From NCBI RefSeq assembly GCF_003668565.1, contig NZ_RCWJ01000005.1, forward strand, positions 124,001 to 188,000: 64,000 bases of DNA. Direction: 5' to 3'. The stretch comes from Mycetocola zhadangensis. GTDB taxonomy: Bacteria; Actinomycetota; Actinomycetes; Actinomycetales; Microbacteriaceae. A program made the position numbers and the translations under genes. Of the stretch, positions 1-64,000 are shown in pieces. Every line of letters starts with the position of its first letter. Positions within the stretch are counted from its first letter, which is position 1. The notes beneath the pieces are model-generated. The model did no database searches and was not told the DNA's origin. It saw nothing but the letters and a program-made list of their open reading frames with translations.

Positions 1-1
1 C

Positions 2-430
2 TCCGGTGACGATGTCGGATTCCGCCGCCTCCTCGCCGCCAACGCAGCTGCCGGGCACCCGCTGCAGCTGCTCACCGGTCACGAGATGGTCGTCGACGCC
101 ATGCTTCTCGCCGGTGCAGACGGAGTTGTCCCTGGGTTCGCCAACGTTGAGGCTGAAGGATACGTGCGCCTGTACGAGGCCGCCGCCAAGGGAGACTGGG
201 ACACCGCTCGCACCGAGCAGGAGCGCATCAACCAGCTGTTCGAGGTTGTCTTCCAGCCGTCCGGTCTTTCCGGCGACGCAACAGGGGTTGGCGCTTTCAA
301 GGCAGCAATGGCTGCGCGCGGTCTGATCGACAACGCCACTGTGGCAACTGGCGTCGAGTCCCTCGACGAGGCTGCGGTCACCAGCATCCGTGCGATCCTC
401 GATTCGCACGGCCTCCTGTCGGCGCGATAG
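2..430 (+). CDS. Dihydrodipicolinate synthase/N-acetylneuraminate lyase family protein, C-terminal part
   Basis: The frame is open from the left edge of the window to the TAG at 428-430, so only the last ~142 residues are present. The fragment has the look of the C-terminal half of a class I TIM-barrel aldolase of the DapA/NanA family: a GHEMVVDAMLLAGADG segment, GVVPGFANVEAEGYVRLYEA, then a helical tail that ends LLSAR. The Schiff-base lysine lies outside the window. Because nanE and nagB follow directly on the same strand, an N-acetylneuraminate lyase (sialic acid to ManNAc plus pyruvate) is the most likely role. A DapA-like aldolase for another substrate cannot be excluded. Confidence 0.8.
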   Translation, partial: SGDDVGFRRLLAANAAAGHPLQLLTGHEMVVDAMLLAGADGVVPGFANVEAEGYVRLYEAAAKGDWDTARTEQERINQLFEVVFQPSGLSGDATGVGAFKAAMAARGLIDNATVATGVESLDEAAVTSIRAILDSHGLLSAR

Positions 431-593
431 CCGTCGCGGCCTCTCCGGCGTTGTCGGCGAGGCAAGATTTGCCGTTGGCCCGGGCCGACGTTGATGTGAT
501 TCTCGAGCTTCCCGCCCGCGCGGTACATCCGCAGGCGGGACCGCACGGGACTACGCCTCAACGTCGGCCCTGGCCGCTTTGAAAAGGACAACC

Positions 594-1298
594 ATGAGTA
601 CACTTTCCTCAGACATTTCCGACCGGCTCGCCGGGGGACTCATCGTCTCCTGCCAGGCATACCCAGGCGAGCCCATGCGCGACCCGCGCACGATGGCGCA
701 GATCGCCCGCGCCGCTGTGATCGGCGGAGCCGTCGCCGTGCGCCTGCAAGGAATTGAGGACATTCGTGCCGCCGCCGGTCTCGATGTTCCGATCGTGGGA
801 CTGTGGAAGGACGGTGATGCCGACGTCTTCATCACGCCGACTCTCGACCATGCCCGCGCAGTCGCGGATGCTGGTGCGGATGTCGTCGCGATCGACGGAA
901 CCCGCCGGCCACGTCCCGATGGTTTGACTCTTGCGGCGACCGTTGCCGGCCTGCGCGATACGCATCCGCGCGCACTGATCATGGCCGACTGCGGGTCACT
1001 CGATGACGCTATCGCCAGTGAAGAGGCAGGCGTTGACTTCCTCGGAACAACGCTCTCGGGTTACTCGGGTGAACGAGAGAAGACGGTCGGCCCCGACATC
1101 GAACTCATTCAGCAGATAGCCAAACGCTGCACCCTGCCCGTCATTGCGGAGGGACGCATCCATTCACCGGCACATGCCGCCTCAGCCAGGCAGGCAGGAG
1201 CTCACGCGGTGTGCGTCGGTACGGCGATCACCCACCCATCAACCATCACGGGCTGGTTCGTTTCGGCTCTCGCGGATGTGTCAGGAGAGCTGGCCTGA
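594..1298 (+). CDS. nanE: N-acetylmannosamine-6-phosphate 2-epimerase
   Basis: This 234-residue TIM-barrel enzyme converts ManNAc-6-phosphate to GlcNAc-6-phosphate in sialic acid and ManNAc catabolism. The NanE signature is clear: LIVSCQAYPGEP at residues 16-27, GLWKDGDADVFITP in the middle, a GTTLSGYSG segment and IAEGRIHSP near the C-terminus. The ATG at 594 is chosen over the in-frame TTG at 579 because AAAAGG lies just upstream of it. Its TGA overlaps the ATG of nagB, so the two are translationally coupled. The length is normal for the family. Confidence 0.92.
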   Translation: MSTLSSDISDRLAGGLIVSCQAYPGEPMRDPRTMAQIARAAVIGGAVAVRLQGIEDIRAAAGLDVPIVGLWKDGDADVFITPTLDHARAVADAGADVVAIDGTRRPRPDGLTLAATVAGLRDTHPRALIMADCGSLDDAIASEEAGVDFLGTTLSGYSGEREKTVGPDIELIQQIAKRCTLPVIAEGRIHSPAHAASARQAGAHAVCVGTAITHPSTITGWFVSALADVSGELA

Positions 1299-2077
1299 TG
1301 GAAGTCATCATCACCCGGGAAGACCAGATTGGCGAGCTCGTTGCCGAGGAGATAGCCGCGCTGATCGCGCGCAAGCCCAACGCGGTACTTGGCCTCGCGA
1401 CCGGCTCGAGCCCGTTGCGGATCTACGACGCAGTGGCGGCCCGTGTCGCCAGCGGAGAGTTCTCACTCGCGCACGCCAGCGCGTTCACCCTCGATGAGTA
1501 CGTGGGGCTGCCAGACGGCCACCCGTGCGGCTATCGAACGGTGATCGAGGAAGACTTCGTCTCGCGGGTGGATCTGCCCACTGAAGCCGTGCAGGGCCCC
1601 GACGGTGGCTCCTCTGACCTTGACGGGGCTTGCGCGTCATACGAGGAGGCGATTCGCAAGGCGGGCGGTGTCGATCTGCAGATTCTCGGGATCGGAACCG
1701 ATGGTCACATCGCCTTCAACGAGCCAGGTTCGTCGTTCGCATCGCGGACCCGGCCAAAGACCCTGACCGCTCAGACGCGGCGGGACAACGCGCGTTTCTT
1801 CGACGGGAACATCGACGCGGTTCCCGTGCACTGTTTGACCCAGGGCCTTGGCACGATCATGGAAGCTCGTCACGTCGTTCTTGTGGCGACGGGCGAGGGC
1901 AAGGCCGAAGCCGTGAAACATCTCGTTGAAGGTGCCGTCTCTGCCTTCTGGCCAGGCACCATCCTCCAGCACCACCCTCACGTGACAGTTTTCGTCGACG
2001 ATGCCGCAGCCTCGAAGCTGCAGCTGGCCGACTACTACCGTCACACGTATGCCCACCGGCACCTGGTGACCCGATGA
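1298..2077 (+). CDS. nagB: Glucosamine-6-phosphate deaminase
   Basis: The 259-residue cytoplasmic enzyme converts glucosamine-6-phosphate to fructose-6-phosphate and ammonia, the last step that feeds amino sugars into glycolysis. The phosphate-binding loop ATGSSP is at residues 34-39, the catalytic aspartate is in LDEY near residue 66, and the GIGTDGHIAFNEP block follows. The ATG at 1298 shares its A with the stop of nanE. An alternative upstream start at 1211 would lie inside nanE and add an unrelated N-terminus, so it is rejected. The stop overlaps the start of the next gene (ATGA). Confidence 0.93.
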   Translation: MEVIITREDQIGELVAEEIAALIARKPNAVLGLATGSSPLRIYDAVAARVASGEFSLAHASAFTLDEYVGLPDGHPCGYRTVIEEDFVSRVDLPTEAVQGPDGGSSDLDGACASYEEAIRKAGGVDLQILGIGTDGHIAFNEPGSSFASRTRPKTLTAQTRRDNARFFDGNIDAVPVHCLTQGLGTIMEARHVVLVATGEGKAEAVKHLVEGAVSAFWPGTILQHHPHVTVFVDDAAASKLQLADYYRHTYAHRHLVTR

Positions 2078-3045
2078 CGATCGCAGTGCAGGCGGGATCC
2101 GTCGGGCGCGAGGGGATCCTCATCAGCTCGTACGCGGCGTCACCCGCGCACAGCAGCTGGGATCCGGAACTCGAGGGTGAACTGCTCCCGGCGCTGTGCT
2201 CCCTGCCCGGTGTCGTCGGGCTTGAGGTGCCCTGGCTCGGTCGGGTGCACCCGCACGACGATGCCTGGTTCCTGCGAAATGTCCCCGCTGGCGCTCGGCT
2301 GGCTCTTACCCCTCTGCCTTACGTCATGCGGCGGTGTGCCGCAGATCCTCAGTATGGGATCGCCTCTCGGAACGCGGCTGGGCGGGCGTCCGCCCTTGAA
2401 GATATGCAACGCCTCGCCGCCGACGTCCGGATGCTCACCGAGCAGTCGGGAGCGGAGGTAGCCCTCGTCGCCCTGCACACTGCCCCATCCGCGGCAGCCG
2501 ACGGAGCAGCTCTGCAGGATTCGCTGCACGAGATCGCGGGCTACGACTGGTCTGGCGCACAACTCGTCATCGAGCACTGCGACACCATCATGCCGGATCG
2601 TCCCTTTGAGAAGGGTTTTCTGCCTCTCGCGGACGAGATCGAAGCGATCAGCGCGACGAACACACCGATCGGTATGTGGTTGAACTGGGGACGCTCAATC
2701 ATCGAACTGCGTGACGCGGATGCGGTGACCGCGCAGATCTCCGCTGTGGCCGACTCGGGCTACCTGACGGGTCTCACCTTCTCGGGCGCCGCTGCGAGCG
2801 ACGGCCCATACGGCGCAGCCTGGCTGGATGCACACCTGCCAGTGCTCAGCGCTGACCCGGAGTCCGGCTCCCTTCTCGATGACGCTCACGTCGGAACGGC
2901 GATTTCCGCGGCGGGTGCCGTTCCGTGGCTGGGAATGAAGGTCAGTCGGCGACCCTCGGACCGTTCGGCGGCAGACGTGACCCGCACGGTGGCCAGCAAC
3001 CTCGGGGTGCTCGAGCGGATGCGAGCGGCCGGCTCACGCGCCTGA
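2074..3045 (+). CDS. DUF4862 family protein
   Basis: A 323-residue protein with no signal peptide or membrane segment. It resembles the DUF4862 family of actinobacteria: an early ISSYAASPAH segment, VGLEVPWLGRVHP, VIEHCDTIMPDRPFEKGF and IGMWLNWGRSIIELR. The alternating segments suggest a TIM-barrel-like sugar isomerase or hydrolase fold, which is inference only. The ATGA overlap with nagB and the shared strand place it in the amino-sugar operon, so a role in handling a sialic-acid-derived intermediate is plausible. No catalytic activity is established by the sequence. Confidence 0.75.
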   Translation: MTIAVQAGSVGREGILISSYAASPAHSSWDPELEGELLPALCSLPGVVGLEVPWLGRVHPHDDAWFLRNVPAGARLALTPLPYVMRRCAADPQYGIASRNAAGRASALEDMQRLAADVRMLTEQSGAEVALVALHTAPSAAADGAALQDSLHEIAGYDWSGAQLVIEHCDTIMPDRPFEKGFLPLADEIEAISATNTPIGMWLNWGRSIIELRDADAVTAQISAVADSGYLTGLTFSGAAASDGPYGAAWLDAHLPVLSADPESGSLLDDAHVGTAISAAGAVPWLGMKVSRRPSDRSAADVTRTVASNLGVLERMRAAGSRA

Positions 3046-3089
3046 ACCTTCGCATCACCGCGCCACTGAGTGCCCTGATTTGAGACGAG

Positions 3090-3133
3090 CCTCCGGGCGC
3101 CGTGGGATTGTTGGAATTCCGCGCACCCGGAGG
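3090..3133. terminator. Inverted repeat between convergent genes, possible terminator
   Basis: CCTCCGGG (3090-3097) pairs with CCCGGAGG (3126-3133) across a 28-base loop. It lies between the end of the plus-strand amino-sugar operon and the end of the minus-strand gene at 3184, where a bidirectional terminator is expected. There is no T-run, so the call is weak. Confidence 0.35.
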
Positions 3134-3183
3134 TTCAGTTCAGCGTGTCGCAGCCTGGCCAGGATGCCCACTCGCGGTGAACA

Positions 3184-4464
3184 CTACTCGGTCGGCGCTG
3201 CCCCGGTCCCGCCTGTGCCCGCGTTCCCGCCCGGTTTCCCTCTACGCGGTCGTATCAGATCGCCGAGAATCAGCACGAGTGCCGCGGCCTTCCACCACAT
3301 CGAACCGAAGTCCTCACCGGCCGCGAAGCTCAGTGCGACGTTCGCTCCGAGCAGGACAACCGCCGTGCCGTTGATGGCCAGGTAGACAGCGGATCGACGC
3401 TGCCGATGTCCTTCCCACTTCGTGAGCGGGCTCGCCCAAGCGGGATATTCCGTCGGACGCTGCACCTCATCGCGAACGACCTCTTTCAGCGATCCCCACA
3501 GCGTGTCCGGTTTCACGAGCTTCGCGCCCTCTGCGTCAGTGATGGACACACGCTCTGTGGCCACGTCCGCGAGCAACGAAGGCAGGCCAACCGCTCGAAC
3601 CAGCCGATCAAACGACCTATCGTCGCTCGATTCGGCGCGAAGAACAACCCGGAGCTCCTGAGCCTGCGCCCCGTCCAACCGGAAATTTGTCGTCCACGGT
3701 TCGGTTTCCACCTCCGGCTCAAAGAACTGCAGATAGTCGCGAACGTGCCGCCCCTCGCCGTCCATCTCCCAGCGCTGAGAAGGATCGACCAGCCGAATCT
3801 TCTCGTCCCACCAGTGGACGACGAGCGGCTCGTCCTTCGAGTGGAACCCCGCACCCCTGCGCTCACCGGACCGGGCCAAGAAGAGGCCTCCCCTTGCCGC
3901 CCATGCCCCGCTCTCAAACACGGCTTCCGGAGACATCGATGCTTGCCCGATGATTCCGCGCCCGGCTCGGCAGATGTGGAGGCTCTCCCCCGCCCGAGCA
4001 GCCGAGACGCTCAGACCGTCGGAGTTGCCTGGCTGGTACCAGGTCAGCGTGTCAAGCGAGAAAGCGCCGCTCAGCGCTGCGCGCTCCTCCACTGTCAACG
4101 GATCTGCACCGGGTTTCTCATCCCTGGCCGCTGACCCGCCGAACAGCCCACCGTTTGCATCCACGACGGCACCGAGCTCGGCACTGAGTTCAGCCATCAG
4201 ATCGACCGGCCGCACCGGTTCCCACCCGTGTTGCCCCGGCCCGAACGAAACCCAGCGCAGCGGCGACAGGTCCTCGTCCGTAAGCAGCCGCGCCATTATC
4301 GCCTGACGGCCGTTTCGCGGGGAATCCTCAAGCAGCAGGCCGGGCAGCCCTCGCCGGATCAGCGCCGCCTCCAGGCGAGACCGGAAGCTCTCGCCTGACC
4401 CGACGAGAAGAACGGGCAGCAGGTCAGTCGGCTCCACCGTCGTCGGCTTTCTTTCTGTCGACAT
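3184..4464 (-). CDS. Hypothetical protein with C-terminal membrane anchor
   Basis: I do not recognise this 426-residue protein. The N-terminal ~340 residues are soluble and acidic, beginning with a PVLLVGSGESFRSRLEAAL segment that could be the first strand and helix of a nucleotide- or ligand-binding fold. Two hydrophobic helices follow near residues 362-382 and 388-402, and the tail is basic then Gly/Thr/Pro rich (GNAGTGGTGAAP). The layout suggests a cytoplasmic domain tethered to the membrane by its C-terminus. The ATG at 4464 starts MSTERKP. It lies 80 bases downstream of menB on the same strand and could be co-transcribed with it. Confidence 0.6.
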   Translation of the reverse strand: MSTERKPTTVEPTDLLPVLLVGSGESFRSRLEAALIRRGLPGLLLEDSPRNGRQAIMARLLTDEDLSPLRWVSFGPGQHGWEPVRPVDLMAELSAELGAVVDANGGLFGGSAARDEKPGADPLTVEERAALSGAFSLDTLTWYQPGNSDGLSVSAARAGESLHICRAGRGIIGQASMSPEAVFESGAWAARGGLFLARSGERRGAGFHSKDEPLVVHWWDEKIRLVDPSQRWEMDGEGRHVRDYLQFFEPEVETEPWTTNFRLDGAQAQELRVVLRAESSDDRSFDRLVRAVGLPSLLADVATERVSITDAEGAKLVKPDTLWGSLKEVVRDEVQRPTEYPAWASPLTKWEGHRQRRSAVYLAINGTAVVLLGANVALSFAAGEDFGSMWWKAAALVLILGDLIRPRRGKPGGNAGTGGTGAAPTE

Positions 4465-4544
4465 CGGCCCATACTGTCAGCAGTGCCGCGCCAGCGGCGA
4501 ACAAACTCGCCCCCAGTTACGGCGTCACGTCGCCCGTGCTCGCG

Positions 4545-5450
4545 CTAGTACTGCCAGGGGTACGGACCCCAGTCAGGATCACGCTTCTCCAGGAAAGAAT
4601 CACGCCCTTCGACCGCCTCGTCAGTGCCATAGGCGAGGCGGGTCGCCTCTCCCGCGAAAACCTGCTGACCGACCATGCCGTCATCGACGGCGTTAAATGC
4701 AAATTTGAGCATACGGATGGCTGTGGGCGACTTGGTCAGGATGGTACGAGCCCAGTCCAAGGCCGTCGACTCCAACTCCTCGTGTGGGACCACAGCGTTC
4801 ACAGCACCCATTTGGTGGGCGCGATCGGCGGAATACTCTTCGGCCAGGAAGAAGATTTCCCGAGCGAACTTCTGCCCGATCTGGCGGGCGAAGTAAGCAC
4901 TTCCGTAACCGGCGTCGAAAGAGCCGACATCGGCATCCGTCTGCTTGAATTTGCCATGCTCACGGCTCGCGATCGTGAGGTCGCAAACGACATGGAGTGA
5001 GTGCCCACCGCCGGCAGCCCAGCCGGGAACAACGGCGATGACAACCTTGGGCATGAACCGAATCAGCCGTTGCACCTCGAGGATGTGCAACCGCCCACCG
5101 CGCGCAGGATCAACTCCGCCTGCCGAGTCAGTGTCGGAGTACTTGTAGCCGTCCCGACCACGAATGCGCTGGTCTCCGCCGGAGCAGAACGCCCACCCGC
5201 CGTCTTTCGGGCTCGGACCGTTGCCCGTGAGCAGAACAACCCCGATACGCGAGTTGGTTCGAGCGTCTTCGAGCACCCGATACAGCTCGTCGACGGTGTG
5301 CGGACGGAAGGCGTTGCGAACCTCGGGCCGGTTAAAGGCGACCCGAGCGACCCTGCCCGCAGTGTCGTGGTGGTAGGTCACATCTGTGAGGGAATCGAAC
5401 CCGGGCACGTCGGCCCACTGGGTCTCGTCGAAGATTTCTGACACGGTCAT
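4545..5450 (-). CDS. menB: 1,4-dihydroxy-2-naphthoyl-CoA synthase
   Basis: A 301-residue crotonase-family enzyme that cyclises O-succinylbenzoyl-CoA to 1,4-dihydroxy-2-naphthoyl-CoA in menaquinone synthesis. Typical MenB features are FNRPEVRNAFRP near residue 40, the oxyanion-hole segment FCSGGDQ, GWAAGGGHSLHVVCDL, and the DADVGSFDAGYGS block that carries the MenB-specific active-site loop. The C-terminus ends RDPDWGPYPW, a hallmark of MenB. It is divergent from menC, whose start is 45 bases away, so the two probably share a promoter region. Confidence 0.96.
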   Translation of the reverse strand: MTVSEIFDETQWADVPGFDSLTDVTYHHDTAGRVARVAFNRPEVRNAFRPHTVDELYRVLEDARTNSRIGVVLLTGNGPSPKDGGWAFCSGGDQRIRGRDGYKYSDTDSAGGVDPARGGRLHILEVQRLIRFMPKVVIAVVPGWAAGGGHSLHVVCDLTIASREHGKFKQTDADVGSFDAGYGSAYFARQIGQKFAREIFFLAEEYSADRAHQMGAVNAVVPHEELESTALDWARTILTKSPTAIRMLKFAFNAVDDGMVGQQVFAGEATRLAYGTDEAVEGRDSFLEKRDPDWGPYPWQY

Positions 5451-5494
5451 GACTCCAGCCTAACGACGGCGAGAACCGGTGCCAGACTGGAGGT

Positions 5495-6499
5495 ATGCGT
5501 CCAGAGCTGAACGACCTCCTCGACACGGCGCGCGTCGTCGCGCTTCCCCTCGCCACGCGGTTTCGCGGTATCGAAGAACGTGAGGCGCTCCTTTTCGAAG
5601 GCCCAAACGGCTGGAGCGAGTTCTCACCGTTTGTCGAGTACGGCGACGCGGAGAGCGCTACCTGGCTTCGCGCGGCTATCGAATTTGCGTTCGGTGACCT
5701 GCCAACTCCCCTGCGCTCGAGCATCCCGGTGAACGCCACGGTGCCGTCGGTGCACGTCGACCGCGTCGCCGGCATCCTCAAGCGATTCGACGGGTGCCGC
5801 ACCGCGAAAGTGAAGGTCGCCGAGCGCGGCCAGGGGCTCGCCGAGGACGTCGCCCGTGTTCGCGCTGTCAGGGAGCTTCTCGGCCCCGAAGCCCGCATTC
5901 GCATCGACGCGAACGGTGGCTGGAACATCGATGAGGCCGAGCGCGCTATCCACGCTCTCGCGGAATATGACCTCGAGTACGTCGAGCAGCCGTGCGCCTC
6001 TGTCGGCGAGCTGGTCGAGATCCGGCGCCGCACCAAGTACATGGGTGTGCCGATTGCCGCAGATGAGAGTGTGCGCAAGGCAGCCGATCCGATTCTCGTT
6101 GCGCGGGCCGGTGCCGCAGATATCCTCGTGCTGAAAGCGCAGCCGCTTGGTGGCATCCGTCGTTCCCTTGACATCATCGAAGAGGCCGGCCTGCCGGTCG
6201 TGGTCTCGAGTGCGCTGGACACCTCGGTTGGCCTGTCGATGGGAGCGTGGCTCGCCTCGGTCATTCCTGAACTGGAATACGACTGCGGGCTGGGAACGGC
6301 GTCCCTGCTGTCCGCAGATGTAACGGATGCTCCGATGCAAGCTTCAGGGGGATCGATCGACGTGCGTCGGGTCACCCCTACCCCGCGCATGCTCGACGGC
6401 TACGCGGCATCCGCATCGCGACGCCAGTGGTGGCTTGAGCGCGTTTCGCGCTGCTACGAGGTGCTCGCCGAGGCCGATGCGTCGCCGGCCACGATGTGA
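5495..6499 (+). CDS. menC: o-succinylbenzoate synthase
   Basis: A 334-residue enolase-superfamily enzyme that dehydrates SHCHC to o-succinylbenzoate in menaquinone synthesis. Visible are the catalytic lysine pair in KVKV, the metal ligands in RIDANGGW, YVEQPC and IAADESV, and the second base in VLKAQPLGG. GGAGGT sits directly before the ATG at 5495. Together with the divergent menB it supplies menaquinone, the quinone that fits the cytochrome c maturation operon just downstream. It converges with the winged-helix gene at 6542. Confidence 0.95.
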   Translation: MRPELNDLLDTARVVALPLATRFRGIEEREALLFEGPNGWSEFSPFVEYGDAESATWLRAAIEFAFGDLPTPLRSSIPVNATVPSVHVDRVAGILKRFDGCRTAKVKVAERGQGLAEDVARVRAVRELLGPEARIRIDANGGWNIDEAERAIHALAEYDLEYVEQPCASVGELVEIRRRTKYMGVPIAADESVRKAADPILVARAGAADILVLKAQPLGGIRRSLDIIEEAGLPVVVSSALDTSVGLSMGAWLASVIPELEYDCGLGTASLLSADVTDAPMQASGGSIDVRRVTPTPRMLDGYAASASRRQWWLERVSRCYEVLAEADASPATM

Positions 6500-6541
6500 C
6501 TCTCGCCGAGCTGTCGCTGGCCGAACGTAGTTGCGGATTGG

Positions 6542-6892
6542 CTACTGTCGACCCGAGCGGTCGCTGTTACCGGCGACCCAGGCGTCAGACCCAGCCGCGA
6601 TGCTCCGCAGTGCCCTGACGTGATCGTCGAATGCCTCTCGACCCGCGGCAGTGAGTCGCAGCCAGGTGATGCGCCGGGAATCAGCGCGGGCCTCTGACGC
6701 CACCTTCACGGTCTCGAGAAGACCGGCCGCTGCCAGCACTTTGAGGTGCTTCGACAGGGCAGCATCGCTGATGCCGATGGTGTCACGCACGACCGCGAAG
6801 TCGAGCTCATCCACTCCGCGCAGCATCCCGCAGATCCGCAGCCGCACTGGCTCATGCACGACGGGGTGAAAGACCCCGTCAGGCGACATCAC
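6542..6892 (-). CDS. Winged-helix transcriptional regulator (MarR/ArsR-like)
   Basis: A 116-residue single-domain DNA-binding protein. An N-terminal helix (HEPVRLRICGMLRGVDELDF) precedes a recognition helix region ISDAALSKHLKVLAAAGLLE and a wing with RRITWLRLTAAGREAF, the pattern of the HTH_34/MarR-like group. No metal-binding cysteines are visible. Its start overlaps the end of the upstream membrane-protein gene by 14 bases, so the two form an operon. It probably regulates that operon, as is common for such pairs. The start could be the ATG at 6892 or at 6889. Confidence 0.8.
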   Translation of the reverse strand: MMSPDGVFHPVVHEPVRLRICGMLRGVDELDFAVVRDTIGISDAALSKHLKVLAAAGLLETVKVASEARADSRRITWLRLTAAGREAFDDHVRALRSIAAGSDAWVAGNSDRSGRQ

Positions 6893-7346
6893 GAAGGCGT
6901 TCCCGCAGTGAGGCCGTGATGCGGTTCACGAGTCCGGCCACGACGACGAATCCTGCCAGCGCTGAGGCGAGGACCCACCAGCTGAGTCCTGACGCCGCGA
7001 GACCGAGTGAGACGCTGAAAAAGAATAGCGAGGTCACGATGGCCGCGACGAACAACGCACCCTCGACGAATCCAAAGCGGGAGAGCTTGACGCCCGTGAC
7101 GCGCCGATATTCACCTAGCAGGAGCACACTCGCCACGATGGCCGCGACTAGGACCAAGCTTCGACCGCCCTCCCCGGGAAGAATCGGCGTCGCAATGTAC
7201 GCTGCGGCGATCAGTGCGAACGCCGGTGCCAACCAACGCGCCCTGTCGAGACGCTGGGCGAGGTGGTTGCGGTCGGATTCGAGCTCGTTCAAGAGTTCCG
7301 ATGCGTGCGCGCGTTCGGCGCCCACCGAGTGAAAGTCGTTTTCCAT
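6879..7346 (-). CDS. Small integral membrane protein
   Basis: A 155-residue protein starting MENDFHSV, with a charged N-terminal helix that could form a coiled coil (LLNELESDRNHLAQRLDRARW) and four hydrophobic segments: APAFALIAAAYIA, LVLVAAIVASVLLL, ALFVAAIVTSLFFF and WWVLASALAGFVVVAGLV. It ends in a basic tail. No family was recognised. It is the first gene of a two-gene operon with a winged-helix regulator. The ATG at 7346 lies inside a perfect palindrome. An in-frame TTG 36 bases upstream is the alternative start. Confidence 0.65.
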   Translation of the reverse strand: MENDFHSVGAERAHASELLNELESDRNHLAQRLDRARWLAPAFALIAAAYIATPILPGEGGRSLVLVAAIVASVLLLGEYRRVTGVKLSRFGFVEGALFVAAIVTSLFFFSVSLGLAASGLSWWVLASALAGFVVVAGLVNRITASLRERLRDVA

Positions 7347-7360
7347 AGAGGCAACTCTAT
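7345..7360. promoter_or_regulatory. Palindromic operator candidate over the start codon of the membrane gene
   Basis: ATAGAG-GCAA-CTCTAT is a perfect 6+6 inverted repeat that contains part of the start codon of the membrane protein gene (ATG ending at 7346). An AGAGGCAA direct repeat lies at 7347-7354 and 7375-7382. This is a natural place for the co-transcribed winged-helix regulator to bind. The assignment is inferred from position and symmetry only. Confidence 0.4.
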
Positions 7361-7403
7361 GATTAACTTCCCTCAGAGGCAAGTCAGTTTGAAACGCCGG
7401 TTT

Positions 7404-8405
7404 CTACAGGCCCGAGTAGGCGTGCAGGCCCTTGAAGAAGAGGTTCACGACGGAGAAGTTGAACATCACGGCCGCGAAACCGATGATCGACAACCACGCC
7501 GAGCGGGAGCCGCGCCAGCCGCGGGTTGCGCGCGCGTGAATGTAGCCGGCGTAGATCACCCAGATGATGAAGGTCCACACCTCTTTGGTGTCCCAACCCC
7601 AGTAGCGGCCCCACGCGCGCTCCGCCCAGATCGCACCGGCGATCAGCGTGAAGGTCCAGAGGATGAACGCGACAATGTTCGCACGGTACGCCAGGTTCTC
7701 GAGGCGCGCAGCGGACGGCAGCGTTGCGACAAACTTCAGTTTGAGCTTCGAGAGGTCGGCTCCGATCGACTCTCGGCGGTGCTGGACCAGTTGGAGCACA
7801 GAGAGCGCGAAACCGAGAGCGAAGAGGGCGGTTCCGATGGACGCGACGAACACGTGGATGACCAGCCACGCCGACTGCAGGGCCGGCGGAAGCGGCACGA
7901 TCTCGACATAGAAGTTGACGGCTGCGATCCCGAGGAACACCAGCACGAGGCCCACAATGAAAGTGCCGAGGAAACGCAGGTCGACGCGAGTGAGCACGAC
8001 CAGGAAGGTGGCGATGATGAGCATGGCACCCGTCATGGCGAACTCATACATGTTGGCCCACGGCACACGCTCGGCGGCGACACCACGGGTGATGGTCGCT
8101 GTCAGGTGGAGCAGGAAGCCCAGGACGGTGAGCGCAACGGCCACTCGAAGCACAGCTGATCGCTTTGGTTGCACCTGGGGCGCGTCAGGGTCTGCCCGGG
8201 TGAGGGTCGTGACGCCGGCACGTCCCGCGGCCGCTGTCGTGTTTGCCGCAGCGCCAGCCGTCGCGCTCGCGGATGCCGTCAGTTCACTTGCGGCGCTCAC
8301 CTCGGCGGAGCGCTTGGCCAGGTCGATCGCGAACGCGATGAACGCGATCGCGTAGATCGCCATGGCGGACCAGAGGGCGAGGACGGACAGTTCGTTGAGA
8401 TCCAC
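7404..8405 (-). CDS. ccsB: Cytochrome c biogenesis protein CcsB (ResC/CcsA)
   Basis: A 333-residue multi-spanning membrane protein that, with ResB, forms the system II haem handling and cytochrome c synthase complex. The tryptophan-rich haem motif WGRYWGWDTKEVW is clear in the C-terminal third, followed by HARATRGWRG and the conserved FNFSVVNLFFKGLHAYSG end. An Ala-rich cytoplasmic insert (residues ~30-80) follows the first helix, as in other actinobacteria. The start is GTG at 8405 with GAGAGGT upstream. It is the last gene of the phosphatase-resA-ccdA-resB-DUF3054-ccsB operon. Confidence 0.94.
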   Translation of the reverse strand: MDLNELSVLALWSAMAIYAIAFIAFAIDLAKRSAEVSAASELTASASATAGAAANTTAAAGRAGVTTLTRADPDAPQVQPKRSAVLRVAVALTVLGFLLHLTATITRGVAAERVPWANMYEFAMTGAMLIIATFLVVLTRVDLRFLGTFIVGLVLVFLGIAAVNFYVEIVPLPPALQSAWLVIHVFVASIGTALFALGFALSVLQLVQHRRESIGADLSKLKLKFVATLPSAARLENLAYRANIVAFILWTFTLIAGAIWAERAWGRYWGWDTKEVWTFIIWVIYAGYIHARATRGWRGSRSAWLSIIGFAAVMFNFSVVNLFFKGLHAYSGL

Positions 8406-8428
8406 GGTTTAACAGTACCTCTCGGGGT

Positions 8429-8818
8429 TCACGCTGAAGGCGTGCTGGTCAGGGTGCGACGGCGGACAAGAGTGGCGATCGCGCGCCACCCGATCAGCAG
8501 AATGCCGAGCGCGATGGTCGCGACGATCACGAAGGCCAGGGCCGTTCCCTGGCCGGACAGGGTGCGGAAAAGCATGCCACCGCCTACAGTGACGATCCAC
8601 AATCCGACGCCGGGCCAGAGCGGACCGAACGGCCTGCGCCAGGCAACCGTGAGAATCCAGCCGAGCGCCAGCGCCGCAAGGAACGGCCACCAGCTGGAGA
8701 GCAGCCCGGCCAGCGTTGGGTCCGCGTTGTGAGTTCCGCGGCCGATGACCACAAAGACCAGCGTCGCGACCACATCGATCGCAACCGCGGTTGCGACGGT
8801 TCGAACGCTGGCGGTCAT
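8429..8818 (-). CDS. DUF3054 family membrane protein
   Basis: A 129-residue protein with four predicted membrane helices. The conserved DUF3054 pattern is visible: an Asp in the first helix (AIDVVATLVFVVIGRGTHN) and WWPFLAALALGW in the second. It starts at an ATG that overlaps the resB stop by four bases (ATGA) and lies between resB and ccsB, so it is co-expressed with cytochrome c maturation. The function of DUF3054 is unknown, and a role in the haem pathway is only suggested by position. Confidence 0.85.
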   Translation of the reverse strand: MTASVRTVATAVAIDVVATLVFVVIGRGTHNADPTLAGLLSSWWPFLAALALGWILTVAWRRPFGPLWPGVGLWIVTVGGGMLFRTLSGQGTALAFVIVATIALGILLIGWRAIATLVRRRTLTSTPSA

Positions 8819-10533
8819 CGTTCGAGGCCAAGCGCCGTGCCGTGGCGGTACGCGATAGCGTCGACGGCCTCCACCAGCCCCGGGTCCTCACCACGCGCCA
8901 GGCCGGCGTACTGTACGCGCACGGTTCCGTCGGGATTGTCCGTCGCCTTGATCCAGACCCGGCGTCGTGGCACGAACAGGGAGGTGAGCAGCCCGCCGAG
9001 GATCAGCATGGCGAAGAGGAACACCCAGCCCTGCGTCGGGTCACGGTGCACGTCGAACGACGCAAATCGGGGAACCGCCTGATCGAAGCTTGCGGTACTG
9101 ACTGTTGCAGGTCCGTCGCCAGCCGTGGCATCCGTTGGAAGTGGTTCTGCATTCGGGTTTGCGTTTTCGAAGGTGATGCTGCCGTACCCGCCGGGGAGTT
9201 GCTGGCTCTGCCCAGGCATCAGCTCGATCGAATCGACGCCGGTGTCGCCACCGGTGAGCTGGGTCATGTCGTCTGTGTTGAGCTCGTAGACCGACTTCGG
9301 TGCTCCATCGTCGATGCCGAGATCGCCCTTGTACACGTTGAGGGTGAGCACAGGGAAAACCAGGTCGGGGTAGGTGGAGGTGTACGCACCGTTGTCGAGG
9401 AGCTGGGCCGTCGGGTAGAAGAAGCCGATCATGCCGAGCTGCTCTTCCAACCCGTCGGGGATCTTCACGACGCCGAGCGATGTGAGGTTCGCGTCCTGCG
9501 GGAGGAACGGCACAGAGTCGGTGAAGACCACGGTTCCGTCGGAGTCCCGCACGGTGATCGTTGGTGCGTATCCGTTTCCGAGGAGGTACACGTCTGTGCC
9601 CTCGTATCGAAGGGGATCGTTCACCTTGACGGTGCGTTCAGCGAGCTCGCCACCAGGCGTTTGGGTTGTGACGTATGCCGTGAAGTCGATCGGCTGGCCG
9701 TAAGCATCGAGGTTCGTCTGCTCGTACTTCACGTCGAATCGGTCGAGCGACAGCGAGTACGGCGCGAGGTCGTCCGGGTTGTAGAAACGCCCGGGATTGA
9801 AGGAGTTGTAGTCGAGCAGGGTGTTGACGAAAGTCTGCCCTTCGACAACGACACGTTGCCCGGCGTAGCCGAGGCCACCGCCGACCGCGACGGTGACGAG
9901 CATTCCAACCAGTGCGGAGTGGAAAACGAGGTTTCCAGTTTCGCGCAGGTACCCGCGTTCGGCCGAAATCGAGATGTCGCCGTTTTTGCCCTGGTAGAGC
10001 TCGGTGCGGTAGCGGGACTTCTTGAGGAGCGATTGTGCTGCATCGATGGCGGCTCCGGCATCACCGCCCTCGAGCGTCTGCTCGGTGTGCGCCGGGAGCC
10101 GTTCGAGCCGGGCTGGTGTGCGCGGCGGACGAGCGCGCATGGCATCGAAGTGGTGCTTGGTGCGCGGAATCACGCAGCCGATCAGCGAGATGAAGAGCAG
10201 AAGGTAGATGCTCGAGAACCAGACGGAGCCGTAAACGTCGAACATCTGGATGTTGTCGAGGACCGGCGCGAGCTTGGGGTTGTCGCTGAAGTACTGGATG
10301 ACACCGTTGGGATCGGAGCTGCGCTGCGGCACGAGTGATCCGGGCACCGCGGCAATAGCAAGCAGAAGCAGCAAGAGCAGCGCGGTGCGCATGCTGGTCA
10401 GCTGGCGCCAGATGAACCGGAGGGTTCCGGCGAAGCCGAGCTTGGGCTGCTGAATGTTCGAGTTCTCAGCGTCGGGGCGCTGCCGGTCGCTTTCGGGGGC
10501 TCCTGCGTCGACGTAGTCAGATGGCCGGGACAA
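8815..10533 (-). CDS. resB: Cytochrome c biogenesis protein ResB
   Basis: A 572-residue system II subunit that works with CcsB to move haem across the membrane and attach it to apocytochromes. A short soluble N-terminus is followed by a helix (MRTALLLLLLLAIAAVPGSLVPQR), more helices near residues 80-100 and 190-205, a large extracytoplasmic domain, and a last helix (GWVFLFAMLILGGLLTSLFVPRRR). The SLVPQR segment after helix 1 is characteristic. The frame opens with TTG at 10533, 17 bases inside ccdA, so the exact start is uncertain but coupling is clear. Confidence 0.93.
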   Translation of the reverse strand: MSRPSDYVDAGAPESDRQRPDAENSNIQQPKLGFAGTLRFIWRQLTSMRTALLLLLLLAIAAVPGSLVPQRSSDPNGVIQYFSDNPKLAPVLDNIQMFDVYGSVWFSSIYLLLFISLIGCVIPRTKHHFDAMRARPPRTPARLERLPAHTEQTLEGGDAGAAIDAAQSLLKKSRYRTELYQGKNGDISISAERGYLRETGNLVFHSALVGMLVTVAVGGGLGYAGQRVVVEGQTFVNTLLDYNSFNPGRFYNPDDLAPYSLSLDRFDVKYEQTNLDAYGQPIDFTAYVTTQTPGGELAERTVKVNDPLRYEGTDVYLLGNGYAPTITVRDSDGTVVFTDSVPFLPQDANLTSLGVVKIPDGLEEQLGMIGFFYPTAQLLDNGAYTSTYPDLVFPVLTLNVYKGDLGIDDGAPKSVYELNTDDMTQLTGGDTGVDSIELMPGQSQQLPGGYGSITFENANPNAEPLPTDATAGDGPATVSTASFDQAVPRFASFDVHRDPTQGWVFLFAMLILGGLLTSLFVPRRRVWIKATDNPDGTVRVQYAGLARGEDPGLVEAVDAIAYRHGTALGLER

Positions 10534-11263
10534 ATCCGCTGATCACCACCCCGAGCTTTGACATGAGAACTCCCCATATCCCGGTGACCATGAGCGCGCC
10601 GATGATTACGAGCAGGATGCCGCCTCCGATATTGATTGCGCGAATATGCCGTTTCAAGAATGCGACGGATCCAGTGACCCAGTTGAGGCCGGCGGCCACG
10701 AGCAGGAAGGGAATTCCGAGCCCGAGACAGTAGAACAGGGCCAGGATGGCACCGCGACCGGTCGAACCGGTTTCAAAGCTCAGCGCGTTGATAGCGATGA
10801 GCGTTGGGCCGAGGCACGGGGTCCACCCGACGGCGAAAACGATGCCGAGGATCGGCGCTCCCGCAAGGCCAGTTGCCGGTCGGAAGTTTGACTTCACCGT
10901 GCGCTGCAGGAAGGAGAGCTGGCCGATGAAGACCAGGCCCATGACGATGACCACGACCCCGAGCACCCTCGTGATGATGTCTTCCCACCGCACAACAAAA
11001 GCGCCGACGGTGCCGGCGAACGCTCCGATGAGCACGAACACGAGCGAGAAACCGAGTACGAACAACACAGCACCGAGCATCACCCTTGACCGTGCCGGAG
11101 CGGTTTTTCCCCTGGCACCGTTCGACATTCCACTGACATAGCCGAGGTACCCGGGAACAAGAGGGAGCACACACGGAGACGCGAATGACACAAGACCGGC
11201 AAGCAACGCGATGGGCACGGCCGCAAGCAGTTGGCCGTTGAAGATGATTTCGCCGGGGTTCAC
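10517..11263 (-). CDS. ccdA: Cytochrome c biogenesis protein CcdA
   Basis: A 248-residue membrane thiol-disulfide transporter of the DsbD/CcdA family that passes electrons from cytoplasmic thioredoxin to the extracytoplasmic thioredoxin encoded next door. The paired cysteine helices are visible: FASPCVLPLVPGYLGYVSG in helix 1 and VGWTPCLGPTLIA in helix 4, both with the expected Pro. About six helices are predicted. The start is a GTG six bases after the resA-like stop. It overlaps resB by 17 bases. Confidence 0.95.
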   Translation of the reverse strand: MNPGEIIFNGQLLAAVPIALLAGLVSFASPCVLPLVPGYLGYVSGMSNGARGKTAPARSRVMLGAVLFVLGFSLVFVLIGAFAGTVGAFVVRWEDIITRVLGVVVIVMGLVFIGQLSFLQRTVKSNFRPATGLAGAPILGIVFAVGWTPCLGPTLIAINALSFETGSTGRGAILALFYCLGLGIPFLLVAAGLNWVTGSVAFLKRHIRAINIGGGILLVIIGALMVTGIWGVLMSKLGVVISGFVPAI

Positions 11264-11269
11264 GAGAGG

Positions 11270-11857
11270 TTACTCAGCGATCGTGTCGCGGATGAGAGTG
11301 CCGAGAATCGACGCTTCTTTCACCTGGCCGAGGATGCGCGCAGCAACGCGGCCTTCCTTGTCGAGCACGAGCGTGGTTGGAACAGCCTTCGGCGGCACGC
11401 TTCCGGTAAACGCGAGCTTCACAGCTCCGTCCTGCACGTCCATGATCGACGGGTATGTGATGCCGTAGGTGTCGTTGAACGACTGCGCGGTGTCTGCCTG
11501 GTCGTAGACGTTGACGCCGATGAACTGCGCGTTCTGGCCCTCATATTCGACACTCAGCTCCTGAAGCAGCGGTGCTTCCGCACGACACGGTGCGCACGCG
11601 GCGTACCAGAAGTTGACGACGAGAACGTCGCCAGCGAAGTCCTCGGACGAGACCTCTTCGCCGGTGTCGGCGATGCCAGCAAAGCTGATCGATTCGCCCC
11701 GCTCGCTCTCGGCAATCTCGGTGACGCTGCCGTCGCCCGCGATGTATCCCTTGTTGCTGCCCTCTTTGTATTGCTCAGCCAACGGATCGCTGGAACACCC
11801 GGTCAACAGTAAAGCCGTGGCGATCATGGCCGCGACCGCAGGCATCCGTCGTCTCAT
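11270..11857 (-). CDS. TlpA/ResA-like lipoprotein thioredoxin
   Basis: A 195-residue membrane-anchored thiol-disulfide oxidoreductase. The N-terminus is a lipoprotein signal with lipobox LLTGC near residues 17-21. The thioredoxin fold carries VVNFWYAACAPCRAEAP with a CAPC active site near residue 90, and the cis-Pro in KAVPTTLVLD. It probably keeps the haem-binding CXXCH cysteines of apocytochrome c reduced, taking electrons from CcdA. The ATG at 11857 overlaps the stop of the phosphatase gene. The order matches the ResA position in other actinobacteria. Confidence 0.92.
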   Translation of the reverse strand: MRRRMPAVAAMIATALLLTGCSSDPLAEQYKEGSNKGYIAGDGSVTEIAESERGESISFAGIADTGEEVSSEDFAGDVLVVNFWYAACAPCRAEAPLLQELSVEYEGQNAQFIGVNVYDQADTAQSFNDTYGITYPSIMDVQDGAVKLAFTGSVPPKAVPTTLVLDKEGRVAARILGQVKEASILGTLIRDTIAE

Positions 11858-12489
11858 ACCGCACCCACGTCCGTCGCATCCGATGCCAGAGCAGCTGCCG
11901 GGTCTGTGTAGCCCACCTCAACAAACACACCGTCGCGACGCTCAAGCGTCGTGATGCTCGAGAGCGCACAGCGGCGGTGGCGAGGGTCGTGCGGAAGCGC
12001 GGTTCCGGTCAGGGAGGAGTGCACCATCCAGATCGGCAACTGGTGACTCACGAGCACAACATCACCACTCTCGGTCGTTTCCCACGCGTCGCGGACAGCG
12101 TCGAGCATGCGGGCGACGATCGACACGTATGGCTCGCCCCAACTGGGCCTCTGCGGGTTGCGAAGCGCCGGCCAGTTCAGCGGGTTGCGCAGCGCAACAC
12201 GCATAATCTTTCCCTCAAAGTGATTGGTGGGCTCGATGATGCGCTCGTCAGTTGCGATGTCGAGGCTGAACCGCTCGGACACCGGGGCCGCTGATTCCTG
12301 CGCACGCTGAAGAGGGGATGCCACGAGGCGCGTGATCTCTCGATCTCGCGCTGCGAGGTCATCAGCTGCTGCGGCTGCCATGCGGGCGCCCAGTTCGGAG
12401 AGTCGGAAACCAGGGAGTCGACCATAGAGGACTCGTGAAGGATTGTGCACTTCGCCATGACGGACGAGGTGTATCTGGCTGGCTACCAC
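11854..12489 (-). CDS. Histidine phosphatase family protein
   Basis: A 211-residue phosphoglycerate-mutase-like phosphatase. The catalytic motif VRHGEVHNP is at residues 8-16 (normally LVRHGE), SPLQRAQESA carries the second phosphate-binding arginine, and VVLVSHQLPIWM the second histidine. The frame starts with GTG at 12489. It is the first gene of the cytochrome c maturation operon and overlaps the thioredoxin gene by four bases. The same pairing is seen in mycobacteria, but the substrate is unknown. Confidence 0.88.
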   Translation of the reverse strand: MVASQIHLVRHGEVHNPSRVLYGRLPGFRLSELGARMAAAAADDLAARDREITRLVASPLQRAQESAAPVSERFSLDIATDERIIEPTNHFEGKIMRVALRNPLNWPALRNPQRPSWGEPYVSIVARMLDAVRDAWETTESGDVVLVSHQLPIWMVHSSLTGTALPHDPRHRRCALSSITTLERRDGVFVEVGYTDPAAALASDATDVGAV

Positions 12490-12637
12490 ACGTCCCAGTC
12501 TACGTTCGGTAGAACTCCGAAAACGCCGAGAGCCGGGGAGCCGCTTCGTTCCCGATGTTCAGCTGTTTCCGAACGGGCGGGATGGGAGCACCCGGGGTCA
12601 GGAGATGCGCAGCGGGACGCGGGTAAGCTTGTCCCTC

Positions 12638-13978
12638 GTGACCACACGCGTATTGATCAAGAATTTGGCTGACCTTCCCGAGGGTCCCGTCTCCGTCTCC
12701 GGATGGGTCGAGACTGTCCGTGACCAGAAGAAGGTGCAGTTCATCGTCGTGCGCGACGAGTCCGGCGCTGCGCAGCTGGTCAATCCAGCCACCAGGGAGC
12801 TGAACCCGGAAGATGAGGCATCGGCCTCAAAGCTCGCCATTACCGAGTCAATCTCGGCCTTGGCGCACGGTTCGTTCATTACCGTGACCGGCACCCTGAA
12901 GCACGACGAGCGCGTCAAGCTCGGTGGACTAGAGATCAAGCTCGAGTCGCTCGAGGTCGTCGGCGAGGCACTGCCCGAGACGCCCATCGCCGCGGATTCC
13001 AGCCTGGACAAGCGCATGGACTGGCGCTTCCTCGACCTGCGCAACCCCAAGCAGAACCTGATCTTCCGCATCCAGACCACGTTCGAGCACGCGCTGCGCA
13101 CCTACTGGATCGACAACGACTTCATCGAGATTCACACCCCGAAGCTGATGGCCTCGGCAAGTGAGTCGCGCGCCGAACTCTTCGAGGTCGATTACTTCGA
13201 CACGAAGGCGTACCTGGCGCAGAGCCCGCAGTTCTTCAAGCAGATGGCCCAGCCGGCCGGCTTTGGCAAGGTCTTCGAAGTCGGACCCGCTTTCCGCGCC
13301 GACCCGTCGTTCACGTCCCGTCACGCCACCGAGTTCACCTCGATCGACTCAGAGGTCAGCTGGATCGATTCGCACGAAGACGTCATGAAGCTGCACGAAG
13401 ACCTGATCGTCGCCGGCTTCAGCGCGGTCAAGGAGAAGCACGGGGAGGAGATTAAGGCCCTGTTCGATCTCGACGTCGTTGTGCCTTCGACTCCGTTCCC
13501 CCGTATTCCTCTCGCCGAAGCCAAGCAGATCGTCGCCGACCGCGGCTACGAGGTTCCGCGTGCCGATGACGACATGGACCCTGAGGGTGAGCGCCAGATC
13601 GCTGCATACGTAGCCGAGAAGTTCGGGCACGAGTTCGTGTTCCTGACGGACTACGCATCCAGCATCCGCCCGTTCTACCACATGCGCCACGAGGGCGATG
13701 GGTCGATCACCAAGAGCTACGACCTCATCTTCAACGGTGTGGAGATCTCGACAGGAGCCCAACGCGAACACCGCGTTGACGTTCTCATTGAGCAGGCGAA
13801 GGAAAAAGGCCTCGATCCTGAGGAACTCGAGTTCTACCTCGACTTCTTCCGCTACGGTGTGCCGCCGCACGGTGGATTCGGAATGGGGCTCGCTCGCGTC
13901 CTGATGCTCATGCTGCACGAGACATCGATCCGCGAGGTCACCTACCTCTTCCGCGGCCCAACCCGCCTGCTGCCGTAG
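12638..13978 (+). CDS. aspS: Aspartyl-tRNA synthetase, archaeal/eukaryotic type
   Basis: A 446-residue class IIb synthetase. An N-terminal OB fold for the anticodon (VSVSGWVETVRDQKKVQFIVVRD) is followed by the catalytic core: motif 2 in FEVGPAFRADPSFTSRHATEFT and motif 3 in PHGGFGMGLARVLML. It lacks the GAD insertion that makes standard bacterial AspRS about 590 residues long. This form is often non-discriminating and can charge tRNA-Asn for transamidation. The GTG at 12638 is chosen because TAAGCT (12624-12629) lies 8 bases upstream, suggesting a leaderless mRNA. An ATG at 12605 is the alternative. Confidence 0.93.
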   Translation: MTTRVLIKNLADLPEGPVSVSGWVETVRDQKKVQFIVVRDESGAAQLVNPATRELNPEDEASASKLAITESISALAHGSFITVTGTLKHDERVKLGGLEIKLESLEVVGEALPETPIAADSSLDKRMDWRFLDLRNPKQNLIFRIQTTFEHALRTYWIDNDFIEIHTPKLMASASESRAELFEVDYFDTKAYLAQSPQFFKQMAQPAGFGKVFEVGPAFRADPSFTSRHATEFTSIDSEVSWIDSHEDVMKLHEDLIVAGFSAVKEKHGEEIKALFDLDVVVPSTPFPRIPLAEAKQIVADRGYEVPRADDDMDPEGERQIAAYVAEKFGHEFVFLTDYASSIRPFYHMRHEGDGSITKSYDLIFNGVEISTGAQREHRVDVLIEQAKEKGLDPEELEFYLDFFRYGVPPHGGFGMGLARVLMLMLHETSIREVTYLFRGPTRLLP

Positions 13979-13994
13979 GGTTTCGACACTTTCG

Positions 13995-14066
13995 ATATCA
14001 CCAGAGTCACTGGTTCCCGCAGGGCCGCTTTGCGGATTCCTGATTGAACTAGTGACTTTGGTGTAT
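13995..14066. repeat. Long imperfect inverted repeat with nested hairpin
   Basis: CACCAGAGTCACTGGTT in the left arm (starting at 13999) pairs with AACTAGTGACTTTGGTG (14047-14063). All 17 positions can pair as RNA if two G-U wobbles are allowed. The loop contains a second hairpin, CCGC-TTT-GCGG (14025-14035). It lies in the gap after aspS. It could be the aspS terminator, a structured 3' UTR or a small palindromic repeat element. No T-run follows it. Confidence 0.6.
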
Positions 14067-14134
14067 CTCCGGCAATAGGATTCGGCCAGACGGCCGCGCT
14101 GCCGAGCTCGACCGCATCGGGAAAGGGAACCGCT

Positions 14135-14530
14135 GTGGACTTCATTCGGAACATCTGGGACCTGTTGTGGGTCTTCTTCTGGGGTTTCGCGTTCATCGCG
14201 TACCTCGTCGCCCTTTTCTCGATCATCGCAGACATCTTCCGCGACCGGCACCTCAATGGCTGGTTGAAGGCGATCTGGCTCATCTTCCTGGTGTTTTTGC
14301 CGTTTCTCACAGCCCTCGTCTACTTGATAGCGCGGGGTCGAGGAATGGCTGAGCGATCTTTGGAGCGAGCGCAGAGCGCACAAGTCGCAACTGACGCTTA
14401 TATCCGTGAAGCGGCAGGTAAGACGTCGCCGAGCGATGAGATTGCGACAGCGAAGTCACTTTTGGACTCAGGCGCGATCTCGCAGCCCGAGTACGAGACT
14501 TTGAAGGCCAAGGCACTGGCGCGAGCATAG
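14135..14530 (+). CDS. PLDc_N/SHOCT-domain membrane protein
   Basis: A 131-residue protein. Two hydrophobic helices near residues 8-33 and 43-66 with WLIFLVFLPFLTALVYLIARG fit the PLDc_N (phospholipase D N-terminal type) region, and the C-terminal ~30 residues (DEIATAKSLLDSGAISQPEYETLKAKALA) are a SHOCT oligomerisation motif. The GTG start at 14135 has GAAAGGG seven bases upstream. Such proteins are common in actinobacteria and have no established enzymatic role. Confidence 0.85.
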   Translation: MDFIRNIWDLLWVFFWGFAFIAYLVALFSIIADIFRDRHLNGWLKAIWLIFLVFLPFLTALVYLIARGRGMAERSLERAQSAQVATDAYIREAAGKTSPSDEIATAKSLLDSGAISQPEYETLKAKALARA

Positions 14531-14551
14531 CCCGCAATCAGGGGCGGCTGC

Positions 14552-14596
14552 GGGGTCTGAGAACTCGGGGTCTGAGAACTCGGGGTCTGAGAACTC
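14552..14596. repeat. Three tandem copies of a 15-bp unit
   Basis: The unit GGGGTCTGAGAACTC occurs three times without a break at 14552-14566, 14567-14581 and 14582-14596. It fills the gap between the SHOCT protein gene and the convergent Dabb gene. The last unit makes up one arm of the terminator hairpin. Confidence 0.9.
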
Positions 14597-14603
14597 TCAG
14601 ACC
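14584..14603. terminator. Hairpin between convergent genes
   Basis: GGTCTGAG-AACT-CTCAGACC is a perfect 8-bp stem with a 4-base loop. It overlaps the stop codon of the minus-strand Dabb gene (14597-14599) and lies just after the plus-strand SHOCT gene, so it can serve both. The only T-rich context is weak, so the efficiency is unclear. Confidence 0.55.
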
Positions 14604-14896
14604 TCGAAGTCGACGGCGACCCGATCTGAGCGAACTTCGCCGATAAACTTTCCGACCCTCTGGTGTTCGGGGTGCGCCGCATAGCGTTCAAGCGCGGCGG
14701 CATCCTCGAAGTCAGCGATCAGGACCAGGTCCCAGTTAACCTCGGAGTACAGCGCGTTGGTTCCCACCTCAAGGGAGAGAATCTCCGGGATGAGAGCGGG
14801 CAGCTCCGCCATTTCCCTTGAGATGCGGGCGGCATGTTCAGCTTTGACGGCTTCATCCGTTGCGGAAAGCTTCCAGCAGACAATGTGACGAATCAT
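14597..14896 (-). CDS. Dabb family (stress-responsive A/B barrel) protein
   Basis: A 99-residue dimeric alpha-beta barrel protein. The Dabb pattern is clear: MIRHIVCWKL at the start, SLEVGTNALYSEVNWDLVLIADFEDAAALERYAAHPEHQRV in the middle, then an AVDFEV end. Family members range from small-molecule enzymes to stress proteins of unknown function, so no reaction is assigned. The ATG overlaps the end of the glutaredoxin-like gene by four bases, so the two are co-expressed. Confidence 0.88.
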   Translation of the reverse strand: MIRHIVCWKLSATDEAVKAEHAARISREMAELPALIPEILSLEVGTNALYSEVNWDLVLIADFEDAAALERYAAHPEHQRVGKFIGEVRSDRVAVDFEV

Positions 14897-15162
14897 GAGA
14901 GCTCCAAAAGTGCTGATGTCAGGCGAGTCGGGTCGATGCGCCAGTAGTTGTGGACACGTCCGTTGATCAGGAGAACGGGAATCTCTTCGGCATATCGCTC
15001 GTGCAGCTCGGCGTCGTCGAGGATCGACACCTCGTCAAGGGTGACTTCGGGCGCATCGGCACTCGTGCTGATATCAGCCATCACACGGGCAACCACGGCT
15101 CGGGCGTCATCGCAGAGATGACAGCCCGGTTTGGAAATGAGGGTGAGGGATGCCGTTGCCAC
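14893..15162 (-). CDS. Glutaredoxin family protein (DUF836-like)
   Basis: An 89-residue thioredoxin-fold protein with the redox motif GCHLC at residues 13-17 (SKPGCHLCDDA) and the cis-Pro loop EEIPVLLINGR. This is the glutaredoxin/DUF836 type found across actinobacteria. It probably acts as a small thiol-disulfide reductant, with an unknown partner. It precedes the Dabb gene with an ATGA overlap and follows the SRPBCC gene by 17 bases. Confidence 0.88.
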   Translation of the reverse strand: MATASLTLISKPGCHLCDDARAVVARVMADISTSADAPEVTLDEVSILDDAELHERYAEEIPVLLINGRVHNYWRIDPTRLTSALLELS

Positions 15163-15179
15163 AGTTCCAGCCTAATCGG

Positions 15180-15599
15180 CTAGCCGAAGTGAGCGACGAG
15201 AGAGTCGCTGACGTTGTGCCAGTGTCCAAGCATCATTCGACGTTCGTCGCGGTCCGCGAGCTCTTCCTGGCGGAACTCGATCGTCGCCCCCGCACCGGCG
15301 GGCGCGTTGGCTACAGTCACCTGAAGCGTGGTCTCGTGCGGCCAGTCTTCCGGCTGCCACGTCATTCGAACCTGCTTGCCGTTTGTGAATGAGCGGATCG
15401 TTCCCCTCACTCCATCATTCGTCCGGTAACGGACGCCCTTCTTCGAAGGCAGAGACTCAATTTCGCCGAGCCACATCGGAAGTCCGTCACCGAGAAGGAA
15501 CTTCCACACCGCGTCGGGAGAGGCGGCTACCGTCTTGCGTACGCCCACGTCCCAGCCTGCGTCGTTCTTCTGGGCGGGGGTGCTGCGCGATTCACTCAT
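15180..15599 (-). CDS. SRPBCC domain protein (AHSA1-like)
   Basis: A 139-residue START/Bet v1-type ligand-binding protein. After an N-terminal tail the family pattern is visible: VRKTVAASPDAVWKFLLGDGLPMWLGEI, then a RYRTNDGVRGTIRSF strand, VRMTWQPEDW, and a C-terminal helix MLGHWHNVSDSLVAHF. The ATG at 15599 is chosen. A TTG 33 bases upstream is in frame but has no better ribosome site. It heads a short operon with the glutaredoxin and Dabb genes. The ligand is unknown. Confidence 0.82.
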   Translation of the reverse strand: MSESRSTPAQKNDAGWDVGVRKTVAASPDAVWKFLLGDGLPMWLGEIESLPSKKGVRYRTNDGVRGTIRSFTNGKQVRMTWQPEDWPHETTLQVTVANAPAGAGATIEFRQEELADRDERRMMLGHWHNVSDSLVAHFG

Positions 15600-15653
15600 G
15601 AGGTCAAGAGTACGCGTCCGGCGATGTCCCAATCTCTCCTGGGCGCTCGGTCT

Positions 15654-17120
15654 CTACTGGAAGTAGGGTTTGCGGCGGAGCCATGCGGCGATGGTGACCT
15701 TGGGTTTCCTGTTGACCATCTCGACGGTGAACGCACCGGTTTGGATCGCGCGGTGGTGGTACCAACAGAACAGTGCCCCGTTGTCGATATGTGTGGGGCC
15801 GCCCTCGCTGTACTCGATGACGTGATGCGCTTCACAACCGGTGGCCGGGATCTGGCAGTCGGGCATGGAGCAAGTCGGGCCGTCCCTGGCGATCATGCCC
15901 ATGCGCTGGGTGCGGTTGAAACCTCGCTGGGTGTTACCGAGGGCAACGATCGCGCCATCGGGGTCCAAAAATATCGGGACGATATCGGCGTCGGAGAGGA
16001 TTTGTTTGATGGTGGAATACGCCACCGGGGTGTTGATGCCGACAATCTGTCCGGTGCCCTTCTGCCGTTCCAGAACATCAGCGGTCACGGACACCACAAC
16101 GGTGGGCGATGCTCCGGTCACGGTAGGGACGTCGTCGGAGCGGGCGAGAGCGTCGATCATCGCCGCGAACACGTCCGCTCGCTTCTGCCCGGCCGTGCGA
16201 CGGTCCCGCGACTGGACCTCTTCGCCCTCATCCACGGCACCCTCAACGGCGGGACCTGCCGGGTCGGCGCCGTCGACTGCGGGACTTGCATGGCCGGTGT
16301 CCGTGTCGGTGGGCAGGTAACGGTCGTCGGTTCGGGGGCTGAGGATCGCGTCGAGTAGGGCGTGTAGTTTGCCTCCGACGTCGACGGTGACCTGGCCGCC
16401 GAACTTCACGAGTCCGTCGGGGGTGGTGGTGCGGGAGATCCAGAAGTCGCGTTTTTGGAATGCTTTCTCGGTGCGGGGTTCGATGCCGTCTTCGTCGAGC
16501 CGTTCTCGCCACTGCCGTGCTTGTATCGCGATCAGGTCCGCTGAGAGTGGGAGTCCGTCACGCCATCCTGCGCCGGTGGCCTGTTCCACGAGCGCGGTTT
16601 CCGCGATCGCGAGGTGCTCCACCTCGGCTCGGGGTGCGGCGAGAGAGAGTTCACGGGTGATGTTCTCCGCAGCGTCCACTCCGATCAAACCCTCATGCAA
16701 CGCTTTGCTGACGGCCGGGAACAGGGGCGGCAGCGGCAGTCCGGCGTCGCTGACGCGTTGGGTGGTGCGTTGCCCGACCCGGATCAACCGGCCCGCTGTC
16801 GCTGACGACAGCCCGGTGATCACCTCGATCAACTGCGACGGACGCTGATAGGTGTGCTTCGCGGCAAGGCCCTCCCCACCCCGGACCGGGTCGGACCGCA
16901 CCGCCACTTCCGCGCTCATCGCCGCGAGCGCGGCTTCACTGCCGCGCAGCACATGAGCAACCTGACTCATCTGCGTCAACAACTGGTCCCCGCTCAACCG
17001 GTCCAGATGATCCAAATCCAGAACAGTGAGCACATCACCGACGTGCTGCAACAGGCTGGTGAGCGCAGCCTCTCCCTCCGACCCTAAGGCCGGGAGAAGA
17101 TCACTCACCGCGAGAGTCAT
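15654..17120 (-). CDS. DUF222 and HNH endonuclease domain protein (13E12 repeat family)
   Basis: A 488-residue protein of the family known in mycobacteria as the 13E12 repeat. The long alpha-helical DUF222 region covers roughly residues 30-330. A variable, acidic linker is followed by the HNH nuclease: CSMPDCQIPATGCEAHHVIEYSEGGPTHIDNGALFCWYHH, with the CxxxxC/CxxH zinc pattern and catalytic His. Such genes are multi-copy in many actinobacteria and behave like accessory elements, though no mobile function is proven. No inverted ends or att sites are visible around it. Confidence 0.92.
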   Translation of the reverse strand: MTLAVSDLLPALGSEGEAALTSLLQHVGDVLTVLDLDHLDRLSGDQLLTQMSQVAHVLRGSEAALAAMSAEVAVRSDPVRGGEGLAAKHTYQRPSQLIEVITGLSSATAGRLIRVGQRTTQRVSDAGLPLPPLFPAVSKALHEGLIGVDAAENITRELSLAAPRAEVEHLAIAETALVEQATGAGWRDGLPLSADLIAIQARQWRERLDEDGIEPRTEKAFQKRDFWISRTTTPDGLVKFGGQVTVDVGGKLHALLDAILSPRTDDRYLPTDTDTGHASPAVDGADPAGPAVEGAVDEGEEVQSRDRRTAGQKRADVFAAMIDALARSDDVPTVTGASPTVVVSVTADVLERQKGTGQIVGINTPVAYSTIKQILSDADIVPIFLDPDGAIVALGNTQRGFNRTQRMGMIARDGPTCSMPDCQIPATGCEAHHVIEYSEGGPTHIDNGALFCWYHHRAIQTGAFTVEMVNRKPKVTIAAWLRRKPYFQ

Positions 17121-17491
17121 AACACCCGGTCACCACCGAACACCGAACCCGCAGCACAACCCGGAAAGCAGCGGCACGGCGGGGCGCCCGCGAAGGTGCG
17201 GAACCCTGGGTGTCGAACTGCTTCGTTCATGACTTCAGTACACCACCCACCTCCGACATTGACGTCGGCGTCGGCGTCGGCATCGGCATCGGTATCGACC
17301 CCGACAGTTGTGAGCAGACGAGGGAGCGGCCGCCAGTCGCGGACCAGAAAATCCTGCCCAGAGCCCTCATGGAAAGAGTGAAACACCCATCACCGACATC
17401 AATACTGAGGAGTCCTCGGTTGCCCCAGAAGCCGCCAAGGAAGCCGGGCATCGGGTAGCCTCGAAGCAAAACAGCCCTACCCGAGGAACCG
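17121..17491. other. Intergenic region between HNH gene and DUF6412 gene
   Basis: This 371-base gap holds the promoters of two divergent genes and a hexamer microsatellite (17264-17299). Open frames on both strands here only translate the microsatellite into Asp-Ala or Ser-Ala runs and have no ribosome sites. I see no credible gene. Confidence 0.5.
17264..17299. repeat. Hexamer microsatellite (GTCGGC/ATCGGC)n
   Basis: Six tandem hexamers: GTCGGC three times, ATCGGC once, then ATCGGT and ATCGAC. It is outside any supported gene. Slippage at such a tract could change the spacing in the divergent promoter region, but no consequence can be shown. Confidence 0.85.
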
Positions 17492-17785
17492 ATGCGAGCG
17501 ATTCACAAGAACCTGGTCATGGTCTTGACCGTGTCGTTCCTTGTGCTCGCTGTTGCTCAGGCCGAGCCATCAGCGATGCTCGTGGCGGTAGTCGCCGTGC
17601 TGGCAGCATCCGCTCTTCTTGGAGCTCGCTACCTCGCCGTCACCATCATTGCGCTACAGCTCATGGTGGGTTCGCGCTCGCGTGAGCACCGGGAATCGCT
17701 CACCCGCATTCCCGCGCCGAGCCATCCAAACACAGCTGGACGTCCACAGCCCCGAGCACCCGGCCTGGCAGAGGCGGTCGCGTAG
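17492..17785 (+). CDS. DUF6412-like small membrane protein
   Basis: A 97-residue protein with two N-terminal hydrophobic segments (LVMVLTVSFLVLAVAQA and AMLVAVVAVLAASALLGARYLAVTIIALQLMV) and a hydrophilic tail containing the motif SHPNTAGRPQPRAPG. That tail motif is what I associate with DUF6412 proteins of actinobacteria. It sits 65 bases upstream of the YidC-like gene on the same strand, a common pairing. Function is unknown, but a role linked to the insertase is plausible from context. The family name is from memory. Confidence 0.65.
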   Translation: MRAIHKNLVMVLTVSFLVLAVAQAEPSAMLVAVVAVLAASALLGARYLAVTIIALQLMVGSRSREHRESLTRIPAPSHPNTAGRPQPRAPGLAEAVA

Positions 17786-17850
17786 CCCTGCGGTAACGGA
17801 GGGGTTCGCGACCATTCGCGACCTTTCCCTCTGACCGTAAGGACTCCCCT

Positions 17851-18603
17851 GTGGACATCTATTCGTTCGCGCCCGTCGCGATCGTGCTCGACTTCGCCTA
17901 CTCCCTCGTCTCCGGCATCGCCGACCTGCTACTCCCGCTCACCGGTTCACTCAGCACCGCTGTAGCAATCGTCGCCATCACTCTGCTCGTGCGCACTGCA
18001 CTGATGCCGGTCGGTCGCTCCCAGGTTCGAGCCGAGTTCACCCGCCGTCGCCTCGCACCACAGCTCGCAGAGCTGCAACGGCGCTACAAAAAGAAACCAG
18101 AACTGTTGCAGCAGAAAACCATGGAGCTGTACACAGCCGAGAAGGCATCGCCGCTGGCCGGCTGCTTTCCCACTCTGCTGCAGGCTCCGGTGATCTCAAC
18201 GGTGTACGGCCTGTTCATCCTTCAGGTCATCAACGGACACCCCAACTCGCTGCTCACCGAACAGGTATTTGGGGTGCAACTCGGTACACCGCTCGTGGCG
18301 TTTCTCACCGCCGGCACCGCGTGGCCGGGCGTGCTCGTCTACGCCACCTTCCTCGGCATCATCGCGACCGTGGCATGGCTCTCGCGTCGTGCTGCATTGC
18401 GCAACGCACCTCCCCCGGCTGAGGGCCTGCCAGCCAATATGCAGAACTTGACAGGAATTTTGAGCTGGATGCCATTTATCACCGTCATATTTGCGGCTAT
18501 CGTTCCGCTCGCCGCAACCCTGTACCTCGCGGTGACGACAAGCTGGACACTCGTCGAGCGCGCTGTCCTTCGGCGCCGTTACGAGAAAACGACGACGGGA
18601 TAA
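17851..18603 (+). CDS. YidC/Oxa1 family membrane protein insertase
   Basis: A 250-residue insertase-type protein. The Oxa1 pattern is visible: first core helix STAVAIVAITLLVRTALMPVGRSQ with the conserved hydrophilic-groove arginine, a cytoplasmic coiled hairpin (RRRLAPQLAELQRRYKKKPELLQQ), then helices around FPTLLQAPVISTVYGLF, YATFLGIIATVAWL and FITVIFAAIVPLAATLYLAVT. The start is GTG at 17851 with TAAGGAC upstream. It is shorter than the main YidC, lacks the extra N-terminal domain, and is likely a secondary paralogue. Confidence 0.88.
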   Translation: MDIYSFAPVAIVLDFAYSLVSGIADLLLPLTGSLSTAVAIVAITLLVRTALMPVGRSQVRAEFTRRRLAPQLAELQRRYKKKPELLQQKTMELYTAEKASPLAGCFPTLLQAPVISTVYGLFILQVINGHPNSLLTEQVFGVQLGTPLVAFLTAGTAWPGVLVYATFLGIIATVAWLSRRAALRNAPPPAEGLPANMQNLTGILSWMPFITVIFAAIVPLAATLYLAVTTSWTLVERAVLRRRYEKTTTG

Positions 18604-18632
18604 CCCGGGAACGGGCCCCCGGGAACGCCAAA

Positions 18633-18660
18633 AAGCGCCAGTCCCGAGGGCCCGGCGCTT
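18633..18660 (-). terminator. Rho-independent terminator of the bS22 gene
   Basis: Read on the minus strand, AAGCGCC pairs with GGCGCTT across a 14-base loop and the stem runs into a TTTTT stretch. It begins 16 bases after the bS22 stop codon. The opposite strand has no comparable T-run, so it serves the minus-strand gene. Confidence 0.75.
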
Positions 18661-18675
18661 AACTGGTGCGTTTCG

Positions 18676-18774
18676 CTACTTCTTGTTGCGACGCTGGTGA
18701 CGAGTCTTGCGAAGCAACTTGCGGTGCTTCTTCTTCGCCATACGCTTGCGGCGCTTCTTGATTACAGAACCCAC
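18676..18774 (-). CDS. Small ribosomal subunit protein bS22 (AURKAIP1/COX24 domain)
   Basis: A 32-residue, extremely basic peptide: MGSVIKKRRKRMAKKKHRK, then LLRKTRHQRRNKK. It matches the short bS22 protein described in mycobacterial ribosomes, the AURKAIP1/COX24 domain family. The start is GTG at 18774 with GAGGT six bases upstream. A terminator follows. It is followed upstream by a small HTH gene (start 19074), the same pairing as Rv0500A-Rv0500B beside proC in Mycobacterium tuberculosis, from established knowledge of that locus. Confidence 0.92.
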   Translation of the reverse strand: MGSVIKKRRKRMAKKKHRKLLRKTRHQRRNKK

Positions 18775-18879
18775 TAATACCTCACAGAGATCGGCTGTGG
18801 CCGCGAATGCCACGGCCGGCAGAAAAAAATGCCTCGGGAAAGTCTACCCGATACTGAGGCTCCACGTTCCCACGCGGGA

Positions 18880-19074
18880 TCAGGCGGTATCGGCCACGTG
18901 CGAATGAATCACCTGAGCAACAGCGGACTCCGGAACTCGAAACGATCGACCGAACCGAATTGCAGGCAACTCGCCGGCATGCACCATGCGGTACACGGTC
19001 ATCTTCGACACCCGCATCATCTCGGCGACTTCGGCGACCGTCAGAAAACGGACGTCTCCCAAACCACTTGTCAT
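18880..19074 (-). CDS. Helix-turn-helix protein (excisionase/MerR-like)
   Basis: A 64-residue DNA-binding protein with the compact MerR/excisionase fold: RFLTVAEVAEMMRVSKMTVYRMVHAGELPAIRFGRSFRVPESAV. It is of the same type as BldC and the mycobacterial Rv0500A protein. AGGAGA lies seven bases before the ATG at 19074. It is transcribed toward bS22, and proC lies about 4 kb away. There is no integrase near it, so it is a chromosomal regulator and not a phage excisionase. Confidence 0.88.
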   Translation of the reverse strand: MTSGLGDVRFLTVAEVAEMMRVSKMTVYRMVHAGELPAIRFGRSFRVPESAVAQVIHSHVADTA

Positions 19075-19163
19075 GGTGTCTCCTGAGGCGGAACTGAGCG
19101 AATGAGTAGGAGTACTGGCTGAACTCCGACTGTAGTGCTCCGGCCCAGCGCTGTCGAGGGTCG

Positions 19164-19598
19164 TTACTTGCCCAACTTCTTGCTGACGGCTTGCACAGCG
19201 GATGTCACGCGGTGCGTTGTATCTGCAACTGCGTGACCGATAGCATCCGCCATCTGCCTCGCCTGATCGTTAAGCGCAGGATCAAGGCCGAGAGCCCCCG
19301 AAACGTCGAAGTCGACGCTCAGGAACGGAATGAGCCAGTCTTCAATGGTTTCGAGCGGCGAGCTTTCGAGACGGTAGTAGCGGTGCTGGCCTTCCTCACG
19401 AACGGCAACAAGGCCGGCCTCGCGAAGCACCTTCAGGTGCTTGGACACGGTGGGCTGGCTGAGGCCCAATGCCGTGACAATTTCGGAGACGCTTGTTCCC
19501 CCGTGGGAGCGTGTCGAGTCGCTCTCGTATCGGTCAAGGAGAATCTGCAGAATGTCGCGCCGGGTGGCGTCTGCAATCACGTCAAAAATGTCAGCCAT
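19164..19598 (-). CDS. ArsR-type winged-helix regulator
   Basis: A 144-residue repressor-type protein: ADIFDVIADATRRDILQILL, then VSEIVTALGLSQPTVSKHLKVLREAGLVAVREEGQHRYYRL covers the wHTH and wing. No clear CxC metal site is visible, so it may sense something other than a metal. A C-terminal helical extension of about 50 residues follows. It is divergent from the potassium transporter genes. The ATG at 19598 is six bases from a TAACCT box, so the mRNA is probably leaderless. Confidence 0.88.
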   Translation of the reverse strand: MADIFDVIADATRRDILQILLDRYESDSTRSHGGTSVSEIVTALGLSQPTVSKHLKVLREAGLVAVREEGQHRYYRLESSPLETIEDWLIPFLSVDFDVSGALGLDPALNDQARQMADAIGHAVADTTHRVTSAVQAVSKKLGK

Positions 19599-19604
19599 GG
19601 CCCA

Positions 19605-19610
19605 AGGTTA
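19605..19610 (-). promoter_or_regulatory. -10 box for leaderless ArsR mRNA
   Basis: TAACCT on the minus strand, six bases before the ATG of the ArsR gene. No ribosome site fits between them. The spacing puts transcription start at or next to the A of the start codon. Confidence 0.5.
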
Positions 19611-19669
19611 GTGACTCTCAGCACGGAGTACCATGACAACGGTCCCAACTACCTCAGATCGGGGGAACC

Positions 19670-21112
19670 GTGGCAGGCAGCGCCACAGAGCCACGTCCGC
19701 ATATCCTCGTCGCCACAGGCTTCGCACGCGTGCGCGAAGCCATGGAGGACTTCACCGGACGCTCGCCGTCGCGATTCGCGATTCTCATCTTCACGGCGCT
19801 CATCCTTCTCTTCACCCTGCTGTTCTCGCTGCCGATGGCATCCGCCGATGGCACGATGACCCCGCTGGCCGACGCCTTCTTCACGGCGGTCTCGGTCATT
19901 TGTGTCACAGGACTCGCGACAGTCGACATGGCAACGCACTGGTCGGTCGGTGGCCACGTCCTCATCTACATCGGTGTGCAGATCGGTGCCGTCGGCGTCC
20001 TGACCCTCGCCTCGATCCTCGGCATGGTGATCTCCCGCAAGCTCGGCCTCCGCGCGAAGCTCATGGCTGCGAGTGACACCAACCCCATGCGCGGCCACCG
20101 CGGCCCTGTCGCCGAGGGGCAGGCAGTGAGGCTCGGCGAGATCGGCAACCTTCTGGTCACGGTGGCGCTGAGCCTGATCGTCATCGAAGCGGCCATCGCG
20201 ATTCTGTTGTTTCCTCGCATGCTGATTGATGGCATCCCACCAGGTGACGCCGTCTGGAACAGCCTCTATTACTCAGCCATGGCGTTCACGAACACCGGAT
20301 TCACGCCCAACGCCGAGGGCATTGGGCAGTTCGCGAACGACTACTGGTTCCTCTCGATCCTCATGATCGGCGTCTTCCTGGGTGCGCTCGGCTTCCCAGT
20401 GATCTACGCCCTCAGGCGCCACCTCTGGCACGTGCGTTACTGGTCGCTTCACGTGAAGCTGACCATCCTCACCACCCTCATTCTGCTTTTCCTCGGTGCT
20501 CTCGCGATCTCGCTCCTTGAATTCGATAACCCGAAGACCTTCGGAACGTTGAACTTCAGTGACACCGTCTTCCAGTCCCTCTTCTTCTCGATGATGACGA
20601 GGTCTGGTGGGTTCTCGACGATCGCCATCGGGGAAATGAACGGCTCGAGCCTGCTCGTCGCCGACATGCTCATGTTTATCGGTGGCGGCTCGGCGTCGAC
20701 GGGTGGTGGCATCAAGGTCACAACGCTCGCCGTGATTTTCCTGGCCGCAGCTGCAGAGGCGAAGGGCAGCCCCGACATGGAGGCGTTCGGTCGCCGGGTG
20801 CCGCCCGATGTTCTGCGGGTCGCCCTGAGCGTTGTGCTCTGGGGGGCGACGATCGTGGCGGTTTCGACGATCGTCCTGCTGCAGATGACCAAAGCGCCGC
20901 TCGACCATGTGCTCTTTGACGTGATCTCCGCGTTCGGCACCGTCGGGTTGTCCACTGGACTTACCGCTGAGCTCGACAATCCGGCCAAGTATGTGCTCGC
21001 CATGACCATGTTCCTCGGCCGTGTTGGTACAGTGACTCTCGCCGCGGCAGTCGCCGCGGCGACCAGCTCCAAGCTGTATCGACGTCCAGAAGAGAGGCCA
21101 ATCGTTGGTTGA
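19670..21112 (+). CDS. ktrB: KtrB/TrkH-type potassium transporter subunit
   Basis: A 480-residue integral membrane protein. All four pore-loop filter segments are visible: AVSVICVTGLAT, MAFTNTGFTP, MMTRSGGFSTIA and ISAFGTVGLSTG, each with the conserved glycine. About ten membrane helices are predicted. It forms the cation pathway, probably as a dimer gated by the regulatory ring encoded next. The GTG at 19670 begins MAGSATEP. It overlaps the next gene by eight bases. Confidence 0.92.
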   Translation: MAGSATEPRPHILVATGFARVREAMEDFTGRSPSRFAILIFTALILLFTLLFSLPMASADGTMTPLADAFFTAVSVICVTGLATVDMATHWSVGGHVLIYIGVQIGAVGVLTLASILGMVISRKLGLRAKLMAASDTNPMRGHRGPVAEGQAVRLGEIGNLLVTVALSLIVIEAAIAILLFPRMLIDGIPPGDAVWNSLYYSAMAFTNTGFTPNAEGIGQFANDYWFLSILMIGVFLGALGFPVIYALRRHLWHVRYWSLHVKLTILTTLILLFLGALAISLLEFDNPKTFGTLNFSDTVFQSLFFSMMTRSGGFSTIAIGEMNGSSLLVADMLMFIGGGSASTGGGIKVTTLAVIFLAAAAEAKGSPDMEAFGRRVPPDVLRVALSVVLWGATIVAVSTIVLLQMTKAPLDHVLFDVISAFGTVGLSTGLTAELDNPAKYVLAMTMFLGRVGTVTLAAAVAAATSSKLYRRPEERPIVG

Positions 21113-21776
21113 CCGCATCAAGCACGATGCCCCCGTGCTCATCATCGGTCTCGGCCGCTTCGGCGCCGCATGCGCGGGAGAGCTCGATCGGCTCGACCGC
21201 GAGGTCCTCGCCATCGACGAGGGTGCCGAGCTCGTTCAGAAGTGGTCGGAGCGAATCACCCACACAGTTCAGGCCGACGCCCGCAACATCGAGGCGCTCA
21301 AGCAGATCGGTGCGCAGGACTTCTCCATCGCCGTCGTCGCTGTCGGTTCGTCGATCGAGGCCAGCGTGCTCATCACCGCAAACCTCGTCGACCTCAAGAT
21401 CCCGCAGATCTGGGCGAAGGCCGTGTCCCAGTCACACGGCAAAATTCTCGCCAGGGTCGGCGCGAACCACGTCATCTACCCCGAGGCTGAGGCCGGGGAA
21501 CGCGTCGCTCACCTGGTCAGTGGACGGATGCTCGACTTCATCCAGTTCGACGACGACTTCGCTCTGGTCAAGATGTACCCGCCGAAGCCGATTCGTGGCA
21601 AGAATCTCACCGAGAGCGGGGTGCGTTCGCGGCACAACATCACTGTCGTGGGCGTCAAGAGCCCGGGCAAGCCATTCACCTATGCCACGGCCGAAACCGT
21701 TGTCTCCGACCATGACCTGATCATCGTGTCGGGCACATCGGCCGATATCGAGAAGTTCGCTTCGCTCGGGAGCTAG
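21105..21776 (+). CDS. ktrA: KtrA/TrkA-type potassium uptake regulatory subunit
   Basis: A 223-residue cytoplasmic RCK protein. The Rossmann motif VLIIGLGRFGAACAGELDRL is at residues 11-30, with VLAID and QADARN positions typical of nucleotide-binding RCK_N. The RCK_C ligand-binding domain covers the last ~80 residues (YPPKPIRGKNLTESGVRSRHNITVVGVK). The start is a TTG at 21105 within the end of ktrB, so the pair is translationally coupled. It converges with the AlkD gene without a gap. Confidence 0.92.
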   Translation: MVDRIKHDAPVLIIGLGRFGAACAGELDRLDREVLAIDEGAELVQKWSERITHTVQADARNIEALKQIGAQDFSIAVVAVGSSIEASVLITANLVDLKIPQIWAKAVSQSHGKILARVGANHVIYPEAEAGERVAHLVSGRMLDFIQFDDDFALVKMYPPKPIRGKNLTESGVRSRHNITVVGVKSPGKPFTYATAETVVSDHDLIIVSGTSADIEKFASLGS

Positions 21777-22442
21777 CTATTCCAGGCCGCTTCGAGCGGT
21801 GCGGCGTGCTTCCGCTCTGAGGTCAGTCCCCCTGCGTTTGAGGAAGTCCTTCAACTGGCCGGGGTTCACGCGGCCGATCTCCCGAAGGGCGGTGCCGACC
21901 GCGGTCTGCACGAATCGTTCCGGATCCGCCGCAAGGAGCTCACACAGGGCGAGCGGATCGTCGATATCGCCGGCGCGGATGATCGCGTAGGCCGCGACGA
22001 TGGCCGCCCGACGGTGCCAGCGGTTGTCGGACCTCGCGAGGTCGAACAGGACGTCACGGGGTCGATTCCGAAGATAAAACCCCACCACCCGCGGCGCCGA
22101 CCGGTCAATGTAGTCCCAGGTGTCGATGCGATCGAGTCGTCGCATCCATAGTTCGTAGAGCGCAGCTCGTTCCTCGTCCGTGATTTTCGGCAGGCGGGCT
22201 CGAAAATCGAGCACACTCACCGCGACCATGCGCAACTCATAGATGTCGCTGTCGAGGAGGCGATCCACCTCGGCGAGTTCCATCCGGGTGTGCGCTTTGG
22301 CAACGGCGAACACCGTCGCCATTCGCACGCCCAGCACCTCGGTGATGTCGTCGGTCATACGCTTCAGGGTCTTCGCCCGCTCGGTCTCGCTGGCGGCGTT
22401 CACTAAGGTGGCCTTCACTGAGACCGCCGTGAGCTCGGTCAT
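21777..22442 (-). CDS. DNA alkylation repair protein (AlkD-like HEAT-repeat glycosylase)
   Basis: A 221-residue all-helical protein of the DNA alkylation repair family (PF08713). Typical segments are RMELAEVDRLLDSDIYELRMVAVSVLDFRAR, LYELWMRRLDRIDTWDYIDRSAPRVVGF with the conserved Trp and Asp, and DNRWHRRAAIVAAYA. The ERFVQTAVGTALREIG segment carries the arginine expected for DNA phosphate contact. It probably removes 3- and 7-alkylpurines. The ATG at 22442 (MTELTAV) is preferred over a start 33 bases upstream. Confidence 0.88.
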   Translation of the reverse strand: MTELTAVSVKATLVNAASETERAKTLKRMTDDITEVLGVRMATVFAVAKAHTRMELAEVDRLLDSDIYELRMVAVSVLDFRARLPKITDEERAALYELWMRRLDRIDTWDYIDRSAPRVVGFYLRNRPRDVLFDLARSDNRWHRRAAIVAAYAIIRAGDIDDPLALCELLAADPERFVQTAVGTALREIGRVNPGQLKDFLKRRGTDLRAEARRTARSGLE

Positions 22443-22536
22443 GATCTCGCCGCCCGTTTCATGGGGACAAGGCACCGAATGCGCGCGGAAAGGTCACGCA
22501 CCCATCGAGTCAGCCCCTCGAGGGGAACACCCACGA

Positions 22537-22876
22537 CGCGAGATGCTGAGTAGACGGGGTCGTGGCGCCACACACACTCCGCACAGTCAGCAACTCGCGG
22601 AAAAAGACATCCCACGGGCGAGCAACTCGTGAAGCACCCGCCCCACACGACGCGAGTTGCTGAGAAAACGGGGTCGTGGCGCCACACACCCCGCAGAGCC
22701 AGCACCTCGCGGAAAGCACCCACCGCACACAACGCGATTGCTCAGGTTGTTGTGGTTAGCCGGGCCACACACCCCGCAAAGTCAGCGGCTCGCGGAAGGA
22801 ACCACCCCGGGCGACACGAGATGCTGAGGTTGTTGGGTTCGCCGCGTCATGCACCCCATGGAGTCAGCAACTCGCG
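22537..22876. repeat. Cluster of four ~62-bp palindromic repeat units
   Basis: Units at 22537-22599, 22651-22711, 22733-22794 and 22815-22876 each begin with a CGCGAGTTGCTGA-like arm and end with its reverse complement TCAGCAACTCGCG, with a conserved interior that contains GGTCGTGG and CACACACCCCGC. The arms vary at one to three positions. Part units (right arms only) lie near 22510 and 22616. The region between AlkD and proC holds no gene. It resembles a REP-type intergenic repeat family. Confidence 0.9.
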
Positions 22877-22880
22877 GGAC

Positions 22881-22937
22881 GGGGTGGAGGGGTGGAGGGG
22901 TGGAGGGGTGGAGGGGTGGAGGAGGGGTGGAGGGGGG
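22881..22937. repeat. G-rich minisatellite (GGGGTGGA)n
   Basis: Five perfect tandem copies of GGGGTGGA, then GGA, one more copy and a G6 run. It directly follows the palindromic cluster and ends 55 bases before the proC stop codon. The plus strand has many G4 runs one after another and could form G-quadruplexes. Confidence 0.9.
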
Positions 22938-22991
22938 CCCAGCCGAGGAGCGGCACCCGAGCCACGCACCGCCTTCGGCACCGCGCCCAGC

Positions 22992-23852
22992 TCAGGAACC
23001 GGCCGCGAGTTCCTTCGCTCGCTCGAGCGCAGCATCCGTTGCCTCATCAAACGTCCGGGAGAGTTCAGCCCTCTGCAACACCGCGACAGCCCGCTCGGTC
23101 GTACCCTTGGGACTCGTGACCTGGATGCGCAGCTCCTCAGGGGTTTTGTCGGACTGCGCAAGCAACTCAGTGGCACCACGGAAGGTGCCGTTCACGAGCA
23201 CGGCCGCCTGCTCCGGGGTGAAACCCTTCGCAATGGCCGTCTTGGTGAACTCTTCGATCAGCAGGAAGACGTAGGCCGGACCCGAACCGGAGATCGTGCT
23301 GAGCGCGTCAATCTGGCCCTCGGGTACCTCGACAACGGTGCCGACGGTCTCGAAGATCGCGCGGCCGATGGCGAGGTCATCCTCTGTAGAGCGGGTGCCT
23401 GCCGAGAGGCCGGTCACTCCCCGACCGACGACGGACGGCGTGTTCGGCATCGACCGCAGCACGGCAACGGACTCGGGCAGCAACGCCTCGAACGTGGCAA
23501 CGGTGACACCGGCCGCCACGCTGATCACGATGGTGCCGGGTTCGAGCGCGTCCCCGATCTCGCGCAGCAGGTCTGGCACGAGGGCGGGCTTCACAGCGAC
23601 GAGCACCACCCGAGCGCCGGCGACCGCAATGCGGTTGGCGTCGGGTTGCTCCTCGAGGGCGAGGGACGTGACGCCGGGCAGCTTCGCAAGCTCGCGCGCC
23701 TTGGCAGCGGTGCGATTTGTCACACGGATGCTGTCGGTCACCGTCACACCCGGCTGGAGCAGCCCGGTCAGAATGGCAGATCCCATTGAACCGGTGCCAA
23801 GAATGGCAATGGTCGGGAGTGCGGTTTCGGGCTCTGTGCTGTTCTCGCTCAC
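22992..23852 (-). CDS. proC: Pyrroline-5-carboxylate reductase
   Basis: A 286-residue NAD(P)H enzyme for the last step of proline synthesis. The Rossmann loop ILGTGSMGSAIL is near residues 17-28, VVLVAVKPALV follows, and the C-terminal dimerisation domain has ALSTISGSGPAYVFLLIEE with the proline-binding signature, then QVTSPKGTTERAV. It starts with ATG at 23852, overlapping the upstream LacI-type gene by four bases, and so may be co-expressed with the beta-mannosidase gene. This is an unusual link for a biosynthetic gene. Confidence 0.96.
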   Translation of the reverse strand: MSENSTEPETALPTIAILGTGSMGSAILTGLLQPGVTVTDSIRVTNRTAAKARELAKLPGVTSLALEEQPDANRIAVAGARVVLVAVKPALVPDLLREIGDALEPGTIVISVAAGVTVATFEALLPESVAVLRSMPNTPSVVGRGVTGLSAGTRSTEDDLAIGRAIFETVGTVVEVPEGQIDALSTISGSGPAYVFLLIEEFTKTAIAKGFTPEQAAVLVNGTFRGATELLAQSDKTPEELRIQVTSPKGTTERAVAVLQRAELSRTFDEATDAALERAKELAAGS

Positions 23853-24754
23853 CCTTGTAAGTGTACGTCCGGGGTGTTCGGCAGCCGCGGCTCTGGCACA
23901 GGGAGCGTCGACGCGCGAACAACCAGGCGCGGCTGCTCGGCGACGCGGCTTGGATTCGGCACACCGTCGAGCACATCGAGCAGCACCATGGCGGTCTCGG
24001 CGCCGTAGGCCAGAAGGTCATGCATGAGAGCTGAAAGCGGAGGTGACGCGAGCTGGCAGTGCACCGAGTCGTCCCAGGCCAGGATGGCGACGTCGTCGGG
24101 AACCGTGAGGCCGGCTGCATGCACCACCTCGAGCCCGGCGAGCGCCATTAGGTCGTTGTCGAAGATCAGAGCGGTCGGCCGGTCGGATCGGGCGAGCAAC
24201 TCGGCCGTCGCTTCAGCCCCGCCGATCGAGGTGTAGTCGCTGGTGACCGAGACCGTTTCAATGCCCAGTCGCACTCCAGCCGCGTCGAACGCGTCGTCAC
24301 GCACGAGAGTGTGCATGAACTCTTTGGGCCCGGTCACCCTGCCGATGATGCGGTGTCCAGCCGATGCGAGAAACTCGACGGCCTCCCGCATCGAACTCGC
24401 ATTGTCGGTCGACATGGTCGCGAAACCGGGCGCGAGCAACGGCTGCGCCATCACGACGGCAGGCATTCCGATCTCACGAAGCAGCTCAAGCCGTTCGTCG
24501 CCGCCCGAGGCCAGGTCGGCCACGATGACGCCGACCACCTGACCCGTTTCGTGCCAGCGTCGCAGGGTGGCGACCTCTTCGTCCGGGTCGGCGACGACCT
24601 TCAGCAGGAGCGTCCTGCCGCGATCGGCGAGCACGTCCTCCGCTCCGCGGAGAAACTGCATCCAGAACGGCTCAAGCGGAACGCGACTTCGAGGCTGGTG
24701 CAAGCACAGCCCAACAACGCTCGGTGCCCCCGTGTTACCCGGTGACAAGGTCAT
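23849..24754 (-). CDS. LacI-type sugar-binding protein lacking the DNA-binding domain
   Basis: A 301-residue protein that consists only of the periplasmic-binding-like core of LacI/GalR regulators: LEPFWMQFLRGAEDVLADRG, then AGHRIIGRVTGP, a DRPTALIFDNDLMALAGLEVV segment and VAILAWDDSVHCQLASPPLSALM. The usual 50-60-residue HTH/hinge at the N-terminus is absent. The upstream in-frame extension (from 24862) is inside the mannosidase gene and has no HTH pattern. The ATG at 24754 lies 20 bases inside the mannosidase gene, so it is translationally coupled. It may be a sugar sensor that acts through a partner, or a decayed repressor. Confidence 0.85.
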   Translation of the reverse strand: MTLSPGNTGAPSVVGLCLHQPRSRVPLEPFWMQFLRGAEDVLADRGRTLLLKVVADPDEEVATLRRWHETGQVVGVIVADLASGGDERLELLREIGMPAVVMAQPLLAPGFATMSTDNASSMREAVEFLASAGHRIIGRVTGPKEFMHTLVRDDAFDAAGVRLGIETVSVTSDYTSIGGAEATAELLARSDRPTALIFDNDLMALAGLEVVHAAGLTVPDDVAILAWDDSVHCQLASPPLSALMHDLLAYGAETAMVLLDVLDGVPNPSRVAEQPRLVVRASTLPVPEPRLPNTPDVHLQG

Positions 24755-27179
24755 TGACCGAACATAACACCGGGAAACCCTCCACGGCTGCCCCATCGGT
24801 GACCCCAGTAAGAGTGAGAACGACGCTCGATCCGGCCGCGAGAGTGACCAACCCTTTATCAACGGATGCCTGCGGGTACAGTCGATCGGCCTGCAAGACC
24901 AGGTCCTTAACGAGGGACTTCGCCACGAGTGTCACCGCCAGGCCACCCTCGCTCGGGTCAACTGTGATGTCGAGGGCCGCCTCGATCGGTTCAAGGGCCA
25001 GCTCCGGGTCTTCCGCGAAGTACCAGAACGCGGGGTTCTCGGTTGCTGTGCGTGCCTCGACAAACTGGCGAGTGGCATCCGTCACCGAAAGAACATCGTC
25101 ATCGAATGGAACCGAAACGATGTCGCGCGGTTCGACCTCAATGTCGATGTTCTGGGTGGCCAGCTTGGTGCCATCGAACTTCTGCCGTGACACGGCAACC
25201 GTCGTGGTCCAGCGCTCGGCTGAATCGTTGTGCGCGATGAGCGTCGGAACACCGTCACGCGGCTGGATGGTGAGGAGCCGGTCGGCGTATGCGTGCTTGA
25301 GCGCGTGCCAGAGCGGCTTGCGGTGACCGAAGTAGTCGACGGCTGCCCAGGAGATGACGGGCCAGTCGTCGTTCAGCTGCCAGATGATCGATCCGGTGTT
25401 GAGTGGCCAGAGCGAGCGGAAGTGCTCGATGCCGAACCGCAGGGCGCGGGCCTGGTTGAGCTGGGTGGCCCAGTGCCACTCGTCGATCGACCGAGGCTGC
25501 GGCAGGTGTGCGCCCAGCCCACGCTCGAGCTTGAGGTTGCCCTGGTCGGCCTTCTGGTGCACCAGCATCTGCTCGCCGTACGGCTCGAGCGGCTCGTCGT
25601 GGACCGCGCCGGTGAGGGTCGACCAGGCCGGTGGGCCCTGGAACCCGAACTCGCTGGCGAACCGGGGTGCGTAGTCGGCGTACACCGTGTAGTCCTTGGA
25701 GTTCCAGACGTCCCAGATGTGCACGGTGCCATTGCGGGGGTCGTTCGGGTGTGCGTACTTCGTGAACGAGAACGGGCTGCCCGGTGAATACGGAGTGCCA
25801 GGCGCGAGCTCGGCCACGAGCGACGGCAGCAGGTCGAGGTAGTAGCCCTCACCCCAGGTTCTGTCACCGAGTTGGCGACGCCAGTCCCACTCAAGGTAGC
25901 CCCAGATGTTTTCGTTGCAGCCGTTGAAGAGCGCGAGGCTCGGGTGGGTGCTGTGTCTCGTGATGTTCTGTCGAGCTTCGGCCTCAACCTCGCTTTTCAG
26001 CGGGTCTTCTTCGGCGTACGCGGCGCAGGCGAAGAGGAAGTCCTGCCAGACCAGAACGCCGAGTTCGTCGCAGGCATCGTAGAAGTCGTCGGACTCGTAC
26101 ATGCCGCCGCCCCACACCCGAAGCAGGTTCATGTTCGCGTCGACGGCGTCGGCAATGCGGGTGCGGTAGCGCTCACGGGTGATCCGGGTGACGAACGCGT
26201 CGTCGGGGATCCAGTTGGCGCCGCGGATGCCGATCAGTTGGCCGTTGACGAGAATCGAGAACGGCGAGCCGTGCCGGTCGGGAGCGGTGTCAATTTCAAT
26301 CGTGCGGAAGCCGATGCGGCTCGACCACTCGGCGCCACCGACGGTGACCGTCACGTCGTACAGCGGCTGGTCGCCGTATCCACGCGGCCACCAGCGGTCG
26401 ATGGATCCGGCGTCGACGCGCACCGTAACATCCGCTTGACCGCTCTTGATGACGGTGGATTCGGTGACGCCATCGATCGAGACGGAGAGTGTCTCGTCGG
26501 AGCTTGTTGTGGTTGCCCACTCGAGGTCGACGTGTGCGTGAAGGATGCCGGTGTCGCCGTCGATGTCGGTGAGCGGGCGGACCGTGGCGATGCGGACGCC
26601 TGACCACGACTCGATGCCGATCGACTTGACGATGCCTGAGCTTGAGATGTCGATGCCCCAGTCCCAGCCGAAGTTCGAGGCCACTTTGCGGATTGCGTTG
26701 AACGGGTGGTGCATCACGGTCGGGCGTGCGCCGAGAAGTGCTTCCTGCTCGCGGGCAAACTCAATCGGCGAACGGAAGTCGATGACGAGTTCGTTCTCGC
26801 CCGCGACCAGGAGGGTGGCAACGTCAAAACGGTAGCCCCGGTGCTGGTTCTGGGTGCGGCCGACCTCCGTGCCGTTGAGGGTGATCGTTGCAGCCGTGTC
26901 CAGTCCGTCCGCGACGAGGTCGTGGCGCTCGGCGCCGTCCGGCGTCCAGTCGAAGGTGGTGCGGTACTGCCAGTCGCAGTAACCGATCCAGGCCTGGATT
27001 TTCTCGTTGGCACCGTCGAAGGGGTCGTCGATGAGACCGGCGGCAAGGAGGTCGAGCTGCACTTCGCCTGGCACCGTTGCCGGCACGTCGAGGTCGGCGA
27101 CGGGCGTGTCGATCGGGCCTGCGGTGGCGCGGAGGGTCCAGGTGAGACCGGTGGCGGAATTGAGGGAATAGGAGGTCAC
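24735..27179 (-). CDS. Beta-mannosidase, glycoside hydrolase family 2
   Basis: An 814-residue exo-acting enzyme without a signal peptide, so it works in the cytoplasm on imported manno-oligosaccharides or Man-beta-1,4-GlcNAc. The GH2 architecture is present: N-terminal jelly roll (VPATVPGEVQLDLLAAGLIDDPF), central barrel with ANWIPDDAF and LLRVWGGGMYESDDFYDACDELG, the acid/base Glu in LALFNGCNENIWG, and the nucleophile Glu in FASEFGFQG. The GTG at 27179 (MTSYSLN) is chosen. The frame is open to 27269 but that extension has no domain match. Confidence 0.93.
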   Translation of the reverse strand: MTSYSLNSATGLTWTLRATAGPIDTPVADLDVPATVPGEVQLDLLAAGLIDDPFDGANEKIQAWIGYCDWQYRTTFDWTPDGAERHDLVADGLDTAATITLNGTEVGRTQNQHRGYRFDVATLLVAGENELVIDFRSPIEFAREQEALLGARPTVMHHPFNAIRKVASNFGWDWGIDISSSGIVKSIGIESWSGVRIATVRPLTDIDGDTGILHAHVDLEWATTTSSDETLSVSIDGVTESTVIKSGQADVTVRVDAGSIDRWWPRGYGDQPLYDVTVTVGGAEWSSRIGFRTIEIDTAPDRHGSPFSILVNGQLIGIRGANWIPDDAFVTRITRERYRTRIADAVDANMNLLRVWGGGMYESDDFYDACDELGVLVWQDFLFACAAYAEEDPLKSEVEAEARQNITRHSTHPSLALFNGCNENIWGYLEWDWRRQLGDRTWGEGYYLDLLPSLVAELAPGTPYSPGSPFSFTKYAHPNDPRNGTVHIWDVWNSKDYTVYADYAPRFASEFGFQGPPAWSTLTGAVHDEPLEPYGEQMLVHQKADQGNLKLERGLGAHLPQPRSIDEWHWATQLNQARALRFGIEHFRSLWPLNTGSIIWQLNDDWPVISWAAVDYFGHRKPLWHALKHAYADRLLTIQPRDGVPTLIAHNDSAERWTTTVAVSRQKFDGTKLATQNIDIEVEPRDIVSVPFDDDVLSVTDATRQFVEARTATENPAFWYFAEDPELALEPIEAALDITVDPSEGGLAVTLVAKSLVKDLVLQADRLYPQASVDKGLVTLAAGSSVVLTLTGVTDGAAVEGFPVLCSVNDLVTG

Positions 27180-27228
27180 GGTGCGGTTCTCTTCTCTGAG
27201 GGCAGATTCGGGCGGGTCAACGGCGCTG

Positions 27229-27246
27229 AGCCTGCTCAGGCAGGCT
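27229..27246. other. Perfect hairpin upstream of the beta-mannosidase gene
   Basis: AGCCTGC-TCAG-GCAGGCT is a 7-bp stem with a 4-base loop, 50 bases before the mannosidase start and overlapping the end of the alpha-galactosidase remnant. It could be a leftover terminator or an operator. There is no T-run. Confidence 0.45.
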
Positions 27247-27560
27247 GGCGCACCTCGGCCTCTTCCCACGATCCGGTGAAGTGATTGAAGCAGATGGAGT
27301 TATCAGGTGTCGACCGGTCGGGCGCTCCGAGCCAGCCGGCGCTGTGTTCGGGCACCTCGTTCACGCTTACGGCGCGTCGACGGTGTTCTCGTGCAACGGG
27401 GCGATCGTCGCGGCGAGGTGCCCGAGATCGTCCGGAGAGGCCTGGCCCAGATCGGCGCCCCAGTGCAGGATGGACGAAAGCGCTGTCGGTGTCGTGTCGA
27501 GGAGGAGGCTCACCCCGACGCTTAAAGGTAAATCTGGGTCGGAGCAATCGAATTCGTCAT
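27236..27560 (-). pseudogene. Remnant of a GH36 alpha-galactosidase, N-terminal part, frameshifted
   Basis: AGGAAAGAG stands before an ATG at 27560 that opens MTNSIAPTQIYL and then stops at TAA. In another frame the text continues SVGVSLLLDTTPT and ILHWGADLGQASPDDLGHLA, ending NTVDAP and a stop. A third frame continues NEVPEHSAGWLGAPDRS. This order (strand, VSLLLD, HWGADLG, PEHSAGWLG) matches the N-terminus of family 36 alpha-galactosidases. At least two frameshifts and loss of the whole catalytic part make it a pseudogene. It sits where the first gene of the mannosidase operon would be. Confidence 0.62.
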
Positions 27561-27610
27561 GGTCTCTTTCCTCGGCGACGTTGTCGTGGTAGAAGTATCT
27601 TAGGCGGGTT

Positions 27611-27618
27611 AAGTAAGT
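27611..27618. promoter_or_regulatory. ROK-type half-site before the isomerase gene
   Basis: AAGTAAGT, in the context GGTTAAGTAAGTCGG, lies in the gap between the alpha-galactosidase remnant and the isomerase gene. The same octamer is next to the -10 box of the ROK repressor at 30503-30510. It may place this divergent promoter under the same repressor. Confidence 0.35.
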
Positions 27619-27677
27619 CGGACGCAATGGTGCCCCGCTCTTCCGCACGATCGATAGCACAAAGGATGATGAAGTCC

Positions 27678-28430
27678 ATGCCGATATTCGACAACCCTTC
27701 GCTGCAGCTCTACACACTGAGGGACGCCATCGCGGCGGACTTCGCCGGCACCATGGATCGGGTGGCCGCGATCGGCTATCGCCGAGTCGAGCCGTACAAC
27801 TTCGTGGCCTCGGTGGACGAGCTCGAGGCGGCGTTCGCGTCGACGGGGCTCGTGGCGCCTTCGGCACACGTCGGCCTCCTGTCGCTCGACGACCAGCGCC
27901 CCGCATTCAAGGCCGCTGCCCGCCTCGGCATCGGCATCGTGATCGACCCGCACGTCGACCGCGCCCGCTGGACCACAGCCGACGACATCGCCCAGACTGC
28001 TGCCCAGCTCAACAGCGCCGCGAAAATCGGCGCCGAGTTCGGCATCACTGTCGGCTACCACAATCACCACTTCGAGCTCGAGAACCGCATCGACGACCGG
28101 TTCGCGCTCGACCTGCTCATCGATGCACTCGACCCCGCCGTCGTTCTCGAGATCGACACCTACTGGGCACAGGTGGGTGGAGCGGATCCGGTCGAACTGC
28201 TGAAACGCCTCGGCGAGCGCGTCGTCGCCATCCACATCAAGGACGGCGACGGGACCCTGGACACGAAAAAGCAGGTCGCCGTGGGCGCCGGTTCACTCCC
28301 CATCGAGGCGATTGTCGCCGCAGCCCCGAGTTCGGCGATCGGGGTTGTCGAACTCGATGACACCTCAGGCGATGTCTTCGAGGCCATCACCGACAGCTTC
28401 ACCTACCTCACCGGAAAGGCGTCGGCATGA
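27678..28430 (+). CDS. Sugar phosphate isomerase/epimerase family protein
   Basis: A 250-residue TIM-barrel protein of the xylose isomerase-like family. Visible are LQLYTLRDAI at the start, IGYRRVEPYNF, the metal-site segments GYHNHHFEL and LEIDTYWAQVGG, and VAIHIKDGDG. AAAGGA lies 11 bases before the chosen ATG at 27678; ATGs at 27666 and 27669 are too close to it. The stop overlaps the oxidoreductase start (ATGA). The two probably act on the same sugar or inositol-like substrate. The exact substrate is unknown. Confidence 0.88.
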   Translation: MPIFDNPSLQLYTLRDAIAADFAGTMDRVAAIGYRRVEPYNFVASVDELEAAFASTGLVAPSAHVGLLSLDDQRPAFKAAARLGIGIVIDPHVDRARWTTADDIAQTAAQLNSAAKIGAEFGITVGYHNHHFELENRIDDRFALDLLIDALDPAVVLEIDTYWAQVGGADPVELLKRLGERVVAIHIKDGDGTLDTKKQVAVGAGSLPIEAIVAAAPSSAIGVVELDDTSGDVFEAITDSFTYLTGKASA

Positions 28431-29533
28431 GCGGCACGGGCCCTGTTGGCATCGGAATCATCGGTGCTGGCGTCATCAGCGAGACCTACCTGGAGAACCT
28501 CACGTCGTTCCCCGACGTGAAGGTACACGTGATCGGTGACCTCTTCGAAGAGTCCGCCGCGAGGCGCGCCGCCCAGTTCGGCATCGCGTCGAGCGGAGGT
28601 GTCGACGCCGTTCTGAACCACCCCGACGTCGAAATCGTCGTCAACCTGACCATCCCTGCCGCGCACGTTCCGATCGCATTTCAGGCGATCGAGGCAGGCA
28701 AACACGTCATCGGCGAGAAGCCGTTCTCACTCGACCGGGCCAGCGGCCAGGACCTTGTGAAACGAGCAGCGGATGCCGGTCTGCGCGTTGGCTGCGCACC
28801 TGACACCTTCCTCGGTGCCGGTTTGCAGGCGGCCCTCCGTGCCATTCACCGTGGCGATATCGGCACTCCACTGACCGGCCTCACACTGATGCAGTCCCCT
28901 GGGCCTGAGTCGTGGCATCCGAACCCCGCTTTTCTGTTCCAGGAGGGCGCCGGTCCGCTGTTCGACATCGGACCGTACTACCTGACAGCGCTCGTTCAGG
29001 CGTTTGGCTCGGTGTCACGCGTCGCGGCATCGGGGTCGACGGCACACCCCAAGCGCGTCATCGGCTCAGGCCCGAAGGCCGGCGAGGAGTTCGACGTCAC
29101 GGTGCCGTCCCATGTTGGCGCGCTGCTGCAGTTCACCGAGGGAGCGTCCTCGCAGAGTGTGTGGAGTTTCGACTCGGCGGTGCCGCGGCACGGCTTCGTT
29201 GAGATCGCCGGAACGGAGGGCACTCTCGTTCTGCCAGACCCGAACAACTTCGACGGTGACCTTGTCATTCACCGTCGGGGCGCGGAAACCTCCGAGGTGC
29301 TCGAGTCGACCGTTGCCAGCTCCACCCGCGGAACCGGTGTGCTCGATCTGGCCCGCGCGATCCGTGAGGACCGCCCGCACCGAGCCTCCGGCGAACTGGC
29401 GTTCCACGTCGTCGACACGATGGTGTCGATCAGCGAGTCGATCAGCACAGGCGAATTTGTGTCGGTGACCAGCACGGCGCCGTCCGTGACGCCGCTGCCA
29501 GACGACTGGGATCCGCACGCCGCAACCCTGTGA
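28427..29533 (+). CDS. Gfo/Idh/MocA family oxidoreductase
   Basis: A 368-residue NAD(P)-dependent sugar dehydrogenase-type protein. The N-terminal Rossmann fold begins IGIIGAGVISETYLENLTSF, followed by VNLTIPAAHVPIAFQAIEAGKHVIGEKPFS with the catalytic lysine of the EKP motif. The C-terminal alpha-beta domain has DIGPYYLTALVQAFG, where the Asp/Tyr positions are typical of the active site. It is coupled to the upstream isomerase by a four-base overlap and converges with the hydrolase gene. Confidence 0.9.
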   Translation: MSGTGPVGIGIIGAGVISETYLENLTSFPDVKVHVIGDLFEESAARRAAQFGIASSGGVDAVLNHPDVEIVVNLTIPAAHVPIAFQAIEAGKHVIGEKPFSLDRASGQDLVKRAADAGLRVGCAPDTFLGAGLQAALRAIHRGDIGTPLTGLTLMQSPGPESWHPNPAFLFQEGAGPLFDIGPYYLTALVQAFGSVSRVAASGSTAHPKRVIGSGPKAGEEFDVTVPSHVGALLQFTEGASSQSVWSFDSAVPRHGFVEIAGTEGTLVLPDPNNFDGDLVIHRRGAETSEVLESTVASSTRGTGVLDLARAIREDRPHRASGELAFHVVDTMVSISESISTGEFVSVTSTAPSVTPLPDDWDPHAATL

Positions 29534-29540
29534 TGCCCGC

Positions 29541-29570
29541 GTGGGGGCTGTGGATCTCTGCAGCCCTCAC
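29541..29570. terminator. Hairpin between convergent genes
   Basis: GTGGGGGCTG pairs with CAGCCCTCAC (29561-29570) with one mismatch and a 10-base loop. It sits at the end of the plus-strand oxidoreductase gene and includes the stop codon of the minus-strand hydrolase, so it may stop both transcripts. Confidence 0.5.
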
Positions 29571-30379
29571 CGCGCCGGCGGCTGGCTCGGCGCTGGAACG
29601 ACTCCGGTCAGAAATTCGGCAATCACCGGCGCGATGACCTCGGGCGCGACGTCGTGCCCCTGTCCGCCGATGGAGTGGTGGGTGCCCGCGCTCAACGCAT
29701 CGGCGAGGTTCCGCGCCGCGGTCGACATAAACGGCACGGCCCCGCCGTCGACAACGAGCGTCTGTTGGGTCACCCGACCGAGCAGGTCGATCGGCAGTGT
29801 GCCATCGCCCATGAACGCGTTATCGTACGCGAGTGTTGGCGCGAGGGCCTCTGACGCTGACCACCCGGGCGAGCTCCGCATGCCGGCCACAGCCTGGGCT
29901 GGGACCCCGACGCGAGTGAGAAAGAGTTCGACAGCGTCCCCGCGCTTGCCCTCATCGAGCAGCCGCGACAGCTTCGCCGTGTAGGCCAGGGCATCCTCAC
30001 GCCCATCCGGCCCGAGGTACGGCGGCTCGAAGATCACCAGAGCGCTGATCCGCTCCCCCAGTTCGGCCGCAGCCGCGAGTGCGAGCGCCGCGCCAGACGA
30101 GACAGCGTAGAGCGCAGCCGAACCGCCGACAGCGTCGATAACGGCGGCGAGGTCCTCAACTTCCCGCTCGGCAGACCACGGAAGGGTGTTCCCGCTCGCG
30201 CCCCGACCACGTCGGTCGTACAGGGTGACGGTGAACCCGGACGAGAGCTCATTCGCAAGCGGCCGCATCGGCCCGGCGTCGCGCCAGCACAGCGCCCCGT
30301 CAACGAAAATCAGTGCCGGCCCAGCGCCGTGAGTCTCGCAGGCGATTTTTGTCCCGTCGGGTGATTCAACTGTTCTCAT
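29567..30379 (-). CDS. Alpha/beta hydrolase fold protein
   Basis: A 270-residue hydrolase: strand ALIFVDGALCWR, YDRRGRGASGNT, nucleophile elbow LYAVSSGAALALAAA (Ser in VSSGA, where GxSxG is usual), acid region near TLVVDGGAVPF and the His in GGQGHDVAPEVI. GGAGGACAG lies before the ATG at 30379, which is preferred over an upstream in-frame start at 30487 that would run into the divergent promoter. It is divergent from the ROK repressor and probably controlled from the same region. The substrate is unknown. Confidence 0.87.
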   Translation of the reverse strand: MRTVESPDGTKIACETHGAGPALIFVDGALCWRDAGPMRPLANELSSGFTVTLYDRRGRGASGNTLPWSAEREVEDLAAVIDAVGGSAALYAVSSGAALALAAAAELGERISALVIFEPPYLGPDGREDALAYTAKLSRLLDEGKRGDAVELFLTRVGVPAQAVAGMRSSPGWSASEALAPTLAYDNAFMGDGTLPIDLLGRVTQQTLVVDGGAVPFMSTAARNLADALSAGTHHSIGGQGHDVAPEVIAPVIAEFLTGVVPAPSQPPAR

Positions 30380-30476
30380 GTCTGTCCTCCGCAGCGGCCG
30401 TCTCGCAGGAAAATACGACTCGAGTTCGCTCCCGTCAAGAGTAGAGTGGACAACCTCCCCAAAACGAGGCAAAACC

Positions 30477-30516
30477 ACTAACTTCATGCACTTTATAAAG
30501 CGAAGTAAGTTATCGT
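30477..30516 (+). promoter_or_regulatory. Operator/promoter of the ROK repressor gene
   Basis: ACTAACTTC (30477-30485) and GAAGTAAGT (30502-30510) form an inverted repeat with one mismatch. The right arm directly abuts TATCGT (30511-30516), a -10 type box six bases before the ROK ATG, which implies a leaderless and autoregulated mRNA. The same GAAGTTAGT half-site recurs at the second ROK locus (62086-62094). Confidence 0.5.
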
Positions 30517-30522
30517 GTCCTC

Positions 30523-31737
30523 ATGACTGAGAAAACGCGGCGTCGAGCGAACTCGAAGGGCAGAACGCTCGACCTTATCCGGTCATCTGGCCCCATCAGC
30601 CGCGTCGAACTCGCTGAACTCACGGGCCTCACGCAGGCCACCATCTCAACGGTAGTCCGTGAACTTCTCGCCGACGGCGTCATCAGCGAAACCGGCAGGG
30701 GTGAATCCACGGGCGGCAAGCCCCGAATGCGCCTCGAGATCAACCCGGCCTCCCGCCTCGGCATCGGCGTGCACATCGGCCAGGACTACATCACCTATGT
30801 CGTCGCCGACCTCGCAGGAACCGTCGTCGGTCGCAAGCGCGTCGATGGGCCCGGCGAAGCGTCACCGGTCTCCGTCGTCGCACGGATGTCAGAGGACATC
30901 GAGTCACTCATCGTCGGGATCAACCTCGACCGCACCTCGATCGTCGGCATGGGCATCGCCATTCCCGGCCCTGTCGACCGCGTGGCAGGCACGGTCCGCG
31001 GCGTTCCAGCCCTCCTGGGGTGGACCGACTTTCCCCTCCGCAAGGCACTCGCGACAACGACGGGCCTGCAGGTCGAGTTCGACAACGACGCGACAGCCGC
31101 AGCCATCGGTGAATACTGGCTCGGCGCGACAGTCGGTTATGGCAGCTACGCCTCCGTGTATATGGGATCAGGCATCGGCTCCGGCATCGTGATCGACGGC
31201 ACGATTTACCACGGCCTCTCCGCCAACGTCGGCGAAATCGGGCACGTCACTGTCGACGCTCGCGGGCCCGCCTGCCCGTGCGGAAGTTTTGGCTGCCTCG
31301 AACTCTTCGCCGGCCCCCGAGCGATCATGGCGAAGGCGACGGATGCTGTCGCTCGCGGCGACCTGGACATCCCGTTGACAGGAAAAACGTCTGTCGACTT
31401 CGCGACACTCGGCGCGGCAGCGACCCGCGGTGACGTGATAGCGGTCGCCCTGATCCAGGAGTCTGCGGACTATCTGGCCAGTGCGCTGGTGTCCATGGTC
31501 AACCTCTTCGACCTGCCGCTTATCGTTCTTGCGGGGAATGCATTCTCAACGGCGGGGTCGATCTACGTCAGGACCATTTCACGGGTGCTCGGCGAGCGCG
31601 CCATGGTGCGCGATATCCACCCCATCGAGGTGCGCATGTCTGTCAACGGCAATGACGCCGCGGCGCTCGGCGCAGCGACGCTCGTCCTGCAGGACCGCCT
31701 CTCCCCTCGCTCCCTGCGATCCGTCGCCTTTTCCTGA
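30523..31737 (+). CDS. ROK family transcriptional repressor
   Basis: A 404-residue regulator. The N-terminal winged helix covers residues ~10-60 (SRVELAELTGLTQATISTVVRELLADGVI), then the ROK sugar-binding/kinase-like domain: GIAIPGPVDRVAGT, EFDNDATAAAIGEYW, and the zinc site GHVTVDARGPACPCGSFGCLE. It probably binds the operator at 30477-30510 and releases it on binding a sugar made by the island. The neighbours are a divergent hydrolase and a downstream sugar kinase 28 bases away. Confidence 0.93.
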   Translation: MTEKTRRRANSKGRTLDLIRSSGPISRVELAELTGLTQATISTVVRELLADGVISETGRGESTGGKPRMRLEINPASRLGIGVHIGQDYITYVVADLAGTVVGRKRVDGPGEASPVSVVARMSEDIESLIVGINLDRTSIVGMGIAIPGPVDRVAGTVRGVPALLGWTDFPLRKALATTTGLQVEFDNDATAAAIGEYWLGATVGYGSYASVYMGSGIGSGIVIDGTIYHGLSANVGEIGHVTVDARGPACPCGSFGCLELFAGPRAIMAKATDAVARGDLDIPLTGKTSVDFATLGAAATRGDVIAVALIQESADYLASALVSMVNLFDLPLIVLAGNAFSTAGSIYVRTISRVLGERAMVRDIHPIEVRMSVNGNDAAALGAATLVLQDRLSPRSLRSVAFS

Positions 31738-31764
31738 GTTCCACTCCCAACCCTGAAAGTTCCC

Positions 31765-32718
31765 ATGACGACTCCTTCCCCCACGCGCCTCTCCATTGAC
31801 GGCGGCCAGTCCGGAATCCGGCTTCGACTCACCGACGCCAGCGGCATTCTGGCCGAGGTCGAGCGACCCGGCGTTCTCACCGACCGCCCGGTGGTGGACC
31901 AGCTCGCTGACCTCACCGTGCAGCTCTCTGGCGAGACAATGCGAAGCATCGACGAGCTCGCCGTCGGCACGTCTGGCCTCACGCCCGCCGGCGCGAACCC
32001 TGAGGGCCTGCTCGCCGCAACGGCACAGGTCGGTGTGCGCCGGGTAGCCCTCGCTCACGACTCCATCACCGGTTATCTGGCCGCGAACGGCGTTGAACCC
32101 GGCGTCATGCTCGCGGTAGGCACCGGTGTGGTGGTTCTTGCCCTGTCCGAAACCAGCGTTGCCAAGGTGGACGGCTGGGGATCACTGCTCGGCGACGCCG
32201 GCAGCGGATACTGGATCGGTCGCGCCGGACTCGACGCCGCCCTCCGCGCCTTCGACGGCAGGTCAGGCGCAACCACCCTCGAGGCCACAGCTGCCGCCCG
32301 GTTCGGGCCGCTCGACGAGCTGTACATGAGAGTGCAGAGCGACCCCAAGCGCGTCTCGATCATCGCGTCGTTCTGCAGGGACGTTGTCGACGCGGCCACG
32401 GCCGGCGACGAGATCGCGCGAGGAATCGTCGCGGCCGCAGCGGCCGAATTGGCCCACTCGGCCGCGAGTGCGCTGGTCCGCGCCGGCTGGCAGCCCGGGC
32501 AACCCGTCCGGGTGGGCGCCGTCGGTGCCCTGGCGACGCACGCTGTGATCATGCGGGAACACCTGGCGATCGAGCTCGCTCGACAGGCCCCCGGGTCGGT
32601 CCTGGCCTCGCCGCTTGGAGCCCCCCTCGACGGCGTTCAGTCCCTGCTCGACCTCGTCCCATTGCACCCGCTTCGCCCATTTGTCTACACCGCGCAGGCA
32701 AAGGATTTCACTGGCTAA
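31765..32718 (+). CDS. BadF/BadG-type ATPase, probable N-acetylglucosamine kinase family
   Basis: A 317-residue actin-fold kinase. The ATP-binding PHOSPHATE-1 segment is LSIDGGQSGIRLRL near residues 9-22, PHOSPHATE-2 is VMLAVGTGVVVLA, and GDAGSGYWIGRAGLDAAL is the typical adenosine-side motif of GlcNAc kinases of the BadF/BcrA family. The exact substrate is not shown; a sugar or amino sugar linked to the mannosidase island is likely. It directly follows the ROK repressor on the same strand. Confidence 0.87.
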   Translation: MTTPSPTRLSIDGGQSGIRLRLTDASGILAEVERPGVLTDRPVVDQLADLTVQLSGETMRSIDELAVGTSGLTPAGANPEGLLAATAQVGVRRVALAHDSITGYLAANGVEPGVMLAVGTGVVVLALSETSVAKVDGWGSLLGDAGSGYWIGRAGLDAALRAFDGRSGATTLEATAAARFGPLDELYMRVQSDPKRVSIIASFCRDVVDAATAGDEIARGIVAAAAAELAHSAASALVRAGWQPGQPVRVGAVGALATHAVIMREHLAIELARQAPGSVLASPLGAPLDGVQSLLDLVPLHPLRPFVYTAQAKDFTG

Positions 32719-32747
32719 ACTGCCCGCAGGATCGAAGGAGATCGACT

Positions 32748-33707
32748 GTGAGCGCAACCGGTGGAAACAAGGCAATCATCGCGGCGTTCCTCGCGAACAT
32801 GGGAATCGCTCTCACCAAGTTCATCGCGTTCGTCTTCTCGGGGTCGTCGTCGATGCTCGCCGAGAGTGTGCACTCACTCGCCGACTCGGGCAACCAGTTG
32901 CTTCTGCTTCTCGGCGGCCGCAAGGCAAAGCGCCTGGCCGATAAGGAACACCCGTTCGGCTACGGCCGCGAACGATACGTGTACGCGTTTGTCGTCTCCA
33001 TCATCCTGTTCTCGGTCGGCGGCGTGTTCTCCATCTACGAGGGCATCCACAAGTTGCAGGACCCCCACCCGATCGACCTGCCCTGGCTGCCGCTCACGGT
33101 GCTGGGAATTGCCATGGTGCTCGAGTCGTTCTCCCTGCGAACGGCGATCCGGGAGTCGAGCCACGTCCGTGGGAAGCAAACCTGGGTGCAGTTCGTCCGC
33201 AGATCGAAAGCACCTGAACTGCCCGTCGTTCTTCTCGAAGACGTCGCCGCGCTCCTCGGACTCGCGTTTGCCTTCGTCGGGGTCTCTCTCGCGGTGGTCA
33301 CAGGCGACGGGAGCTGGGATGCCATTGGCACCCTGTTCATCGGAACACTGCTCATTGCGGTGGCCGTTGTGCTTGGCATCGAGACCAAGAGCCTGCTCGT
33401 CGGCGAAGGGGCCACCGAGACGGAGGCGGCCGCCATCACCGCGGCGATCGAGACCGGCGATGAGGTCGAGAAACTCATCCACATGAAGACGCTGTACCTC
33501 GGTCCGGACGAACTGCTCGTCGCCGCGAAGCTCGGCTTCCGCACGGATCTTCCGCTCCAGGTGGTGTCGAGCCACATCGACACGATCGAACAGCGCATCC
33601 GGGCCGCCGTTCCGACGGCACGTGTCATCTATCTCGAACCCGATGTGTATCGGCAGCCGGCCGAGCAGTTCCCCCCGGCCGCAGCGGACGCACCCGGGTC
33701 CGACTAG
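32748..33707 (+). CDS. Cation diffusion facilitator family transporter
   Basis: A 319-residue divalent metal/proton antiporter, probably six membrane helices. The CDF pattern is visible: LAESVHSLADSGNQLLLLLGGRKAKRLADKEHPFGYGRERYVYAF, and LLEDVAALLGLAFAFVGVSL in the later transport helix pair. The C-terminal cytoplasmic domain runs from about residue 215. GAAGGAG stands before the GTG at 32748. The SVHSLAD/LLEDV site residues resemble the SLC30A9-like group. The metal is not determined. Confidence 0.92.
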   Translation: MSATGGNKAIIAAFLANMGIALTKFIAFVFSGSSSMLAESVHSLADSGNQLLLLLGGRKAKRLADKEHPFGYGRERYVYAFVVSIILFSVGGVFSIYEGIHKLQDPHPIDLPWLPLTVLGIAMVLESFSLRTAIRESSHVRGKQTWVQFVRRSKAPELPVVLLEDVAALLGLAFAFVGVSLAVVTGDGSWDAIGTLFIGTLLIAVAVVLGIETKSLLVGEGATETEAAAITAAIETGDEVEKLIHMKTLYLGPDELLVAAKLGFRTDLPLQVVSSHIDTIEQRIRAAVPTARVIYLEPDVYRQPAEQFPPAAADAPGSD

Positions 33708-33806
33708 TCCTCCCGAGTCCACATTCCGGCGGCGAGACTCGCCGCCCCCGCGCGCTCTGGTAACCACGGTCGGCCTGCGGTACCGTGTGGACAACGGAGG
33801 CATTCA

Positions 33807-34649
33807 ATGAAGAATCGAATCCTGGTCGGCGTCAAGGACCCCGACGTCAGCAGGTCAGCGGTGCTGTGGGCAGCCGAGCGGGCCGCGTCTCGCGACCTCG
33901 GTCTCTCGCTCGTGCACATCGTCGACGAGGGCATCCGCCGAGCCGGGAGCCAGGACCTTCTGCAGGCAACCGGCTCTGCCGTCGAGCGAGTGCTGACGGC
34001 GAGCGCCGAGCTCGCGCGGTCCGTGGCATCCGGTGTCGATATCTCCACCGATTCAGTCGAGGGCAACCCGCTGACCGAACTCGTCGCCCGCTCGGCCGAG
34101 GTCGACATGGTTGTTGTCGGAAGTGACGCGAGCGCAAATGGTGCCTCCCGCCACGGCACACGCGGTTTCCGGATCGCCGCCGCCAGTACAACTCCGGTCG
34201 CCGTGATTCCCGGACTCGATCCGCGCGGTCGCAAGGGCATCGTTGTCGGCGTGGATGGCTCAGAGGGCTCACGCCATGCATTCGCGTTTGCGGCGGACGA
34301 GGCGGAAAGACTCGGCGAGGAACTCGTCGCCGTGTACGCGTGGCCGAACCCCGTCGTGTACGGCTACGACCTCGCTTTCCCCGTCGACTATGTCGAAGAC
34401 CTCACTGAAACCGGGCACGAGGCCATCACCCGCGCGATCGAGTGGGTCAGTGCCGACCACCCGAGCCTCAACGTGCGGCGCGTGGTCAGCCAGGGTGACC
34501 CGGTCACGATCCTGAACGGCGAGGCCGCGAACGCGTCACTCGTCGTCGTCGGCAGCCATGGACGCGGCGCCGTCGCCCGATTCCTGCTCGGTTCGGTCAG
34601 CCACGGCGTACTGGCACGCCTCGGCGCTCCGACGGTGATCGCCCGCTAG
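33807..34649 (+). CDS. Tandem universal stress protein
   Basis: A 280-residue protein with two USP domains: one from RILVGVKDPDVSRSAVLWAAERA (residues 4-26) to TPVAVIPG, the other from GIVVGVDGSEGSRHAFAFAADEA to APTVIAR. The second domain keeps the ATP-binding GSHGRGAVARFLLGSVS motif; the first has a degenerate GSDASANGASRHGTRG version. CGGAGG precedes the ATG at 33807. It converges with tadA with a four-base overlap of the ends. Confidence 0.92.
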   Translation: MKNRILVGVKDPDVSRSAVLWAAERAASRDLGLSLVHIVDEGIRRAGSQDLLQATGSAVERVLTASAELARSVASGVDISTDSVEGNPLTELVARSAEVDMVVVGSDASANGASRHGTRGFRIAAASTTPVAVIPGLDPRGRKGIVVGVDGSEGSRHAFAFAADEAERLGEELVAVYAWPNPVVYGYDLAFPVDYVEDLTETGHEAITRAIEWVSADHPSLNVRRVVSQGDPVTILNGEAANASLVVVGSHGRGAVARFLLGSVSHGVLARLGAPTVIAR

Positions 34650-35116
34650 GACTCAGCGCCGCGGAAGAAGTCGGTGAGCAGGCGAGCGCAGGCATCCGCC
34701 TGAACCCCCGCATACACCTCGACGCGATGGTTGAGCCTGCGGTCGCGGAGCACGTCGTAGACACTTCCGGCGGCTCCGGCCTTCTCATCCCACGCACCAA
34801 AGACCACACGCGGAATCCGCGCGGAGAGAATAGCTCCAGCGCACATGACGCATGGCTCGAGGGTCACGATGAGCGTCGCGTCGGTCAGGTGCCAGTTTCC
34901 GGATGCAACGGCCGCCTGGCGAATCGCCTCGACTTCGGCGTGAGCAGTAGGGTCCTGTCGGGCTTCGCGCGCGTTGCGCCCGATTCCGAGCACGTCGCCG
35001 TTCGCGTTCACGACGAGCGCTCCGACCGGCACGTCCGCAGTCTCAAGCGCCAGCCGAGCTTCGGTGAGCGCGGTGTTCATCCACTCGATGTGCTTTGGCA
35101 GTTCGGGAAGTGGCAC
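34646..35116 (-). CDS. tadA: tRNA adenosine(34) deaminase
   Basis: A 156-residue cytidine deaminase-fold enzyme that makes inosine at the wobble position of tRNA-Arg(ACG). The zinc and catalytic residues are in TAHAEVEAIRQAA and LEPCVMCAGAI, with VPVGALVV before them. The GTG at 35116 (MPLPELPKHIEWMNTAL) has GAGGA six bases upstream. The open frame runs to 35299, but that extension overlaps upp on the other strand and looks unlike the family. Confidence 0.92.
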   Translation of the reverse strand: MPLPELPKHIEWMNTALTEARLALETADVPVGALVVNANGDVLGIGRNAREARQDPTAHAEVEAIRQAAVASGNWHLTDATLIVTLEPCVMCAGAILSARIPRVVFGAWDEKAGAAGSVYDVLRDRRLNHRVEVYAGVQADACARLLTDFFRGAES

Positions 35117-35176
35117 GGATTCCTCGGGGTGATCGACGCCGGATCGGCAACGGTATCGGCGGGAGTGGGGGAACGG

Positions 35177-35182
35177 TAGATT
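35177..35182 (+). promoter_or_regulatory. -10 box for leaderless upp mRNA
   Basis: TAGATT seven bases before the ATG of upp. No Shine-Dalgarno sequence fits in the gap, so the transcript probably starts at the start codon. Confidence 0.5.
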
Positions 35183-35189
35183 AGAGCCT

Positions 35190-35822
35190 ATGCGAGTGCA
35201 CGTAGCGGACCACCCCCTCATCACCCACAAACTCACGGTGCTGCGTGACAAGACGACGCCGTCGCCGGTCTTTCGTGCACTGACCGAGGAGCTCGTCACG
35301 CTCCTCGCCTACGAGGCAACGCGCAATGTGCGCACGGAGCCCGTGCAGATCGAGACCCCTGTGACCACCACAACGGGTCTCGCGATCAGCACACCGCGTC
35401 CACTCGTCGTTCCCATCCTTCGTGCGGGCCTCGGCATGCTCGAGGGAATGGTCAAGCTCCTTCCGACCGCGGAGGTCGGGTTCCTTGGCATGCTGCGCAA
35501 CGAGGAGACCCTCGAGCCGGCGACGTACGCCGAGCGCCTCCCGGACGACCTGTCCGACCGGCAGTGTTTCGTACTCGACCCGATGCTGGCCACAGGTGGC
35601 TCGCTCGGCGCGGCCATCGAGTTCCTCTTTGCCCGCGGCGCCATCGATGTGACAGCGATCTGTCTGCTCGCAGCCCCCGAGGGAATCGCAGCCCTCGAAA
35701 AGGCAACCGAGGGTCGCGACGTCACGATCGTCCTCGGCGCTCTCGACGAACGACTCGACGAGAACGGCTACATCGTGCCTGGTCTCGGCGACGCAGGCGA
35801 CCGCCTCTACGGCCTCGTCTAA
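35190..35822 (+). CDS. upp: Uracil phosphoribosyltransferase
   Basis: A 210-residue pyrimidine salvage enzyme that makes UMP from uracil and PRPP. Visible are [14 protein letters not shown] at the N-terminus, the [13 protein letters not shown] segment, [14 protein letters not shown], the PRPP-binding loop [16 protein letters not shown] and the uracil-binding end [16 protein letters not shown]. Divergent from tadA. A stem-loop follows at 35845-35882. Confidence 0.96.
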
Positions 35823-35844
35823 GCCTTTCGCGCTGTAGAACATC

Positions 35845-35882
35845 CTTCGGCGCGCGTCGCCGCGCTCGAAACTGCGCCGAAG
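35845..35882 (+). terminator. Stem-loop after upp, possible terminator
   Basis: CTTCGGCGC (35845-35853) pairs perfectly with GCGCCGAAG (35874-35882) over a 20-base loop, 22 bases after the upp stop. No T-run follows. Confidence 0.5.
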
Positions 35883-35956
35883 ATCCTTCGGATGGAGCCA
35901 ACGCGCTCCACATAATCTGCACTTTTCTGCAGTAAATCGTCACACAGTGCAAAGAT

Positions 35957-35986
35957 TTGACACGTGCTGACACAGTGGGGTTAACT
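35957..35986 (+). promoter_or_regulatory. Strong sigma-A-type promoter for a leaderless leader peptide
   Basis: A perfect -35 TTGACA (35957-35962), 18-base spacer and -10 TTAACT (35981-35986). Seven bases later is the ATG of a 33-codon frame, so transcription probably starts at that codon. It is the clearest promoter in the window. Confidence 0.7.
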
Positions 35987-35993
35987 CATGCCC

Positions 35994-36095
35994 ATGACTG
36001 ATAACGCGCAACTCCTGGGCTCCTCCGAGCGTCATGGAACTGCCGGCTTGATGATGGCCAGCAGCGCAGTCATGTGTTGTCGAATGTGTCGCTGA
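35994..36095 (+). CDS. Cysteine-rich leader peptide, candidate attenuator
   Basis: A 33-residue frame, MTDNAQLLGSSERHGTAG then LMMASSAVMCCRMCR, ending at TGA 36093-36095. The C-terminal CCRMC cluster resembles the leaderless polycysteine leader peptides described in mycobacteria and the putative leader peptides of other actinobacteria, where ribosome stalling at Cys codons controls downstream genes. A perfect promoter places the mRNA start at its ATG. The downstream gene here is a winged-helix regulator (36267), not a known cysteine gene. Whether it attenuates that gene is inference. Confidence 0.62.
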   Translation: MTDNAQLLGSSERHGTAGLMMASSAVMCCRMCR

Positions 36096-36145
36096 CCGCG
36101 AACCCCTCGCCCCACTCGCGCTGACCCCTCCGGTTGCCGAGTGAC

Positions 36146-36167
36146 CGAATGCCACACCCCGCATTCG
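36146..36167 (+). promoter_or_regulatory. Hairpin between leader peptide and winged-helix gene
   Basis: CGAATGC (36146-36152) and GCATTCG (36161-36167) make a perfect 7-bp stem with an 8-base loop. It is 50 bases after the leader peptide stop, where an attenuator or ribosome-accessibility structure would be expected. Confidence 0.4.
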
Positions 36168-36266
36168 CACAGGCCGTAGCACCGGCCGCCACAAACACGA
36201 CTCCCCGTCGAAGATCCTTCCGGCGTACCCGGATTCGACGAACCCCATCATCCAAGGACTTCTCTC

Positions 36267-36971
36267 ATGTCACTCGTACACGCAACCTCCTTCGCCCCGT
36301 CGACAGCTTCCCCGGCGACCGCAGCAGCTCCCGCCGCTCGGAACCGCAACCTCCGTGCCGTTCCCGAAGGAACCGAAGCTCGCGGATTCGTACTCTACGT
36401 CGGCATCGACGATGCCAAGGCCGCTGCGGCCGGCACCAGCCTCGGCGCCATCGTGAACGCGCTCAAGGCGCTCACGGCCGAGCTCGCGCCGGAGTCAGAA
36501 ACCTACGCCGCCGTTGCGCTCGCACCGGAGGGAGCCGGCGGTCGCGACGTCGATGTCGTGCGGCTCGCGCTGCAGGACCCGTCAGCACTCGCGAAAAACC
36601 GTGACGTCGAGGCGGACGAAGAACTCGACCGCGCCCACTCCGGCGTCGTCATCGACATCTCGCGCAAGCGCCTGGTCCTCGACAACGACTCGGTCGGCCT
36701 CACCTACAAGGAATTCGAACTGCTGCAGTACCTTGTGCTTCGCGAGGGCCGCACCATCGACCGAGCCGAACTCATCTCCTCGCTCTGGAAGGCCGGCGAC
36801 GACGAGGTACCCAACGAGCGCACCATCGATGTGCACGTTCGCCGCCTGCGTGCCAAACTCGGCCGGTACGAAGACATCGTGCGCACCGTGCGCGGCGTCG
36901 GCTACCGTTTCGACCGCCACGCTGACGTATCCATCCGTCACGCAGCAGCGCAGTCCCCCGACTTCATCTAG
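36267..36971 (+). CDS. Winged-helix regulator with OmpR-type DNA-binding domain and no receiver
   Basis: A 234-residue protein. The C-terminal ~95 residues are a response-regulator-type winged helix: SGVVIDISRKRLVLDNDSVGLTYKEFELLQYLVLREG, RTIDRAELISSLWKAG and ERTIDVHVRRLRAKLG, then RTVRGVGYRFDR. The N-terminal part (GFVLYVGIDDAKAAAAGTSLG) is not a CheY receiver: no phospho-acceptor Asp pocket is seen. It may therefore sense something directly. The first ~35 residues are Ala/Pro/Ser rich. The leader peptide and hairpin upstream may control it. Confidence 0.85.
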   Translation: MSLVHATSFAPSTASPATAAAPAARNRNLRAVPEGTEARGFVLYVGIDDAKAAAAGTSLGAIVNALKALTAELAPESETYAAVALAPEGAGGRDVDVVRLALQDPSALAKNRDVEADEELDRAHSGVVIDISRKRLVLDNDSVGLTYKEFELLQYLVLREGRTIDRAELISSLWKAGDDEVPNERTIDVHVRRLRAKLGRYEDIVRTVRGVGYRFDRHADVSIRHAAAQSPDFI

Positions 36972-37002
36972 CAACGTCATTCCCGAAAAAAAGGGGAGAC
37001 GG

Positions 37003-37788
37003 ATGGCTGGGCATGGTGACGACCCTGTAACGGATCGCATCCGGGAGTTCGCCGCTCTTCCGAGTGGCGAAATCACACTGCGCGACGCAAGGACAGGGTC
37101 CAAGCGGACGGTGCAACTCGAGTCATTCGAACTCGCGCGAGTCACGGTGACGAGGAGTGATGCGGACGCGACGCCGTGGCATCCGGTGGCCTGGAAACAG
37201 GCGATCTCATACTGCAACGCGGCATCGGTCGCAGAGAACCTTTCTGCGGCGTACTCGGTTCTCGACGACGGCACCGTCGAGTGGGATGTCAGCGCAGACG
37301 GGTTCCGGCTGCCCACCGAAGCGGAGTGGGAGTGGGCCTGCCGGGCAGGAACGACGGCATCAACCTACGGACCGCTCGGCGAGATCGCATGGACGGCGGC
37401 CGACGAAGTTGCCGACCCACAACCGGTGGGGCGAAAGGCGCCAAACGCGTTCGGCCTCTTCGACATGATCGGCAACGTGTGGGAATGGTGCTGGGACTAT
37501 GCGGATCCGGCTCGGTACGGCGATTACCGCAGCCTGCGCGGTGGCGGCTGGGCCGATCAGGCGTGGAGCTGCCGAGCCTCTGTTCGCCGAGGCAATGCGC
37601 CAGACGCCGTGCTCGAGGACGTCGGGTTTCGGATGGCCCGCGGAGCCGTCGGGGAGGCCGGAGCGGGTGAGGCGCAGGGCTGGTCAGCGGAAGCGGACGC
37701 CAGGCGCGCGAACATTGCCGGCCCGTTACCTGTCGGCTGGACCCCGCTCGGCAGACCTCACAGATTCGACAGCCGCTCGGCCAGGTAG
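37003..37788 (+). CDS. SUMF1/formylglycine-generating-enzyme-like domain protein
   Basis: A 261-residue protein with the SUMF1 (FGE-sulfatase) fold: PWHPVAWKQAISYCNAAS, GFRLPTEAEWEWACRAG, PNAFGLFDMIGNVWEWCWDYADP and LRGGGWADQAWSCRASVRRG, then VGFRMARG. True FGEs use two cysteines in a CxxxxC arrangement in the GG-S/W region; here only one is visible, so copper-dependent FGE activity is doubtful. AGGGGAGACGG precedes the ATG at 37003. It may be co-transcribed with the winged-helix gene 31 bases upstream. Its 3' end overlaps the convergent UvrA-like gene by 31 bases. Confidence 0.85.
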   Translation: MAGHGDDPVTDRIREFAALPSGEITLRDARTGSKRTVQLESFELARVTVTRSDADATPWHPVAWKQAISYCNAASVAENLSAAYSVLDDGTVEWDVSADGFRLPTEAEWEWACRAGTTASTYGPLGEIAWTAADEVADPQPVGRKAPNAFGLFDMIGNVWEWCWDYADPARYGDYRSLRGGGWADQAWSCRASVRRGNAPDAVLEDVGFRMARGAVGEAGAGEAQGWSAEADARRANIAGPLPVGWTPLGRPHRFDSRSAR

Positions 37789-40304
37789 GGCGCCGTGCGG
37801 CTGCCCTCGTGGGCGGCGACAGTGGCTGGCGTGCCAGAAACGAGCACACGGCCTCCCGCGGTTCCTCCCGAGGGGCCCATGTCGATGATCCAGTCGGCCG
37901 ATGCCGCAACACCCATGTCGTGTTCAACGAGCACCACAGTGTTTCCGCCGTCGACGAGCTTGTTCAGCTGTGTCAGCAGCAGTTCGACATCGGCGGGGTG
38001 CAGCCCGGTGGTCGGCTCGTCGAGCAGGTAGAGCGTGTGGCCTCGACGGGCACGCTGCAGTTCCGTGGCGAGTTTGATGCGCTGCGCCTCGCCGCCGGAG
38101 AGTTCCGTGGCCGGCTGGCCGAGCCGCAGGTAGCCGAGCCCGACGTCGCGCAGGGTGTCGAGGCCGCGGGCCGCGGACGGGATGTCCGTCAGAAACTCCG
38201 CAGCCTCGTCGACGGTCATCGCCAACACATCGGCAATGTTCCTGCCGCGATACTCGATCTCGAGCGTTTCGGCGTTGTATCGCTTGCCACCGCAGTCAGG
38301 GCAGGCGGCGTAACTCCCGGGGAGGAACAGGAGCTCGACGGCCACGAAGCCTTCACCGAGACAGGTTTCGCAGCGCCCACCAGCCACGTTGAACGAAAAG
38401 CGACCGGCGTCGTAGCCGCGACCCGTGGCATCCGCTGTCGAAGCGAACGTGGAACGCACCGCGTCGAAGAGGCCCGTGTATGTGGCGAGGTTTGACCGCG
38501 GGGTGCGACCAATCGGCCGCTGGTCAACCCGAACGATGCGATCGACTGACTCGAGCCCCGAAACACCAGCGATGGTGGTTGGCGGCGCGGCAGCATCGTC
38601 GGCCTCGACGTCCGGCTGCGCCGGTTCGGTGTGCGCCCGACCGGCGCGAAGCCCCTCACGCACGGCATCGCCGAGCACGCCGCTGACGAGCGTCGACTTA
38701 CCGGAACCGGACACACCGGTTACAACCGTGAGCACACCGAGAGGAACATCGACATCCAGGTCAACGAGGTTGTACCTGGACACCCCACGCAGCCCAAGCC
38801 AACGGGTGGCCGTCCGCCGGTCGCGCGGCTTGGTCGGGGTTTCGGCTTTCGGGTGGAGGAACCGCCGTGTCACAGATTTCTTGACGGACGCCAGCCCGTC
38901 GACGGCTCCACTGTAGAGCACGCGGCCGCCCTGGGCTCCCGCGCTCGGCCCAACGTCGACGAGCCAGTCGGCACGACGGACGATGTCCATGTTGTGTTCG
39001 ACCACGAAGACGCTGTTGCCCGACGCCTTGAGCTGCTCGAGCACAACCATCAGCGGTTCGGCATCGGCGGGGTGCAGCCCGGCGGACGGCTCGTCGAGCA
39101 CATAGATCACACCGAACAGGCCCGAGCGCAGCTGCGTCGCGATGCGCAAACGCTGCATCTCACCGGGCGACAGGGTCGGCGTTTTGCGGTCGAGGCTGAG
39201 GTACCCCAGCCCGAGCCCGAGGAGCACCTCGATCCGACCGAGCAGGTCGCTCGAGATCGTCACGGCGACCTCGGTCATTTCACCAGATGAAGCGGATGCC
39301 ACGGCGGCCGTTGCGGTGCTGAGCTTGGCAGTCGGTCGAAGCACCTCGGCGAGCTCAGAGAGCGGCAACGCGTTCAGCCCGGCGACGGTGTGCCCGGCGA
39401 AGGTGACGGCGAGCGCCGCTTGAGTGAGACCACTTCCGCCGCACAGGTCGCACGGACCGGACTCGACGAACCGCGCGGCACGCGCCCGGGAGGTCTCACT
39501 CTTGGAGTCGGCGAGCGCGTGCAGGATGTGGCTCTTCGCGCTCCAAAACCTGCCCTTGTATGGCTTGGCCACCCGATCGCGCTGGGGTGTGACCTCGACG
39601 ACGGGCTGCTCTTCTGTGAACAGGATCCAGTCACGGTCGGCGCGCGGCAGATCACGCCACGGCACGTCGATGTCGTAGCCGAGACCGGCAACGACATCAC
39701 GCAGGTTCTTGCCCTGCCAGGCGCCAGGCCACGCGGTGATCGCGCCATCGCGGATGCTCAATGACGGGTCATGCACCGCCGACGCTTCGGTCACGGTGTG
39801 GGCGATGCCGAGCCCGTGGCAGCGCGGGCAGGCTCCGACGGCCGTGTTCGGTGAGAACGAGTCCGACTCGAGTCGCGGTGCTCCGGCCGGGTACGAACCG
39901 GCTCGCGAGAAGAGCATGCGCATCGAGTTCGACAGGGTGGTAAGCGTGCCGACCGTCGATCGGGTGCTCGGGGCTCCTCGCCGCTGCTGCAGCGCGACCG
40001 CTGGTGGCAACCCGGTGATGGAGTCGACGTGCGGGTTGTGGCCCTGCGCGATGAGCCGGCGCGCGTACGGCGCGACCGACTCGAGGAACCGGCGCTGCGC
40101 CTCGGCGAAGATCGTGCCGAAAGCCAGCGACGACTTTCCGGACCCGGACACCCCGGTGAATGCGACGATGCACCCGCGGGGAACATCGACGTTCACGTCG
40201 ACGAGGTTGTTCTCCCTGGCACCCCGAACACGAACGAAACCGTCGTCGGATACATCGGGAAGTGGGAGGGCTGGATGCATCAGAGAAGTCGACATCATGA
40301 CCAT
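37758..40304 (-). CDS. UvrA-like ABC ATPase (short paralogue)
   Basis: An 848-residue protein with two UvrA-type ATPase halves. Walker A motifs GVSGSGKSSL and GVSGSGKSTL, zinc modules CPRCHGLG/CDLCGGSG and CETCLGEG/CPDCGGKR, and Walker B VIYVLDEPSAGLHP and LYLLDEPTTGLHP are visible. The second half has the standard signature LSGGEAQRI; the first has LSPGEMQRL. Normal UvrA is about 950 residues, so this is a shorter paralogue like those linked to drug or DNA-adduct resistance. The genome probably carries a standard uvrA elsewhere. The start is one of three nearby ATGs. Confidence 0.9.
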   Translation of the reverse strand: MVMMSTSLMHPALPLPDVSDDGFVRVRGARENNLVDVNVDVPRGCIVAFTGVSGSGKSSLAFGTIFAEAQRRFLESVAPYARRLIAQGHNPHVDSITGLPPAVALQQRRGAPSTRSTVGTLTTLSNSMRMLFSRAGSYPAGAPRLESDSFSPNTAVGACPRCHGLGIAHTVTEASAVHDPSLSIRDGAITAWPGAWQGKNLRDVVAGLGYDIDVPWRDLPRADRDWILFTEEQPVVEVTPQRDRVAKPYKGRFWSAKSHILHALADSKSETSRARAARFVESGPCDLCGGSGLTQAALAVTFAGHTVAGLNALPLSELAEVLRPTAKLSTATAAVASASSGEMTEVAVTISSDLLGRIEVLLGLGLGYLSLDRKTPTLSPGEMQRLRIATQLRSGLFGVIYVLDEPSAGLHPADAEPLMVVLEQLKASGNSVFVVEHNMDIVRRADWLVDVGPSAGAQGGRVLYSGAVDGLASVKKSVTRRFLHPKAETPTKPRDRRTATRWLGLRGVSRYNLVDLDVDVPLGVLTVVTGVSGSGKSTLVSGVLGDAVREGLRAGRAHTEPAQPDVEADDAAAPPTTIAGVSGLESVDRIVRVDQRPIGRTPRSNLATYTGLFDAVRSTFASTADATGRGYDAGRFSFNVAGGRCETCLGEGFVAVELLFLPGSYAACPDCGGKRYNAETLEIEYRGRNIADVLAMTVDEAAEFLTDIPSAARGLDTLRDVGLGYLRLGQPATELSGGEAQRIKLATELQRARRGHTLYLLDEPTTGLHPADVELLLTQLNKLVDGGNTVVLVEHDMGVAASADWIIDMGPSGGTAGGRVLVSGTPATVAAHEGSRTAPYLAERLSNL

Positions 40305-40418
40305 GCTAGGCGTGGAACCCGAGTGCGCTCAGAGGGTCGCGGCCCGCGAAAGACCGCCCTAGAATGACGCTCGCTGTCCTCGTGCCGCGCCACAGGCATC
40401 CGTCTGAAAAAGAGAAGC

Positions 40419-40895
40419 ATGACTATCGACGACATCGTGACATTCGTGACCGGACTCGGCGGAGTTGTTGCTCAGACCCCGAGCGAGGGCGATGGTTCAC
40501 CTGAACTTGCCTGGGGTGACACGTTCTTTTACTACTCGCCGGACGGGACGATTCCCGCGGCGCAGCCCGTTGCCACGATCGTCACGAAGACCTATCCCGG
40601 TGAGGAACAGTCAAGGCTCGACCGCCCAGGGGCGTTTCGGGTGAACATTGCGGCTGGGCGCGAACTCTTCACGGAGTACGTGGGTGTCGCGCCACGCGAA
40701 CTGACCGCCGGAACGGGCGAAGCGCCGGATGACACGGTGGTCCCCCACCCGACATACGGGTCGCTCGGCTGGCTCGCTGTCGTCAATCCGGGTCCGAACT
40801 CCGAGAAAGATGTTCACCGACTGTTGCGGCACGCCTGGCTGGCGGCCTGCGGTCGCTTCGAACGCCGTCAGGAGTCGTCGGACGGTTCCAGCTAG
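40419..40895 (+). CDS. DUF6194 family protein
   Basis: A 158-residue soluble protein. The family pattern is ELAWGDTFFYYSPDG near residue 30, PVATIVTKTYPGE, then RPGAFRVNIAAGRELF and NPGPNSEKDVHRLLRHAW. No catalytic residues are recognised. The family name is from memory and function is unknown. It is divergent from the UvrA-like gene and converges with the nucleoside transporter gene; a hairpin at 40902-40920 separates the ends. Confidence 0.72.
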   Translation: MTIDDIVTFVTGLGGVVAQTPSEGDGSPELAWGDTFFYYSPDGTIPAAQPVATIVTKTYPGEEQSRLDRPGAFRVNIAAGRELFTEYVGVAPRELTAGTGEAPDDTVVPHPTYGSLGWLAVVNPGPNSEKDVHRLLRHAWLAACGRFERRQESSDGSS

Positions 40896-40901
40896 CAAGA
40901 C

Positions 40902-40920
40902 GGCCGGCACCTGGCCGGCC
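40902..40920. terminator. GC-rich hairpin between convergent genes
   Basis: GGCCGG-CACCTGG-CCGGCC is a perfect 6-bp stem (7 if C-G inside the loop pairs). It lies six bases after the DUF6194 stop and 47 bases from the MFS gene end. No T-run. Confidence 0.5.
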
Positions 40921-40967
40921 GCCTCGCGTCTGTTCGAGACGCTCCAGCAGCGAGCGTCCCGAACCCG

Positions 40968-42413
40968 TCAGGGGGTGCCGGGTGCGGACGCAGACTCGTC
41001 CGCGCTCTGGTGCTCGACGGGGGTGTTCATTTCAGTTCCCTTGCGCTCCAAAACCACGACCGAGGCGCGGTAGAGCACGAGACCCAGAGCGGAGACCCCG
41101 GCCAGGATGAGGAGCACCGATCCGTAGACCGACGCCTGACCGCTCCCGACGATGCCGTCGATCAGTTGGGGTTTCAGCTGCACCAAAGTCGCTGTGTATG
41201 CGATACCCACAGGCACAGCGATGTTGATGGTGAGGTTGTAGAAACCAATGGCGATGCCGGAGTTCTGGACAGGCACCCGCAGAATGGCGGTGGACAGGAG
41301 CGGTCCGTACATCAGCGCAAAGCCCATTCCGAACAGGACCATTGAGATCACGAAGATCCCAATCCACTTCTCGACGACAAGCGCGGGCACCAGCAGCGAC
41401 AGGATGATCACGATCAGTGCGAGGGTGATGGCCTGCTTGGACGTCAGGAACCGGGCGATTTTGCCGGTCGCCGAGCCAACGATCACGGCGGCGATATAAC
41501 CGGGGACCAGCAGCAGGGACACCTCGCCCAGGTTGTAGCCATAGAGGTCAGAAACCAGGAAGGGGAACACGAAGGTGTAACCCAACTGGACCGAGTAGAT
41601 CACGAACACGACGAGGAGCATCAGCGAGTATTGAGCGTTGCGGAAGAATGCACCGGTGATTACGGCGTTGTCGTGGGCACGAATGTGCCAGATGAAGAGG
41701 GCAAGGCCCGCCGCGATCGGCAGGAGGTACCAGGGATTGAAGGCCTGCATGAACAGGATGACCCCGGTGGCGAAGACGGCGATGAGGAACAGGCCGAACA
41801 CATCCACATGTCCGGCGCCCGTCGTCTCTTCGGGGACCGTGCGCAACACAACAGGGATGGCCAGCAACGACAGCAGGGCAACCAGGAAGAAGGCGGCCCA
41901 GCCGATGTAGGTGGCAATGAAGCCACTGCCAACGGCACCGATCAGCAGCGATAGCTGGAATGCCGCGGTGCTGAAGCCCAGGTACTTCTTCTGTTCGTCA
42001 CCCTTGAAGTGCTTGGTGACGTAGATCACGTAGAGGGTTTCGGCGGCTGCAAGACCCGCACTCTGGATGAGTCTCCCGACCAGGATCAGCCAGAAGCTGC
42101 CCTGGAAGATGAAGCCAACGAGCGAGCCGACCGTCATCACGACGATCGCGAAGATGATCAGCTTTCGAATAGGGATCGTGTCAGCGAGCGCTGCGTAAAC
42201 CACGGCGCCGATACCGATCAGGACGCCCGCCAACGTGGCCTGCAGGCTGACAGTGTTGACCGGGAGGCTGAGACTCTCGGCCAGTGCTGGCGACATGAAC
42301 TTGAAGCCGTTGTCGAGCACCAGGGAGAAGACGAAGAGGGACAGGAGGATGGGGATGGCCCGGCTTGGTTTGACGACCTGGGCCAGGTTTGCTGTTCGAG
42401 TTGCGGCGCTCAT
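40968..42413 (-). CDS. MFS transporter, probable nucleoside permease
   Basis: A 481-residue major facilitator protein with 12 or more predicted helices. The N-half begins PILLSLFVFSLVLDNGFKFMSP, and the loop 2-3 motif region ALADTIPIRKLII is present. No family-specific substrate motif is recognised. Its start codon overlaps the stop of deoD by one base, so it is in an operon with purine nucleoside phosphorylase and is most simply a nucleoside importer. The tail after residue 455 is hydrophilic and variable. Confidence 0.86.
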   Translation of the reverse strand: MSAATRTANLAQVVKPSRAIPILLSLFVFSLVLDNGFKFMSPALAESLSLPVNTVSLQATLAGVLIGIGAVVYAALADTIPIRKLIIFAIVVMTVGSLVGFIFQGSFWLILVGRLIQSAGLAAAETLYVIYVTKHFKGDEQKKYLGFSTAAFQLSLLIGAVGSGFIATYIGWAAFFLVALLSLLAIPVVLRTVPEETTGAGHVDVFGLFLIAVFATGVILFMQAFNPWYLLPIAAGLALFIWHIRAHDNAVITGAFFRNAQYSLMLLVVFVIYSVQLGYTFVFPFLVSDLYGYNLGEVSLLLVPGYIAAVIVGSATGKIARFLTSKQAITLALIVIILSLLVPALVVEKWIGIFVISMVLFGMGFALMYGPLLSTAILRVPVQNSGIAIGFYNLTINIAVPVGIAYTATLVQLKPQLIDGIVGSGQASVYGSVLLILAGVSALGLVLYRASVVVLERKGTEMNTPVEHQSADESASAPGTP

Positions 42414-43150
42414 CAGGCGAGTTCCAGCGCGATCTCGATCATCCCGGTGAAGGCTTTCTGTCGTTCTTCCGGTGTGGTTTTCGCGTTTGTGACTATGTGA
42501 TCGCTGACCGTGAAGAGGGCGAGCGCGTCGACGCCCGCCGCCGCCGCGTTGGCGAACAGCCCTGCCGACTCCATTTCAACGGCGAGGATTCCCATCCGCG
42601 CCCACTTCCCCATGGCGTCCGGATCCGCACCATAAAAGACGTCAGAGGAAAGCACGTTGCCGACATGGGTGCGTTGACCGCGCTCGTCCGCGACCCGCTT
42701 GGCCTGCTCGAGCAACCGGTACGACGACAGCGGTGCCCAGTTCCCGGGCAGGTTGAACTGCTGCAGGTAGTTAGAGTCGGTGGACGCGCCCTGGGCGATG
42801 ACCACATCGTAAAGTTCCATGTTTTCCTGCATGGCACCGCAGGTCCCAACACGGATCAGGTTCTTGACTCCGAAGTGGTGGATCAGCTCGTAGCTATAGA
42901 GCGAGATAGATGGGATGCCCATTCCGGTTCCCATGACGGACACGGGGCGTCCGCGATAGGTGCCCGTAAAACCGAGCATGTTTCGGACCTCGTTGAAGCA
43001 GCGAACATCGTCGAGGTAGGTCTCGGCGATGAACTTGGCGCGCAGCGGGTCACCGGGAAGAAGGATCGTCTCCGCAATCTCTACCCCTTTGGGGTCGATG
43101 TGCGGGGTCGGCGTGGACGTTGATCCGACTTCGGTCGGGGTGGAACTCAT
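42413..43150 (-). CDS. deoD: Purine-nucleoside phosphorylase, hexameric type
   Basis: A 245-residue enzyme that phosphorolyses purine nucleosides. Visible are ILLPGDPLRAKFIAETYL near residue 27, VMGTGMGIPSISLYSYEL, RVGTCGAMQ, the AVEMESAGLFANAA ribose-site Glu and TVSDHIVT with the catalytic Asp. GGGAGT lies before the ATG at 43150. A frame that continues to 43372 crosses the divergent promoter and is not used. The divergent GntR regulator probably controls this operon. Confidence 0.94.
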   Translation of the reverse strand: MSSTPTEVGSTSTPTPHIDPKGVEIAETILLPGDPLRAKFIAETYLDDVRCFNEVRNMLGFTGTYRGRPVSVMGTGMGIPSISLYSYELIHHFGVKNLIRVGTCGAMQENMELYDVVIAQGASTDSNYLQQFNLPGNWAPLSSYRLLEQAKRVADERGQRTHVGNVLSSDVFYGADPDAMGKWARMGILAVEMESAGLFANAAAAGVDALALFTVSDHIVTNAKTTPEERQKAFTGMIEIALELA

Positions 43151-43178
43151 GTGGACTCCCTTGTCTGGTCGGTAGTAT

Positions 43179-43191
43179 GAGGTTATACCTC
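43179..43191. promoter_or_regulatory. Palindromic operator candidate between deoD and the GntR gene
   Basis: GAGGT-TAT-ACCTC is a perfect 5+5 inverted repeat in the 89-base divergent gap. GntR-type repressors commonly bind such short palindromes. It overlaps likely -10 sequence of deoD on the minus strand (TATAAC). Confidence 0.45.
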
Positions 43192-43239
43192 TCGAATCAG
43201 ATGTCAAATGTGCTAGCGTCGGGGCGACAAGGAGGTCCT

Positions 43240-44031
43240 GTGACGACCCTTTTGGAACCCCAAGTGTTCTTACAGAAGCAACTCCCTCTGGCTGCCGGCC
43301 AGCCGATCCGGGTCGCGGTCTACGCGCGGATCGCCGAGGGGATCCGCTCTGGCGTGTTCCCGCTTGGCGCAATGTTGCCCAGAGAGACAGAGTTGTCCAC
43401 CATGCTTGGCGTCAGTCGCACGCCCGTCCGCGAGGCGCTCATGCTCCTCGAGGAAGACGGCCTGCTCGTCACCCGTCGCGGCGTCGGCCGATTTGTCACG
43501 AACTCCATCCCGCGCGGCGGCCTCGAGCAGTTGCGCCCATTTGAAGTCACCCTGGCGGCCCCGAACGTGACGATGACGGTGGAGCCGGTGCGCTTCGCAC
43601 TGGAAGGGATTACCGACTTCCTGTCCAGCAGGCTCGCGCTTGACCCGGCCGCCAACGCCTGGATTCGGGAGAGTGTTTTGCTTCACGACGGCCTTCCCGT
43701 TGCCACCGTGCAGGAGCATCTGCCGGCTGGACGCTACCTCAGTGATGTGAGCGAAAGCATCGCGTTTGACCTGGAAGCAATGGCCACCGAGCCACGGACC
43801 CTCCTGGCGTCCATGCAGGCCAAGGGCCACATTTTCACGAATGGCGTGTGCCAGATCGTCGCGGCGGACGCCGGTCCGACTCGCGCACAGTTGCTGGACA
43901 TGGAGCCAACAGGACCGGTCCTCGTCCTGACCCAGACAGCGGAGTACGGCGGAGTGCCGCTTTACGCAGCGAAGTGCATCGTCGCGCCTGGCCTGGGCCC
44001 GTTGTCGGTCATGCAACACAACCCGAATTAG
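43240..44031 (+). CDS. GntR family regulator (HutC/UTRA-type)
   Basis: A 263-residue regulator. The wHTH is RVAVYARIAEGIRSGVFPLGAMLPRETELSTMLGVSRTPVREALMLLEEDGLLVTRRGVGRFV; a UTRA-like effector domain follows (residues ~100-260). AAGGAGG lies five bases before the GTG at 43240, which decides this start over an upstream in-frame one. The position opposite the deoD-permease operon suggests that it represses nucleoside use. Confidence 0.9.
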   Translation: MTTLLEPQVFLQKQLPLAAGQPIRVAVYARIAEGIRSGVFPLGAMLPRETELSTMLGVSRTPVREALMLLEEDGLLVTRRGVGRFVTNSIPRGGLEQLRPFEVTLAAPNVTMTVEPVRFALEGITDFLSSRLALDPAANAWIRESVLLHDGLPVATVQEHLPAGRYLSDVSESIAFDLEAMATEPRTLLASMQAKGHIFTNGVCQIVAADAGPTRAQLLDMEPTGPVLVLTQTAEYGGVPLYAAKCIVAPGLGPLSVMQHNPN

Positions 44032-44108
44032 TCGAGCCGCACCTGCGAACACCACGAAGGGTGGCGTCTGGTAAGCCGTATTGTCGGAATGTGGGGCGGC
44101 AGGCGGGC

Positions 44109-44651
44109 CTATCGCAGGCGGAATCGCCCGCTGGAGACCGCGTCCAGGACGGCCAGGAGCGTGTCGTCCGGACGGTGTCGACTCGTATCGATCACGTGCT
44201 GCTCCAGATCGCCGAGATCACTGAACTGGTCCCACAGTGACAGGATCGGAGTCTCGTCGACGAGCGCATCGGTGGCGGTGCGTTGTTGGGCACGCTCGAG
44301 CGCAATGCCGCGGGTCGGTCGAAGCACAATGTAGTCGCAGCGTGGATGCCCATGGTTCGCGCGCGCCCGGTCGAAATGAGGGAGCATCCACGGTCCGACG
44401 ATTCCGTCCACAATGACGGCGAACCCACCCTCCGCATACGTGCATGCGGCACCGGCGATGACATCGAGGACAGTGTGATTCTGCGTGTCTGACTCGGGCA
44501 GAAATGGGGGCAGGCCGCCCGAAACTATGTAGTGCCAAAAGTCATCGGTGTGAAGGTGAACCGCCCGGTCGAAGGTCGCCGCGAGCTTGCGCGCGATTGT
44601 CGACTTGCCTGCACCTGGTGGGCCGGTCAGAACGATGAGCTGGCCATCCAT
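44109..44651 (-). CDS. P-loop kinase-like ATPase
   Basis: A 180-residue small kinase-type protein. The Walker A motif GPPGAGKSTIARKLA is at residues 10-24, HLHTDDFWHYI is a candidate substrate/lid region, VIVDGIVGPWML resembles a Walker B-type strand, and LRPTRGIALERAQQR carries lid arginines. The overall form resembles chloramphenicol phosphotransferase-like or adenylate-kinase-like small AAA proteins. No substrate can be assigned. It stands alone, convergent with the GntR gene. Confidence 0.78.
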   Translation of the reverse strand: MDGQLIVLTGPPGAGKSTIARKLAATFDRAVHLHTDDFWHYIVSGGLPPFLPESDTQNHTVLDVIAGAACTYAEGGFAVIVDGIVGPWMLPHFDRARANHGHPRCDYIVLRPTRGIALERAQQRTATDALVDETPILSLWDQFSDLGDLEQHVIDTSRHRPDDTLLAVLDAVSSGRFRLR

Positions 44652-44740
44652 GCGAGAAAACTAGCAGGACGGCCAAAAGAGGAGCAAGGGATCCAGCGGT
44701 GGCCGCGATTGCGTGCATGGCCGCGATACGGCGACCTACG

Positions 44741-45127
44741 CTACGCGTTCAACGTATCGTCCTTCGCTGTCTGGTCACTGCCCCACAGACCGTTCAGGGT
44801 CGCGATGGAATCCTCGAGGCTGATGCCGTGTCGAAGAGCGGCGTCGTGAAGGGAGCGAGCAGCAATGAGGAAGTCCGGTGGGAGGCTCTGCGGCGATGCA
44901 ATCACGGTCGTGCCACCACGTGCACGCGTTTGGACGAACGACTCCGCTTCCAATTGCTTATAAGCGCGGGCGGCCGTTCCAGGTGCAACGCCAAGGTCTC
45001 GTGCGAGCTGCCGCACTGTGGGCAGCCGCTCGCCGGGCGCGAGACGGCCGGTTAGGATCATGCCGCGTAGCTGTTGGTAGATCTGCTCCGAGGGCGGCGC
45101 TGCGCCGCTGAGGTCAATTGCGACCAT
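44741..45127 (-). CDS. YtrA-type GntR regulator
   Basis: A 128-residue repressor: winged helix SEQIYQQLRGMILTGRLAPGERLPTVRQLARDLGVAPGTAARAYKQLEAESFVQTRARGGTTV, then a short C-terminal dimerisation helix region, which is the YtrA subfamily layout. The ATG at 45127 shares its A with the stop codon of the upstream membrane-protein gene, so both are expressed together. The operator is probably the 20-bp palindrome at 46083-46102. Confidence 0.9.
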   Translation of the reverse strand: MVAIDLSGAAPPSEQIYQQLRGMILTGRLAPGERLPTVRQLARDLGVAPGTAARAYKQLEAESFVQTRARGGTTVIASPQSLPPDFLIAARSLHDAALRHGISLEDSIATLNGLWGSDQTAKDDTLNA

Positions 45128-46059
45128 CAGCGATCTGCTGTTCCCGCAGCGACTGGCACCTGGCCAGGTATCGAGCTGATCAATGCCCCCTTCCGCTGGA
45201 AGAGCGGCAGCAACGCCAGGCAGAGCCCGAAACCCTGAAGGATCAGGCCAGCGGCGAGGAACGGCGTTCGGAGTGCGGCGAACGACGTCCCCAGCTCCAC
45301 CCGAACTCCGTCGGCCGCGGGAAATGAGGCGACCATACCCGCGGAGCCAGCGACGAAGAGCAACACGGCTCCGAGAACGAACGCGGTGGCGCCAGCAGCA
45401 ACCGCAACTATCGTGCGTATTTCGGCACACCGGCTGGCGATGTCGAGAGCCCGCTGTTTTGGATCGGCTGAAACCGCAGGGCGCACGGTCTGGCTTATCG
45501 CGAGATGGCCGATCACGAGGAGAAGAACCGAAGCTACCAAGACCGGCACCCCGAAGGCCCAACCGAAGAAACTTGTTCCAGCCTGATGGCTTCCAACATC
45601 GAGCACCAGCATGGTGTGGCGGCCCAGTTCGTCTGTGCTCGAGGTCAGGCCGCAGACGACAGCTGTCGCGAGAAGCAGCGCAGTCAATGTGTACCAACCG
45701 GCGAACCACCAACGGGAACCGAATGACCACAGCGTGCGAGGTGCGACGTCAACCTCGCGCACACCCAAAGCCTTCGGTGCTTGCACGCTCAGGATCGCGA
45801 GTGCGACCACCGCGAGGGACCCTGCCACCAGCGGAATAGCGTATATCCACGTTGCGCCCGGGTGTTCTCTCGGAAGCCACCGCGATAGCCAGAAGAGCGT
45901 GATGCCGGCGACAGCGATGAGGGAGCTCACCCGGGCGGCGAACGGTCCAGTCCGGGCTGCTTCCGTGGATTTACGCATCAGGTGCAATGCCGGCCCGAGG
46001 AAAACCAGGCTGATGATGAGCACGGAAATTTCTTGCACCCACGCGATATTGAACGGCAC
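45127..46059 (-). CDS. Multi-spanning membrane protein linked to a YtrA regulator
   Basis: A 310-residue protein with about seven hydrophobic segments, including LIISLVFLGPALHLM, SLIAVAGITLFWLS, IPLVAGSLAVVALAIL, GWYTLTALLLATAVVCGLT and VLVASVLLLVIGHLAI. It resembles DUF1648-type or permease-like proteins often paired with YtrA regulators, but no family was identified with certainty. GGGAGTAATA precedes the GTG at 46059. It is the first gene of the pair, and the palindrome lies 23 bases upstream. Confidence 0.75.
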   Translation of the reverse strand: MPFNIAWVQEISVLIISLVFLGPALHLMRKSTEAARTGPFAARVSSLIAVAGITLFWLSRWLPREHPGATWIYAIPLVAGSLAVVALAILSVQAPKALGVREVDVAPRTLWSFGSRWWFAGWYTLTALLLATAVVCGLTSSTDELGRHTMLVLDVGSHQAGTSFFGWAFGVPVLVASVLLLVIGHLAISQTVRPAVSADPKQRALDIASRCAEIRTIVAVAAGATAFVLGAVLLFVAGSAGMVASFPAADGVRVELGTSFAALRTPFLAAGLILQGFGLCLALLPLFQRKGALISSIPGQVPVAAGTADR

Positions 46060-46082
46060 TATTACTCCCTGAGGACGGGTAA

Positions 46083-46102
46083 TGTATCAACCGAACGATA
46101 CA
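46083..46102 (-). promoter_or_regulatory. 20-bp palindromic YtrA operator
   Basis: TGTATC-8-GATACA: perfect 6-bp arms separated by eight bases (AACCGAAC on the plus strand). It sits directly before the membrane-protein/GntR operon and matches the size and arm spacing expected for a YtrA dimer. No other gene starts in between. Confidence 0.6.
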
Positions 46103-46147
46103 CAGTTTCGCATCGCAACGGAAGTGGTGCCGCAAAAGCGAGTCGCC

Positions 46148-46651
46148 TCAGGCGTCGAATCGCGCACCTTCGGCCCGTGGTCCGCGAAGTGCGAACAGGA
46201 GCAAAATCCACGAACCCAGCGGGTTAAAAACGAGCAGCGCCCACCAGCCCGCCAAGTTCGAGTCGTGCAACCGCCGCACAGCGACGGCAAACCCGGGGAT
46301 GACCGTAAGAACCAGCCAGCACCCGGCAAAGGCAAGCGACAGCGCCGCCACGGGTGACGTGGGCGCGTCGGTCGGATGCCAGTTGAACAACTCGAGATTC
46401 GCGAAGAACCAGGATCCAAACGGTCCGATCCGCAAGGTGGGCTCCGGCGTGCCGCCCGAAATGATTACGGGAACGAGCAGCTGAGTTGTGGACAGAACGA
46501 TGATGTTGGCAAGCATCCACCACCAGTACTCGCTGCGACTTGCCCTACCCCGGAGGCGAAACGCTCCGCTCACGAACGCCGCCATCGCCTGAAGAACTGT
46601 GGCCCGTCGGATTGGAGCAACGCCAGTGTCGATTGCGGGAATGGAGGTCAC
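46148..46651 (-). CDS. DUF805 family membrane protein
   Basis: A 167-residue protein with four predicted helices. The DUF805 pattern is clear: FRLRGRASRSEYWWWMLANIIV at the start and AVRRLHDSNLAGWWALLVFNPLGSWILLLFAL near the end. Function is unknown. ATG at 46651. It stands apart from its neighbours. Confidence 0.9.
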   Translation of the reverse strand: MTSIPAIDTGVAPIRRATVLQAMAAFVSGAFRLRGRASRSEYWWWMLANIIVLSTTQLLVPVIISGGTPEPTLRIGPFGSWFFANLELFNWHPTDAPTSPVAALSLAFAGCWLVLTVIPGFAVAVRRLHDSNLAGWWALLVFNPLGSWILLLFALRGPRAEGARFDA

Positions 46652-47009
46652 GACGCGATCCTAACGGCAGGCGCCGCCGCAGAGGGCCGATCCTGGAGAA
46701 GCCTCGCGTCGTCAATTCGAGGATGACTTTGGATGCCATCCTCGCTGCGCGCGAGCGTTTATTTGGGCTATCAAACGTGCCGAGAACAGCTTCCAGAAAA
46801 ATAACGTTTAGATAACTAGACGCCGTTACCTTTCCGTTATATATTCGAAGAGCGGAAGTTGTTTTGCTGTGGCAGCTACCGCGGAATGTGATTGCAGGAC
46901 ACTCTTGGTGCAAGGGGAAGGCCGGTCGTAAGCCTCTACGACCGGCCTTCAATCCGTTAACCGGCGGTTCGCTCGACACCCCCTAGGCTTGACCTGCAAG
47001 GAGGCTCGA
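46652..47009. other. Intergenic region with AT-rich patch and strong hairpin
   Basis: This 358-base gap between divergent genes has an unusually AT-rich stretch (46745-46860, with TTATATATTCG) and a perfect 14-bp stem-loop at 46917-46950. I find no credible protein gene. A small RNA that ends at the hairpin is possible. Confidence 0.45.
46917..46950. terminator. Perfect 14-bp stem-loop
   Basis: GAAGGCCGGTCGTA (46917-46930), 6-base loop, TACGACCGGCCTTC (46937-46950). It is the longest perfect stem seen in the window, lies 60 bases before the MarR gene and is not downstream of any annotated gene. It lacks a T-run on either strand. It could end a small RNA, or serve as an operator. Confidence 0.5.
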
Positions 47010-47450
47010 ATGACAGACCGGGAACTCGCCGTATCGGCGTGGGAATCGTTGTTCCGAGCGCAGGTCGGTGTGCTGCGTATACTCGGCGCTGAGTTTCCCA
47101 CCAAAGAGATGTCGCTCAACGAGTACGACGTGCTCTTCAACCTGTCGCTGCAGCCCGACCGCCGCGCCCGGCTCCGCGACATCAACCAGCTTGTTCTGCT
47201 GAGCCAGCCCAGCGTGAGTCGCCTCATCGACCGGCTTGTGGCGCGCGGCCTGGTCTCGAAACACCCGGACCCCGCGGATAAGCGCGGCACGATCGTTGCA
47301 ATAACGGATGCCGGCTTCGCCAGTTACCGGGACGCCGCACGACACCACATGGCTACCATCACTGAACTTATGGGCTCAGCACTCTCAGACGACGAGCTCA
47401 CGCAGCTCAAGCGCCTGACGTCGAAGCTGCGCTCCCCCGACGGCGAATAG
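47010..47450 (+). CDS. MarR family transcriptional regulator
   Basis: A 146-residue wHTH protein: LNEYDVLFNLSLQPDRRARLRDINQLVLLSQPSVSRLIDRLVARGLVSKHPDPADKRGTIVAITDAG covers the DNA-binding lobe with the typical DxRG wing. AAGGAGG lies five bases before the ATG at 47010. No neighbour is an obvious target, so it may regulate only itself or a distant gene. Confidence 0.92.
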   Translation: MTDRELAVSAWESLFRAQVGVLRILGAEFPTKEMSLNEYDVLFNLSLQPDRRARLRDINQLVLLSQPSVSRLIDRLVARGLVSKHPDPADKRGTIVAITDAGFASYRDAARHHMATITELMGSALSDDELTQLKRLTSKLRSPDGE

Positions 47451-47607
47451 CGCGCGCGGTCGCTGCGTCGAAGGACATCGCGCCCGGCGAAGGATGCGCG
47501 CGCAGCTTCCGTCCTTTTCCCGGTGCGATCTCCGTACGCTCGGCGCCGGAAACGGCAATGTCCGATTTCCGCTAGCTCCGTGGCATCCGCTGTGAAAAGC
47601 TCAAGTC

Positions 47608-49110
47608 ATGGACTTCACTGAGCGCTACACCGCCATCCAGGCGAAGGACTCCCGATTCGACGGGCAGTTCATCACGGCGGTGCGCACGACGGGCATCTAC
47701 TGCCGCCCGTCGTGCCCGGCCCGGACGCCGAAGCCACAGAACGTCACCTTCTTTCCCACGAGCGCCGCGGCCCATGAGGCCGGATACCGGGCATGCAAAC
47801 GCTGCCTGCCCGAAGCCGTACCGGGAACTCCGGCGTGGAACCTGCGCAACGACCTCGCCGGCCGGGCCATGCGGCTCATCGGCGACGGCGTGATCGAGCG
47901 CGAAGGGGTACCGGGACTCGCCGGTCGGCTGGGGTACTCGAGCCGTCACCTCACCCGGGTGCTCACCGAGGAGCTCGGTGCAGGCCCGCTCGCGCTATCC
48001 CGGGCCCTGCGTGCACAAACCGCCCGCACACTGCTGACCTCAACCGACCTGGCGGTGTCCGACGTCGCGTTCGCCGCCGGGTTCGCCAGTATCCGACAGT
48101 TCAACGACACGATCACCGAGGTGTTCCAGCTCACTCCGCTGCAGATCCGCAGTCGGCAGAAACATGCCTCCCCTCCTGTGCCTGGCACCCTCGATCTTTC
48201 CCTGCCGTTCCGTGCACCACTCGACGCGGCCGGCCTGTTCGGCTGGTTCGTTCCTCGGGCCGTCGCTGGCGTTGAGCTCGCAACGGCGATCAGTTATCGG
48301 CGCACCGTGTCGCTTCCAGGCGGCCCTGGCAGCTTCGAAGTGCGACCCGAGGGAACCGCACTGCGACTGCGGGCCACGCTGAGTTCGCTCGGCGACCTGC
48401 CCGTGCTCGTGGCGCGGGTGCGGCGCCTGTTCGACCTCGACGCTGACCCCGTCGCCATCGATGCGGCACTCGGATCGGACGCAAACCTGAGAGCAAACGT
48501 CGAGGCGACGCGTGGCATCCGTCTCCCAGGTGCGATAGATCCCGAGGAGATGCTGTTTCGGGCGATCATCGGGCAGCAGATCTCGGTCGCCGCCGCGCGG
48601 ACGCAGTTGAATCGGCTCACAGCCGCGGCGGGAACACCCGTCGACGGCCCGGACGGGCTCAGCCACCTCTTTCCCACCGCCGCGCAGATTGTTACCCACG
48701 GCCGCGACGCCATGGTCGGGCCGCGCGCGAAAATCGACACCCTTCTCACCGTTGCCGAAGCGCTCGCGACCGGCGAGTTCTCGATCGGCTTCGGCGACGA
48801 CGCCGTCGAGCAGCACAGGGCGCTCACCGCGTTTCGCGGCATCGGCGACTGGACCGCCGGCTATCTCAGCATGCGCGTGCTCGGCAACCCCGACGTGTTT
48901 CTCCCGGGCGACGTCGCGGTGCGCACCGGCGCGCGAGAGCTCGGGCTGCCAGCCGAAGTGCGAGCGCTCACCCGCGAGGCCGAACGCTTCGCCCCGTGGC
49001 GGTCGTACCTCTGCATGCACCTCTGGCGCAGCGCAGCAACAGCCACACCCGTCCGGCGCCGGTCAGCACCGGCCAGTTCCGCCACCCCGACTTCCGAGGA
49101 GATCGTATGA
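47608..49110 (+). CDS. Ada/AraC-DNA-3-methyladenine glycosylase II (AdaA-AlkA fusion)
   Basis: A 500-residue fusion. Residues 1-75 form the Ada methyl-phosphotriester domain with the zinc/acceptor cysteines in YCRPSCPAR and CKRCLPE. Residues ~80-185 are an AraC-type HTH (VPGLAGRLGYSSRHLTRVLTEELG, DVAFAAGFASIRQFN). Residues ~190-490 are an AlkA glycosylase with HhH motif FRGIGDWTAGYLSMR and catalytic Asp in FLPGDVAVR. It repairs alkylated bases and activates the adaptive response. ATGA overlap with ogt. Confidence 0.94.
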   Translation: MDFTERYTAIQAKDSRFDGQFITAVRTTGIYCRPSCPARTPKPQNVTFFPTSAAAHEAGYRACKRCLPEAVPGTPAWNLRNDLAGRAMRLIGDGVIEREGVPGLAGRLGYSSRHLTRVLTEELGAGPLALSRALRAQTARTLLTSTDLAVSDVAFAAGFASIRQFNDTITEVFQLTPLQIRSRQKHASPPVPGTLDLSLPFRAPLDAAGLFGWFVPRAVAGVELATAISYRRTVSLPGGPGSFEVRPEGTALRLRATLSSLGDLPVLVARVRRLFDLDADPVAIDAALGSDANLRANVEATRGIRLPGAIDPEEMLFRAIIGQQISVAAARTQLNRLTAAAGTPVDGPDGLSHLFPTAAQIVTHGRDAMVGPRAKIDTLLTVAEALATGEFSIGFGDDAVEQHRALTAFRGIGDWTAGYLSMRVLGNPDVFLPGDVAVRTGARELGLPAEVRALTREAERFAPWRSYLCMHLWRSAATATPVRRRSAPASSATPTSEEIV

Positions 49111-49658
49111 CCAGCAGCACCCTGCTCCAGACACTTGCGGCGACTGGAGCCAGCACCGCCGCGGTGAGCCAGACGGTCGACACCCCCGATGGCCCGTTCA
49201 GCATCATCGCCCGAGAGGATGGCGCCGTTCTCGCCTCCGGCTGGACCGACGACCTCGACGTTCTGGCCACTCGCATCTCGACAGCACTTCGGCCTGCGAC
49301 AGTTTCGGCTGGCTCCATTTCAGCAACGGATGCCGTCACCGCCTACTACGACGGCGACCTTGCCGCGGTGGAGAACGTGGCCGTCGTGCAGAGTGGTAGG
49401 GACTTCCGCCTGCGAGGCTGGAGCGCGCTTCGAAAAATTGCGCCGGGGCATCCGCTCACCTATCGACAGTTCGCCGAAGCCATCGGCAACCCGGCAGCCG
49501 TGCGCGCCGCGGCAAGCGTCTGCGCTACGAATGCCCCGGCATTGTTCGTGCCGTGCCATCGTGTGCTGCGCACCGACGGGACGATGGGCGGGTTCGCGTG
49601 GGGCACCGACGTGAAGCGTTCGCTGTTGAGCCGTGAGGCGCGGCTGGCGCTCGTCTGA
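49107..49658 (+). CDS. ogt: Methylated-DNA-protein cysteine methyltransferase
   Basis: A 183-residue suicide repair protein for O6-methylguanine. The active cysteine motif is FVPCHRVLRTDG near residue 150, with GHPLTYRQFAEAIGNPAAVRAAA before it (the DNA-binding helix). The ATG at 49107 overlaps the upstream stop codon, giving a two-gene alkylation-damage operon with the Ada-AlkA fusion. An upstream in-frame start at 48996 lies inside that gene and is not used. Confidence 0.95.
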   Translation: MTSSTLLQTLAATGASTAAVSQTVDTPDGPFSIIAREDGAVLASGWTDDLDVLATRISTALRPATVSAGSISATDAVTAYYDGDLAAVENVAVVQSGRDFRLRGWSALRKIAPGHPLTYRQFAEAIGNPAAVRAAASVCATNAPALFVPCHRVLRTDGTMGGFAWGTDVKRSLLSREARLALV

Positions 49659-49676
49659 ACACGAACGCCAGCCGCA

Positions 49677-50789
49677 CTACTTCTCGATCGGTTCGCGTTC
49701 CTGGCGCAGCTTCTTCGCTGCGAGCACGGCCTTCGCCTCGTTCTCGATGGCCGCGTCGATGCGGGCGGTACCGCGCAACGGCAGCTGAACGGCGTATTCG
49801 GCCTTGATGCCGGCCTGCAGCTCACGCACCCGCTCGACCTCGGAATCAACCTCGGCACCGTACATCAGCGCCATGTTGCTGAGGTACAGCCACAGCAGGA
49901 ACACGATGATCCCACCGAGTGTTCCGTAGGTCTTGTTGTAGCTGCCAAAGTTCGAGACGTAAAAGAAGAAACCGAACGTTGCAAGGCCCCAGACGATCAG
50001 GGCAGTCAGCGCACCGATGCTCAGCCAGCGGAACCTGTGCTGCTTCACGTTTGGCGTTGCGTAGTAGAGCAGGGCCAGGATCAGCACGGCGAGCATCGCG
50101 ACCACCGGCCACTTGGCGATGTTCCAGACCAGAACCGCCGTCTCGCCGAGGCCGATGAAGTCGCCAATCACTTCGGCGATGTCTCCGCTGATCACGATCA
50201 TGAGCGCCATGGCGGTGAGCGTTGTCAGCGCGATGATGGTCACGATCAAGATGACCGGCTGGAACTTCAGGTACGGCCGCCCTTCCTGCACCCCGTAGAT
50301 CCGGTTCATGCCTCGCGAGAACGCGCCGACGTACCCGGATGCCGACCAGATGGCACCGACGAGACCGATCACAAAACCGATGCCGGCGGCCGGAGTCGCA
50401 GTGAGATCTTCAATCGGGCCCCGCAGGGTCTGGACGGTGTCACCCGGCGCAAGCGAGGCGAAAATATCGAGCAAACCTTCGGTCACGTTGTCGCTCTGGT
50501 TGATCAGCGACAGGAGCGACACGATAGCCAACATGGCCGGGAACAATGCGAGCACCGCGAAGTAAGTGAGCGACGCTGCGATGTCGGAAACCTGATCCTT
50601 ACCAAACTCCTGGAAGGCGCGGGAGTAGACGGCAAGCAATCCCTTGAAGGTCAGCTTGGCGCGACGCGGTGCCTCGTCGTCGCCTGGTGCATCCTCGGCG
50701 AGTTCAGTGTCCGAGGGAGCAGACGCGATTGCGGTGTCCTTATCCTCGCGTGCGGCCTGGCTGCGCTCATCCTCAGATGGAGTCGCCAT
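49677..50789 (-). CDS. YihY/BrkB family membrane protein
   Basis: A 370-residue protein with six or so membrane helices and an acidic N-terminal tail of ~45 residues. The family pattern includes IAASLTYFAVLALFPAMLAIVSLL near residue 75, GAIWSASGYVGAFSRGMNRIYGV, and the C-terminal LYLSNMALMYGAEVDSEVER. GAGGGG precedes the ATG at 50789. Function of the family is debated (once annotated as RNase BN; not supported). A small membrane-protein gene overlaps its start. Confidence 0.9.
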   Translation of the reverse strand: MATPSEDERSQAAREDKDTAIASAPSDTELAEDAPGDDEAPRRAKLTFKGLLAVYSRAFQEFGKDQVSDIAASLTYFAVLALFPAMLAIVSLLSLINQSDNVTEGLLDIFASLAPGDTVQTLRGPIEDLTATPAAGIGFVIGLVGAIWSASGYVGAFSRGMNRIYGVQEGRPYLKFQPVILIVTIIALTTLTAMALMIVISGDIAEVIGDFIGLGETAVLVWNIAKWPVVAMLAVLILALLYYATPNVKQHRFRWLSIGALTALIVWGLATFGFFFYVSNFGSYNKTYGTLGGIIVFLLWLYLSNMALMYGAEVDSEVERVRELQAGIKAEYAVQLPLRGTARIDAAIENEAKAVLAAKKLRQEREPIEK

Positions 50790-51018
50790 GGTCACCCCTC
50801 GTGATGGCCAGGGTTGCACCAACCACGATGCTCACGAGCGCGATGCCGACAACGACGAGCATGCCCGTCGACACCTTCTCGCGAATGGCCGAGAGAGTCG
50901 AAGCCAGATCCTCTCGGATCTCCTCGAGGTTAAGAATCTGCACCTGCTCGCCCATTTCAGGGCCACGGTCCTTGCGGTCCGTCGGAAGTGTCATCCGCAC
51001 ATCGTTATCGTCAACCAT
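50773..51018 (-). CDS. Small single-span membrane protein with coiled-coil start
   Basis: An 81-residue protein: a polar N-terminus, a helix that could be a coiled coil (ILNLEEIREDLASTLSAIREKVS), and one membrane helix (GMLVVVGIALVSIVVGATLAI) near the C-terminus. It resembles the DUF3618-like layout but the match is weak. The ATG at 51018 is used. It overlaps the start of the BrkB gene by 17 bases, so it is its operon partner. Confidence 0.62.
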   Translation of the reverse strand: MVDDNDVRMTLPTDRKDRGPEMGEQVQILNLEEIREDLASTLSAIREKVSTGMLVVVGIALVSIVVGATLAITRGDHGDSI

Positions 51019-51111
51019 GCCATCACGATATCGGCACCCATAAAGAACGAGGTAGGGGTTGCGAATGCCCCGCTCGAAAGGCAACCCCCAGAAATCATCG
51101 GTGCATCTACC

Positions 51112-51117
51112 TATTCT
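51112..51117 (+). promoter_or_regulatory. -10 box for leaderless glycosyltransferase mRNA
   Basis: TATTCT six bases before the GTG at 51124. No ribosome-binding sequence is present in the gap. Confidence 0.5.
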
Positions 51118-51123
51118 TGGAGC

Positions 51124-51885
51124 GTGCCCCGAATCTCCGTCATCATCCCCGTTTACAACGACGCCGAGTTGCTTCGCGCTTGCCTGTCGGCACTCGACGC
51201 CCAGACCCGGATGGCAGACGAGATCATCGTTGTCGATAACGCATCGACGGATGCTTCGGCGCAGGTCGCGAGGAACGCTGGCGCCCGCGTCGTTGTCGAG
51301 CCGGTTCGCGGCATTCTTGCCGCTACCGCCGCCGGTTTCGACGCAGCCACCGGCGACATCCTGGCCCGGCTCGACGCTGACTCTGTTGCGTCGCCGACCT
51401 GGCTGGAAGACATCGAGAGGATCCTCGAGAGCAGACAGGACGCATCAGCTGTCACCGGAACCGCCTCGTTCTACGGGGGCTCGGCGCTCGCCCGCTGGTA
51501 CGGACGGTGGTGCGATCTCGGCGCGTACTTCACGCTGATCGCTGCCCTGCTCGGCCACCCACCGCTGTTCGGCTCGAACTTCGCGCTGCGCGCAGGCGCG
51601 TGGCAGCGCATTCGTAGTGACGTGCACCGCGAACGCAACGACATCCACGATGATCTTGCCCTGAGCTACCAGTTTCGGGCCGATATGAACGTGGTGTTTG
51701 ACAAGAACCTGGCGATGTCGATCTCGGCCAGACCGTTCGGCTCGTGGGCGAGCTTCAGCCGCCGGGTCATCTGGGGTCTCCGCACGGTGTTCCTCAACTC
51801 ACGTGAGGAGTCACCGTGGCGGAGGCACGCCGCGCGCCGCGCCGCCGTTTCGGGTGGGGGCAGCCCGATGTCGGTCGAGGCCTAG
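51124..51885 (+). CDS. Family 2 glycosyltransferase
   Basis: A 253-residue GT-A enzyme: ISVIIPVYNDAELLRACLSALDAQT at the start, DEIIVVDNASTD, the metal-binding ARLDADSV, FGSNFALRAGAW and the catalytic-base region ERNDIHDDLALSYQF. No membrane segment is seen at the C-terminus. The product is unknown. The GTG start is supported by the leaderless promoter at 51112. Its end overlaps the convergent flavodoxin gene by four bases. Confidence 0.9.
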   Translation: MPRISVIIPVYNDAELLRACLSALDAQTRMADEIIVVDNASTDASAQVARNAGARVVVEPVRGILAATAAGFDAATGDILARLDADSVASPTWLEDIERILESRQDASAVTGTASFYGGSALARWYGRWCDLGAYFTLIAALLGHPPLFGSNFALRAGAWQRIRSDVHRERNDIHDDLALSYQFRADMNVVFDKNLAMSISARPFGSWASFSRRVIWGLRTVFLNSREESPWRRHAARRAAVSGGGSPMSVEA

Positions 51886-52502
51886 CTTGCGGATTTCGGG
51901 TAGCTGCTGATCTTCAGCGCCGCCGCGAGATGGGCGGCGTTGGCTGCGGCCGCGCTCATGGCAGACGCCGTGACCTGCGGTGTCTCATCGAGATCCTGAT
52001 AGTCGGTGGTGTGCATAGCTTCGCCGTTCCAGTACGTGACTCCCTGCGCCGGAATCGTATAGCCGTAGTCGTTGAGGGCCTGAAACAGGTCTGCGCTGAT
52101 TTTGTGCGCTCCGTCTTCATTGCCGACCACGGCAACGACGGCGACCTTGTCGTACAGAATGGGCCGCCCCGTGGCATCCGTCTCGCTTAGTTCAGCGTCG
52201 AGACGCTCGACCACTCGGGAAGCGACGCTCGACATGTGCCCGGCCCAGGTCGGAGTGCTCACGAGCAGGATGTCGGCGGCGAGGATGCGTTCGCGGAGAG
52301 CAGGCCAGGCGTCACCGTTGCCCATGTCCGTTTGAACTCCTGGCTTCACATCGTGGTCGACGACCCGAATCTTGTCTGTCGTCATGCCGTGCTTCGCCAG
52401 TTCGGCGAGGAACTGGTCGGCAATCAGGTCACTGCTCGACCGCTCGGGCGACGGTGTGAGTGTGCAGACGAGGGCAACGGCGTGCAGCGAAGAGGAGTCC
52501 AT
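51882..52502 (-). CDS. NADPH-dependent FMN reductase/flavodoxin-fold protein
   Basis: A 206-residue flavoprotein-type protein with the early VALVCTLTPSPERSSSDLIADQFLAEL phosphate-loop region, a DILLVSTPTWAGHMSSVASRVVERLD segment typical of the FMN site, and VAVVAVVGNEDGAHKISADL. The ATG at 52502 is preferred, but a TTG at 52538 with AAGGGG next to it is possible. Substrate unknown. Confidence 0.85.
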   Translation of the reverse strand: MDSSSLHAVALVCTLTPSPERSSSDLIADQFLAELAKHGMTTDKIRVVDHDVKPGVQTDMGNGDAWPALRERILAADILLVSTPTWAGHMSSVASRVVERLDAELSETDATGRPILYDKVAVVAVVGNEDGAHKISADLFQALNDYGYTIPAQGVTYWNGEAMHTTDYQDLDETPQVTASAMSAAAANAAHLAAALKISSYPKSAS

Positions 52503-52621
52503 GTGCCCAGTGAACCGACGGGATTTGATCGGCGTCAACCCCTTCGGGTGTGTTTGACGCGGGGCGCACTGCGCAACAGACTTGCCGTTCGACAGTCAGT
52601 TTTTTCGACGAGGGAGAGAGA

Positions 52622-52807
52622 ATGTCACACATCGGCGATAACAACCCGGATGCCCCGGACGCCGCGCTTCTCGGGCCGGGAACAACGGCAACCGGCGCTG
52701 GGACGGCGCTCGGGTCTGTTCACGAGAGCGCGGAGGGTGAGGACCACATTCCGCCGCTCGACCGGTCATCACACGACGAGACGGCAGCATCTCCTTCCGC
52801 CGACTAA
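52622..52807 (+). CDS. Small acidic hypothetical protein
   Basis: A 61-residue protein, low complexity and acidic, starting MSHIGDNNPDAPDAALLG and ending ETAASPSAD. GAGGGAGAGAG precedes the ATG at 52622. No domain is recognised. It lies upstream of the CsbD gene on the same strand and may share stress expression with it. Confidence 0.6.
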   Translation: MSHIGDNNPDAPDAALLGPGTTATGAGTALGSVHESAEGEDHIPPLDRSSHDETAASPSAD

Positions 52808-52952
52808 GTGCGTACCCGAGCCAGGGCAGGCCGGACTATCGTCCCGGACGACCAGCTTGTCAAGGCCCTTGAGCCGCTTTGAGGCCGGTGCATACGCTGA
52901 AAGTGTTCGACCACGAAACAGTGGTTCGCCAACACAAGGAAGCGAGGAGCCT

Positions 52953-53132
52953 ATGGGACTCGGAGATAAAATCGGCAACAGCGCTGAAGAAGCGATGGGC
53001 AAGGCCAAAGAAGGTTTTGGCGAAGCCACCGACAACGAAAAGCTTCAGGCTGACGGCCACAAAGACCAAACAAAAGCAAACCTCAAGCAGGCTGGCGAAC
53101 ACGTGAAGGACGCTTTCACGGACAAGAAGTAG
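52953..53132 (+). CDS. CsbD family stress protein
   Basis: A 59-residue hydrophilic protein: MGLGDKIGNSAEEAMGKAKEG, then ATDNEKLQADGHKDQTKANLKQAGEHVKDAF. The AMGKAKE and ELQADGxxDQxKG-like blocks are those of CsbD, a sigma-B-type general stress protein in Bacillus. GAGGAG precedes the ATG at 52953. A strong terminator follows. Confidence 0.93.
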   Translation: MGLGDKIGNSAEEAMGKAKEGFGEATDNEKLQADGHKDQTKANLKQAGEHVKDAFTDKK

Positions 53133-53143
53133 CCTGAGAAACG

Positions 53144-53185
53144 ATGGCCCGGTTTTCGTCTTCGGACGGGACCGGGCCATTTTTT
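53144..53185 (+). terminator. Rho-independent terminator of the CsbD gene
   Basis: ATGGCCCGGT (53144-53153) and ACCGGGCCAT (53171-53180) make a perfect 10-bp stem, followed by a T6 run. It is the textbook terminator of the window. Confidence 0.9.
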
Positions 53186-53207
53186 GGTTTCTGCAGACGA
53201 TGCGCGG

Positions 53208-54146
53208 TCAGCCCTTGGGTGCTTCCCCGCGTTGCAGGCGCCGCCTGTCGCGCCGGGTCACGACCACAAGTGGGCCCTTGCGCAGAAATCGTGCCCGAGC
53301 GAACAGGTAGCAGCCGTACGCGATGAACCCGCTGGCCACCATGAAGAGCAGTGCGCCTCCGAACGGGAGCATGGCGACGATGCGGAGGGCGCCGTCGACT
53401 CCGCGCGCGGCGGCCGGGTCAGTGAAGGCCGCCGCGAAGAGGAACAGCGCTCCCGAAATGAGAAGGGCGAGGCCCTTGGACGTGTGCCCGACGAGCCCGA
53501 GCGTCACGACGACGTGTGAGCGTGCACCGCTCAGCGGCTCGAGCTCTTCGCGGAAGTTTCGCGACAACCCGCGGAAAACCAGGGTGCCGCCGACGATTCC
53601 GACGAGGAGCCCCACGGCGGCGAGGAGGAAGACACCGCCCGGCGTGTTGAGAAGGTCAGCACTGAACGCCTGCGATGTTTCTGTCCCGCTCGCGCGTCCG
53701 CCGAGGGCATAGAACGCCGTGACGACACCGATTCCCGCATAACCGACGGCCTTGGCGACGTTGGTGAAACGGCGCAGGAGCACGAGCTTTCGATGCACGG
53801 ATAGAACCTGAGCCGCTTCCGTGCCCTGCAACACGGCCAGGCCGAGGAGCGCGGCGGCAGCTGCCCAGAGCAGGATGGCGCCGCCTGGACTCACAGCGAC
53901 AGCGGTCAGTGCGCCCGACTGGTCGGCCTTGCCCTGGGTGCCCCAGGCGACGCCGATTGCGATACCACCGATGAGGATGTGAATGACGCCGTTGGCGATG
54001 AGGCCTGCGCGAGCGGCGATCCGGACTTTCGGATCGTCATTGGCCCGGCGCGCCGCGTTCTTGATCTGGATCCGCGCCTGTTGTCGCCGCTGCGCCAATC
54101 GCTCGGCCACGCCGGTCGCACCCTCGACGTCTGCCGTCTCGCTCAC
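53208..54146 (-). CDS. DUF1206 family membrane protein
   Basis: A 312-residue protein with six hydrophobic helices in three pairs. Repeats of the DUF1206 pattern are visible: ARAGLIANGVIHILIGGIAIGVAWG, AKAVGYAGIGVVTAFYALGG and GHTSKGLALLISGALFLFAAAF. No catalytic function is known. The N-terminus (~30 residues) is basic and hydrophilic. ATG at 54146. Confidence 0.9.
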   Translation of the reverse strand: MSETADVEGATGVAERLAQRRQQARIQIKNAARRANDDPKVRIAARAGLIANGVIHILIGGIAIGVAWGTQGKADQSGALTAVAVSPGGAILLWAAAAALLGLAVLQGTEAAQVLSVHRKLVLLRRFTNVAKAVGYAGIGVVTAFYALGGRASGTETSQAFSADLLNTPGGVFLLAAVGLLVGIVGGTLVFRGLSRNFREELEPLSGARSHVVVTLGLVGHTSKGLALLISGALFLFAAAFTDPAAARGVDGALRIVAMLPFGGALLFMVASGFIAYGCYLFARARFLRKGPLVVVTRRDRRRLQRGEAPKG

Positions 54147-54226
54147 GTCGGCAACGTCGCCGGTTGGCCTGGCCGGCGCGTCGGGATCGCAAAAGTCACA
54201 TGACCATCATCCCGGTTTGTCTGAGG

Positions 54227-54493
54227 TCAGCTGTACGTTTTGGCAATGACCCACTGCCCGTCGTCCTGGATGGCGTCGACAACGAGAGACTCGCCGTCTT
54301 CGTCGGTGACCTGGAAGCGCCAGCCGATACGCACAACCGGAGCATGGGTGAGAAGGGGGTGAATGAAATCCGATTCGCCGTAGATCCCGGTCGGAGTGTC
54401 GGAAACTCGCCACCGTCGGTCCTGCCAGAACATCCGCAGAGGCCGTTCACCGTCGGTCCACACTGTCACTGTCCGGTCTTTCACGCTGTTCAT
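54227..54493 (-). CDS. Small hypothetical protein (DUF6504-like)
   Basis: An 88-residue beta-rich soluble protein with VWTDGERPLRMFWQDRRWRVSD in the first half and WRFQVTDEDGESLVVDAIQDDGQWVIA near the end. It resembles DUF6504-type proteins; this is weak recall. It is 80 bases upstream of the DUF1206 gene on the same strand. Confidence 0.6.
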   Translation of the reverse strand: MNSVKDRTVTVWTDGERPLRMFWQDRRWRVSDTPTGIYGESDFIHPLLTHAPVVRIGWRFQVTDEDGESLVVDAIQDDGQWVIAKTYS

Positions 54494-54668
54494 CCTGACC
54501 TCCCGAGTCGTAGCTATGTTCGAATGTTAAGGAGCATAGACACCTTTTCTGCGACACGCCAACGCCGCCTTCGAAAAGGCGAGAATTCGAAGCATCCGCT
54601 CGCTGACATTGCCTTCTGGTTGCCTCCACCAGAGACTGAAGTGACGACGCGCCCCGGAAGGCGAACTT

Positions 54669-55328
54669 ATGCGAATCCTCCTCATACGCCACGGCCAGAC
54701 GCCAGCCAACGTGCTCGGTCTTCTTGACACGGCACACCCCGGACCCGGCCTGACCAAACTTGGCCACCAGCAAGCCAGCGCCGTGCCGGACGCCCTTGCC
54801 GACGAGAATATCGAAGGGGTGTTCGCTTCTACCCTGCGGCGAACGCAGCTCACAGCCGAGCCACTCGCCCGCGCCCGCAGGCTCGGTGCCCTGGTCACCG
54901 ACGGCCTTCACGAGATCAGCGCGGGAGCCCTCGAGGGACTCAGCGACGAGAAGTCGCAGATGACGTACGTCGACACGGTCTTCTCGTGGGCGGCGGGTGA
55001 CCTCTCGCGAACCATGCCGGGCGGATCGGACGGCCATGAGTTCTTTGGACGATTCGACGGCGCCATCGATGCGATCGCCCGGGAGCACTCGGGCACGGTG
55101 GCCATCGTCAGTCACGGGGCGGCGATTCGAACCTGGACCGGAGCGCGCGCCGTCAACGTGGACGTGGATTATGCAGCGACGCACCCGCTCTCGAACACCG
55201 GAGTGGTTGACGTGACAGGGAGTCCGTCAGACGGGTGGCGGGTAAGCCAGTGGGATGGGAACCCGATCGGCGGGCGCGCACTGCTCGACGTTTCAGCGAA
55301 CGACCCGACAGGAGATGCGCTGCGCTGA
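54669..55328 (+). CDS. Histidine phosphatase family protein
   Basis: A 219-residue phosphatase-mutase fold protein: LLIRHGQTPANV at residues 4-15, STLRRTQLTAEPLAR, EISAGALEGLSDE, and VAIVSHGAAIRTWTG with the second His. Compared with the paralogue at 11854 it has the full LIRHGQT motif. GAAGG stands upstream of the ATG at 54669. It converges with the epimerase gene. Substrate unknown. Confidence 0.9.
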   Translation: MRILLIRHGQTPANVLGLLDTAHPGPGLTKLGHQQASAVPDALADENIEGVFASTLRRTQLTAEPLARARRLGALVTDGLHEISAGALEGLSDEKSQMTYVDTVFSWAAGDLSRTMPGGSDGHEFFGRFDGAIDAIAREHSGTVAIVSHGAAIRTWTGARAVNVDVDYAATHPLSNTGVVDVTGSPSDGWRVSQWDGNPIGGRALLDVSANDPTGDALR

Positions 55329-55345
55329 CCGCATATCTGCGTTGG

Positions 55346-56323
55346 TCAGGGCAGGAACGACCTGCCAGAGGTGTCGATCTGACCGCCTGCGATAAGCCAC
55401 TGGAGACCGTCGGCGATGGCTGCCGCGGAGGTGTAGCGCGGCGCGTAGCCCAAATCGGAGGCCGCGGCCGCGATACTCATCGACGGGCTGCGTGAGATGT
55501 GCTCCCGGGATGCCTCTGCGTGCTCGGGCTCAATTCCTGCAAGGAATTCTTCGAACGGAACGTAGACGAGTTGTGCGTCCTGACCGAACCACGAGGCGGC
55601 AGTCTCAGCGATTCCTCGCAGCGTCATCGCTCGCTCGGAAACGACGTGGTAGCTCTTGCCAGCGGCGGTGGCCTGGTGCTCGATCGCCTTCTCGAACGCC
55701 TGGGCGACATCATCCGCGTGAACATGGTGCACAGTTTCGAGGCCGAGGTTAGGAAGGGTCAGCGGCTTCCCGGCGGCGAGCGCCTCCCAAACGCGGAGGT
55801 CGAAGTTGCCGACCGCGTTGACCATCGGCCAACCCGGGCCGGTGATGTGTCCGGGATGCAACACCGTCGCGGGTAACCCACCGCTTTGCGATTCTGCGAT
55901 CAGGAACGCCTCAACTGCCGCCTTGCCAATGCCGTAATCGCCGATGGGGTGACGGTCGTCAGTTTCCGACGTGGGTACAGCCTTTGCGGGGCCATGCACC
56001 CAGATCGTTCCGGCGCTCAGGAGGAACTCGACCCGGCCGCGCAAAGCCCCCGCCAGTTGACGGGCCGAGTCCTCGGTGAAGCACATCATGTCGACGACGA
56101 TGTCAGCGTTGAGCTCAGCGATGGCTGCGGCGAACGTGCCGTCCGCGTCCCCTGCCTCCCGATCGAGTTCGACGCGCGTGACCTGTTGCCATGCGTCGTC
56201 CGCCCGATACGGCGAGCGCTGGCCGCGGCTGACGGCGATGACGACGTGTCCGGCGCGAACAAGCCGGGGCACGAGGTATCCCCCGACGTGTCCGGTCGCT
56301 CCGATGACGACGATCCGTGACAT
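55346..56323 (-). CDS. NAD-dependent epimerase/dehydratase family protein
   Basis: A 325-residue short-chain-dehydrogenase-type protein. Nucleotide-binding loop IGATGHVGGYLVPRL near residues 7-21, DMMCFTEDSARQL, active-site tyrosine and lysine in GDYGIGKAAVEAFL, and LHPGHITGPGW. It may act on a nucleotide sugar or another small substrate. No linked sugar genes adjoin it. ATG at 56323. Confidence 0.85.
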   Translation of the reverse strand: MSRIVVIGATGHVGGYLVPRLVRAGHVVIAVSRGQRSPYRADDAWQQVTRVELDREAGDADGTFAAAIAELNADIVVDMMCFTEDSARQLAGALRGRVEFLLSAGTIWVHGPAKAVPTSETDDRHPIGDYGIGKAAVEAFLIAESQSGGLPATVLHPGHITGPGWPMVNAVGNFDLRVWEALAAGKPLTLPNLGLETVHHVHADDVAQAFEKAIEHQATAAGKSYHVVSERAMTLRGIAETAASWFGQDAQLVYVPFEEFLAGIEPEHAEASREHISRSPSMSIAAAASDLGYAPRYTSAAAIADGLQWLIAGGQIDTSGRSFLP

Positions 56324-56384
56324 GTGTGGCCCTTCTCCCGAGACGTTTTGGGCGAGTTTACGCCAGACGAATCACGTGGACCGG

Positions 56385-57062
56385 TCACTCCGGCGAGGGA
56401 AACTCAGGATGATAAGCGGCGAGCGCAGCACGAAACGTCCGGTTCCCGCCCCAATAGAACAGGCCGAAGTAGAGCACAGCGCCAGCCGCTCCCAGCACCG
56501 CTGCCAGCGCCACTAATGAGGTGAAGACAACTGCGGTCGCTGCAATGAAAAGACCCAGGAGCGACGAGTTGATGAGAATGATGAAAGCCATCGTGCTGCC
56601 GAGAACCTGACTGATCCCCCGCTTCGGCGTGAAGAAATAGTAGGTCTGCTGAATACCAGCGAAATCGTCGTGCGGCGAGGACATCAGAACCCGATCAAGT
56701 CCCGGATCAAGCTCAACATACGCTCCGCGCAGGCGATTCATGGCGACCACATACATGAGGTCCTCCATGCCGATGTTCATGACTCGCAACTGAGTGAGAA
56801 CGCCCACCAAGACGATGAACGCTAAAACGCCAACCGCGAAAGCAACGAAAGCTTCCGAGAAGTCCGTCGCTTGTCCGACCAGCGCCAGACTGACAAGCCC
56901 CGCGGAAACAAGAGTCAGGAAGATGCCGATTCGTGCAAGCACTTCATTTTGAGCGGTGCTGCGAGCCGCGAGCAGTCCCCAGTGCTCGGTCGCGAGCAAC
57001 TGGGCGCGCACACTCGCCGGTGCGGGTGACTCAAACTGCCGACCAGCTGCATCCTCGGCCAT
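56385..57062 (-). CDS. Hypothetical membrane protein
   Basis: A 225-residue protein with four hydrophobic segments in two pairs: IGIFLTLVSAGLVSLALVG, VGVLAFIVLVGVLTQL, STMAFIILINSSLLGLFIAAT and LVALAAVLGAAGAVLYFGLFYW. The middle loop (residues ~105-155) contains DDFAGIQQTYYFFTPKRG. No family was recognised. It lies downstream of the anti-sigma factor on the same strand with a 57-base gap. Confidence 0.65.
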   Translation of the reverse strand: MAEDAAGRQFESPAPASVRAQLLATEHWGLLAARSTAQNEVLARIGIFLTLVSAGLVSLALVGQATDFSEAFVAFAVGVLAFIVLVGVLTQLRVMNIGMEDLMYVVAMNRLRGAYVELDPGLDRVLMSSPHDDFAGIQQTYYFFTPKRGISQVLGSTMAFIILINSSLLGLFIAATAVVFTSLVALAAVLGAAGAVLYFGLFYWGGNRTFRAALAAYHPEFPSPE

Positions 57063-57119
57063 GCCGACATTCTCCGCCTGTTCCTTGGTTTCCGGAAGGA
57101 GCGGCGTGATCGGCTTCGC

Positions 57120-57881
57120 TCAGGAGCTGCGCAACTCCCCACGCACGATCGAGTCCCCGGAGTGAGCGGGGTTGCCGTCGTCCGGCTCCCGGGAGATGTC
57201 GACGACCGAATAACGCGACAGGTCCAAATTGCCCGGGACCGAGAACGTCCCTGTGTCACCCTCGACCAGCCCGAGGCTGATCAACCCGGACGTTGCCGGG
57301 TCAATCAGCCACACCTCGGTCAGCCCATCGCCTGCCACAGAAAGGTCGATGACCATGCTGCGGGCACCCGAATTGTCCTCTTCCACTCGTGCAGAGCCTG
57401 AGGCGTCCCAGTTGGGGAATGGCTCCAGTTCCGCTTCCGCCACCAGCCGCTGATCATCGGGACGTGTGAGAAGTGTCGTTCCGACAATCCCAGCGATGAG
57501 GCCGACGACAGCAGCAGCAGCAGCAGCAGCGAGAAGCACAGCACCGCGTTGCCGTTTACCCGGACGTCGCCAACCTCGCGGCCGAGCACGGACAACGTGC
57601 GACTCAGCGGTCGGCTTGGCAACCGGTCGGGCTTTTTCTTGCGGAGTCCCGCTGAGGTCAGATGCCAGTTCGAGCTCGGTGTGTACTCCCTTCCAGACTG
57701 ATTCGGGAGGATCAACCAGGTCGACATCGCCGAGAGATTTGCCGGCCGAGATCAGCCGGTCGAGCGCGGTGAGTTCAGCGGCGCATCGAGGGCAGGTTCG
57801 CAGGTGCTCACGTTGTGCGGCGTTTGGTGCTCCGGTACCGAAAGAGTACGAAATCAGCTCGTCGTCATCGAGATGCGTCAT
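57120..57881 (-). CDS. rskA: Anti-sigma factor, RskA-like with zinc motif
   Basis: A 253-residue membrane protein. The N-terminal zinc anti-sigma domain has HLRTCPRCAAEL (H-x3-C-x2-C) near residues 24-35, one membrane helix near residues 112-135 (AVLLAAAAAAAVVGLIAGIVG), and an extracytoplasmic anti-sigma-K (RskA) domain with LTEVWLIDPATSGLISLGLVEGDTGTFSVPGNLDLSRYSVVDIS. GGAGGTGG precedes the ATG at 57881, 17 bases inside the sigma factor gene. Proteolysis of it probably frees the sigma factor. Confidence 0.9.
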   Translation of the reverse strand: MTHLDDDELISYSFGTGAPNAAQREHLRTCPRCAAELTALDRLISAGKSLGDVDLVDPPESVWKGVHTELELASDLSGTPQEKARPVAKPTAESHVVRARPRGWRRPGKRQRGAVLLAAAAAAAVVGLIAGIVGTTLLTRPDDQRLVAEAELEPFPNWDASGSARVEEDNSGARSMVIDLSVAGDGLTEVWLIDPATSGLISLGLVEGDTGTFSVPGNLDLSRYSVVDISREPDDGNPAHSGDSIVRGELRSS

Positions 57882-58416
57882 CGTCCACCTCCAGTCGTGT
57901 TCGCAATTTACCAAGACTCCGTCGGATGTGGCTTTTGACTGTTCCGAGGGGGATGCCCGTCGTGTCCGCGATTTCAGAGTGTGTGAGGTCGCCATAGAAC
58001 GCGAGAGTCATGACCCTTCTGGGCACGGGATCCAGATGTTCCAGTTCGTTCGCAATCATCATCCGATCGGCCACATCGACGATGTCGGACTCTGCGTCGT
58101 CTGCGGTCGCTTGAATCCAGCTCTCCTCAATGCGACGTGCCCGAGCGCGTGCCCTGAGGGCATCGGCGATTCGATTGCGCGTGATCCCGACCAGCCATGC
58201 GCCAAGCGCACCCTTCTCGGGGTCGAAGTTGTCACGCCCGCGCCATGCCGAGATGAAAACCTGTTGGGTCACGTCCTCCGCATCGGCGGTAACACCAAGC
58301 GCGTGTCGAGCGAGGGAGTAAACAACACGAGACCAACGTGCGTACGCATCCGCGAGCGCACGCTCATCTCCGGCACTGAATCGCTCTGCGATCTCGGCGT
58401 CGTCGTGATCCGTCAC
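57865..58416 (-). CDS. sigK: ECF sigma factor, SigK-like
   Basis: A 183-residue extracytoplasmic-function sigma factor. Region 2: RFSAGDERALADAYARWSRVVYSLA, DAEDVTQQVFISAWRGRDNFDPEKGALGAWLVGITRNRIAD. Region 4: LDPVPRRVMTLAFYGDLTHSEIADTTGIPLGTVKSHIRRSLGKLR. The GTG at 58416 (MTDHDDAEIAERF) fits the family's length, so the longer frame to 58647 is not used. Overlap with the RskA-like gene and the divergent fasciclin gene support the SigK assignment. Confidence 0.88.
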   Translation of the reverse strand: MTDHDDAEIAERFSAGDERALADAYARWSRVVYSLARHALGVTADAEDVTQQVFISAWRGRDNFDPEKGALGAWLVGITRNRIADALRARARARRIEESWIQATADDAESDIVDVADRMMIANELEHLDPVPRRVMTLAFYGDLTHSEIADTTGIPLGTVKSHIRRSLGKLRTRLEVDDDASR

Positions 58417-58862
58417 GTCAATGTGCGACCTTTCGATCCGGAACCGCGAAGGAGGCGCCTGTGTCAGCTGGCAGCTGAGGGAATCGCCCAACTCAGTCTC
58501 GACCATTTGCCTCCAACGGACCAGCCCCGGTTTAGTGCCGTGCTGGCGAGCTCCTTCGTCCCACGACGGAGAGCGAGTTGATAAGCGGGATGCGCCGCCG
58601 GAGCCCATGACAGAGGCACCCGGACGGGATCCGACGGACGCAACCACGCTTTCATAAGAACTTCGCTTCCCAAGCGGTGTTTGGATGCACCAGCGCTCAC
58701 ATTCGTCCGAACGGGCACCGAGTGAGTCTCGGCCTGAATCGGCCGAGCCACCAGTTGTTGGTGAAAACCGGGGATGGTGTTCGATTCACAACTGTCGTAT
58801 GCTCCATGGCGGGAGGCACCCATTCGGGGCATGCAAATGCCATGACAAAGGAGTGCCGAACA
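58417..58862. other. Divergent control region between sigma factor and fasciclin gene
   Basis: A 446-base gap. It contains a 7-bp hairpin, CTCGGCC/GGCCGAG (58728-58747), and a CGTATG box at 58797 in the region 60-70 bases before the fasciclin ATG that could be the -10 of an ECF promoter. I see no gene. Confidence 0.4.
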
Positions 58863-59462
58863 ATGAAGAAAAAGAACACCATCACCATGATCACGGCCGC
58901 CGTCGCGGCACTGGTCCTCGTGGGTCCCGTCGCACCGGCCAGCGCCCACGGCCCCGCTCCAAGCGGAACCATCGTCGATGTCGCCGTGGCAGCATCCGGC
59001 GGTGGAACACCGGACAGCAACCCTTACGACTACGACCTTCTCGTTCAGGCCCTGGTCGCGACCGGGTTGGCGCCGGTACTCAGCGACACGTCGCGTCGTT
59101 TCACCGTGTTCGCTCCGAACGATCGAGCGTTCCTGCGGCTTGTGACTGAGGTGACCGGCTCCGCTCCGGCGAGCGAAGCTGCAGCGCTCACCACCATCAC
59201 CACGACGCTGACGCTCGACCAGATCAGCGGACTTCTGCTGTACCACGTAGTTCCGGATCGTTCACTCGGTGCGATTGAAGTGCTGGTCTCGAAGTCGCTC
59301 ACGATGGCGAACGGTGGGGTGGTCAAGCCCCGTCTGACCACGTTGCGCGACGAGAACACGGCTCTTCGCGACCCGCGACTGGTCCTGTCCGGACTGAACA
59401 TCCGCGCGAGCAACGGCGTCCTGCACACGATTGATCGAGTGCTGGTTCCCGCGGCGCTCTAA
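58863..59462 (+). CDS. Secreted fasciclin-domain protein (MPT70/83-like)
   Basis: A 199-residue protein with a Sec signal peptide (MKKKNTITMITAAVAALVLVGPVAPASA) and a single fasciclin domain: YDLLVQALVATGLAPVLSDTSRRFTVFAPNDRAFLRL (H1), GLLLYHVVPD, and NGVLHTIDRVLVP (H2). It resembles the MPT70/MPT83 antigens of mycobacteria, which are controlled by SigK. AGGAG lies ten bases before the ATG at 58863. A strong terminator follows. Confidence 0.92.
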   Translation: MKKKNTITMITAAVAALVLVGPVAPASAHGPAPSGTIVDVAVAASGGGTPDSNPYDYDLLVQALVATGLAPVLSDTSRRFTVFAPNDRAFLRLVTEVTGSAPASEAAALTTITTTLTLDQISGLLLYHVVPDRSLGAIEVLVSKSLTMANGGVVKPRLTTLRDENTALRDPRLVLSGLNIRASNGVLHTIDRVLVPAAL

Positions 59463-59468
59463 CGCAGA

Positions 59469-59508
59469 ACGGGTGCTGGCGCGCTCGAAAGAGCTCGCCA
59501 GCACCCGT
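59469..59508. terminator. Bidirectional terminator between fasciclin and TerC genes
   Basis: ACGGGTGCTGGCG and CGCCAGCACCCGT make a perfect 13-bp stem over a 14-base loop. Located between the two convergent stops. Confidence 0.75.
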
Positions 59509-59520
59509 CCGGGCGTCGTG

Positions 59521-60708
59521 TTATCTGGCCAGTGAAGCGTCGTGCTCCTGGTGAGCTCGCTTCAGCAGTTCCATGAGGTCTTCTTCTTCGTGAGCCGACT
59601 GGCGGTACTTGGCAGGCAGCCCACGGATCGCTTCTTCTTCGGCGACCAGCTTGGCGAAGACGCGGTTGCGCTCCTCCTGATCCGTCGTGTACTCAAGGTC
59701 GACGTACGCGGTGGCGTGGCGTCGGGCTCCCGAGATCGCCGCGTGCGCTTTGCCCTTCGGACTGATCAGCGATGCGACGACGGTGATCACGAGCACGCCG
59801 AGAATGACCGAGAGTGAGAGGCCAGTGCTGATCTCGACAACCGGCACAGGCTCGCCTCCGTTGATGAACGGCACGTTGTTCTCGTGCAGCGCGTGCAGGA
59901 TGAGCTTGACACCGATGAAAGCGAGAATGGCCGCGAGGCCGTACGACAGGTAGACGAGGCGGTCGAGCAGCCCGTCGATGAGGAAGAAGAGCTGGCGCAG
60001 GCCAAGCAGCGAGAACGCCGTCGCCGTGAAGACGATGAAGACGTCCTGGGTGAGTCCGAAGATCGCCGGGATCGAGTCAAGCGCGAACAGAATGTCGGTT
60101 CCACCGATGGCGACCATGACGAGGAGCATCGGGGTGAGAACACGCTTGCCGTTCTCCATGGTGAACAGTTTGTCGCCGTCGTAGTGCTCGGAGGTGGGAA
60201 GTACCTTCTTCGCAATCCGGATGATGAAGTTATTGGCTCCATCTTCTTCGTCGCCCTCCGGCTTGAGCATGTTGCCGGCCGTGATCAGGAGGATGAGACC
60301 GAAGAAGTAGAATATCCACGCGAACGAGTTGATGAGCGCAGCGCCCGCGAAAATGAATCCAGTCCGTGCGATGAGAGCGAAGACGATTCCAAACAGCAGC
60401 ACCTTCTGCTGATCTTCACGCGGAACCCGGAAGCTCGCCATGATGATCAGGAAGACGAAGAGGTTGTCAACGGACAGCGCCTTCTCCGTGATGTACCCGG
60501 CAAAGTATTCGGATCCTGGCACTGAGCCACCGAACACGAAAATGCCAAGGCCGAAGAGAATAGCGATGCCGACATAGATCGACGACCAGATCGCCGCTTC
60601 CTTCAGCGTCGGAATGTGCGCCTTCCGAACGTGGAAGATGAAGTCAAACGCCAGTAGCGCCAGGATAAAGACTATTGTCAGTGTCCAGATCAGCGGGGAT
60701 ACCTGCAC
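59521..60708 (-). CDS. TerC family integral membrane protein
   Basis: A 395-residue TerC/Alx-type protein with nine predicted helices. The two signature motifs are ITEKALSVDNLFVFLIIMASF and LLVMVAIGGTDILFALDSIPAIFG, each with the charged residues of a metal site. The long cytoplasmic C-terminus (from residue ~320) is charged. Related proteins export manganese or support tellurite tolerance. No yybP-ykoY riboswitch is seen upstream. Confidence 0.94.
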   Translation of the reverse strand: MQVSPLIWTLTIVFILALLAFDFIFHVRKAHIPTLKEAAIWSSIYVGIAILFGLGIFVFGGSVPGSEYFAGYITEKALSVDNLFVFLIIMASFRVPREDQQKVLLFGIVFALIARTGFIFAGAALINSFAWIFYFFGLILLITAGNMLKPEGDEEDGANNFIIRIAKKVLPTSEHYDGDKLFTMENGKRVLTPMLLVMVAIGGTDILFALDSIPAIFGLTQDVFIVFTATAFSLLGLRQLFFLIDGLLDRLVYLSYGLAAILAFIGVKLILHALHENNVPFINGGEPVPVVEISTGLSLSVILGVLVITVVASLISPKGKAHAAISGARRHATAYVDLEYTTDQEERNRVFAKLVAEEEAIRGLPAKYRQSAHEEEDLMELLKRAHQEHDASLAR

Positions 60709-60849
60709 GTTTTCTACTTTCGTTCGGAGTCAGCTCTGTTCGCACAACGCGCGATGGAGTCAAGTTTACGCGAGCGCGAGTGAACTGTTCCTGAGCGGAT
60801 GCCACGGGGCAGCCTCCCTCGACCCCGTTACGTTCTGCAGACGCGAACG

Positions 60850-62037
60850 TCAGGCAGAGGTTCGCACGCCATCGGCCGAAAAGAGCTGATCCAAAAAGAT
60901 TCGTCCGGCCCCTCGAAGCCCGCCGGTTGCCGCGAACTGCGCGACGTCGATGCTGAGCTGGTCGGTCGCCATCGGGAGGCACTCCGCATAAAGAGTTGCG
61001 CGCACACCGGCGACGAACACCGACGAGTCGGCGAGCACTCCTCCGAGCACCAGACGTTCGGGATTGAAGAAGTTGACAATGGTGGCGAGGACTCCACCCG
61101 TCATCACCCCGGCGTTGCGGAGAAGTCCTGTAGCCAAAGGGTGCGAGTCCTGCGCAAGCGCAATCATCTCCTCAACCGACTGCACGTTCGTGCCGGCCAC
61201 CTGCATTTCGCGCACCAGGGCGTTGCCGGATGCCAAAGCGTCAAGGCAGCCGGTCCGACCGCAGGAGCACGGAACCGCCGCCGCTCCGGGAACGACGACG
61301 TGGCTGATATCACCTGCCCACCCGTTGCTGCCTGTGTACAAGGCACCCCCACAGACAATTCCGCATCCGATTCCCGACCCAACTTTCACGAGCACCTGGT
61401 TGCCGATCGGCTCGCGGCCGTCGAGCAGTTCGCCAGCCGCCATGAGGTTGGCATCGTTGTTGACAAGAATCGGCAGGTCGATCTCGCGTCTCATCAACTC
61501 AGGAACCGAGACGCCGTTCCAGCCGGGCATCCGGGATGGTGAGATGACCCGCGACGTTGCTGAGGAGACCGGCCCTGGAACCCCGACCGAGATGCCGCGC
61601 AAGCGGGTGTGGCCCGCCAGTTTCGCTTCGTCGACCATGTCAAGCAGGATTTTCAGCGCCCGGGAGAGGACCGCTCGCGGATCGGCCGCAATGTCCAGAG
61701 GCGCATGCCGTTCGGTGATGAGCTCCCCTGCGAAGTCAACGAGACCAAACGATGCACGATCGACGCCCAGGTCTATGCACCCAACGAGGCCCGCGTCGCC
61801 ACGGATCATCAGGTGTCGTGGACGACGTCCACCGCGTGACTCCCCCGGTCCGGTTTCCACGACGTGGCCCTGCTCGATGAGCGCGTCGACGCGGGCCGCG
61901 ACCGTCGTCGGCGAGAGCCCGGTAATGTTGGCGAGCGCCGCCCGAGAATTGGCCCGCCCGGATCGCAGTGCGGCGAGAACCTCGACGTGCTGGGGCGAAT
62001 GAAGCGGCACGGTGCCCGATACATCATTCACGGTCAT
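60850..62037 (-). CDS. ROK family transcriptional repressor
   Basis: A 395-residue regulator: wHTH SRAALANITGLSPTTVAARVDALIEQGHVVETG near residues 30-62, then ROK domain with GVPGPVSSATSRVIS, LVNNDANLMAAGE and the zinc site CSCGRTGCLDAL. The DxGxT-type kinase loop is CIDLGVDRASFGLV, so the kinase is probably not active. AAGAGG precedes the ATG at 62037; the frame open to 62262 overlaps the divergent gene. It probably represses the divergent CutC-ROK gene and itself. Confidence 0.92.
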   Translation of the reverse strand: MTVNDVSGTVPLHSPQHVEVLAALRSGRANSRAALANITGLSPTTVAARVDALIEQGHVVETGPGESRGGRRPRHLMIRGDAGLVGCIDLGVDRASFGLVDFAGELITERHAPLDIAADPRAVLSRALKILLDMVDEAKLAGHTRLRGISVGVPGPVSSATSRVISPSRMPGWNGVSVPELMRREIDLPILVNNDANLMAAGELLDGREPIGNQVLVKVGSGIGCGIVCGGALYTGSNGWAGDISHVVVPGAAAVPCSCGRTGCLDALASGNALVREMQVAGTNVQSVEEMIALAQDSHPLATGLLRNAGVMTGGVLATIVNFFNPERLVLGGVLADSSVFVAGVRATLYAECLPMATDQLSIDVAQFAATGGLRGAGRIFLDQLFSADGVRTSA

Positions 62038-62066
62038 CGACCTCTTTCGATCGTCGTCGCTCGCCG

Positions 62067-62095
62067 GAGTTAGTCCAGTATTGCAGGAAGTTAGT
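62067..62095. promoter_or_regulatory. Tandem ROK half-sites in divergent promoter
   Basis: AGTTAGTC occurs at 62067-62074 and 62088-62095, exactly 21 bases (two helix turns) apart, in the gap between the ROK repressor and the CutC-ROK gene. The GAAGTTAGT form of the second copy (62086-62094) is identical to the reverse complement of the arm at 30477-30485 before the other ROK gene. Confidence 0.55.
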
Positions 62096-62195
62096 CGAGT
62101 TATACGTGTAAGAATCTGTTGTTGGTCGATCCCCTCCGGAACCAACCGAAATCGCAACGCGACGAACAGCGTGTGAGAAATGTGAAGGCGGCTTG

Positions 62196-63938
62196 ATGAC
62201 CCAGCGAACCAGCACCAGGCGAGTCCTGACCGAGGTCTGCCTCGACGACCTCGACGGCGCACTCGCCGCGGACCGGGCTGGCGCTGACCGAATCGAGCTG
62301 TGTGCGAACCTCGGCGAAGGAGGAACGACGCCGAGCATCGGCCTCATCACGTCGGTACTTCGGTCGGTCGAACGTGTCGGCGTGCAGGTCATCGTCCGCC
62401 CCCGTGGCGGCGACTTCGTCTACAGTGACGACGAGATCGCCGTGATGTGTGCGGATCTTTCAGCGATAACGGATGCCACGGCGCACGCACGCACGCCCGT
62501 CGGCGTTGTTCTCGGAGCGTTGACCGCGGCAGGCGAGGTGGACGTCCAGGCGATGCAGCGCCTCATTTCCGCAGCGGCTCCGCTCGCCGTCACCTTCCAC
62601 AAGGCAATCGACGCAACAACCGACGTTCTCGCCGCGTTCGACACCCTCGGCGGCCTCGGAGTGGAACGTGTACTGACCTCGGGCGGACCCGGATCAGCGC
62701 TCGACAATCTCGACACCCTCACTGAGCTGGTGCGCCGGTCGGACGCAGGCCGTGGCCCCGGAGTGCTCGTCGGCGGGTCGGTGCGGCCGGCAAATGTACG
62801 CTCCATCGTCGACGCAACAGGCGCACACGAAGTGCACGCACGACTGCAACACCCATCACCGCGCGGCGACGGAACCCTGGGAACCAGTTCGAGCAGCGTC
62901 GCCGAATTCCTTGCCGCGCTGGACACCCCGGCCCGTCCAGCCGAAACGGCAGCTGAAACGACAGACGAGCCCGCGGCTGTTGTCCCCACCACCGAGGTGG
63001 TCCTTGCCCTCGACATCGGAGGTACAAACCTCAAAGCCGCCATTGTCGACACGACAGGGCGCAGCATCGCCTTCCGTTCGATCAGCGCCGGGCAGACAGG
63101 CGCCGAGTCGCTCGAACGGATCGTTGCCCTGCTGTATGGGTTACAGACGTCAGCCGAACTCGCCGGGCACTCGGTCGTCGGCGCTGGCGTCGTCACGCCC
63201 GGCATGGTTGACGCGGCGAACGGCGTCGTCCGGTACGCCTCAAGCCTCGACTGGACGAACGTTCCCCTTCGTGCCCTTCTGGCCGACGCCCTCGGGGTCC
63301 CCGTCGAAATTGAACACGACGTGCGATCAAGTGGGCTCGCCGAGAGCCTGTTCGGCGCATCGGCCGGCGTGGAGAACTCGGTTCTCGTCGCGATCGGCAC
63401 CGGCGTGGCCGCGTCGATTCGCAGTGGCGGCCACGCCGTCGTTGGCGCGATCACCACAGCGGGCGAACTCGGCCATATCCCCGTCATCCCCGACGGAGAG
63501 GTGTGCTCGTGTGGGCAGCGCGGGTGCCTCGAGGTCTACCTGTCCGGCGCAGGGTTCGCCAGGCGTTACGCCGCGCTCGGTGGTAAAGACGGGCTGGATG
63601 CCGCAGAGATTGCGGCGCGCCTCGGCTCGGATCCGATTGCCGACCGTGTCTGGACAGAGGGAGTGCACGCATTCGCTCTCGGCCTGTCCTCGCTTACGCT
63701 GCTCGTCGACCCATCGATGATCGTCCTCGGCGGCGGAGTCTCGCGGGCGGGCGACGCCCTGCTCGACCCACTGCGGATTGCGTTAGGTGACCTCTTGGCC
63801 TGGCGCGACGCTCCTGAGATCCGCCTGTCCGAACTGGGCACATCCGGAGGGCGCATCGGCGCCGCCGTCCTGGCGTTCCGCGCCGCTGGACTTTCCGCTG
63901 TCCCCGACACGTGGTCGGTCGCTCATCTTCTCGCCTAG
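62196..63938 (+). CDS. CutC-ROK kinase fusion protein
   Basis: A 580-residue fusion of two families that are normally separate. Residues ~6-243 are a CutC-type TIM barrel: RRVLTEVCLDDLDGALAADRAGADRIELCANL, VIVRPRGGDFVYSDDE, TFHKAIDATTDVL and RVLTSGGPGSAL. A linker (244-265) is rich in Ala, Glu and Thr. Residues ~268-580 are a ROK sugar kinase with an intact ATP loop LALDIGGTNLKAAIVD, TPGMVDAANGVV, IEHDVRSSGLAE and the zinc site GHIPVIPDGEVCSCGQRGCLE. GAAGGCGG stands just before the ATG at 62196. The fusion suggests a two-step sugar enzyme. Confidence 0.9.
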   Translation: MTQRTSTRRVLTEVCLDDLDGALAADRAGADRIELCANLGEGGTTPSIGLITSVLRSVERVGVQVIVRPRGGDFVYSDDEIAVMCADLSAITDATAHARTPVGVVLGALTAAGEVDVQAMQRLISAAAPLAVTFHKAIDATTDVLAAFDTLGGLGVERVLTSGGPGSALDNLDTLTELVRRSDAGRGPGVLVGGSVRPANVRSIVDATGAHEVHARLQHPSPRGDGTLGTSSSSVAEFLAALDTPARPAETAAETTDEPAAVVPTTEVVLALDIGGTNLKAAIVDTTGRSIAFRSISAGQTGAESLERIVALLYGLQTSAELAGHSVVGAGVVTPGMVDAANGVVRYASSLDWTNVPLRALLADALGVPVEIEHDVRSSGLAESLFGASAGVENSVLVAIGTGVAASIRSGGHAVVGAITTAGELGHIPVIPDGEVCSCGQRGCLEVYLSGAGFARRYAALGGKDGLDAAEIAARLGSDPIADRVWTEGVHAFALGLSSLTLLVDPSMIVLGGGVSRAGDALLDPLRIALGDLLAWRDAPEIRLSELGTSGGRIGAAVLAFRAAGLSAVPDTWSVAHLLA

Positions 63939-63951
63939 TCGGGAATTCCCG

Positions 63952-64000
63952 TCAGGAGCCTGACCCCAGCTGCCTGAGCAGCGCGGCGAGCTGGGCGCAC
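63952..64000 (-). CDS. C-terminal end of an unknown minus-strand gene
   Basis: Reading from the right edge, a frame gives AQLAALLRQLGSGS and then TGA at 63952-63954. It would converge with the CutC-ROK gene 13 bases away. Only 16 codons are visible, so no identity can be given. Confidence 0.3.
   Translation of the reverse strand, partial: CAQLAALLRQLGSGS

Follow-up and report, generated by a model that had tools for sequence, protein, structure and literature searches.

The fusion of a CutC barrel to a ROK-family kinase in Mycetocola zhadangensis, together with the genes found around cutC in other bacteria, suggests that the CutC family, its human member included, is made up of sugar enzymes rather than copper carriers. 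CutC very probably works in the catabolism of amino sugars or glycoconjugates. An amino-sugar salvage pathway, in which CutC would act between an amide cleavage and the kinase, has a slightly better than even claim to be its setting. The fusion gene lies in a window (the whole stretch of DNA analysed, 64,000 nucleotides) of a genome of 3.32 Mb in five contigs. The features of its locus are as follows:

60850..62037, minus strand: ROK-family repressor with a winged helix (Pfam ROK and HTH_24), divergent from the fusion
62038..62195, no strand: shared intergenic region of 158 bp (alignment with a same-genus relative, locus L046 of genome G005)
62196..63938, plus strand: CutC-ROK fusion gene, 580 residues (single open reading frame, Pfam CutC and ROK)
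62226..62840, plus strand: CutC TIM-barrel domain, residues 11-215 (Pfam PF03932, 6.8e-59)
62928..62999, plus strand: Ala/Glu/Thr-rich linker, residues ~245-268 (from the sequence)
63003..63875, plus strand: ROK kinase domain, residues 270-560 (Pfam PF00480, 4e-56)

The fusion frame runs from the ATG at 62196 to the stop at 63938 with no internal stop codon, and a ribosome-binding-like AAGGCGG was noted by eye directly 5' of the ATG. Both domains score far above their Pfam cut-offs: 199.2 against 23.3 bits for PF03932, with nearly the full model matched (positions 2-198 of 202), and 191.1 against 22.9 bits for PF00480. The initial annotation had placed CutC and ROK in one frame, with the ROK ATP loop and zinc site intact, an Ala/Glu/Thr linker between the halves and an opposed ROK repressor; each of these features is present. 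The ROK half retains DIGGTNLK (residues 273-280), GTGVA (400-407), ExGH (423-430) and CxCGxxGC (437-444), of which we take DIGGTNLK (DxGGT) to be the ATP motif and CxCGxxGC the zinc site, ExGH being named by its residues.

The catalytic Asp is kept as well, and the ROK half falls in the kinase branch, having no DNA-binding domain. Its catalytic motif reads EHDVR instead of the usual NDAN, the canonical NDxN sugar-contact motif being absent. HDVR is common to all 24 operon ROKs of relatives (see below) and to another ROK group of the genus, and the ATP, ExGH and zinc motifs are present in the window ROK and the 24 operon ROKs (a comparison that leaves out the rows own_C1a_L010, L006_rok and L008_rok). 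None of the matched NCBIfam models reaches its cut-off on the ROK half, so that the sugar cannot be read from the kinase alone. The ROK half is predicted to be a kinase that may act on a hexose or an N-acetylhexosamine, a choice that the motif does not fix.

Conservation and origin of the fusion

CutC occurs in 103 of the 398 genomes of the family (family f1 of the genome collection; E up to 1e-10). Of its 30 best CutC loci, 16 from six genera (window included) have the fusion in a single frame, 11 from five genera carry cutC and rok adjacent in different frames, and three have no ROK directly beside CutC. At one of these three, L031, a distant ROK relative lies ~0.9 kb upstream. A search for further CutC-ROK fusions and for separate cutC-rok neighbours, as the initial annotation had proposed, thus yielded both arrangements (16/30 and 11/30). 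The same-frame link was computed for the nine plus-strand fusions, in which the BLAST matches of CutC and ROK lie 5-44 residues apart; for the seven minus-strand fusions it was read from equal frame signs and open frames of at least 616 residues. For G155 and G390, short flanks only were covered. As 15 other family genomes also have the two domains joined in frame (open frames of at least 577 residues), a sequencing error is excluded, and a frameshift is likewise rejected by the recurrence of the fusion in six genera. Neither outcome named at the outset as fatal to the fusion, i.e., an erroneous joining of two genes or proteins that are unlinked in all relatives, was found.

In a CutC tree of 58 rows, the 15 fused rows group together behind one branch (support 100/99), with 10 split rows as their sister (96/90); the stand-alone CutC of L060 falls inside the fused clade. 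The simplest order of events is adjacency first, followed by a single fusion that was retained, but later fission in the split clade may be an alternative. Within the genus, the fusion is present in two of six genomes, and the other four have no CutC match.

Between the window and its relative G005, dN and dS are 0.222 and 1.384 for the CutC half, 0.207 and 1.522 for the ROK half, 0.788 and 1.779 for the linker, and 0.169 and 1.347 for the repressor. The ratio is ~0.16 for CutC and ~0.14 for ROK, against 0.13 for the repressor, and is raised in the linker; these pairwise values blend the time before and after an apparent deletion at the window locus (see below). To judge from these rates, both halves are under purifying selection.

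Genes around cutC in relatives and in other phyla

Up to 20 kb was retrieved around each of 40 CutC loci of the family. At 24 of the 25 best (L046-L070), a ROK repressor diverges from an operon of the order ATPase-SBP3-permease-permease-(asparaginase II)-CutC-ROK, sometimes with NagB; L060, a stand-alone CutC in other surroundings, is left out, and the operon is absent from the remaining 15 loci (L071-L085). Repressor, importer parts, CutC and ROK are present in all 24 operons, and the repressor at their head is 47-78% identical to the window repressor in every case. Asparaginase II directly precedes CutC in 20 of the 24, and an M81 peptidase in the other four; the M81 loci form one clade (L055-L058), which points to one replacement. 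Pfam searches on example loci identified Asparaginase_II (1.5e-102), SBP_bac_3, BPD_transp_1 and M81. NagB lies behind the CutC-ROK pair in nine operons; in two more it is located past the repressor and on the opposite strand (11/24 near). NagA is found in 1/24. Two operon NagBs scored 238.3 and 237.5 bits against the curated nagB cut-off of 236.9. Scores of PF01182 were set aside as misleading, since a high-scoring copy of the window genome looks by context, judged by eye, like 6-phosphogluconolactonase; the tested operon copies of PF01182 are NagB by NCBIfam. An amino-acid-type importer, an asparaginase and a glucosamine-6-phosphate deaminase in one operon fit an Asn-bound amino sugar. The order importer-asparaginase II-CutC recurs with no fused kinase in seven named actinomycetes. 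In Wenjunlia (L142), CutC and importer genes are present but asparaginase II is not, and an M81 gene lies ~4.6 kb upstream on the other strand; in Actinoallomurus (L158, L160), M81 directly precedes CutC.

The window locus holds only the repressor and CutC-ROK, with no importer and no asparaginase. NagB is not beside the fusion, as is also the case in the genus relative; a NagB (255.9 bits) and a NanE-like epimerase are encoded at the other end of the window. The sole asparaginase II gene (PF06089) of the window genome is a paralog 40-46% identical to the operon enzymes. In relatives, the promoter region between repressor and importer contains a conserved counterpart of the block 62068-62111. 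The fusion also begins like the importer ATPase of the same-genus relative: its leader and first codons (MTQRTST) can be aligned with the leader and start of that ATPase (MAQRNGT). From these matching leaders, it appears that a deletion brought the ATPase start and cutC together; importer and asparaginase would have been lost in it, and CutC-ROK would have come to lie behind the old operon promoter.

A scan of species genomes covered the 80 best named CutC loci listed, a non-random set ordered by similarity to the CutC of Embleya, a protein encoded behind an importer of the operon kind. Within 600 bp of CutC, relatives of glycosylasparaginase were matched 7 times, of asparaginase II 7, of M81 4 and of GH29 alpha-fucosidase 8 times; beyond 4 kb, the corresponding numbers are 0, 0, 1 and 0, although 517 kb were scanned there against 230 kb within 1.5 kb (2.25 times as much). 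A relative of one of the three amide- or peptide-splitting enzymes thus lies within 600 bp at 18 of these 80 best loci and beyond 4 kb at one. Six of the seven glycosylasparaginase neighbours are 55-60% identical to Hymenobacter enzymes; the seventh (L183), still counted among the seven, scores 156 bits as glycosylasparaginase against 215 as isoaspartyl peptidase. At 44 of the 80 best loci, no reference protein except CutC was matched. The loci are not independent: all GH29 pairs are from Bacteroidota and all asparaginase II pairs from actinomycetes.

Because the reference proteins came from the surroundings of CutC, a Pfam count free of that choice was added. It covered 83 adjacent genes (those on the same strand out of 140), with loci L134, L135, L138, L139 and L142, where the gene caller missed CutC, left out. 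Among the 25 of 78 Pfam families listed, the count gave RNase Y 9, GH29 8, Asparaginase_2 5, M81 4 and GH20 3; asparaginase II was found twice, the same as several unrelated families. GH29, Asparaginase_2, M81, GH20 and asparaginase II were all missing from the 25 control families listed (of 122), the control being a random 83 of 135 genes 4.5-8 kb away.

Plasmids of other phyla extend the picture. Twenty-four of 67 CutC plasmid records were opened, picked by eye against near-copies and hence not random; six had no gene table, and four of these were covered by gene calling (L117 and L120 were not). In all three Hymenobacter records, the end of a glycosylasparaginase gene overlaps the start of cutC by four bases; GH92 is near in 3/3 and ROK in two. 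The neighbour in L110 scores 368 bits to a solved glycosylasparaginase against at most 125 to isoaspartyl peptidases. In Sinorhizobium meliloti, the successive genes for amidase, ROK and CutC overlap at their ends, and nagA, murQ and genes for a SIS protein and a GlcNAc kinase lie next to them. Shinella carries a BadF-type kinase, GntR, SIS, NagA, a dipeptidase and CutC (by eye; Shinella lacus via the reference proteins). Varied sets of GH20, nagA/nagB, ROK, M81, murQ or BadF accompany CutC in Kozakia, Loktanella, Peteryoungia, Paracoccus, Palleronia, Qingshengfaniella, Sphingomonas, Asticcacaulis and Pseudoalteromonas. By eye, an importer precedes CutC in Embleya, and GH29 precedes it in Phocaeicola, also in its kin. 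No amino-sugar neighbours were seen at CutC in plasmid records of Enterococcus (two), E. coli, Parabacteroides, Cetobacterium and Arthrobacter. In Asticcacaulis, Sphingomonas, Paracoccus and Kozakia, the neighbourhood is of the amino-sugar kind and glycosylasparaginase is not evident in the plasmid gene tables, which are incomplete; CutC's job may therefore exceed the hydrolysis of glycosylamines.

A proposed pathway and its rivals

Glycosylasparaginase converts GlcNAc-Asn, the linkage unit of N-glycoproteins, to aspartate and 1-amino-GlcNAc, and we know of no enzyme for the subsequent conversion to GlcNAc and ammonia. In the proposed pathway, the conjugate would be taken in by the polar-amino-acid-type ABC importer and its amide split by an amidohydrolase (asparaginase II, M81 in one clade, or glycosylasparaginase in Bacteroidota). 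The CutC barrel would then hydrolyse 1-amino-GlcNAc to GlcNAc and ammonia, or catalyze another change at C1, and could hand GlcNAc straight to the fused ROK for phosphorylation to GlcNAc-6-phosphate. NagA and NagB would lead on to fructose-6-phosphate, and the divergent ROK repressor presumably controls the operon. GlcNAc-Asn as the substrate is marginally on the probable side; the known type of asparaginase II, which acts on free asparagine, counts against it. The assignment of CutC as a glycosylamine hydrolase is tentative. CutC stands between an amide-splitting enzyme and the kinase, occurs beside unrelated splitting families and is fused to the kinase here, and the simplest reading is that it performs the missing hydrolysis. 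According to an excerpt of one study, 1-amino-GlcNAc decays non-enzymatically, and faster in acid (PMC6960285). Such spontaneous decay may make a dedicated enzyme unnecessary; the CutC step would be needed where the cytoplasm is not acid. More tentatively still, CutCs from bacteria to humans might all hydrolyse glycosylamines in this way, the copper label being a misnomer.

The initial annotation had proposed that CutC processes a sugar and that its substrate or product is a phosphosugar. That it is a sugar-pathway protein beside a kinase is strongly supported by the fusion, the split pair and the neighbours, but a phosphosugar as substrate or product is less likely; operon order and neighbours fit a step just before phosphorylation better. 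GlcNAc-Asn, the asparaginase and the importer are suggested by DNA beyond the window on which that annotation was based. Among the kinase substrates then suggested (GlcNAc, ManNAc, mannose and glucose), the operon nagB favors GlcNAc; ManNAc is a further candidate, because it can reach NagB through NanE.

Other readings keep part of this scheme. Within the same pathway, CutC could instead act on GlcNAc or its 6-phosphate as an anomerase (mutarotase), an isomerase or an epimerase, which is rather unlikely: mutarotation is spontaneous, as is glycosylamine decay, and likeness of fold is no proof of function among the common TIM barrels. A Schiff-base aldolase was set aside in spite of DERA among the fold neighbours, as no lysine is listed among the invariant columns, and the same absence bears on the isomerase reading. 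A different conjugate, e.g., the Amadori compound fructosyl-asparagine with asparaginase deamidating its side chain, appears improbable. The Fra pathway by which Salmonella uses fructosyl-asparagine also combines an amino-acid-type importer, an asparaginase and a sugar kinase, a gene logic matched here, and a ROK that carries HDVR where NDAN is usual may have a sugar pocket unlike the one in standard glucose kinases; however, two operon NagBs pass the glucosamine-6-phosphate deaminase cut-off, no gene resembling a deglycase came up incidentally, and in Bacteroidota CutC is partnered by a true glycosylasparaginase, with GH92, GH29 and GH20 genes around it. It is also unlikely, if less so than a different conjugate, that the pathway is as proposed and the window gene itself a leftover on its way out after the loss of importer and asparaginase. 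Both are missing at the window locus, and four of six genomes of the genus lack a CutC match, but the reading frame is intact, the invariant residues are all there, promoter block and repressor have been retained, the dN/dS of the two halves (mixing time before and after the deletion) stays close to that of the repressor, and the end branch is no longer than in a complete-operon relative (0.20 against 0.24).

A role in copper homeostasis, with its placement here incidental, is highly improbable. It is favored by the family name and by the conservation of C15 in 60/63 and C36 in 62/63 CutCs, which are presumably the two proposed copper-ligand cysteines of human CutC, if the alignment is judged right. 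The residues E13, R32, E34, R68, H135, D139 and H214 are invariant (63/63 and 20/20, window included), and these Glu, Arg, His and Asp side chains lie in or directly after barrel strands, as in an enzyme; to our knowledge, no reaction is known for the family. The CPC-DKTGT motif of copper ATPases was found at none of the 80 best named loci listed, the 40 family loci and the 24 plasmid loci, with a pattern that recovers E. coli copA as a control. A multicopper-oxidase motif was likewise found at none of the same loci, with a pattern that had no positive control, and two P-type ATPases near CutC (L054, L058) have no CPC pattern. The partial text of a review reports that knock-downs of human and worm CutC increase copper sensitivity, and concludes that all available evidence gives CutC a part in copper homeostasis; it also describes human CUTC as a weak Cu+ binder that is unlikely to be a chaperone (PMC11083455). 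The weak binding, the enzyme-like invariant residues and the lack of copper-transport motifs around CutC speak against the copper role. In E. coli, the promoter of the small RNA MicL lies inside the cutC region, as stated in an excerpt of a second source (PMC8216713), so that deletion phenotypes need not be those of CutC, by our reasoning.

Relation to known systems

The CutC family is conserved, includes a human protein and has solved structures. The case for its copper role comes from weak binding and from phenotypes, part of which may be due to a small RNA. The fusion, the glycosylasparaginase overlap in another phylum and the exchange of amide- and peptide-splitting enzymes narrow its substrates to a small set. 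One purified protein would be enough to examine its function, with GlcNAc-Asn or 1-amino-GlcNAc as the compound offered. Should CutC act on glycosylamines, it would fill a step now held to be nonenzymatic, following cleavage by glycosylasparaginase or PNGase-type enzymes, and this step would also be of importance for glycoprotein turnover in humans. Among the papers listed by searches of the open-licence part of PubMed Central, none was seen to connect CutC with ROK kinases, with asparaginase or nagA, or with N-glycan pathways.

The solved members, human CUTC (3iwp) and Shigella CutC (1x7i), are single chains filed under copper, whereas the window CutC is fused to a ROK kinase and linked to a sugar operon. 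ROK sugar kinases such as GlcNAc kinase, glucokinase and the ManNAc kinase half of GNE share the ATP, ExGH and zinc motifs of the window ROK, and GNE is likewise an enzyme-ROK fusion. The window ROK differs from them in carrying HDVR for NDAN, in scoring below the matched NCBIfam cut-offs and in having CutC as its partner. In the Hymenobacter, Chitinophaga and Rufibacter pairs, CutC adjoins an enzyme of the GlcNAc-Asn-splitting type with ROK, NagB or glycosidases near; these are separate genes, and their amidohydrolase family is unrelated to that of the family operon.

The alf-2 cluster of Lactobacillus casei serves the catabolism of fucosyl-GlcNAc-Asn, and as far as an excerpt of its description goes, it shares with the relatives' operon an importer, a GlcNAc-Asn-splitting amidohydrolase, a GlcNAc ROK kinase and a dedicated regulator (PMC6960285); the word CutC is absent from that paper. 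An MFS permease, an Ntn glycosylasparaginase and a GntR regulator are particular to alf-2 in the same excerpt, whereas the relatives' operon has an amino-acid ABC importer, asparaginase II or M81, a ROK repressor, and CutC beside or fused to the kinase. We class the operon with glycosyl-asparagine catabolism, as a variant form of it; the fusion combines known families in a new architecture.

Amino-sugar genes elsewhere in the window

At the opposite end of the window from the CutC-ROK gene, the region at 594-2077 is an amino-sugar cluster, in which a NanE-like ManNAc-6-phosphate epimerase (278.5 bits) precedes NagB (255.9 bits). The features of this end, together with a second ROK-type regulator, are:

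2-430, DapA-like end (assigned by eye only)
594-2077, NanE-like ManNAc-6-phosphate epimerase, then NagB
2074-3045, 323-aa protein (by eye only)
30523-32718, second ROK-type regulator, then a putative BadF-type GlcNAc kinase (kinase identity by eye)

A stand-alone CutC among the fusions

The CutC of locus L060 (family genome G137) lacks a ROK half and is placed within the clade of single-frame CutC-ROK fusions, in different gene surroundings; the ROK half has probably been lost.

Genes near CutC at other loci

M81 (microcystinase C-like) metallopeptidases occur repeatedly near CutC (loci L055-L058, L073, L076, L083, L091, L098, L112, L113, L119, L133, L142, L158, L160, L164, and L200) and are found where asparaginase II is absent. 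These enzymes may split amides of glycoconjugates.

A gene of ~1.5 kb lies before CutC on the same strand in all nine of L167, L168, L176, L186, L192, L194, L196, L201, and L206; these genes are probably the nine RNase Y neighbours of the Pfam adjacent-gene count.

At the Bacteroidota loci L151, L154, L173, L177, L193, L202, and L205, a GH29 alpha-L-fucosidase is encoded immediately 5' of CutC, a placement that would suit core-fucosylated GlcNAc-Asn.
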